Of a stretch of 27,611 bases of DNA, positions 1 to 27,611 are shown piece by piece. Below the pieces are notes generated by a model, which was given only the letters and a program-made list of their open reading frames with translations, was not told the origin of the DNA and ran no database searches. The translations under genes and the position numbers were made by a program. This DNA comes from a virus. The stretch is from positions 1-27,611 of the IMG/VR virus record IMGVR_UViG_3300010885_056217, one strand, 5' to 3'. The first letter of the stretch is position 1, and each line of letters opens with the position of its first letter.

Positions 1-195
1 AAGCATTGCGTCTGCCATTCTGTATGCGCCTCGTGTAATTCTTTCAAACCATTCTTGGTCAGAGTGAGGGGCAATTTCGTCTGCAAAACTCTGCATAGCC
101 AGCACCGCAAAGTGGTCGCGCAGTGTCATGTCCTTTGCGTAGCCGCCAGTGCGTGCCATCCAAGTCGGGTCTTCAATAAGAGGATAGTTTTTCAT
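1..195 (-). CDS. Small phage protein, 3' end cut off by window edge
   Basis: The frame reads from an ATG at 195 to base 1 with no stop, giving at least 65 residues. It begins MKNYPLIEDPTW and contains LRDHFAVLAMQSFADEI followed later by AYRMADAML. Small phage proteins of this pattern (a short acidic start, an RDxFA helix and a C-terminal ADAML) are common and have no known function. The start is supported by a GGAGGG ribosome binding site and by an ATGA overlap with the stop of the gene before it (192-194), which points to translational coupling. It is the last visible gene of the leftward operon. No membrane segment or signal peptide is seen. I do not assign a role. Confidence 0.75.
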   Translation of the reverse strand, partial: MKNYPLIEDPTWMARTGGYAKDMTLRDHFAVLAMQSFADEIAPHSDQEWFERITRGAYRMADAML

Positions 196-401
196 TTTTT
201 ACCCTCCGTAGACTTAAACTCATCCAAACGGGAGTTAAGACGCAAAATGCGCGCTTTGTTATAGGTAACGATAGATTGGGCATACTCTACCGCCGTTTCT
301 GCTTGGAGTTGCTCAAGATGCGCCTCTGCCAATTCAGCCGCTATCATTTCTAACGGAGTGGGCACTTTCCAATAGTTTTTTAAGAAATCAAAGAATTTCA
401 T
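192..401 (-). CDS. Small helical phage protein, unknown function
   Basis: 69 residues. It starts MKFFDFLKNYWKVPTPLEM, and the rest is predicted helical with many Ala, Glu and Gln (AELAEAHLEQLQAETA), then a basic stretch and a charged tail. The pattern 'short aromatic start, TPLE, long amphipathic helix, AQSIVTYN' is one I recognise from small tailed-phage proteins of unknown function. A GGAGAA ribosome binding site lies seven bases before the ATG, inside the end of the upstream gene, and the stop overlaps the next start as ATGA. It could be a coiled-coil partner of another phage protein; this is a guess from composition only. Confidence 0.75.
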   Translation of the reverse strand: MKFFDFLKNYWKVPTPLEMIAAELAEAHLEQLQAETAVEYAQSIVTYNKARILRLNSRLDEFKSTEGKK

Positions 402-404
402 AAT

Positions 405-650
405 TTATTCTCCAATGCCGTGAAGTTTTTCTAGATCCCGCGAATACTTAAGCATGGCTTGGTAAACAATATCTTCTGCCTGCTTGCGCAAGGCCTCTTG
501 GATAACTGGACCAACGCTTTGTTTCCAAAGCTCTCTAAGCTGCTCCTCACTTATGGGCTTAGCCGCCTTGCGAAGGTTAGCAATCTGTCTTTTTCGCCAT
601 TCGTCGCCCGGATCGATGTTACAAAGGTTTTCAAAATCTTGTTCTTGCAT
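405..650 (-). CDS. Small charged phage protein, unknown function
   Basis: 81 residues, highly charged and helical, beginning MQEQDFENLCNIDPGDEWRK, with a central EEQLRELWKQSVGPVIQEA helix. I do not recognise a family. The ATG at 650 has an AGGAGA ribosome binding site about seven bases upstream. The gene follows the DNA polymerase gene after a 74-bp gap containing a small hairpin, the only non-coding break at this end of the operon, so it could belong to a separately regulated tail of the operon. A stop three bases before the next ATG suggests co-translation with the two small genes downstream. Confidence 0.65.
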   Translation of the reverse strand: MQEQDFENLCNIDPGDEWRKRQIANLRKAAKPISEEQLRELWKQSVGPVIQEALRKQAEDIVYQAMLKYSRDLEKLHGIGE

Positions 651-702
651 TAAGATTCTCCTGGTGTTAAAGTTTATTAGGCCGCCCCTAGTATAGGCAA
701 TT

Positions 703-726
703 GCTGGTATAATTCCAGCCTTTTTT
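703..726 (+). terminator. Short hairpin with T-run between polymerase gene and small genes
   Basis: On the plus strand GCTGG (703-707), loop TATAATT and CCAGC (715-719) are followed by C and six T. This has the form of a weak intrinsic terminator for rightward transcripts. All flanking genes read leftward, so it would act only on antisense transcription. On the minus strand the same hairpin has no U-run. The loop also carries TGGTATAAT, an extended -10-like word on the plus strand, so this may instead be a promoter-like or operator site. The stem is only 5 bp. Confidence 0.3.
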
Positions 727-2728
727 ATACTAACTTAATTCCGAGGTCTTCTAAGATAGCACTAGCCTCTTCCGCATACCAATCGTAGTTGATATCGGAG
801 GGCAACTGGGCAGGTAGTTCCATAAGCGGGCAAGCTCCGTCGGACTTTGCAACCTTGTTGCCAGTAGATGCGTAGATGATTTCGGTCTGGGTATTGGTGC
901 TGTAATACCACCGAATTGCCTTACCAAGGTAGATGTCCTCATACACCGCCCCGCCCCTGACCGTTCGAATGGCGACAAACTTCTTGATGTCGGTGCATTC
1001 TTGGATAGTTTGGAGCAACGGAATGCCTTGGGAAAGGAACTTCTCCACCGCCTCTATGCAAATAGTAGTCGTCGGGTTCTTATGTAGTCTAAAAATAGAG
1101 GGATGTGTGTCTGCCCACGGGTTGGCGTAGGCGCCTTTATTCTTTGTCCCACCCTCTTTCTTAAAGGCGATGTAGTTGTTTACGTCCCTGCTATAAAGGG
1201 CAAGGTATTCTACCGCCTCTGTCTCAAATCCGGTCGCCTTTTCCCACTCCGCAACAACCCCCAAATACGCAGGTTTAAGGGCATTCGGTATCTTGGACAC
1301 CACCCCGTCTGTGTTTGCCGAAATAACGGCTATATCGGCAAGCTCAAGGGATTCTATAAGCATAAGCAATCCAAGCTGTCCCGTAATGGTAACTTGGAAA
1401 AGAAGGCTAGGGGAGTAAAGGACAGACCACTTCGATCCCAGCTTGCCAAACGTGCCGTTAACTGTAATCTTAAAGCTGTCCGCCATAACCTTATTCTTAG
1501 ACCGCTTAGCTGCCAGCCGCCTGTCCACAATTCCTTTATAGACCTGCAAAAACTCCTTGCCTAGATGCTCAGGATAAAGCCCGCAGTTAAGTATTAAAGC
1601 CGGGTAGTAAGACGCCACATCCCTGTCTTCTAAAATAAAAGAACCGTCGCAATGGTGGTAAGTGCTCTTTTCGCAGGAATGAAGTCCCCCGATGCCCATC
1701 TGGTACACACCATTGGCAATCTTAATCTTAAGCTCTGCAAGCTCTTGGGGCATATCGGTGTAACCGTCTTCCCCGACAACAAAGTTCATGGCTCTAATCT
1801 GGCCCAGTACTCTGCGCATATACGGGGTTTTAAATTTGACAAACGCAGGGGGAACATACTTAAAGACAGTTCCGGGCGCAACCTCCGCCTTGCCCACCTT
1901 ACATCCAAGCTTCTTTAACTCCCCTGTGATGATAGCCTCCGCGATCTGCGCATCCCCTTTAGAGCGGAGGTCCTTTTCATACTCCCCGCTAAGAGTCATG
2001 CGTAAAGAAATCTGCTCCTCCACCGCCCAGTAAAGTATTTCCGTTAAGTCCAAATCGTTAACGCAGTACCAGCGGACAATAACCATCTGGTCAGGGCTAA
2101 GGGTAGCCTCTGGCGGAAAAGGCAAGTCCCACATTCTGGGGCAATGGAGCCGCCCACCATAAAGTTTTAAAGACGCGCCTAGCGGGGCAACTTGGATTAA
2201 ATCTATGTGGTTATAGTCGGGCTCGGGACACCCCGCCTGCTTTGCCAGCTGCCATCCAGGAGTAACATCGGACACAATTATGTCACTTGCCTCCTTTAAC
2301 TGCTGGCAACTAGCACCTGCCAATGCAAGCTGGAGCATGGGTAGGTCGTAGGCAATGCTATTAAACCCAATAAGACAGAAGTTCCCGGCAACCCACTCCA
2401 ACTTTACAACGTCTAAGGGGTGGCTGTCATACATTTCAAAATAAACAACTTTCTTGGAGTCCAGAGAACGAAAGCAAACAAGAAAGTAGTTAGAGTAGCA
2501 CTCTATGTCATAAAGTAGCTTTGTCCTGCTAATAGCGGCATCTATCAACTCCTGGTCACCGAAGAGCAAGACGTTAAAGGCCCGCGCCCTTTCTATGTCG
2601 GGCAAGTAGCCTGGATCTTCCCAGCTCCTATACGGTGCTATCCGCTTAGCTACTACCTTAGTAGTCTTCCGGACCTCGGGCTCTGGAGGCAAGTCAACCC
2701 AGAATAAGCCTTCGCTATCAAACCTCAT
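725..2728 (-). CDS. Family B DNA polymerase with 3'-5' exonuclease
   Basis: 667 residues. The N-terminal half is a DEDDy exonuclease: Exo I YDIE (D74, E76), Exo II GFNSIAYD (D128) and Exo III YCVND (Y221, D225). The polymerase motifs follow in order: motif A DVASYYP (370-376), motif B KITVNGTFGKLG (420-431) and motif C ANTDG (471-475). Motif C is usually DTD; here the first Asp is Asn while the second, metal-binding Asp is kept, so activity is plausible. At 667 residues it is shorter than T4/RB69 polymerases, consistent with a compact viral type. There is no obvious terminal-protein domain or protein-primed insertion. It overlaps the stop of the clamp gene by ATGA (2725-2728), implying coupled synthesis of polymerase and clamp. 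This is the probable replicative polymerase of the phage. Confidence 0.93.
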   Translation of the reverse strand: MRFDSEGLFWVDLPPEPEVRKTTKVVAKRIAPYRSWEDPGYLPDIERARAFNVLLFGDQELIDAAISRTKLLYDIECYSNYFLVCFRSLDSKKVVYFEMYDSHPLDVVKLEWVAGNFCLIGFNSIAYDLPMLQLALAGASCQQLKEASDIIVSDVTPGWQLAKQAGCPEPDYNHIDLIQVAPLGASLKLYGGRLHCPRMWDLPFPPEATLSPDQMVIVRWYCVNDLDLTEILYWAVEEQISLRMTLSGEYEKDLRSKGDAQIAEAIITGELKKLGCKVGKAEVAPGTVFKYVPPAFVKFKTPYMRRVLGQIRAMNFVVGEDGYTDMPQELAELKIKIANGVYQMGIGGLHSCEKSTYHHCDGSFILEDRDVASYYPALILNCGLYPEHLGKEFLQVYKGIVDRRLAAKRSKNKVMADSFKITVNGTFGKLGSKWSVLYSPSLLFQVTITGQLGLLMLIESLELADIAVISANTDGVVSKIPNALKPAYLGVVAEWEKATGFETEAVEYLALYSRDVNNYIAFKKEGGTKNKGAYANPWADTHPSIFRLHKNPTTTICIEAVEKFLSQGIPLLQTIQECTDIKKFVAIRTVRGGAVYEDIYLGKAIRWYYSTNTQTEIIYASTGNKVAKSDGACPLMELPAQLPSDINYDWYAEEASAILEDLGIKLV

Positions 2729-3690
2729 TGCCTAACCCCAACCATCATGCCTTCTATGCCATTACCTTTAAAGAAAACAGGTTTGGGGTATTCTCCAGGT
2801 GTCCACTCAAGCGCAACCCCGAGAACAAGTTTTAACACCTCTGCCCGATAGACCCCTACGCCTTTCCAATCAAACCCAATCTCCGCCGATTGCAACCCGT
2901 TTGCTGTGGTAATAGAGCCATCCTTAAAGAAGATGCTGGGAAATTTAACGTCTGGGCAAAATGGGATAAGCTGGTCCACAGCATTTAGCAGGTCGTCTGG
3001 GACTTTTTGAAACTCCCTCTTTACGTCAAACATCTTGGAAATGCTGTCTGGCCATTTATCGGTGTAGAGCTGGGCGCGGAGCCATGCCCCTTGGAACTTA
3101 AAAGAGATAGACGAGTCGCTTACCCATATCTCCAAAACGGGTTGGTTAATTTCTAGCACTTCCTGGACTATGTAGCCCGGAAGATTTATAACCGGGCCAT
3201 CCCATGCCATGGCAACACGGGCCATAGTTACGTTGTTGGTTGCATAAAAATAGCCCGGACGGGTGCATATGCCAAGAGACCACGGGCGGGAGGCGTCTTG
3301 GCTAATAAACGGGTAGAGTTTGCGCAACCCGCTTAGAAAATTGTCAGGCACAGTGACTTGGACTGCGTTATCGGGTTTAAAGGTTTGGCGGGGGTAGTCC
3401 TTAACATTAAGGCTGGGCAAAGTAACCCGGAAACGCTTTTGGCTAATCTTAATAGTACCATCTGCGTTCACCACTATGGTAGGGGATCCGTTACAGGCAT
3501 TTACCGCTTTAATAAACTTTTCAGCAGGGGCGGTAAAAGAATGCCCGTCCAAATCCGGGCAATCAACCTCTATTGCCATTTTGGAGTCAGCCCCTTGGAT
3601 CTTGCCATCGTAGACGCAAATGTGGGTTAGCATCCTGATGACATCCTTATCCGCTGTTGCTCGGTTAACTAGTTTAAGCGCATCTAGCAT
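2725..3690 (-). CDS. DnaN-like beta sliding clamp
   Basis: 321 residues. It resembles bacterial DNA polymerase III beta subunit more than T4 gp45 or PCNA. Visible cues are VNRATADKDVIRMLTHICVYDGKIQGADSKM-type strand order at the N-terminus, the central ISQDASRPW stretch (compare VSxDxSRP of DnaN), YATNNVTMARV in the place of ATDGHRL, and a C-terminal EGMMVGVRQ resembling the DnaN end. It would encircle DNA and tether the polymerase and other clamp clients. The gene lies between dpdA (6-nt gap) and the polymerase (4-nt overlap). The usual length is about 365 residues, so this is a reduced clamp. Divergence is high; a structure prediction showing three clamp domains would settle it. Confidence 0.75.
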   Translation of the reverse strand: MLDALKLVNRATADKDVIRMLTHICVYDGKIQGADSKMAIEVDCPDLDGHSFTAPAEKFIKAVNACNGSPTIVVNADGTIKISQKRFRVTLPSLNVKDYPRQTFKPDNAVQVTVPDNFLSGLRKLYPFISQDASRPWSLGICTRPGYFYATNNVTMARVAMAWDGPVINLPGYIVQEVLEINQPVLEIWVSDSSISFKFQGAWLRAQLYTDKWPDSISKMFDVKREFQKVPDDLLNAVDQLIPFCPDVKFPSIFFKDGSITTANGLQSAEIGFDWKGVGVYRAEVLKLVLGVALEWTPGEYPKPVFFKGNGIEGMMVGVRQ

Positions 3691-3696
3691 GGGTTC

Positions 3697-4656
3697 TCAC
3701 AATTCAAATAAAGTTTCTTGGATAGGCTTGGGCTCGAATTTAAACCTCTTTAACCACTCTATGATCTCCAAGCCGTTAAGCAGCTTACGGGCCATGTGGT
3801 CGGTTCTAAGCAAGTCGACACTAATTTCATGGAAAGCTGCCCGCTCTTCTATCTTGGCTTTAATATTCTTATCACCATTGTCGTAATGCTTACCTTGGTT
3901 AAACCTGTCCGGGCTCTCTACCGAAATATTTAGAGACACCCAGTTATAGTTTTCGTCTAGTACATCTACCTTACCCATGGCGCCAGAAAAGAGCCAGGCA
4001 GCACTATCTACCGACCACCATGGAACACGGGACATCATTTGTACCCCGGTGGTGGCAAGGCCATGCGTCCGCTTACCTGCCGGAAGTTTGTCATGGACTT
4101 CCTCCGACCAACGGACCCGTGTCCATTCAGGCAAATCATTTCTAGGAGATGCGCAGATATATTCCGCCATGGAGCATATCTCCAGCATGCGGGCTTGGGA
4201 TTCATTTTGGTGGTAAACAGGCACCACTATGTCTCCAAATTCTTTGGAAAGGATGTTAAAGTTAACGTCCGATTCGCGAATTGCGTCTTGGACTTCTTCG
4301 GCAGATGCGGTCTTACCGGGACTTCCCGGAATAACGTCTAGCGAAATGAGAAATACCTTTACCTTGCTTAAGTCAACCAAGGCCATGACTTCGCTATAGA
4401 TCCGGATAAGATCGTCTATCTTAACGAGGTGTCCGGACTTCCAGGCAGTAAAGGCACCGGAGTCCAGCATAAAGTAGCGAACTTGGTTATCTTTTTGGGA
4501 AACCAAGTTCGCCCACCGCTTGGCGTCTCTTACATAGTTGCCGTGGCAGGAGCACAGTCTACACTGGAGCTCCTTTACCAACTTCTCCTCCTCGGCACCG
4601 GCCCTGCCCATGTTGCCAGAGAGGAAGAAGTTTAGGTTGTAATCAGGCAACAGCAT
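3697..4656 (-). CDS. dpdA: DpdA-like DNA guanine transglycosylase (7-deazaguanine insertion)
   Basis: 319 residues from the ATG at 4656; the frame extends upstream to a TTG at 4689, which lacks support. It belongs to the tRNA-guanine transglycosylase-like family used by phages to exchange guanine in DNA for a 7-deazaguanine. Cues are DSGAF (D65; compare DSGGF of TGT), SLDVIPG (about 106-112), PVYHQNE, CASPRND, HGL (about 199) and WWSVDSAAW (about 213-221), whose Asp is a candidate nucleophile. The Zn-binding Cys set of tRNA TGTs is not evident. It sits directly after queF, overlapping by 14 nt, in a complete preQ1 pathway, which strongly supports the role. The C-terminus ends QETLFEL, a QxxLF clamp-binding-like motif, and the next gene is the clamp. 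Confidence 0.88.
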
Positions 4657-5113
4657 TTTTATGCCAAGTTGCTGTTGGCCAGAAAGCAATGCCGCCCCGA
4701 GGGGTAAACTGCCCGATTACCTTAATGTACTCAGGCTGGAGGAGGTCCACCAAGTCATTACACATACGGTTAACGCAAGCTTCATGAAACTCCCCTTGGT
4801 TTCTAAAAGACCCAAGATAGAGTTTCCAAGCCTTAGATTCCACTACCCACTGGTCGGGAATGTATTCCACGATAATGGTTGCAAAATCCGGTTGCCCTGT
4901 TAGGGGGCAGAGGCTGGTAAATTCGGGCGCCGTAATGGTAACGGTTCCGGCACACCCGGAAGGATTGCTTGTCTTGAACGGGTTAGGAAATCGCTCTAGT
5001 ACCGATTTGTCAGCACCCTCCTTGTCGTAAAGAGGTTTGTTAACAGCGGAGTTACCCAGCGCTTTAAGATTTTCGTGAAATTCCATTATGCTTTCTTTCA
5101 AAGTTAACGGCAT
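4643..5113 (-). CDS. queF: NADPH-dependent preQ0 reductase QueF
   Basis: 156 residues. QueF reduces the nitrile of 7-cyano-7-deazaguanine (preQ0) to the aminomethyl of preQ1. It has the T-fold signature [15 protein letters not shown] with nucleophile C69 and acid D76. The NADPH-binding motif ESKAWKLY (92-99) is intact, followed by [10 protein letters not shown] (102-111) and FTPRGGI near the end. The intact ESK motif separates it from QueF-like amidinotransferases that make archaeosine, so preQ1 is the expected product. The length fits the short single-domain (YkvM-type) QueF. The first ATG overlaps the folE stop by 10 nt; an in-frame ATG at 5086 is an alternative start. Confidence 0.93.
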
Positions 5114-5652
5114 AGAGCCAAGAATTCGGAACGGGCTGCGCCCTCTTCCTTAAAACAACCCCGAAGGGCTGAGGTTACTGTGATACTATTCGTATGGTGG
5201 ACACCACGAGAACAGACACACATATGCTTAGCTTTTAAAACTACTCCTACCCCTAGCGGTTGGAGGTGTTCGAACATAGCATCAGCAATCTGGGTGGTAA
5301 TACGCTCTTGTACCTGGAGGCGGGAAGCGTAAAGTTCTACCAATCTATTCATCTTAGACAGACCTAAGATACGTCCGTTGGGAATGTAGGCAATGGAGGC
5401 AGTTCCGAAGAAAGGCGCCATGTGGTGTTCGCAATGGCTATAGAGGTCAATATCCTTAACCACCACCATTTCATTACACCCCTCTGCCCCATCTTCAAAT
5501 GTCTTAAGAATCTCCTTAGGGTCTTGGCCGTAGCCCCTGCACCAATGCTTCCACGCTTTAAGAACCCGTTTGGGGGTTTCCTGTAAGCCTTCCCGGTTCG
5601 GGTCTTCTCCAATGTAAGACAGAAGACCGGTAATTAGTTTTTCGTTATCCAC
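5104..5652 (-). CDS. folE: GTP cyclohydrolase I (FolE)
   Basis: 182 residues, close to the usual length of short bacterial FolE. It opens GTP to 7,8-dihydroneopterin triphosphate, the first step towards 7-deazaguanines. Zinc ligands are visible in YSHCEHHM (C74, H77) and HMCVC (C145), with the family stretch [18 protein letters not shown] and upstream [10 protein letters not shown]. The start is GTG at 5652, with a GCAGGAG ribosome binding site and only one base after the queD stop. In this phage context it feeds QueD rather than folate synthesis. It overlaps queF, so folE, queF and dpdA form one tight unit. Confidence 0.96.
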
Positions 5653-5653
5653 T

Positions 5654-6106
5654 TTAACTCCTGCAATAAGAGGCTGAGTTACTGGGGGTTTCGCGAACCT
5701 CTACCTTAATAATTCGGCAGCGGTCAGCGTAACCATTTTCGGGCATCCAAATTTCATCTATGTACTGGTAAAGCCATTCGGACAGTCCTTCGCAACCAGT
5801 CTTTTCTACCACTGTCATCTTAATAAGATTTTTGCTATGAAGCATCTCGAAAGTTTTAAACTCAGGGTCGTCTTGGGCAACTAGACAAGTATGGTCAAAC
5901 CAGTCGTCTAACTTTGCTTTTAGACTTTTAAGAGACCCAAAGTCCACCACCCAATTACGGGCATCTAAATCATCACTTTCAAATTCAAAGTGGAAGCCTA
6001 AGGCGTAGCCATGAATCTTATTGCAATGCGACTCCGCCCGGTGCTGGCGGTAAGCAACTGCGTACCCTCTTTCAGAGGTATAGGTTTTAGTACTGCGATA
6101 TGGCAT
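5654..6106 (-). CDS. queD: 6-carboxy-tetrahydropterin synthase (QueD family)
   Basis: 150 residues of the 6-pyruvoyl-tetrahydropterin synthase fold. It should turn dihydroneopterin triphosphate into 6-carboxy-tetrahydropterin. Cues are the catalytic Cys in SHCNKIHGY (C28), candidate zinc ligands H22 and H32, the DH pair in WFDHTCLV (D71, H72), and a Glu-bearing C-terminal helix (GCEGLSEWLYQYI). The usual HGH motif reads HGY here (Y34), so one of the three classical zinc His is replaced. The AGGAGGG ribosome binding site supports the ATG at 6106, and the start overlaps the upstream small gene by 20 nt. Family assignment is firm; exact zinc chemistry is uncertain. Confidence 0.9.
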   Translation of the reverse strand: MPYRSTKTYTSERGYAVAYRQHRAESHCNKIHGYALGFHFEFESDDLDARNWVVDFGSLKSLKAKLDDWFDHTCLVAQDDPEFKTFEMLHSKNLIKMTVVEKTGCEGLSEWLYQYIDEIWMPENGYADRCRIIKVEVRETPSNSASYCRS

Positions 6107-6269
6107 TCCAACGCCCTCCTATGTATCTGCCGGTTTGTCCTTTAATGGTCAGGGGCAATGTGGTTCCAAGCTGGTCTAGCCAGAGGGTGGCACCTTTAAA
6201 CGGGCCGTCAACGCATTTGTAGGCGGACTTGCTACGGGCAAGTTCTTTGGTATGGTTTTTCTTTTTCAT
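6087..6269 (-). CDS. Small basic protein between queE and queD, unknown
   Basis: 60 residues with a very basic N-terminus (MKKKNHTKELARSK) and a body that looks like a small beta-barrel: YKCVDGPFKGATLWLD, TLPLTIKGQTGRY, then GGRW. The pattern 'V..GPF.G..LWL....TLP...G..G.Y' occurs in small phage proteins of unknown role. It shares one base with the queE stop (TAATG) and overlaps queD by 20 nt, so it is locked into the modification operon. It could be a small nucleic-acid-binding or accessory factor; this is inferred from charge and location only. Confidence 0.75.
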   Translation of the reverse strand: MKKKNHTKELARSKSAYKCVDGPFKGATLWLDQLGTTLPLTIKGQTGRYIGGRWNAISQY

Positions 6270-6958
6270 TAGTCGACTCCTAGCAGTTTGTGTAATTGAA
6301 TTCCCATACGATAACCGTGGGTTAGACAGAAGTTGGTTGCAAACTTTAAGTTAGCTTCGTTCTTTGCATCGTCATGGTCGTCTCGGGGCTGAACCCAGAT
6401 AGTTGTTCCTTCTTTAGGACGGGCCAACTTAACCGCCTTGGCTCCCGGTTGGGTCTGGGTAACTATCTCTCCTTCATCATCCACATCCCCTGCCCCCACC
6501 ACGTATTTGAAGTGTTTGCAACGGTTTAGGATCTCTTTATGTACTTTGCCCGTTTTGGGGGAGCATACCAAGGTAACATCACATTCTTCTAGTCCGGGTA
6601 CCCAGACAGTCCCGGCGGTTTCGATTTGGACTCTAAACTGCCTACGGGTAAGTTCTTTGATTAAAGGCACTAGGTTTTGGAGCATGGGCTCCCCGCCGGT
6701 AATGACAACTAATTTCGTTCTTGCCATTGCCCGGACTTGGACCTCGTCTACTAAATCGTCTAGCATATGAAACCGGGCATTGGATTCAAAATCCGTGTCA
6801 CACCAAGTACACCGCAGGTTACAACCTGCTAGGCGAATAAATACCGAGGGCATGCCGTTATACGGGCCTTCCCCTTGGATGGTGTAAAAGACGTCTACTA
6901 TGTTTAAGTTTCCGGTAGGCGCCAGGTGTTGTGAAATAACGATGTTTTTACCGAACAT
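6269..6958 (-). CDS. queE: 7-carboxy-7-deazaguanine synthase QueE (radical SAM)
   Basis: 229 residues. It is a radical SAM enzyme that contracts 6-carboxy-tetrahydropterin to 7-carboxy-7-deazaguanine. The N-terminus has VFYTIQGEGPYNGMPSVFIR, followed by the cluster motif CNLRCTWC (C46, C50, C53; the CxxxCxxC spacing of radical SAM enzymes) and DTDFES. VITGGEPMLQ (about 84-93) is the GGE SAM-binding motif. CSPKTGKVH and WVQP further on are also typical of QueE. It overlaps queC by 11 nt and meets the following small gene at TAATG. Length and motifs are normal, so it is expected to be active. Confidence 0.96.
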   Translation of the reverse strand: MFGKNIVISQHLAPTGNLNIVDVFYTIQGEGPYNGMPSVFIRLAGCNLRCTWCDTDFESNARFHMLDDLVDEVQVRAMARTKLVVITGGEPMLQNLVPLIKELTRRQFRVQIETAGTVWVPGLEECDVTLVCSPKTGKVHKEILNRCKHFKYVVGAGDVDDEGEIVTQTQPGAKAVKLARPKEGTTIWVQPRDDHDDAKNEANLKFATNFCLTHGYRMGIQLHKLLGVD

Positions 6959-7733
6959 AATTTAACGCTTTAATTAGCGCCTTGGTTGTATAGTTAACCG
7001 ATTTAGGCAAGTCCATTAAACCTTCTTTCCATGCTCTAAGCACCAAGGGATCTGGTAAACCTGCTTTCTCAAACCCGTCCGCCCGAAGCACATTAGCGTG
7101 GTTCATATCGGTAGGGGGATACTTGCCGTCGTAGGACGTATGTGACCAGCCTAACGCCTCCCAGCAACCGGAAATGTCAAATGCCCAAAGAACCGTTTCC
7201 GACTTGCTCATATTCATAAGCGGGGTGTGGATGGTAATGGGGGTGGTTCCCCGATGGTCATGGCCCAGAGCGGTATTGATATAGCGCTCAGTTGCCTGGA
7301 TAAACACTGCCCGGCAATCGTCGTAGTTGGCATTGTCCATTTGGCAAACGCCTGTCACAATATTGGGAATGCCCATTGCCTCCGCCCGGTTAGCTGCTAT
7401 GGTTAAGAATAGGGCGTTGCGCATGGGTACAAAAGTAAGCTCCCTGCGGTCACCAATGGTCTCATCCATCTGCTCCGCGTTTTCGTATTTCTCCAACGGG
7501 GCGTTGCTTGTAAGAGGGGATTTGGAGATAAGGCAGTTAGGTACCTTAACTACTTCGTAGTGCTTTACCCCTGCCATTCGGGCAACTTTAACGGCAGCCT
7601 CTACCTCAATTATGTGACGCTGTCCGTAATCAAAAGTGATCGCGCTCACCTCGTCAAACTTTTGCTTAGCCCAGAAGAGGCAGGTTGTAGAGTCCTGCCC
7701 ACCGCTTAGCACTACTAGTGCTTTGGTTTTCAT
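6948..7733 (-). CDS. queC: 7-cyano-7-deazaguanine (preQ0) synthase QueC
   Basis: 261 residues. It is an ATP-dependent enzyme converting 7-carboxy-7-deazaguanine to preQ0. The PP-loop LSGGQDSTTC (about 9-18) and FDYGQRHIIEVEAA are clear, with FVPMRNALFLTIAANRAE in the middle and LRADGFEKAGLPDPLV at the end. In the usual zinc site a CxxC-type Cys cluster is expected; here the segment reads GCWEALGWSHTSYDGKYPP, with only one Cys, so the metal site is altered or absent. An AAAGGAC ribosome binding site precedes the ATG, which overlaps the upstream stop as ATGA. Confidence 0.93.
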   Translation of the reverse strand: MKTKALVVLSGGQDSTTCLFWAKQKFDEVSAITFDYGQRHIIEVEAAVKVARMAGVKHYEVVKVPNCLISKSPLTSNAPLEKYENAEQMDETIGDRRELTFVPMRNALFLTIAANRAEAMGIPNIVTGVCQMDNANYDDCRAVFIQATERYINTALGHDHRGTTPITIHTPLMNMSKSETVLWAFDISGCWEALGWSHTSYDGKYPPTDMNHANVLRADGFEKAGLPDPLVLRAWKEGLMDLPKSVNYTTKALIKALNYVR

Positions 7734-7969
7734 TTGAGTCCTTTCTTTTTACCAACGAGCCCCGTATAGCGACGCCATACACAATGCTCAACAGACGCAG
7801 TCCGAAGGCTTATTCCTTCCTCTGCGCACAATATGAGTACTTGACGGCGGAGTTTGGGCTCCCCTGTCTTGTAAACCTCATCACTAATGTCCCACACCCG
7901 CCGGTTAATGGAGTTAACCCGCGGGCGTTGAACCCCGTTTTTAATGTCTGGAATTTTTCGAGTAGTCAT
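7730..7969 (-). CDS. Small basic phage protein, unknown
   Basis: 79 residues from the ATG at 7969 (a TTG at 7990 is in frame but less likely). It begins MTTRKIPDIKNGVQRPRV and has RRVWDISDEV, LRRQVLILCAEEGISLRTASVEHCVWRR. The helical, Arg-rich middle with 'RRQVLILCAEEGISLRTAS' looks like a helix-turn-helix-type DNA-binding segment, but I do not recognise a family. No ribosome binding site is visible before the ATG; an extended -10 sequence lies immediately upstream, so it may be translated from a leaderless message or by coupling. Its stop overlaps the queC start as ATGA, so it is the first gene of the 7-deazaguanine block. Confidence 0.7.
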   Translation of the reverse strand: MTTRKIPDIKNGVQRPRVNSINRRVWDISDEVYKTGEPKLRRQVLILCAEEGISLRTASVEHCVWRRYTGLVGKKKGLK

Positions 7970-7975
7970 ACCCGT

Positions 7976-7984
7976 ATTATACCA
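7976..7984 (-). promoter_or_regulatory. Extended -10 promoter candidate at the head of the queC block
   Basis: The minus strand reads TGGTATAAT, a perfect extended -10 element (TGnTATAAT). The expected start point, six to seven bases on, falls at the ATG at 7969. No good -35 is present at 17 bp (CATTCC), which extended -10 promoters can tolerate. It lies within the short gap after the 61-residue gene. It could give separate expression of the modification genes. Confidence 0.35.
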
Positions 7985-7991
7985 AGACAAG

Positions 7992-8177
7992 TCAAAAAGG
8001 AATGACCATAATCCACTTAAGACAACCGTAAACTACTACCTTCGCAGGGAGTGGGTAAGACGGTGCCAAGCTACAACGCTCATCCTCTTCTTTAAAGTTT
8101 TCGCAGTTAAGGCAACTCCTAACGATGCTGGCCTTGACCAATTCTTCATGCAGGGTCTTTTTAAGTTCAGAAGACAT
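7992..8177 (-). CDS. Small four-Cys zinc-finger-like protein
   Basis: 61 residues. CLNCENFKEEDERC followed by YGC gives four Cys in a CxxC...C...C arrangement typical of a small zinc-binding fold. The N-terminus is a charged helix (MSSELKKTLHEELVKA). Similar tiny 'C..C....C......P...GC..W' proteins occur in many phages next to replication genes, without a known role. The ATG overlaps the end of the helicase gene (8167-8177), so the two are probably co-translated. Possible roles are nucleic-acid or protein contact; function is not assigned. Confidence 0.7.
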   Translation of the reverse strand: MSSELKKTLHEELVKASIVRSCLNCENFKEEDERCSLAPSYPLPAKVVVYGCLKWIMVIPF

Positions 8178-9741
8178 AGCCCATTACCTCAGGATGCTTG
8201 GTGTTAATCCAGACACGGATCTGTGTCGGAGTTTTAAGTTCGTCTTTTCTAGAAAGCGCCTCTGTTACCGTTAGGGGAGAGGGTTTATAGGCACGCTCGC
8301 CCCACCAGAGCTTAGCGCGGTGGGCGGCATAACCCGGATGCTCAAAGCATACCCATTGCTCAAACCTGCGTAAGCCACACATATAGGCAACCCGGAGGGA
8401 GGTAGGCTTGCCCACCTTTACATGCTCATAGTAGCTAATTCCCGTTACGTCAAAGTTAACTATCTGGGGCAAATCATCCGCTATTACTTGCTGGAGGGAG
8501 GAGGTCGCCTCTATCTTAATGATGGTCGGGAACTCGTAGCCGCAGGCATCACATATCCGGACAGAGGCATGGTTGTAGCATGAGCAGGCGGGGCAGATGC
8601 GGACAGGGGCAATCCCACCCCCACCTTTGCCTTTTTTGCGCGGGATGACGGGATCATTTATTGGCCCTAACCGCCTCGTATTACCGGCAAAATCCAAGAC
8701 CAAGCAATTTTCTTTACCTAGACAGGGTCTAGTCCCCCTCCCAAGCATTTGGACCCATAAACCGGGCGATGATGTAGGACGGAGCATGACAATCATATCT
8801 ATGTCCGGAAAGTCGAACCCAGTAGTTAAGACGTTATTGTTTACAACCGCCCGGTAAGTCCCGTTACGGAATTCTTTAATCGTCTTTTCCCTATCCGCTT
8901 TCTGCATATCCCCAGAGACCACCGCTGCCGGAACACCCATCAGGGTTAGCATTTCTGCGATATGGGCAGCATGCGTCAAGCCTGCTGAAAATACCAACCA
9001 ATGCTTCCTGTCATGTCCTAAGGAGCAAGCCTCTTGCAAGGCGGCGGCAGTTACCGGTGTCTTGTCCACCGCCTCTTGGAGTTCTTTCTGGATATATTCT
9101 CCGCCAACTTTTCCGACAGCGGACACGTCTAGCTCCGTTACAGTTTTGCGGCAAATAAGGGGCGATATGAACCCCTCTGCTATTAGACGGTTAAACGTCT
9201 GGCGCTCCGTTAAATCGTAGCAAACGTCGTTAAAGATTCCGCCTTCCGTAATCATGCCCATGCCTAAGCGGTAAGGGGTAGCGGTTAGTCCTATTACCTT
9301 TAAGTAAGGGTTAACTTCCCGTAAGTCCCCTATAAACTTCAGGTACTGGGTATTTTGCCCATCACCTACCAAGTGGCATTCGTCTATTAAAAGCAAATCT
9401 ATCTTGCCAAAGTCTGCCGCCCTCTTGGCAACGGTCTGGATACCAACGAAGGTAACAGGGGCTATATCCCGGCGGCCGACAGAGGCGGAATAGATCCCGG
9501 CAGGTGCTGTCGGCCAATGGTCAACCAACTTCTTATGGTTCTGCTCTATAAGCTCTTTGACGTGGGTTGCAACTAAAATCTTTTGTCCAGGATAGTTTTC
9601 CAACACTCGCCTGCAAAACTCGGCAATGATGACGGACTTGCCAGTGCCTGTCGGCATAGCCACAATCGGGTTTCCCGCTTGGGTTGCGAAGTATTGGTAG
9701 ATACTATCGACAGCCTCTTCTTGATAGTAACGAAGTTTCAT
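8167..9741 (-). CDS. SF2 DEAD/DEAH-box-type helicase with C-terminal zinc ribbon
   Basis: 524 residues from the ATG at 9741, preceded by a GGAG site two bases after the upstream stop (a TTG at 9777 is rejected). It is an ATP-dependent superfamily 2 helicase: Q-like RYYQEEAV start, Walker A PTGTGKS (about 30-36), motif II DECH (120-123), motif III TATPYR (153-158), and motif VI QMLGRGTRP in the second RecA domain. A CxxC...CxxC zinc ribbon (CPACSC...CDACGYEF) and a helical C-terminal region follow. It resembles the RecG/UvsW/XPB-like phage helicases used for fork remodelling, recombination and origin opening. It is co-operonic with the Cas4-like nuclease, an arrangement that suggests joint DNA-end processing. 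Confidence 0.92.
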   Translation of the reverse strand: MKLRYYQEEAVDSIYQYFATQAGNPIVAMPTGTGKSVIIAEFCRRVLENYPGQKILVATHVKELIEQNHKKLVDHWPTAPAGIYSASVGRRDIAPVTFVGIQTVAKRAADFGKIDLLLIDECHLVGDGQNTQYLKFIGDLREVNPYLKVIGLTATPYRLGMGMITEGGIFNDVCYDLTERQTFNRLIAEGFISPLICRKTVTELDVSAVGKVGGEYIQKELQEAVDKTPVTAAALQEACSLGHDRKHWLVFSAGLTHAAHIAEMLTLMGVPAAVVSGDMQKADREKTIKEFRNGTYRAVVNNNVLTTGFDFPDIDMIVMLRPTSSPGLWVQMLGRGTRPCLGKENCLVLDFAGNTRRLGPINDPVIPRKKGKGGGGIAPVRICPACSCYNHASVRICDACGYEFPTIIKIEATSSLQQVIADDLPQIVNFDVTGISYYEHVKVGKPTSLRVAYMCGLRRFEQWVCFEHPGYAAHRAKLWWGERAYKPSPLTVTEALSRKDELKTPTQIRVWINTKHPEVMGYVF

Positions 9742-9743
9742 AT

Positions 9744-10565
9744 TTACTCCATAGGATGGGCGACGTAACTTTGGCAACCCGTCTTCATTAAATCTTTTTC
9801 AATAACGGAATGTGGCTGGCTTTTTTCGCATACCCATTGGCTGTTGCCAACTGGGGTACTATGGCAGCAAGTTCTACAGTTTTTAGCAGGGGGCGCTTTA
9901 AGGTGGCAAACCCCATGGTGGTCACACCACTTACACTCATACCAAGAGGGGCTGGTATTAATCTTAGGCGGGGGCTCTACTGCGTCTACGATGTGCTTGG
10001 CCCTTTCTAAGTACTTTGTGTAAACGGTTTTATTAAAGGCAACAACCTCGTCATATAGGTTGTCAGAATTCTTGTCTATTGCCAGGTAAAGGGCACGGGT
10101 TAGTTTGTACTCCCCCATGTACATCTGCATCTGGATGTAGTGGGTAGGTTTGGACATCTCCACCCCATTGGAGACCAAATCTTTAAAACTCTTTTCATTA
10201 TGCGTCTTAAATTCCAGCAGGTATGGGGCGCCTGGCAAGACACCTACACCCACCCCATCTATCTCCCCACCGTAATGGCCCTTGTAGCCGATAAAGCGGA
10301 ATTGCTTACCCGTCTCTGGATTTTCCTGGTAAACGGTAACGCCCGCCTGTCTTAGCCATCCGACAAACCGGTCCTCCTCTAAATGCCCACGGTTAAATAA
10401 ACGCAGGGTGGATGCCTTAAATGTGACAGGGGTTGCCCATCTAAAGGCGTACCAAATCTTTCGGGGGCAAGCCTCCCCAATGCTGGATGCGCCAAGGTGG
10501 GAGCGAAACTCCTTGTCTTGCCCCGCCTCTAGCGCTTGGTCAATTGCCTGGACAACTATTCCCAT
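9744..10565 (-). CDS. Cas4/RecB-like PD-(D/E)XK nuclease with probable Fe-S cluster
   Basis: 273 residues. The nuclease core is GGEIDGVGVG (D103) then YLLEFKTH (E118, K120), the D...ExK pattern of the RecB/Cas4 family. LGASSIGEACPRKIWYAFRW places C33 near the N-terminus, and YECKWCDHHGVCH supplies three more Cys at the C-terminal side, matching the four-Cys Fe-S pattern of Cas4/AddB-type nucleases. A further Cys-rich tail (CRTCCH...C...C) could bind a second metal. It would resect DNA ends for recombination together with the Sak4-like ATPase and DUF669 protein upstream. The ATG at 10565 has an AAGGAG ribosome binding site just after a strong hairpin. Confidence 0.85.
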   Translation of the reverse strand: MGIVVQAIDQALEAGQDKEFRSHLGASSIGEACPRKIWYAFRWATPVTFKASTLRLFNRGHLEEDRFVGWLRQAGVTVYQENPETGKQFRFIGYKGHYGGEIDGVGVGVLPGAPYLLEFKTHNEKSFKDLVSNGVEMSKPTHYIQMQMYMGEYKLTRALYLAIDKNSDNLYDEVVAFNKTVYTKYLERAKHIVDAVEPPPKINTSPSWYECKWCDHHGVCHLKAPPAKNCRTCCHSTPVGNSQWVCEKSQPHSVIEKDLMKTGCQSYVAHPME

Positions 10566-10577
10566 ATCTTTCTCCTT

Positions 10578-10630
10578 GTTAAGGTAAAGGCGCTTAGTAA
10601 CGCCTTTAACCTAACACCCCCTCTCGGGGG
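10578..10630 (-). ncRNA. Two tandem RNA hairpins before the Cas4-like nuclease gene
   Basis: On the minus strand, CCCCC-GAGA-GGGGG (10630-10617, a GNRA-type loop) is followed by a long hairpin at 10615-10578. Its inner stem, UAAAGGCG with CGCCUUUA, has 8 perfect pairs and an 8-nt loop. It is extended by GUUAGG against CCUUAAC with a small bulge. The second hairpin ends directly against the AAGGAG ribosome binding site of the next gene. Neither is followed by a U-run, so they look like mRNA processing, stability or translation-control structures rather than terminators. Confidence 0.55.
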
Positions 10631-10638
10631 CATTACTC

Positions 10639-11160
10639 TTACTTAGCCCATGGAGGGACAGAAGATGCCGCTTGCTGCATTACCGGGTTATAGACAGTTG
10701 CCTGTGGGTTAAAACTGGGCGCTTGGGCGGCAGGCGCTACGAAAGACGGGACGGCGGGGGCTGTCCCTTCTACTTTCCTATACCCGGCAACCTCATTAGA
10801 CTCCCCGTACTGTCCTTCAGCAGGGCGTACCTTTACTTTAACGGATAAAGGGATCCCGTGGAGCTGGGTACTGTCTTGGAGGTTAATGACACCCGTGGCA
10901 TGGCAGATAGAGGACAGGGTCTGGTAAGCAATCTCCACCGCCTTAGGGTTTTTGTTGTTAAGGTTAAGGCGGTCGAAGATTTTGCGGTTGGCCGCCAAAC
11001 CATCAATTACCGTCATCGTCAAAGAAAGGTAAGACCCTGTGCCATCCTTGGTAGGCTTCATTTCCGAACCCGTTATACGGGCGTTGTACCAGCCTGCTGG
11101 TAGGATGTCGTAGGACTCTTGGGGCGCTACGCTTGCTGCGTTAAAGTTAAGTTGTGCCAT
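10639..11160 (-). CDS. DUF669-like phage protein, probable ssDNA-binding
   Basis: 173 residues. SEMKPTKDGTGSYLSLTMTVIDG, then IFDRLNLNNKNPKAVEIAYQTLSSICHATG, is the signature of DUF669 phage proteins, found with Sak4/RecT-type recombinases and Cas4-like nucleases and thought to bind single-stranded DNA. The last third is low-complexity, rich in Pro, Ala, Ser and Gln, and ends SVPPWAK; a flexible tail with an aromatic tip is reminiscent of SSB tails, although it is not acidic. A GGAG site lies nine bases before the ATG, overlapping the stop of the Sak4-like gene. The role in recombination is inferred from family and context. Confidence 0.8.
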   Translation of the reverse strand: MAQLNFNAASVAPQESYDILPAGWYNARITGSEMKPTKDGTGSYLSLTMTVIDGLAANRKIFDRLNLNNKNPKAVEIAYQTLSSICHATGVINLQDSTQLHGIPLSVKVKVRPAEGQYGESNEVAGYRKVEGTAPAVPSFVAPAAQAPSFNPQATVYNPVMQQAASSVPPWAK

Positions 11161-11166
11161 GGTTAA

Positions 11167-11856
11167 TTACTCCTTAGTGGTTGAAAGAATCTTGTTAAAA
11201 ACGTGGGTCAAATCAGGAGGCTCCAACGCCTCCAATACACCGCTCCGATCTTTAGCCTCGGATTGGATGTCGGGATGGGTCCGAAGGTAACGGTACTCAA
11301 CACCATCCGGTGTCTTACCAATACCAATCTGGAACACCTCATCAAACAGGTAAGGCAACTCTGCCCCCAAGCGCGCTCCCGGCATAGATGGGCCGTAGGT
11401 AACTGCCCCAGTAACCGAGTCCGTTAAAACCGATTGCTTGGCTGCCATTACCACATGCTTGCCGGAAATGTCACGAAAAGATTTAAGCGTAATCATCATC
11501 TTTTCAATAAGTTCGCCATAGGCTTGCCGTGGGTCTTTTACCTGTGCTTTGGCATTGGCTAGCACTACCTCCCCGATCTCGCTTATGCTGTCGATGTAAA
11601 TAGTTTCAAACGCCTTTGCCTCTTTGGACGAAATTGCCCAGTTATAGGCTTCGGTCAGGTCATCTACTGTCCGAATAGTAATTACCGGAATGTCGACATC
11701 GCGCAGGGAAAGCATCCCCGACTCTGCTGACAAGATAACCGGTTTGGGGGCGGTTCGGGCCAGGTAGGTCTTGCCATGACCTGCCTTGCCATAAACCAGG
11801 CATTTAATGCCGTGGAGCGCCGCAGCTTGGCGGCTAGAGACTAACGAAATTGCCAC
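11167..11856 (-). CDS. Sak4-like RecA-fold recombinase ATPase
   Basis: 229 residues of AAA_24/Sak4 type. Walker A is GKAGHGKT (23-30) and the Walker B-like strand is ETIYIDSISEIG (Asp about 95). KHVVMAAKQ and a C-terminal YLFDEVFQIGI complete the RecA core without the extra RecA domains, as in short phage single-strand annealing/recombinase proteins. It would act with the DUF669 protein (6-nt gap) and the Cas4-like nuclease. The start is a GTG at 11856 with an AGGAAG site seven bases upstream. A hairpin lies in the gap between the DUF932 gene and this start. Confidence 0.85.
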   Translation of the reverse strand: MAISLVSSRQAAALHGIKCLVYGKAGHGKTYLARTAPKPVILSAESGMLSLRDVDIPVITIRTVDDLTEAYNWAISSKEAKAFETIYIDSISEIGEVVLANAKAQVKDPRQAYGELIEKMMITLKSFRDISGKHVVMAAKQSVLTDSVTGAVTYGPSMPGARLGAELPYLFDEVFQIGIGKTPDGVEYRYLRTHPDIQSEAKDRSGVLEALEPPDLTHVFNKILSTTKE

Positions 11857-11892
11857 TTGGGACTTCCTTTCTTGCTGGTTGAGAAAATGGTT

Positions 11893-11919
11893 ACCCCTGC
11901 CCGGTTAAGGGCATGGGGT
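11893..11919 (-). ncRNA. Intergenic RNA hairpin before the Sak4-like gene
   Basis: On the minus strand ACCCC (11919-11915) pairs with GGGGT (11897-11893) and GCCC with GGGC inside it, with a 2-versus-1 nt internal bulge and a UUAACC loop. The following bases (AACCATTTTCTC) form only a poor U-run, so termination would be weak. It could attenuate transcription or stabilise the mRNA 3' end after DUF932. Confidence 0.45.
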
Positions 11920-11930
11920 TAGAAATACAC

Positions 11931-12887
11931 TTATTGGGTAAGGAGGTCTAGGGCGCGCTCTTTAAAGCGGCCTGCCTGCCCAAACCAGGCGTCCATGAGA
12001 CGGGCGGACTGGTTACGACCTTTCAGGTGGTCAATATACTCTGTCACCGCATTAAGGGCTCCCCATGCAGTTCCTGAAATTGCGTCTTGCCCGGTGCCCA
12101 ACTGGCCACCATCAAAAAGGCTAACAATCTTTTTATAGGCAGCGGACTTACGGATCTGGTCTCCGTCAATCTCGCCCTTCTCTGGCTGCATTAACGTAAT
12201 AAGAAACTTGTCCATAGCGGACTGGTTAAAGGACAACCCGGCAAGCTTGGTTGCTTTCTGCGTAAACGCCTCAAACTCGCTAAGGCTAATCTCTAGCCCT
12301 GCCCGGACCTCCTCTGCCCGAAAGTCGGTGGAGTGGGGAATGCGCACTTGGCGGTTGCCATTTTCACCCAAAGCAATTTGGATAGTATTACGGCAAACTA
12401 CCCGCGTTGCTACCAGCTTTGCAATTGTCGGGGTAGACATATCGTAGGAGGTGGAAAGCATAAGGTAGGGGGCAATCTTGTCGTCTTTAACCAAGTAATC
12501 GTCACCCATACGGGCAAGTGCCCAGATTACTTTGCCGCCAGAGAGGGAGCCTGCGGTCTCCATCTGCGCATCGGTCTTGCCAGTAACTTCGCGAAAAAAA
12601 TCTAGAATGGTTTCGGGCTGGACCGTGCGGTAACCGCTAGAGACGACAGACAGAGGGGCATGGGTGTCGCTGCGAAACAGAACCTTACGGTTGTTAAAGC
12701 TCTTAATAACGTTGTCGACGGAAAACTCCACCGTGGACTCTTTAACTGCCCAGTCAAGACCGGCCGCCTTCGTCCACTCGTCGATGCTTGCGTCTGGGGT
12801 AAGTTGCTGTCCCAGACCGTGCCAAGGGAGGTCGCCCACAAATGCAATTGCCGGGACGCCAGTAGTCATATCGATTTCATGTGCCAT
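11931..12887 (-). CDS. DUF932 family phage/plasmid protein
   Basis: 318 residues. The start MAHEIDMTTGVPAIAFVGDLPWHGLGQQL is diagnostic of DUF932 (TIGR03299-like) proteins, which occur widely in phages and plasmids. Other family-like parts are VLFRSDTHAPLSVVSSGYRTVQPETILDFF and the C-terminal DHLKGRNQSARLMDAWFGQAG. The molecular function is unknown; the family is often expressed early beside recombination genes. The ATG has an AGAGGT site eight bases upstream, and a near-consensus promoter at 12917-12944 lies just before it, so it is probably the first gene of its own transcript leading into the recombination genes. Confidence 0.9.
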   Translation of the reverse strand: MAHEIDMTTGVPAIAFVGDLPWHGLGQQLTPDASIDEWTKAAGLDWAVKESTVEFSVDNVIKSFNNRKVLFRSDTHAPLSVVSSGYRTVQPETILDFFREVTGKTDAQMETAGSLSGGKVIWALARMGDDYLVKDDKIAPYLMLSTSYDMSTPTIAKLVATRVVCRNTIQIALGENGNRQVRIPHSTDFRAEEVRAGLEISLSEFEAFTQKATKLAGLSFNQSAMDKFLITLMQPEKGEIDGDQIRKSAAYKKIVSLFDGGQLGTGQDAISGTAWGALNAVTEYIDHLKGRNQSARLMDAWFGQAGRFKERALDLLTQ

Positions 12888-12916
12888 GATAAATACCTCT
12901 TTGTTTGTGAAATTAA

Positions 12917-12944
12917 ATTATAACGACTGCCCGAAGGCAGTCAA
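12917..12944 (-). promoter_or_regulatory. Sigma70-like promoter for DUF932 with built-in hairpin
   Basis: The minus strand has TTGACT (12944-12939), a 16-bp spacer and a perfect TATAAT (12922-12917). The predicted start is near 12910, leaving a leader of roughly 23 bases before the ATG at 12887. The spacer and part of the -35 form an inverted repeat (12925-12942), so the promoter may overlap an operator or a terminator stem. Confidence 0.6.
12925..12942 (-). terminator. UUCG-loop hairpin after the preceding gene
   Basis: GACTGCC-UUCG-GGCAGTC on the minus strand is a perfect 7-bp stem with the very stable cUUCGg tetraloop. It lies 8 bases past the stop of the 128-residue gene and is followed by GTTATAATTTAATTT, a T-rich but interrupted tract. 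This fits a weak intrinsic terminator. The same bases form the spacer of the promoter described at 12917-12944. Confidence 0.55.
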
Positions 12945-12949
12945 GCAAA

Positions 12950-13336
12950 TTACATACCTTTTGGTGGAATAAGTTCCATCGCGGGGGTTCCGGGCTTGGT
13001 GGTCAACACCTTGTCAACTGCTACCCGGATAGCATCGTCCAACTTCTTATAGTCGGCCACCGAAAGTTCGTATTTGGTTTTAATAAGTGTCGGGGGAGCT
13101 TTCATCTTTTTCAGATCTTTAAGCAACTCCGCTACCTTGGTTTGGTCTAGCGTCCGGGTATAGGGGACGGTTGCTTTTAGCACCCACCCGTCTTGGAGGT
13201 CGAGCGCATTGGCGCCCTCATCCGTTAGGGGAAAGCCTTCGGCAAAGAGTTCTTTGCGCAGCTTCATTTCTTGCTCCTTAATACGGGCAAGTTCCAGAGT
13301 GGCTAGGCGCCACTGTTCTAATTTAGCATAGTCCAT
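12950..13336 (-). CDS. Helical phage protein, unknown; downstream of the hammerhead
   Basis: 128 residues from the ATG at 13336. It starts MDYAKLEQWRLATLELARIKEQEMKLRKELF, then FPLTDEGANALDLQDGWVLKATVPYTRTLDQTKV and a helical second half. Small phage proteins of this layout (long N-terminal helix, 'EGTN....L..G..LK', 'R.lD') occur beside recombination genes; the function is unknown. An AAAGGA site seven bases upstream supports this start. The frame stays open to 13504, but that part runs antisense-like through a hammerhead ribozyme and the upstream gene, so I reject the longer version. Its 27-nt leader begins at the predicted ribozyme cleavage point. Confidence 0.8.
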   Translation of the reverse strand: MDYAKLEQWRLATLELARIKEQEMKLRKELFAEGFPLTDEGANALDLQDGWVLKATVPYTRTLDQTKVAELLKDLKKMKAPPTLIKTKYELSVADYKKLDDAIRVAVDKVLTTKPGTPAMELIPPKGM

Positions 13337-13359
13337 TGGGTAATCCTTTAAGTTAGTTT

Positions 13360-13412
13360 CCAAGACGCACCTAAGTGCGTTTCGGCCGATACCACTCGGC
13401 CTCATCAGTTGG
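13360..13412 (-). ncRNA. Type I hammerhead self-cleaving ribozyme
   Basis: On the minus strand all core elements occur in order. Stem I 5' arm CCAA (13412-13409) is followed by CUGAUGA (13408-13402). Stem II is GGCCGA, loop GUGGUA, UCGGCC (13401-13384), 6 perfect pairs. Then come GAA and A15.1 (13383-13380). Stem III is CGCAC, loop UUAG, GUGCG (13379-13366), closed by the A-U pair with 13365. C17 is at 13364, and the stem I 3' arm UUGG is at 13363-13360. The cleavage triplet is GUC, with the predicted cut between 13364 and 13363. Both ends leave through stem I, which makes it type I. It fills the gap between two small early genes. The match was made by eye; no covariance search was run. Confidence 0.93.
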
Positions 13413-13419
13413 GATCGGT

Positions 13420-13608
13420 TTACCCTTTCCTGTAGTGAACCCGGACATAACGGGCCATTGCGCGAAGCATGACAGGCTTGGGGATGTTGTACTTTGCGGC
13501 CCAAGCGCGCGCTATCGTTGGCAGGGCATCGGCGCCAATGTGGGGCAAAATATGGTGCTGGGCATGGATGATGCGTTTAGCATCGCGGGCGTTTAGATTC
13601 GACTGCAT
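13420..13608 (-). CDS. Small basic protein upstream of the hammerhead, unknown
   Basis: 62 residues, very basic and His-rich: MQSNLNARDAKRIIHAQHHILPHIGADALPTIARAW, then a helical MLRAMARYVRVHYRKG end. I do not recognise a family; the layout resembles small helix-turn-helix-like DNA-binding proteins. AAAGG precedes the ATG at 13608 by six bases. Its stop lies 7 bases before the first paired base of the ribozyme, so cleavage would leave a structured 3' end on the message carrying this gene. Confidence 0.7.
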   Translation of the reverse strand: MQSNLNARDAKRIIHAQHHILPHIGADALPTIARAWAAKYNIPKPVMLRAMARYVRVHYRKG

Positions 13609-13626
13609 GGTAACCTTTCGTTGGGG

Positions 13627-13752
13627 TTAGTTTTTAAAACGCAAGCACTCTGCATAAGTGCCGGTAAAGATAATGCGATAAGTTCCGTTACGAACTACAT
13701 CACCTTTACAAACGATGGTGTTGCCATTAGCGTCACGTTGGGCGGTATACAT
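13627..13752 (-). CDS. 41-residue protein, unknown
   Basis: A short frame runs from an ATG at 13752 to TAA at 13627. It reads MYTAQRDANGNTIVCKGDVV, then RNGTYRIIFTGTYAECLRFK and N. The content is beta-strand-like, with a GDVV..G.Y..I..G.Y pattern plausible for a tiny beta-barrel. A GGAG site sits six bases before the ATG, and the gene fits exactly between its neighbours with small gaps, in the same strand and order. Similar tiny proteins are frequent in phage early regions. Function unknown. Confidence 0.6.
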   Translation of the reverse strand: MYTAQRDANGNTIVCKGDVVRNGTYRIIFTGTYAECLRFKN

Positions 13753-13767
13753 GCTATGCTCCTTTAA

Positions 13768-14121
13768 TTACTTTTTGACGCACATTTCGTAATGGGCGCC
13801 GTCTGCGGTGTTATACTTAATCCCCGCCTTCATACAGGCAGCCAAGATCTCTTTGCGGCTGGTGACACCAGCGGACAGGAGGTCGGAAATAATTACCTTG
13901 GCTGCCTGCCAAGGCTTAACGGCGCCTACCACTTTGGCAGCCTTTACCGCCTTGGTAGGGACGGGTTGGCGGTAAGCCATCTCCGCCATCAACTCCGTTA
14001 CGCGTTTTTCTGCGGTCACCCGATCGCGAAACTTCTTAACCGGCTTGACTGAATGCTGGTTATAGAAAGCGACCAGTTGGAGGCCAGTGGACAGGCGAAC
14101 GTTGATAGTTGGTTGGGACAT
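13768..14121 (-). CDS. Probable DNA-binding phage protein, first gene of leftward operon
   Basis: 117 residues. The N-terminal part LVAFYNQHSVKPVKKFRDRVTAEKRV resembles a short motif widespread in phage and bacterial proteins (LV..YN....KPVK.F..R..AE.RV). After an Ala/Lys-rich linker the C-terminal half (VIISDLLSAGVTSRKEILAACMKAGIKYNTADGAHYE) looks like a winged-helix DNA-binding domain. An AGGAG site lies seven bases before the ATG. As the first gene after the divergent promoter region it is a reasonable candidate for an early regulator; this is an inference from position and fold cues. Confidence 0.75.
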   Translation of the reverse strand: MSQPTINVRLSTGLQLVAFYNQHSVKPVKKFRDRVTAEKRVTELMAEMAYRQPVPTKAVKAAKVVGAVKPWQAAKVIISDLLSAGVTSRKEILAACMKAGIKYNTADGAHYEMCVKK

Positions 14122-14164
14122 TTAAGAACTCCTAAGTTTGTGTTGCTGGAGCCCCAATTATGGA

Positions 14165-14192
14165 CTTATACCAGTATAGTCTTTTAGGGCAA
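14165..14192 (-). promoter_or_regulatory. Leftward early promoter candidate, proximal
   Basis: Minus strand TTGCCC (14192-14187), 16-bp spacer, TATAAG (14170-14165) with an extended TGG just before it. The predicted start is near 14158, about 37 bases upstream of the ATG at 14121. The -10 overlaps the palindrome TATACTGGTATA, which could be an operator. Confidence 0.5.
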
Positions 14193-14216
14193 ACCCTACC
14201 TTTTGTTATATAAATT

Positions 14217-14245
14217 TTTATACCAAAGTGGAACCCGATTGGCAG
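14217..14245 (-). promoter_or_regulatory. Leftward early promoter candidate, distal
   Basis: Minus strand CTGCCA (14245-14240; 4 of 6 to consensus), 17-bp spacer, TATAAA (14222-14217) with an extended TGG. It is a second copy of the TGGTATAA element about 52 bp upstream of the proximal one. Both lie in the 213-bp gap between the divergent operons. Confidence 0.4.
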
Positions 14246-14266
14246 AACCTATCTATACTAACTAGG

Positions 14267-14295
14267 TAGGCATCCTGCCCACCCTTACCTACAAT
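14267..14295 (+). promoter_or_regulatory. Rightward promoter candidate for primase-helicase
   Basis: Plus strand TAGGCA (14267-14272; 4 of 6), 17-bp spacer, TACAAT (14290-14295; 5 of 6). The predicted start is near 14302, giving a leader of about 33 bases. An imperfect inverted repeat GTAGGCA/TGCCCAC sits on the -35. The ribosome binding site of the following gene is weak (GAGA-rich). Confidence 0.35.
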
Positions 14296-14334
14296 AGATG
14301 TCTTGGTTTACATAGAGAGAAAGAGACTACTGCA

Positions 14335-16578
14335 ATGCTATCACCCCAACAAATAGACGCCATCCCACTAGCACTAAGAGAGCTTACCCAGTGGGTAGGG
14401 GCGGAGAATAAAATCCCCATCAGCCCCCACACCTACCAGGCGGCATCGGTAACAGATAGCCAGACGTGGGGGACGTTCCAACAGGCGCTAGACGGGCTTT
14501 ACCATGAAAAGTACACCCATATTGGGTTTGTTTTCACAGACAACGACCCGTATGTGTTTATAGACCTAGACGCACCAAAAGAGGACGGCAAGGTAATCCC
14601 CGCCTCTGACCAAAGGTTCATAGACCAGGACAATAAGAGTAAGTCTTGGGTCCAGGCGTTTAACTCCTACACCGAGCGCAGCCAGAGTGGGTTCGGATAC
14701 CACATCATCATAGAGGCCAAGTTGGCCCAGGCGGTAAAGATAAAGGGGGTAGAGATGTACTACTCCAAACGGTACGCCATATTTACAGGACAGGCCATCA
14801 TTCCGGCCCCGATCCAAAATAGGCAGGCTACACTAGACCAGGCAATAAGTTCTTTAAAACTTGCACGCAGGATAGTAGAAACCAATCCCGATGCCAAGTT
14901 TACCCAACCCGTTTTGACAGACGACATGGTGCTTACCAAGTTGTCTAATGCAGCAAATGCGGACTCCGTTAAATTCCTCTGGGAAGGCAAATGGCAGGGA
15001 GACTATCCGTCCCAGTCAGAGGCGGACCATGCCCTCCTCGCCCACCTCTGCTTTTACTCTGGAGACGATGCCCAGGTTGCCAGGCTCTTTAGGCAGTCCC
15101 AACTAGGACAGAGGCCGAAGGCGAATAACGCAAGAGACCCGTATGTGGAGACAAGCATAAGGAACATCCGCAAATCCGCCCCACAGCCCATAGACTTCAC
15201 CAACTTCAAAGTCCCTCCCCCACCTAAGGCGCCTCCCCCAGTGGTTAACAGGGTCTACCCCAGACCACCAGATGTGTTGGGGGAGCTTGCGGATTTTATT
15301 TATGGCGCCTCTATCCATCCGGTAAAGGAAATTGCCTATGCAGGCGCCGTTGCCTGGACAGCGGGGGTGTTGGGCCGGCACTTCAACATCTCCGGAACCG
15401 GGCTTAACCAATACGTCTTAATCCTGGCCGCTACCGGCAGGGGTAAGGAGGGGGCGGCAGATGGGATAGATTTGGTTTACCAAACCCTTAGGACCTCTAT
15501 CCCGGAGGTGGAGACGTTTCGTGGGCCTGCAAACTTTGCCTCCGGCCCTGGACTTATTAGGACGATGGCGGAGAGGGACATTCCATGCGCACTAGCAGTT
15601 GTGGGGGAGTTTGGGCTACGCCTATGCGCTATGGTGGACCCGCGGGCCAATGGGGCAGAAATCACCCTCAAAGCCGCCCTGCTGGACTTCTTTTCAAAGT
15701 CAGGGGAATTTAAAACCCTGTCCCCGACAGCCTATTCCGATAGCACCAAGAACACAAAGTTGCTAGACTCCCCTGCCCTTTCCATTCTTGGCCTATCCAC
15801 ACCAGAGACGTTTTTTAATAAGTTGACAGAGTCGTCCATTACCGACGGTCTTATTCCCCGTTTCCTAACTGTCGTCTATGAAGGTGATAGCCAGGTGTCC
15901 AATAAGAATAGGGTCATGGGGATGCATCCACAACTAGAAACCAAGCTCTTAAAGGCGGTGGAGACGAGCATATACATGAGTAGGAACAACACCTACTGCC
16001 ATGTCCCGATGACAGATGCAGCAACCCGTGTCATGGATGAGTTTGAGCTCCATATAGTTAACCGGATGAATGGGTTTGGGGGAGATGGGGCGGTGGTGGC
16101 GATTCTTAACCGCGCCCATTTAAAGGCGCTTCGCCTTGCCGCCCTTGCCGCCTGCCTATCTAACCCCTCCAAGCCGCAGGTGACAGAGGGGTATGCCAAA
16201 TGGGCGGTGGAGTTTGTGGAAACCGATCTTGCCTTTATGTTCGCAAGGTTTGAGAAGGGTGATGTGGGGGAGGGGGATAGTAAGCAGATGATGGTGTTGC
16301 GCAAGTCCCTTCATTCATTCTTCAACCCTTCCCGTCCCCCAACGAAGAACGAAAGGTGGTTGGAAATGCTGTCCAAAGGCGCCATCCCTCACAGCCTTAT
16401 TTCCCAGAAATTGCTATCAACCTCCTGCTTCGTCAACGACCGCAGGGGTGCAACTGCTGCCCTTAACGCCTGCCTCAAAGAGCTCATGAACATGGGGGAG
16501 GTAAGGGAAATCCCTAGCCAGCAGGTCCAGACAGAATTCAAGACTTCGTCCAAGGCGTATGTCCTGATTGATGGGTAG
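14335..16578 (+). CDS. Primase-polymerase / DUF3987-like helicase fusion
   Basis: 747 residues. The N-terminal third is an archaeo-eukaryotic-type primase (prim-pol): catalytic DLD in VFIDLDAP (D77, D79) and SGFGYH (H123), as in phage proteins whose N-terminus reads ALRELTQWVG. From about 310 a DUF3987-like ATPase region begins (FIYGASIHPVKEIAYAGAVAWTAGVLGR), with the strand LILAATGRGKEG (about 363-374) at the P-loop position. That loop lacks the usual Thr/Ser after GK, so ATP binding is altered or weak. GLSTPETFFNKL and DGLIPRFL are typical DUF3987 stretches. It would prime and possibly unwind for the family B polymerase. It is the first rightward gene, just before a candidate origin. Confidence 0.85.
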   Translation: MLSPQQIDAIPLALRELTQWVGAENKIPISPHTYQAASVTDSQTWGTFQQALDGLYHEKYTHIGFVFTDNDPYVFIDLDAPKEDGKVIPASDQRFIDQDNKSKSWVQAFNSYTERSQSGFGYHIIIEAKLAQAVKIKGVEMYYSKRYAIFTGQAIIPAPIQNRQATLDQAISSLKLARRIVETNPDAKFTQPVLTDDMVLTKLSNAANADSVKFLWEGKWQGDYPSQSEADHALLAHLCFYSGDDAQVARLFRQSQLGQRPKANNARDPYVETSIRNIRKSAPQPIDFTNFKVPPPPKAPPPVVNRVYPRPPDVLGELADFIYGASIHPVKEIAYAGAVAWTAGVLGRHFNISGTGLNQYVLILAATGRGKEGAADGIDLVYQTLRTSIPEVETFRGPANFASGPGLIRTMAERDIPCALAVVGEFGLRLCAMVDPRANGAEITLKAALLDFFSKSGEFKTLSPTAYSDSTKNTKLLDSPALSILGLSTPETFFNKLTESSITDGLIPRFLTVVYEGDSQVSNKNRVMGMHPQLETKLLKAVETSIYMSRNNTYCHVPMTDAATRVMDEFELHIVNRMNGFGGDGAVVAILNRAHLKALRLAALAACLSNPSKPQVTEGYAKWAVEFVETDLAFMFARFEKGDVGEGDSKQMMVLRKSLHSFFNPSRPPTKNERWLEMLSKGAIPHSLISQKLLSTSCFVNDRRGATAALNACLKELMNMGEVREIPSQQVQTEFKTSSKAYVLIDG

Positions 16579-16593
16579 GAGGGGTGTTTATAA

Positions 16594-16612
16594 GATAAAA
16601 CAAAATTTTATC
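16594..16612 (+). repeat. AT-rich hairpin after the primase gene
   Basis: GATAAAA (16594-16600), loop CAAAA, TTTTATC (16606-16612), 7 perfect pairs, starting 16 bases after the primase stop. All stem pairs but two are A-T. It repeats the GATAAAA word used in the larger inverted repeat that follows, so it may be part of the same recognition array or a weak terminator. Confidence 0.5.
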
Positions 16613-16616
16613 CTCG

Positions 16617-16774
16617 CTAAGTCGTTGATTTACAACATTTATCTTTTTATCTTTTTATCTTGGTAAAAGACTAAAACATACAAACAACTACACATGTGCG
16701 TATAATAAATGTAATGAAATGTAATTTAATTATAAAAAGATAAAAAGATAAAAATATAGAAATCAATGACTTAG
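16617..16774. repeat. Large AT-rich inverted repeat with GATAAAAA iterons, candidate replication origin
   Basis: This lies in the 248-bp gene-free gap (16579-16826), much more AT-rich than the rest. The outer arms CTAAGTCGTTGATTT (16617-16631) and its complement at 16760-16774 match 14 of 15. Further in, the left arm has two TTTTTATC units (16641-16661) and the right arm the matching GATAAAAA units (16735-16753). The roughly 70-bp centre holds TATAAT (16701-16706), CACATGTG and two AATGTAAT repeats. Iterons, an AT-rich core, dyad symmetry and the adjacent primase-helicase gene are the usual marks of an origin. A regulatory role for the terminase operon is also possible. Confidence 0.55.
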
Positions 16775-16826
16775 ACCAGATAACGATTCTATAAAAGAAG
16801 ATATTCATTTTTAACAGGAGAAAGCT

Positions 16827-17315
16827 ATGGTACCAGGCGGAAACAGGAACAAGGGGCATGATGGGGAGCGGGAGGTGATTAAGATCTTGGCGCCTCTGGT
16901 GACGGAGGTGATAGGGGAATCGTCTTTGCGCAGGAATTTGAACCAGACGAGGCAGGGCGGGCATGATATTTGTGGACTGGAGCATTTGGCGATAGAGGTT
17001 AAGCGCTGCGAGACCCTAGAGATAGAGAAGTGGTGGAAGCAGACGTTAAGGCAAGCGGAGGAGGCGGGGGGAGCTATTCCGGTGTTGATGTATAGACAGA
17101 ACCGGAAGGCTTGGAATGTGGTTATGATAGGACGGGTGGGCAATATGCTTTGCCGGGTTAGCATAAGCATGGAGACGTTCGGGATGTGGTTAATGGGGGA
17201 TTTGAAAGACAGGGTTATAAGGGGTGAAATCATAGCAAGGCATGGGTTCTTTGAAAAAGAATCAAAAGTGCCTACAATAACGTCTGTAGACGTTATAGAG
17301 GTGGGTTTGAATTGA
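16827..17315 (+). CDS. PD-(D/E)XK nuclease, Holliday-junction-resolvase-like
   Basis: 162 residues. The order KGHDGEREV (E14/E16), GGHDI (D47), AIEVKRCE (E57, K59) and a following KQTLRQAEE helix is the E...D...ExK...Q layout of small PD-(D/E)XK enzymes such as Hjc-type resolvases. The RRNLNQTRQGGHDI stretch before the Asp fits DNA binding. It would resolve recombination intermediates or branched DNA before packaging, in keeping with its place directly before the terminase genes. A GGAG site precedes the ATG by seven bases. Specific substrate is not provable from sequence. Confidence 0.75.
   Translation: MVPGGNRNKGHDGEREVIKILAPLVTEVIGESSLRRNLNQTRQGGHDICGLEHLAIEVKRCETLEIEKWWKQTLRQAEEAGGAIPVLMYRQNRKAWNVVMIGRVGNMLCRVSISMETFGMWLMGDLKDRVIRGEIIARHGFFEKESKVPTITSVDVIEVGLN
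17277..17296. repeat. Perfect inverted repeat at the end of the resolvase-like gene
   Basis: ATAACGTC, loop TGTA, GACGTTAT: 8 perfect pairs with a 4-base loop, inside the last codons of the nuclease gene and 32 bases before the small terminase start. No T-run follows. It may be a protein-binding or packaging-related site, or chance. Confidence 0.35.
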
Positions 17316-17328
17316 AAGGATGGTGTCT

Positions 17329-17814
17329 ATGGCAACAAGAGGTGGGGCGAGGCCAGGAGCGGGCAGAAAGAAGCAGCCTGGATCGGACAAGCCGGCAAGA
17401 GTTCCTACTAAGACGCAGGTCCAGCCGAAGGCGCCTGCACTAAACATGGCGGCTAAGAAGCAGTTGACAGAGAGGTTGATTGACAAAGTGCTGGGCATGA
17501 GCATTACCCCGCTGGAGGTCATGCTTAACACCATGAAGCTTCATTACGACCAAGGCCAGACTGCGCTAGGGGCAAGGGAGACGGCGGAGGACGCCGACAT
17601 GAAAGAGCACTTGCTGAGGCTGGCCAAGGCAGAGCTTAACGCATCCTCCCAGGTTGCAGAGAAAGTAGCACCCTACCTCCACTCCAAGCTCCAAGCGGTA
17701 ACGCTTAAAGGGGACAAAGACAATCCACTGGACTTGGGAGTTAACTTGCGTGGGTTAGACGATAAGGAGCTTGCAACTATGCAGCAACTTATGGCAAAGG
17801 CGGCGGGGCAATGA
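17329..17814 (+). CDS. Probable terminase small subunit
   Basis: 161 residues from the ATG at 17329, chosen because an AAAGGA site lies eight bases upstream; the ATG at 17320 has its site touching it. It begins MATRGGARPGAGRKK, a start very common in phage terminase small subunits, followed by a basic linker, then SITPLEVMLNTMKLHY, a long helical middle and APYLHSKLQAVTLKGD. The TPLE..L and 'AAPY.H.KL' stretches are typical of TerS-like proteins. It lies two genes before the large subunit in the same operon. It would recognise packaging-start DNA. The sequence family is diverse, hence moderate certainty. Confidence 0.75.
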   Translation: MATRGGARPGAGRKKQPGSDKPARVPTKTQVQPKAPALNMAAKKQLTERLIDKVLGMSITPLEVMLNTMKLHYDQGQTALGARETAEDADMKEHLLRLAKAELNASSQVAEKVAPYLHSKLQAVTLKGDKDNPLDLGVNLRGLDDKELATMQQLMAKAAGQ

Positions 17815-18044
17815 GCGATTTTAAAAAGAACCTCTTCTCCCAAGGCCAGACCTTCTTTACCCAAGATGAGTTCAACCGCGCCCTGTCCGATGTGAAGGCT
17901 GAAATCATGGGTATGGCAATCCAGGCGACGCATATAGCAGTGGCAATGGAGAGGGAGGCCTGCGCAAAGATGGCTGACGAATGCGTTAACATCGAAACCT
18001 TGGGCGAACAGATCCGTAACCGCATCCCCTCCCAGCGCCAATGA
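17811..18044 (+). CDS. Small protein between terminase genes, unknown
   Basis: 77 residues, helical: MSDFKKNLFSQGQTFFTQDEF, then AVAMEREACAKMADECVNIETLGEQIRNRI. The 'EREACAK.A.....' helix is a widespread small phage motif without a known role. It overlaps both neighbours by ATGA (17811-17814 and 18041-18044), so it is probably made in fixed ratio with the two terminase subunits. It could be an accessory of the packaging complex; this is inference from position only. Confidence 0.75.
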   Translation: MSDFKKNLFSQGQTFFTQDEFNRALSDVKAEIMGMAIQATHIAVAMEREACAKMADECVNIETLGEQIRNRIPSQRQ

Positions 18045-19612
18045 ACGCACCGCTAAGCCCGGCAGTAATGCTTGACCTCATTGCCAAGGAGCAAGAAAGG
18101 CGGGCGGCAAGCGCTAGCCTTTACGAGTTTGTCAAGCAGTGCTGGCCAGTGGTAGAGCCCGGAACTACTTTTATTCCGTCGTGGCATATCCAGGAGATAT
18201 GTGAGCACTTGGAGGCGGTAAGCGCTGGGGACATCACCCGCCTACTTATCAACATCCCTCCCCGCCATTCCAAGTCGACCATTGTGTCTGTAATCTGGCC
18301 CATGTGGGAGTGGCTGGAGTATCCGCAGCATAAGTACCTGGCGGCGTCCTACTCTAGCACTTTGTCCATCCGGGACAACTTAAAGGCCAGACGGCTCATC
18401 CAGAGCCCGTGGTACCAAGAGAGGTGGGGACACCTCTTTGCCTTTGCCGGAGACCAGAACGCGAAGCAGAGGTTTGAGAACGACAAGACGGGTTACCGGA
18501 TAGCAACCTCTGTCGGTGGAACAGCAACGGGGGAGGGCGGGTCTCGCCTGCTGCTAGATGACCCGCATGGCGCCCAAGACGCCCAGTCGGACGCAATGCG
18601 TGAGTCTGCCCTAGAATGGTTCGACCAGGTGTGGTCTACCCGGCTTAATAACCCGAAGAAAGATGCGATGATTACGGTCATGCAGAGGCTCCATGAGCGG
18701 GACATAAGCGGGCACATCATAGAGGACCTCGGTGGGTGGGAGCATATCTGTATCCCTGCGGAATGGGACGGGAAAGTGCGCAGGACCATGCTCGGCCCTT
18801 ACGATCCCCGTACCAAGAAAGGCGAACTCATCTGTCCCGAACGCTTCGGGGAGAAGGAGATAACAACCCTGAAGCAGTTGTTGGGTATCTACGGAACTGC
18901 GGGCCAGCTCCAGCAAGACCCGACGCCTGCCGAGGGCGGGATACTTAAGGTGGACAACTTTAAGCTCTGGGACGCAACCAACGGCTTGCCGCAGTTCGAG
19001 TACATTGTCCAGTCCTACGACTGCGCCTTTTCAGAGAAGACCAACAACGACCCGACGGCATGTACCGTCTACGCCGTCTTCACCTACAAGGGCGAACGCA
19101 ACGTCATGCTCATAGATGCGTGGGATGAGCATCTAAGTTACCCAGACCTGCGCAAGCGGGCGATTAAGGAGTGGTCGTCCGAGTACGGGGAGAGTAGTAA
19201 GGCCAGCCCTTACGCCCGTCCGCGCAGGCCCGACAGGGTACTTGTGGAGGCCAAGGCGTCCGGGCAATCCCTGCTCCAAGACTTGCGCTTGGCAAAAGTG
19301 CCAGCAGTAGGTTATAATCCTGGAAACGCAGACAAGACCGCCCGTGCCCACCAGGCCGCCCCTACCTTGGAGCTTGGCATCCTCTGGATCCCAGAGTCAA
19401 GCAAAAACAAGGGCCAGCCGGTAAGCTGGGCAGCGTCTTTTCTGAAACAACTTGGCAAGTTTCCTACGGCGGAGCACGATGATTACGTTGATACCTTTAC
19501 CCAAGCTATCATCTACCTCAAGAATGAAGGCTGGTTCAAGCTCCCCGAAGCCAAGGACATGGACAAAGTTGTCCGTCCGAAGCGGGACTTCATTAACCCT
19601 TATGCGGTGTGA
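18041..19612 (+). CDS. terL: Terminase large subunit
   Basis: 523 residues. It is the ATP-driven motor and headful or site-specific nuclease of DNA packaging. The ATPase has LLINIPPRHSKST (Walker A-like, about 68-80), SRLLLDDP (Walker B, D173/D174) and the coupling region around SYSSTLSI. The RNase H-like nuclease has SYDCAF (Asp about 325), VEAKASG (about 399-405) and HDDYVDTFTQA (about 479-489). The RHSKS form of the P-loop (instead of GKT) is usual for one large phage TerL group. Its start overlaps the preceding gene by ATGA. Confidence 0.96.
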   Translation: MNAPLSPAVMLDLIAKEQERRAASASLYEFVKQCWPVVEPGTTFIPSWHIQEICEHLEAVSAGDITRLLINIPPRHSKSTIVSVIWPMWEWLEYPQHKYLAASYSSTLSIRDNLKARRLIQSPWYQERWGHLFAFAGDQNAKQRFENDKTGYRIATSVGGTATGEGGSRLLLDDPHGAQDAQSDAMRESALEWFDQVWSTRLNNPKKDAMITVMQRLHERDISGHIIEDLGGWEHICIPAEWDGKVRRTMLGPYDPRTKKGELICPERFGEKEITTLKQLLGIYGTAGQLQQDPTPAEGGILKVDNFKLWDATNGLPQFEYIVQSYDCAFSEKTNNDPTACTVYAVFTYKGERNVMLIDAWDEHLSYPDLRKRAIKEWSSEYGESSKASPYARPRRPDRVLVEAKASGQSLLQDLRLAKVPAVGYNPGNADKTARAHQAAPTLELGILWIPESSKNKGQPVSWAASFLKQLGKFPTAEHDDYVDTFTQAIIYLKNEGWFKLPEAKDMDKVVRPKRDFINPYAV

Positions 19613-19618
19613 CCTGCT

Positions 19619-19888
19619 ATGAGCATCGAAGCCGTACTTTGGAACGCAGCGCTTACAGTCTTGCTTGCCATTATCGGTTGGGGCATTAGAACCAAGGAAC
19701 GCGAGTTAGACCTACAGCAACAAGAGCTTGCCCGTGTCACCATACTCATCAACCGGACACGGGAAGAAATTGCCAAAGAGTATGTGACCAAGACCGATCT
19801 CCACCAAGACGTCAACCGCATTCTGGACAGAATAGACCGCCTGGATAGCAAACTCGACCTCTTTATCAAGGAGCACCGAAATGCCTAA
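19619..19888 (+). CDS. Membrane-anchored coiled-coil protein, unknown
   Basis: 89 residues. One N-terminal membrane helix (about residues 5-23, AVLWNAALTVLLAIIGWGI) is followed by a charged coiled coil (ERELDLQQQEL, TREEIAKEYVTKTDL) and a C-terminal ILDRIDRLDSKLDLFI helix. Proteins of this form are frequent in tailed phages near terminase or lysis genes. It could be a holin-like or spanin-like factor, but there is only one membrane span and no lipobox. It starts six bases after the terL stop and its stop overlaps the next start by 8 nt. Confidence 0.7.
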   Translation: MSIEAVLWNAALTVLLAIIGWGIRTKERELDLQQQELARVTILINRTREEIAKEYVTKTDLHQDVNRILDRIDRLDSKLDLFIKEHRNA

Positions 19889-20717
19889 CCCCCTGTCCGG
19901 CCTCGGTGCACTCAGGGCCATCCTTGCTCGGGAAGCGCCAGCCCAGGCAGAGTCCATTCTCCAGGCTTTGAATAGAACCGCCCGTACCGGCAACGAAACA
20001 AGTGTAGTAGGCTCTAGCCTTACCTCTAACCCCAACTTTCTAAGCACCCTTACCGAAGGCACAGCTCACTCCGTTATTCCCAATGCGGCAGACAGAAGGC
20101 GGGCGCTCTTTAGTGGGGAGCCCATAGCGGATTTCCATACCCATCCAGAGGCAATACCCTTCTCCGTCCGTCCTAGCCAGGCAGATATTGTAACATGGCG
20201 GAATAGCGTACCCGACCCACTCTTTAGCCGTACGGTATCGTCTTCTCCGGAGATGCGCGTCATGATAGCCACTCCGCCTGTTAAGGGTGATGTAGGTGAG
20301 AGGGCTAAGACGGCGAGCATGTTCTTTGGAACGGACCGCCCGCGGACAGTCTTTAACCCCAACGACTTCAACAACGCCCGTTACGAACTCCAGCGCGGGT
20401 TGTCTAAGGGCAAGTTAGGTGACTACATGTCCGACCCGAATATCCGGGACGCAGTAGAGAACTACGGGGTAGATATGGCGAACATGGTGGGGGAGATGTC
20501 CCCGCTTGCCCTTATGCGCCACTACGACGTTAACCGCGGCCTCGGGCGCTCTGAAATCAACCTCGGCGGGGTATCAGAAGTTCCGGGAGGTTGGTTAACC
20601 GACAATGACTTGTTTGAATTCTTTACCCCCGGAATGCTAGACCTGCTTAAAAGCAAGAAACTTGCCACTGGCGGGTTGGTAGAGCCTGCCAAGAAAGGAT
20701 GTAGCTGTGGACACTAA
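19881..20717 (+). CDS. JAMM/JAB-like metalloprotease-fold protein in the virion module
   Basis: 278 residues. ADFHTHPEAIPFSVRPSQAD (83-102) carries the HxHP...SxxD signature (H86, H88, S99, D102) of JAB/JAMM zinc proteases; E39 in GNETSVVG is a candidate catalytic Glu. The gap from the second His to Ser is 10 rather than the common 7, as in DUF4329-like relatives. The rest is not recognised. It ends with LATGGLVEPAKKGCSCGH, a Gly-Leu-Val element plus a small Cys-rich tail. It lies between terL and the PcfJ-domain protein, where virion-carried or head-processing proteins are encoded. A role in head maturation or an injected effector is inference. Confidence 0.6.
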   Translation: MPNPLSGLGALRAILAREAPAQAESILQALNRTARTGNETSVVGSSLTSNPNFLSTLTEGTAHSVIPNAADRRRALFSGEPIADFHTHPEAIPFSVRPSQADIVTWRNSVPDPLFSRTVSSSPEMRVMIATPPVKGDVGERAKTASMFFGTDRPRTVFNPNDFNNARYELQRGLSKGKLGDYMSDPNIRDAVENYGVDMANMVGEMSPLALMRHYDVNRGLGRSEINLGGVSEVPGGWLTDNDLFEFFTPGMLDLLKSKKLATGGLVEPAKKGCSCGH

Positions 20718-23088
20718 GACTGCTGCCGATATCCAACGCGCCCAGAGCGAGTATTTCCGCTCACCGCTAGCTGCACTTAACCAACGCTTAAACGCAGGTA
20801 TTCCCACATCGCGCAAATCCGTCATCGGCGCCAAGATGGTAGAGCGTCCGGAGACGAGCCCGTTAGAAGCCTTGTCGCCCAAACTTGCCGGGTTGCTGGA
20901 AGGTGCCTCTGGGTTTGGCTACTTTGGGGGCAGCCCGTCAGACGTATCCCCTTCGGGAGGCGGGAGCGTCTTGGACCCTGCCTACATGAAGCGTAAAGCG
21001 GAAATGCAGGAAGGGGCAGAGTATGGCTACCCCATTGGGACAGCGCTTGCTTTGCCCTTCGGGGGCAAGCAGCTGGGCCAAGCTGCAGGTGCATTGGGCA
21101 ACCTTGCAAAGTCCGAAGCTGGATATAAGCTGGCTCAGAAAGCGCTGGATTCCCCGATGCTTCTTGGAGCCGCTAGCCCAATGAACGTCATCAAGAATAA
21201 AGGCGGCAACTGGTTAACAGGTGACATCCCTGCAACTTTAAAACCTCTTCGCAGAACCCCTGACTGGATGAGTGGGGAGATGATTAACGAAGCTTCTGGT
21301 GATTGGGGATTGTGGGATAAGATTGTTGCAGAAAACGGTCACCGCGATCCCCATGGTTGGATGCAAAAGAACAGGCCCGACGTTTACGCAAAGATGCTTG
21401 GTGAAGAAAGCACAGCCCTTAACCAATGGATCGATAAAAAGCTTGCCAAGTACGTCCAGAACGAGATGGGGACGCCCGAAGACCCATTGCGCGCACTAGC
21501 GGAGCGGGGCATTAGCCACCAACCTCTTTATGAAGGAATGTTAGGCGGACCGGCTTCTCGCAATGACAGGATGGAGGCGGGCTTTCCAAGGGAGGGGCTT
21601 GCCCAGAGTCCGTTAGCCCAGCAATGGGAGGCGATAGCAGACAATGCTATTAGATCAGTGACCGCTAATAGCCGCATCAGGCAAGGTGAAATGCCTAACT
21701 CTTTTAGAACAGCTCACCTGGATTTAGAAAAAAACCCGTGGTTAAGAGACCTTCCTCCAAATACCCCTACCTACGATCTTAGCTCAGCCTTTGACAACGC
21801 CCAGTTCGACCACTTGGTGGATGAATTGCATAATGTTATTCGCGAAGGCTCGGACTTGCCGCAAGCCCTCCGCTGGACGCCTTCAGACCTGTCTAAAGTC
21901 ACCGTTCCCCAAGCGGTGGAACGTTTGGCTGCAGTAAACAAATACCGGCAAGAGGAAGAGGCAGTTGCTAACCAAGAGAAGGCGAATAACTCCGCCACTA
22001 TTCTTCACAAAGAATATCCGGGCCAACCCTTTAAGTGGGTAGAGTTTAAGAAACCCGAGGTGACAGAGCTCCCGCCTGGTTACTTGATTTCAGAACTTCC
22101 TAACAAGCCCGGATGGTTTGCTGTTATGGGTAAAAACGGGCGCTCTACTGGCGGGGTTGGAAAGACTCCGGAAGAGGCTTTTAAGAATCATGATTTTGGA
22201 AAAAATATTCTCCAAGACGCCCTTGACTATGAGGGTTCAACCATGGGCCACTGTGTCGGGGGTTATTGCCCTGAGGTAGAATCGGGTAAGCACCGAATCT
22301 TCTCCCTGCGTGATGAGTCGGGCATGCCCCATGCGACAATTGAAACTATAAAACAAGATTTCCACCCCATCGGTTACAGTTGGAAAGGGGGACAGCAAAC
22401 GCGGGATTCCTTTCCAGAAAATTTTACATACACATTTGGACTAGACAAAAAGCTACCACCGGACCAGCACGAAGCTGTTTACAATCGGGCAAAAGAACTT
22501 TATGATAAAAAGATAGAAGGGATGGATCCTGCTAACACATCCATTTTGCCTTTTGACATAGCAAGGATGGACGCCTTCCAACAAGCAGCAACTGAGGTAA
22601 TAGGCCCTTCTCCTGATTTTATTAATCAAATTAAAGGGTCGGGCAAAAAAGACCGGCGCCAAGACTTACGCCTTGGTACCGATACAAAACCTGGACCAGA
22701 CGATCACCTTTTGCCCTATATCCAAGACTTTGTTAAAAGCGGGACATGGAGTGGGGTAGATGATTTACATAACGCAGGATTGTTTGACACCTTTGACAAA
22801 AATGAAATGCTAAAGCTCCTCCAGCGCGTTTCACCAGAACGGGATATTGAGCAAGGGGTTGCTAATTTTTATAACGCCCACTCCCAGCTTCCAGATCGGC
22901 CTCGCTTTATGACAAGCCGAGAGGTAGAAAATATGCTTGCCCCGCCTGCGGAAGGTTTAGCAAGGGGCGGGTTAGTCTACAATCCCGCCAAGGTAGACGA
23001 ACTTGTTGCCCGGCATTACGGGACGGAGTACGATCCGGCTAAAGTAGACGCAATAGTCAACTCCCTAAAAGAGGAAATGTATGGCTGA
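20707..23088 (+). CDS. Large virion-module protein with PcfJ-like domain
   Basis: 793 residues, GTG start at 20707 with an AAAGGA site. The first third is Gly/Pro/Ser-rich and poorly structured. Around 513-545, MGHCVGGY ... RIFSLRDESGMPHATIE, is the hallmark of PcfJ-like domains (named from the conjugative plasmid pCF10 gene). These occur in phage and plasmid proteins of unknown mechanism. The C-terminus has ARGGLVYNPAKVDELVARHYGTEYDPAKVDAIVNS, in which NPAKVDELV and DPAKVDAIV form a short internal repeat. It overlaps the JAMM-like gene by 11 nt and the portal gene by 8 nt. A large protein here may be an internal/ejected virion protein, but this is inferred from place and size. Confidence 0.65.
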   Translation: MDTKTAADIQRAQSEYFRSPLAALNQRLNAGIPTSRKSVIGAKMVERPETSPLEALSPKLAGLLEGASGFGYFGGSPSDVSPSGGGSVLDPAYMKRKAEMQEGAEYGYPIGTALALPFGGKQLGQAAGALGNLAKSEAGYKLAQKALDSPMLLGAASPMNVIKNKGGNWLTGDIPATLKPLRRTPDWMSGEMINEASGDWGLWDKIVAENGHRDPHGWMQKNRPDVYAKMLGEESTALNQWIDKKLAKYVQNEMGTPEDPLRALAERGISHQPLYEGMLGGPASRNDRMEAGFPREGLAQSPLAQQWEAIADNAIRSVTANSRIRQGEMPNSFRTAHLDLEKNPWLRDLPPNTPTYDLSSAFDNAQFDHLVDELHNVIREGSDLPQALRWTPSDLSKVTVPQAVERLAAVNKYRQEEEAVANQEKANNSATILHKEYPGQPFKWVEFKKPEVTELPPGYLISELPNKPGWFAVMGKNGRSTGGVGKTPEEAFKNHDFGKNILQDALDYEGSTMGHCVGGYCPEVESGKHRIFSLRDESGMPHATIETIKQDFHPIGYSWKGGQQTRDSFPENFTYTFGLDKKLPPDQHEAVYNRAKELYDKKIEGMDPANTSILPFDIARMDAFQQAATEVIGPSPDFINQIKGSGKKDRRQDLRLGTDTKPGPDDHLLPYIQDFVKSGTWSGVDDLHNAGLFDTFDKNEMLKLLQRVSPERDIEQGVANFYNAHSQLPDRPRFMTSREVENMLAPPAEGLARGGLVYNPAKVDELVARHYGTEYDPAKVDAIVNSLKEEMYG

Positions 23089-25588
23089 AGAAGACACCAA
23101 AGGTATGTCCGCCGATGACGGGGAGACAGTAGAGCTGGACAACGAAGACTCAGACGTTACCGAGACCGATGACGGCGGGGCAATGGTCAAAGTCGCCAAC
23201 GAAGACGATGACCGGATACAGCAAAAGCACTTTGCCAACATCTTAGAAGATGTTGACCAAGCAATGCTTAAAGAGGCCATTACCGACCTCTTAGATAAAA
23301 TTGCCAAAGACAAGGAAGCCCGCGCCAAGCGCGACAAACTTTACGAAGAAGGCCTCCGCCGTACCGGGCTAGGTGACGATGCTCCCGGAGGCGCGCAGTT
23401 TACTGGTGCCAATAAAGTCGTCCACCCCATGCTGGTAGAGGCTTGCGTGGACTTTAGCGCACGCGTAATGAAAGAGCTTTTCCCACCCAGTGGCCCTGTC
23501 AAGAGCAAGATCTTGGGAGCCCAGGACAAGGAGAAGATGGAACGGGCGGAGCGCAAAGCAGAGTTCATGAACTGGCAAACGACGGAGCAGATGCCTGAGT
23601 TCCGAGGTGAGCTTGAGCAACTAAGCACCCAGCTCCCGCTCGGTGGCGCCCAGTACATGAAGTTTATGTGGAATGCGCAATACAAGCGCCCGGTATCGGA
23701 ATTCATTCCCATAGACGATGTCTACCTGCCTTTTGCTGCAACCAACTTTTATTCTGCAGAACGCAAAACCCACGTCCAATACATCACCAAAATGGAGTAT
23801 GAGAAACGGGTGCGCAGGGGCATGTATATTGATACCGACTTGGGCATGCCGGGAGAGCTGGAGTTTAGTAAATCCACCATTGCCAATGACAAGATTGAAG
23901 GACGCAAAGACACCTCCTACAACGAGGACGGTTTGCGGACGATCTTTGAGGTGTATACGCATTTAGATTTTGGAGATGGGCCTGACCCCTACATCCTAAG
24001 CATCGACAAGTCTAGCGGCAAGGGTCTTTCCCTTTACCGCAACTGGGAGCCGGATGATGATTACCATCGCGAATTAGACAACATCGTGGAGTTCCCGTTT
24101 GTGCCTTGGCGGGGCGCTTACCCAATCGGGCTCACCCACATGATTGGTGGGCTAAGTGGGGCGGCAACAGGAGCCTTGCGCGCTTTGCTAGACAGCGCCC
24201 ATATCCAGAACGTCCCGACACTCCTTAAACTTAAAGGCGGTCCAGGAGGCCAAACCCTTAACGTCCAGCCGACAGAGGTTGTGGAAATGGAAGGCGGGGC
24301 GTTGGTGGATGACGTTCGCAAGCTGGCCATGCCCTTGCCCTTTAACGGCCCTAGCCCTGTCCTCTTCCAATTGCTTGGATTTGTGGTAGATGCGGGTAAA
24401 GGGGTTGTCCAGACGTCGTTTGAGAAGCTGTCCGACGCCCATATGAACCAGCCGGTAGGCACCACTATGGCGCTTATTGAACAGGGAATGGTGGTTTTTA
24501 GCTCCATCCACTCCCGTTTGCATAATTCGATGAGCCGGTCTTTCAAGATCCTCCACCGTCTTAACTCCGCTTACCTGACGACAGAGGATGTGGAGGCGCA
24601 GAAATCCGGTTTGGAGATCGATCCATCCGATTTTGACGGCCCGTTAGACATCGTTCCGGTAAGCGACCCTGCTATTTTCAGCGAAACCCAGCGCTTCGCC
24701 CAAGTCCAGGCCATACTCCAGCGGGCAGCAATGATGCCCCAAATGTATGACCAGCGGAAAGTGGAGGAGCTGTTCCTTCGCAACCTGAAAATAAGTGACG
24801 ATGATGTCCTCCAACCTAAGCCTGCCTCCGAAGACGTTGACCCAGTAAGTGAAAATGTGGCGGCAGCAATGGGGCGCCCGGTGTATGTCTTGCCTAGACA
24901 GGACCATGTCGCCCACATAATGACGCATCTTCCCTTCTTAAAGTCCCCGCTTCTTGGTTCTAACCCGCTAATTGCCCGGACTTACATGATGCCTATGGCA
25001 GTACACTTGCGTGACCACCTGCTAAACTACTATTTAGTGGAATCGCATGAGGCGGTTGACAAAGCGCAGCGCCAAGGGCTGATAGAAGACGATTCTGACC
25101 AACAAGTTAACGTAATTTTGGAAGTCCAGAAGATAATTGAGCAGCAGTTGGGTTCATTTGGCCAAGAACTTGGACAGATTGACCAAGCGGCCCAGCAATT
25201 TAAACAGCAACCGCAAATGCCGCCGGACAGTTCCTTGCAAATTGCGCAGATGAATATCCAAGCCCAGCAGCAGGCTAACCAAATGCGTATGCAGGCCGAC
25301 CAAGCTAAGGCAAGCCAGCAAATGCAGCTAGATATGGCTAAGCTCCAACAAGCGCAGCAGTTTAAGCAAGCGGAATTTAGCGATAAAGACAAAACGCGGG
25401 CTGAAGAGCTCCAGCGTGAGCAACTGCGCCAGGCACAAGAAGACCAACGTCGCCAACTGGAAATGCAAACGCGTTACCAGATGAATACCGACGACAATAA
25501 TACCGCCTTGCGTCTTGCAGCGGCAGAGATTGCGAGCGGCGAAAAGATCGCCGTTTCCACAGGTACAGGCATCAATCCCGGTGTCTGA
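23081..25588 (+). CDS. Portal protein, P22-like, with long Gln-rich tail
   Basis: 835 residues. It forms the dodecameric channel for DNA at one head vertex. The acidic N-terminus (1-50) leads into QFTGANKVVHPMLVEACVDFSARVMKELFP, a typical portal helix region, then EFIPIDDVYLPF, VPWRGAYPIGLTHMIGGLSGAATGALRALLDSAHIQN and AMPLPFNGPSPVLFQLLGFVVDAGKGVVQTSFEKLSD, the wing-stem-clip stretches seen in podovirus and P22-like portals. From about 690 the tail is a Gln-rich coiled coil, matching the long barrel of P22-like portals. Its start overlaps the previous gene by 8 nt (ATGTATGGCTGA). Confidence 0.9.
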   Translation: MAEEDTKGMSADDGETVELDNEDSDVTETDDGGAMVKVANEDDDRIQQKHFANILEDVDQAMLKEAITDLLDKIAKDKEARAKRDKLYEEGLRRTGLGDDAPGGAQFTGANKVVHPMLVEACVDFSARVMKELFPPSGPVKSKILGAQDKEKMERAERKAEFMNWQTTEQMPEFRGELEQLSTQLPLGGAQYMKFMWNAQYKRPVSEFIPIDDVYLPFAATNFYSAERKTHVQYITKMEYEKRVRRGMYIDTDLGMPGELEFSKSTIANDKIEGRKDTSYNEDGLRTIFEVYTHLDFGDGPDPYILSIDKSSGKGLSLYRNWEPDDDYHRELDNIVEFPFVPWRGAYPIGLTHMIGGLSGAATGALRALLDSAHIQNVPTLLKLKGGPGGQTLNVQPTEVVEMEGGALVDDVRKLAMPLPFNGPSPVLFQLLGFVVDAGKGVVQTSFEKLSDAHMNQPVGTTMALIEQGMVVFSSIHSRLHNSMSRSFKILHRLNSAYLTTEDVEAQKSGLEIDPSDFDGPLDIVPVSDPAIFSETQRFAQVQAILQRAAMMPQMYDQRKVEELFLRNLKISDDDVLQPKPASEDVDPVSENVAAAMGRPVYVLPRQDHVAHIMTHLPFLKSPLLGSNPLIARTYMMPMAVHLRDHLLNYYLVESHEAVDKAQRQGLIEDDSDQQVNVILEVQKIIEQQLGSFGQELGQIDQAAQQFKQQPQMPPDSSLQIAQMNIQAQQQANQMRMQADQAKASQQMQLDMAKLQQAQQFKQAEFSDKDKTRAEELQREQLRQAQEDQRRQLEMQTRYQMNTDDNNTALRLAAAEIASGEKIAVSTGTGINPGV

Positions 25589-25606
25589 AAACTAGGAGAG
25601 TAAGAA

Positions 25607-25744
25607 ATGGCTGATAAACCAAAACCCGGCACCGTTCCTATGACGGGCGCCTTTGTTAAGCAGAAGCATCGCATGGCAGCAGGTGACAAGACCAATGGCC
25701 AGACGTTGCCCTCCGCCCCCAACACCCCTAAGACTCCCGCGTGA
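25607..25744 (+). CDS. 45-residue Pro/Lys-rich protein after portal, unknown
   Basis: Reads MADKPKPGTVPMTGAFVKQK, then HRMAAGDKTNGQTLPSAPNT and PKTPA. It is small, basic, proline-rich and unlikely to fold alone. An AGGAG site sits seven bases before the ATG, and the stop overlaps the next start as GTGA (25741-25744). Similar tiny proteins between the portal and capsid genes are known in tailed phages without function. It is missed by length cut-offs. Confidence 0.65.
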   Translation: MADKPKPGTVPMTGAFVKQKHRMAAGDKTNGQTLPSAPNTPKTPA

Positions 25745-25938
25745 GTATTGAAACTCCCCTGCTTAACCGTATAAAGGCTGAGCAGGCTGCGTTTGCGCTT
25801 GAGTCCCTTAGGCGTCCCCAAAACCGCGACACCTTCGAGTACGGGTATCGCGTCGGTGTAGTAGCTGGCTACGAAGCTGCTCTTAATGTACTTTTAACAC
25901 TTCTAGACGAGGAGAAAAATGGTAACAACGACTTATGA
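25741..25938 (+). CDS. 65-residue helical protein, GTG start, unknown
   Basis: Starts at GTG 25741, overlapping the previous stop (GTGA). It reads VSIETPLLNRIKAEQAAFAL, then ESLRRPQNRDTFEYGYRVGVVAGYEAALNVLLTLLDEEK, a helical protein with a YRVGVVAGYEAAL stretch common to small phage proteins placed before capsid genes. It overlaps the GroES start by 20 nt; its C-terminal codons contain the GAGGAG ribosome binding site of groES. Function unknown. Confidence 0.7.
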   Translation: MSIETPLLNRIKAEQAAFALESLRRPQNRDTFEYGYRVGVVAGYEAALNVLLTLLDEEKNGNNDL

Positions 25939-26329
25939 GGACACATTGGCGGAGGCTTTCCCAGCAGTACCTGCTGGAATTCAGCCCTTCGGAAGCCGTG
26001 TTCTGGTTCAAATTCGTACCCCTATGCAAAAGACCGCCTCTGGTATCTTTATTGATAGCGGATCGCGGGATACTGAAAAGTGGAATACCCAGGTTGCTAA
26101 AGTAATCTCTGTCGGTCCGCTCGCCTTTAAAAACCGAGACACTATGGCCTCTTGGCCAGAAGGCTCTTGGTGTAAGGAGGGTGACTACGTCCGGGTTGCC
26201 AAGTACGGGGGAGACCGCTGGGAAGTACCTACCGAAAACGGCGAATACGCGCTGTTTGTTATTTTTAACGATTTGGATATTATCGGCCGTGTAGAGGTCG
26301 ACCCACTATCCGTTAAAACATTCATCTGA
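25919..26329 (+). CDS. GroES-like co-chaperonin
   Basis: 136 residues. IQPFGSRVLVQIRTPMQKTASGIFI is the clear GroES barrel start; the mobile loop region (about 40-53) and VAKVISVGPLAF, WCKEGDYVRVAKYGGDRWEV and YALFVIFNDLDIIGRV complete the 10-kDa chaperonin fold. It is about 40 residues longer than host GroES, with extra N-terminal residues and an insertion, like T4 gp31 and other phage co-chaperonins. It would cap host GroEL and help fold the phage capsid protein, whose gene should follow. A GAGGAG site lies six bases before the ATG. No GroEL gene is in the window. Confidence 0.9.
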   Translation: MVTTTYEDTLAEAFPAVPAGIQPFGSRVLVQIRTPMQKTASGIFIDSGSRDTEKWNTQVAKVISVGPLAFKNRDTMASWPEGSWCKEGDYVRVAKYGGDRWEVPTENGEYALFVIFNDLDIIGRVEVDPLSVKTFI

Positions 26330-26342
26330 AAGGAGATGGTAA

Positions 26343-27254
26343 ATGGCTGATGTAATGAAAGAGGTCGACGAAGACCAAGACAAACACGAAGTTGTCATTC
26401 TAGAAGACGATCCTAATAAAGACCAAGACGACGACAGAGTTGCCAAGAACTCTGAAGACAATGACGAAGGTGGAACGGATGCAGAGCGGGAAGCTATTCG
26501 CGAACGCCGTCGCCTGGAAAAACTCGAACGCAAAGACCGCCGGGACAAAGCAATTACCCGTGATAAGACGGAGCTTGATTTCCTGCGCAAACGCAACGAC
26601 GAGTTAGAGCGCCGGATGAGCGAGCAGGAAAAGCGCGCCTACCAAGCCGACCTTAACAAACTAGAAGCCCAGATCGCAGCCGCTGCCCGAGAGGCGGAGA
26701 TGGCGGATAAGGTGATAGCCAAGGCGGTTACTGCTGGCAATGGGGACGATGTCACCCAAGCAATGCGTTACCGTGACCAAGCTATGGCAAGGCTCCAGCA
26801 GCTTAACCAAAGCAAGCACCAGGCGTCCCAAATGCCCATGCCTAACCAGGCAGACGATGGGGCTATGCAGTACGCCAAAGAGTTCTTAAACGAAAACAAG
26901 TGGTACGACATTCATGGCAAAGACGAAGATTCCGCAATTGTGCTTGCCATCGACCAAACGCTCTCCCGAGAAGGTTTCGACCCACGGTCAGAGGAGTACT
27001 GGGACGAATTGCGTACTCGTGCGGCCCGACGGTTGCCTGAGAAGTTTAAAACTAAATCTACTGTCCGCTCACCCCGAGGTGGCCCAGAGGTAGGTTCTGG
27101 ACGGGAGCATGCCCCTACATCTACCCGGACAGAAATCTATCTAAGCCCAGAGCGCAAACAGGCTCTCATAGAAGCAGGGGTATGGGATGACCCAGTACTC
27201 CGCCGGAAATACGCAATGCGTTATTCCGAGTATGACCGCGCTAACCGTAGTTAA
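26343..27254 (+). CDS. Probable scaffolding / head assembly protein
   Basis: 303 residues. It is very charged: an acidic N-terminus (EDDPNKDQDDDR), then a long Arg/Glu-rich coiled coil (about 47-150, REAIRERRRLEKLERKDRRD), a linker, and a compact C-terminal half with LNENKWYDIHGKDEDSAIVLAIDQTLSREGFDP, YWDELRTRAARRLPEKF and LSPERKQALIEAGVWDDP. The order 'acidic, coiled coil, small basic end' and the location after portal and GroES fit a tailed-phage scaffold that templates capsid assembly. AAAGGAGATGG precedes the ATG at 26343. A head-decoration role cannot be excluded. Confidence 0.7.
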   Translation: MADVMKEVDEDQDKHEVVILEDDPNKDQDDDRVAKNSEDNDEGGTDAEREAIRERRRLEKLERKDRRDKAITRDKTELDFLRKRNDELERRMSEQEKRAYQADLNKLEAQIAAAAREAEMADKVIAKAVTAGNGDDVTQAMRYRDQAMARLQQLNQSKHQASQMPMPNQADDGAMQYAKEFLNENKWYDIHGKDEDSAIVLAIDQTLSREGFDPRSEEYWDELRTRAARRLPEKFKTKSTVRSPRGGPEVGSGREHAPTSTRTEIYLSPERKQALIEAGVWDDPVLRRKYAMRYSEYDRANRS

Positions 27255-27264
27255 CCGATAGTGG

Positions 27265-27294
27265 TTGACAATCTAGAAATATGTACTTTATAAT
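27265..27294 (+). promoter_or_regulatory. Perfect-consensus sigma70 promoter before the last gene
   Basis: TTGACA (27265-27270), 18-bp spacer, TATAAT (27289-27294). Both hexamers match consensus exactly. It lies in the 67-bp gap after the scaffold-like gene. The predicted start is near 27301, 21 bases before the ATG at 27322. It probably drives high-level expression of the gene that follows and of the capsid genes beyond the window. Confidence 0.75.
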
Positions 27295-27321
27295 TTCCCC
27301 AATCGCTGAAAGGAGCGACCT

Positions 27322-27611
27322 ATGTCTGACGAACGCTTAAAGAAATCCGCTGGTGAGAATCGCGAAAGCAGAGCAATGCAAGACCGCGTTGTTGTTGAAA
27401 ATCGCGAAATTTCTGACGAAGAGCGAGTTGAAATGTTTCGTGCACAATTTTTCCAGTCCTCTTTACCGGACTTACCTAAAATGCCAGGCTGGCACTCGTG
27501 CTGGCTAACAACGACTAACCCTCGGGATTCTATCCAGACCCGTATCCGTTTAGGCTACCAGCCTATCAAGCCAGAAGACGTTCCTGGCTGGGAATACGCA
27601 ACCCTTAAAAC
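27322..27611 (+). CDS. Phage structural-region protein, 3' end cut off
   Basis: At least 96 residues and open at the window edge. It starts MSDERLKKSAGENRESRAMQ and contains LPKMPGWHSCWLTTTNPRDS then IRLGYQPIKPEDVPGWEY. This pattern (PKxPGxHxxWLTTTNPxD, RxGYxPIKxEDVPGW) is found in conserved phage proteins next to capsid genes; the role is not established. AAAGGAG lies seven bases before the ATG, and a consensus promoter sits upstream, so high expression is expected. A decoration or head-completion role is only a guess. Confidence 0.75.
   Translation, partial: MSDERLKKSAGENRESRAMQDRVVVENREISDEERVEMFRAQFFQSSLPDLPKMPGWHSCWLTTTNPRDSIQTRIRLGYQPIKPEDVPGWEYATLK

Follow-up and report, generated by a model that had tools for sequence, protein, structure and literature searches.

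Does the short intergenic gap in front of a phage replication operon hold a working ribozyme, and what might such an RNA do for the genes behind it? The window, i.e., the whole stretch of 27,611 nucleotides analysed here, raises this question on its minus strand, where, according to the initial annotation, a phage bearing 7-deazaguanine genes has a full type I hammerhead in one of its early intergenic gaps.

Anatomy of the ribozyme

The neighbouring gene calls confirm this setting, and a check of the sequence located each element that had been named: the CCAA/UUGG stem I, stems II and III of 6 bp each, the A-U closing pair, and the GUC triplet, with the cut at 13364/13363 lying 27 nt before the ATG at 13336. 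The motif was scored with a structural scanner, with the Rfam model RF00163 (Hammerhead_1), and with R1, a covariance model built from ten such RNAs, from which the relatives L002 and L013 were excluded because a mixed alignment (A1) had misregistered their extra U. The features of the region are as follows.

13768..14121, minus strand: 117-aa gene, the first leader gene after the divergent junction with the primase
about 13752-13629, minus strand: 40-aa leader ORF, read from the sequence
13420..13608, minus strand: 62-aa ORF, its stop about 11 nt before the ribozyme core
13349..13423, minus strand: type I hammerhead ribozyme with flanks; RF00163 24.7 bits, scanner 4/6/6 bp, R1 86 bits (a score that is not independent, the window sequence being itself a member of the R1 model)
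13409..13412, minus strand: stem I 5' strand CCAA, pairing with 13360-13363 and covarying in relatives
13402..13408, minus strand: core CUGAUGA (C3-A9), invariant in alignment A2
13384..13401, minus strand: stem II, 6 bp (GGCCGA 13401-13396 with UCGGCC 13389-13384; covariation), loop GUGGUA
13391..13394, minus strand: UGGU of loop II, which may form a pseudoknot with ACUA (13354-13357), as loop/flank pairing classes across phage hammerheads suggest
13381..13383, minus strand: core GAA (G12-A14), from the sequence
13365..13380, minus strand: stem III, 6 bp (ACGCAC 13380-13375 with GUGCGU 13370-13365; covariation), loop UUAG
13364, minus strand: C17 of the GUC triplet, predicted cleavage 3' of this base (13364^13363), the position taken from the family
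13354..13363, minus strand: stem I 3' strand UUGG (13363-13360) and flank AAACUA, which holds the pseudoknot partner
13344..13349, minus strand: AAAGGA, Shine-Dalgarno-like, predicted unpaired, in the leader remaining after the cut
12950..13336, minus strand: DUF7173 (phrog_2480), with which the conserved replication operon begins
11931..12887, minus strand: DUF932 (phrog_1221), the family found directly after related hammerheads in other phages

On the minus strand, the region reads ...GGGTAAACCGATCCCAA CTGATGA GGCCGA GTGGTA TCGGCC GAA ACGCAC TTAG GTGCGT C^ up to the cut, followed by TTGGAAACTAACTTAAAGGATTACCCA and the ATG. The core (CUGANGA, GAAA, and NUH) is complete, together with the A15.1-U16.1 pair, which is part of stem III, and the topology is that of type I, with loops closing stems II and III and stem I open. 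Stem I is short, with 4 bp and a possible pseudoknot of 3-4 bp that includes one G-U; when the 81-nt RNA is folded on its own by minimum free energy, without pseudoknots, stems II and III form and stem I is absent. Hammerhead cleavage yields a 2',3'-cyclic phosphate and a 5'-OH. Judged by its sequence, the window ribozyme is predicted to be self-cleaving, and the leader left after the cut is predicted to contain an unstructured 24-nt stretch bearing AAAGGA. Loop II can pair with the 3' flank of stem I, which agrees with the stem I/II pseudoknot demonstrated by mutation and rescue (Perreault et al., 2011; PMC3088659). In the survey described below, GGU loops were accompanied by ACC/ACU flanks in 13 of 15 cases and GGC loops by GCC/GCU flanks in 19 of 27, counts that are weakened by the relatedness of the sequences and by within-class shuffles, which often pair too. 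The window motif is almost certainly a genuine hammerhead.

Chance level and conservation

The initial claim that such a motif is very unlikely by chance holds. In 604 Mb of first-order Markov sequence with the composition of the window, scanned for all three circular forms, no match of equal quality was found and 404 appeared under much looser criteria; the number expected in the window by chance is 0.018 for loose and below 5e-5 for equal-quality matches. The outcome with Rfam is divided. It had been proposed to run RF00163 over the locus and to regard the lack of a covariance hit above threshold as a refutation. With a 181-nt stretch as a query, RF00163 does match (24.7 bits, E=3.6e-4 for all families), and the alignment spans the whole model length and agrees in all core positions and in topology; the score lies below the gathering score of 34, and a scan of the whole window at the gathering threshold reports no hammerhead. 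Taken literally at the Rfam cut-off, this result would count against the motif, yet it is outweighed because the ribozyme is conserved and covarying in relatives. The gathering score is a threshold of database curation rather than a biological property. The expectation that standard annotation overlooks the motif is borne out more widely, as none of 54 scanner-counted hammerheads in 126 kb of phage DNA was reported at the gathering cut-offs. No second hammerhead was found in the 27.6-kb window, where the next R1 score is 9.4 bits and the record of which may be a fragment; the clustering of several hammerheads, frequent in phages and not obligatory, is absent from this stretch with its one copy.

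A nucleotide search with the locus found no match in named phages. In a near relative, L001 (DUF7173 98% identical), the same ribozyme is present; one G-C pair of stem II has become G-U there, and stem I has 5 bp after an indel. A more distant one, L002 (DUF7173 73% identical), has a hammerhead directly before the same gene, GCUAA-CUGACGA-U-GGCAGGC.GGGA.GCCUGCC-GAAA-CGCAC.UCCG.GUGCG-UC-UUAGC, in which stems I and II differ in sequence from those of the window and retain their pairing. R1, built without them, gives 47 bits (E=1e-11) for L002 and 33 bits for L013. In the ten seed sequences, 96% of the cells are paired and 31 are double-changed, compared with 10.3 in shuffles, and sliding the register of the seed alignment lowers the pairing to at most 43%. 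For 64 distinct matches aligned to the model, pairing amounts to 98.7% and covariation to 0.62 versus 0.12, in an alignment that was fitted to the model.

The L002 ribozyme has an additional U after A9, which could lower its activity. An extra nucleotide between A9 and stem II, usually U, recurs (L002 5907-5982; L013 273-346), and the same insertion with all else intact was also seen in L038, L057, L087, L151, and L164; as far as the sequences tell, it is a core variant repeatedly retained in phages. A viroid hammerhead reportedly has its extra nucleotide at the same place as the U of L002. Such a nucleotide in a viroid hammerhead core is named in the title of de la Pena and Flores (2001; cited in PMC6155905).

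The gene upstream of the ribozyme is not retained in the same way. In L002 it differs from that of the window, being a homologue of the 117-aa gene. In L148 (4190-4225), a homologue of the 62-aa leader ORF (84% identical) is followed by a plain hairpin in the hammerhead's stead, and a linkage between the hammerhead and the upstream 62-aa gene was rejected on this ground. Hammerheads were also sought at distant DUF7173/DUF932 homologues of isolated phages, and none was found in those of Variovorax, Sulfitobacter, Paracoccus, Pseudomonas, Vibrio, Stenotrophomonas, Acidovorax, Xanthomonas, Sinorhizobium, Acinetobacter, and others. The hammerhead is thus not essential to DUF7173/DUF932, since homologues in other phages go without one.

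Placement before early phage genes

The ribozyme fills most of the 83-nt gap from the stop of the 62-aa ORF (13420) to the ATG (13336), in which no sigma-70-like promoter was found. The leader ORFs (117, 40, and 62 aa) do not belong to recognisable families, and for the 62-aa ORF a family search gave no match. After DUF932, the same strand encodes a Sak4-like ATPase, an SSB-like protein, a Cas4-type exonuclease, and a helicase, and further along QueC, QueE, QueD, FolE, QueF, a queuine-transglycosylase-like protein (phrog_887), a clamp, and a DNA polymerase; the 7-deazaguanine set from QueC to the transglycosylase-like protein occupies window positions 3697-7733 on the minus strand and suggests DNA modification. 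Between DUF7173 and DUF932 (12944-12917, minus strand) there is a hairpin, TGACTGCC-TTCG-GGCAGTCG, followed by TTATAATTT, which can be read in two ways, as terminator-like or as an 11/12 sigma-70 match (TTGACT-16-TATAAT). In the virion-gene region, a 793-aa ORF (20707-23088, plus strand) has no PHROG match. In three of four isolated annotated phages with DUF7173 homologues, this gene opens its strand behind a divergent primase, in two of them with a short primase-strand ORF in between; in the fourth, MazG comes first. From this position of DUF7173 we infer that the hammerhead of the window sits where variable leader genes give way to the conserved operon.

The link to the second conserved gene was obtained from a search with RNA features only (the ribozyme core and the GUGGUA loop class), which gave 19 stretches. 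Two stop at or just past the ribozyme, and in 15 of the 17 usable contigs the next gene is DUF932. One of the others is the window's near-identical relative, with DUF7173 and then DUF932; the other, L151, has neither gene and carries an array of seven type I motifs. Where measured, the distance from the cut to the DUF932 start is 48-51 nt. Hammerheads also lie 44 nt before DUF932 in L013, whose protein is 30-32% identical, and 39 nt before it in L114, which has another loop class and a protein 41% identical. Thirteen clustered DUF932 proteins have a median pairwise identity of 88% and form three groups below 70% identity; the 15 are mostly close relatives, and with the lineage of the window about four independent lineages can be counted. 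A pattern search in one genome per bacterial or archaeal species gave a single match, in a Rhizobium MAG contig. A tentative proposal, somewhat less likely than not, is that this hammerhead lineage has long held a fixed place in one phage gene module. In divergent phages it would then generate the 5' end of the message for DUF932 (or DUF7173-DUF932), and the ribozyme cut, not a promoter, would bound the variable leader against the conserved replication operon.

Rarity, as implied by the initial annotation, is not supported. Hammerheads between phage or prophage genes, often several between successive genes, were already reported in 2011 (PMC3088659), and a generic type I pattern found at least 119 stretches in IMG/VR, with at least 211 distinct type I motifs in all gathered sequence. 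Most survey motifs have small genes of their own strand on either side, and the cut falls about 29 nt ahead of the following start. A start led by a ribosome binding site follows within 60 nt of the cut in 116 of 184 hammerheads with enough sequence; the same holds for 213 of 1840 random points on that strand and, on the opposite strand, for 4 of 177. Narrowed to 18-40 nt, these counts become 86/184, 76/1840, and 3/177, respectively. For 177 motifs with a complete downstream gene, assigned by a simple rule that searches 8-75 nt from the cut only, the start is a median of 29 nt away and the genes have a median length of 92 aa; the set comprises 144 unrelated clusters. The PHROG names found after hammerheads include anti-restriction, MazG, N4-like RNA polymerase, nucleoside deoxyribosyltransferase, DNA ligase, and superinfection immunity, with no virion family among the 25 of 49 that were listed.

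Arrays of 3-7 hammerheads per stretch are common in the survey. In the first set of stretches with a structured type I motif (n=107), 40 have at least two copies and 22 at least three, and all 42 multi-copy stretches carry every hammerhead on one strand. The additional copies outside the search pattern comprise 71 of type I and 4 of type III, in a search that had selected type I first. Arrays of 4-7 type I copies on one strand were seen in L114, L039, L087, L151, L067, L054, L120, L135, and L123, mostly with each copy directly before a different small gene; none of those scanned reaches the Rfam gathering score. Type III candidates with a long stem I or III are located in L063 (8955-9031), L105 (7324-7398), L097 (4239-4310), and L115 (4321-4392), and L063 and L105 have type I copies on the same strand too. 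Type III matches in L005-L007 were rejected, as they look like chance matches in coding sequence. To judge by the survey, phage DNA commonly carries this motif, and the Rfam default cut-off does not reveal it; phage transcript maps and annotations therefore probably miss many mRNA ends made by ribozymes.

Proposed role and known hammerheads

The function of phage hammerheads was still described as open in a 2017 review (PMC6155905). Given the observed motif, placement, conservation, covariation, and same-strand spacing, the role of the window ribozyme is probably the constitutive, cis-cleaving processing of early polycistronic mRNA. Transcription would probably start in the divergent junction near 14130-14330, pass the three small leader ORFs, and enter the replication operon. 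The nascent RNA would then fold and cut itself at 13364^13363. If the end chemistry follows the hammerhead mechanism, the upstream mRNA would terminate in the stem II and III hairpins and a 2',3'-cyclic phosphate, and the downstream mRNA would begin, 27 nt ahead of the DUF7173 start, with a 5'-OH and a short unstructured leader with the ribosome binding site. For the phage, the benefit would likely consist in uncoupling the stability and amount of the leader message from those of the replication genes, and likely also in giving the latter a defined 5' end that needs no promoter. Together with its relatives, the window ribozyme thereby yields a prediction that can be tested, namely that a 5'-OH end is produced at a short, narrowly spread distance before early-gene starts.

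There is a small chance that the ribozyme chiefly makes the 3' end of the upstream leader message, which the hairpins and the cyclic phosphate would protect like a terminator, the downstream effect being incidental. The type I topology indeed leaves both hairpins on the upstream product, the L148 homologue of the 62-aa ORF precedes a plain hairpin instead, and upstream stop codons in the survey often touch stem I; nevertheless, the cut position is tied to the downstream start, and the window and L002 keep the downstream gene (DUF7173/DUF932) while the upstream gene differs. Slighter still is the chance of a regulated switch similar to glmS, in which a protein, small molecule, or ion modulates cleavage and the ribozyme controls the replication operon. 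Its location directly before the first conserved operon gene would suit such control, and regulation was suggested as an option by Perreault et al. (PMC3088659). However, the motif occupies most of the gap with no added aptamer-like domain, the ribosome binding site lies outside the ribozyme fold in a cut leader that is unstructured, and the sequences of stem III and the loops vary freely among relatives. That the motif is a decayed, inactive relic or a chance match is very improbable: the unmet Rfam gathering score would fit this, but clear phage arrays likewise fall below the cut-off, fewer than 5e-5 such matches are expected by chance, and the window, L001, and L002 show an intact core with covarying stems. 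Least probable of all is that an element able to move or propagate itself (retrozyme-like, or giving rise to RNA circles via paired ribozymes) lies between the genes by happenstance, for although eukaryotic retrozyme and viroid hammerheads act in circular RNA and many phage stretches hold several copies, the window has a single one, copies within a stretch differ in sequence and lie mostly at gene starts with similar spacing, and circular or spliced products sought by Perreault et al. were not found (PMC3088659).

As a processing element, the window ribozyme belongs to the class of phage hammerheads known since 2011, and multi-hammerhead loci and the idea of processing are already published. 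What is newer is the recurrent pairing with DUF932 (DUF7173), the spacing, and the fact that Rfam overlooks all 54 tested hammerheads; a limited search of open-access papers found nothing on phage hammerheads with DUF932/DUF7173, on the spacing to start codons, or on the Rfam cut-off problem.

The closest known example is that of phage PaP3 (L175), used as a positive control, in which R1 finds a hammerhead at 45 bits (E=2.5e-11). From the phage and the position, this match is probably the sequence tested by Perreault et al., 2011 (PMC3088659 Fig. S6), where PaP3 is among the active core variants. It lies between orf67 and orf66 and, like that of the window, is of type I and on the strand of the flanking small early genes. 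The 5' halves are nearly identical (CCCAACUGAUGAGGCC), the leaders after the cut are similar (CUUGG-GAAA..AACU..AAGGA), and 28 nt separate the PaP3 cut from an in-frame GTG with a ribosome site, compared with 27 nt to the ATG in the window. This GTG (44012-44010, minus strand) is 12 codons before the annotated ORF.66 start and is probably the true start of that gene. Unlike in the window, stem III of PaP3 is much longer and imperfect, and the flanking genes are unrelated. The authors list PaP3 and Bcep176 as core variants and report the latter as slow (PMC3088659); the strict scanner found neither of them, and R1 did not find the Bcep176 variant.

Clustered hammerheads are known from prophages (in A. 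tumefaciens the ardA triplet, and others in A. caulinodans and C. scindens), and these tandem ribozymes cleave in vitro, the A. tumefaciens set also in E. coli (PMC3088659). They resemble the window ribozyme in lying between successive phage genes and were proposed to cut long transcripts into gene-length mRNAs; however, they number several per locus, whereas the window has one, of type I, at the head of a conserved replication operon. For the early helicase operon of haloviruses HF1/HF2, the mapped 5' end lies at most 3 nt from the hammerhead cut (PMC3088659). HHphage of HF1/HF2 differs from the window ribozyme in its archaeal virus, its variant core with an insertion, and its activity at high salt, but, like the latter, it is placed just upstream of an early gene, in HF1/HF2 13 nt before the helicase that opens a polycistronic operon.
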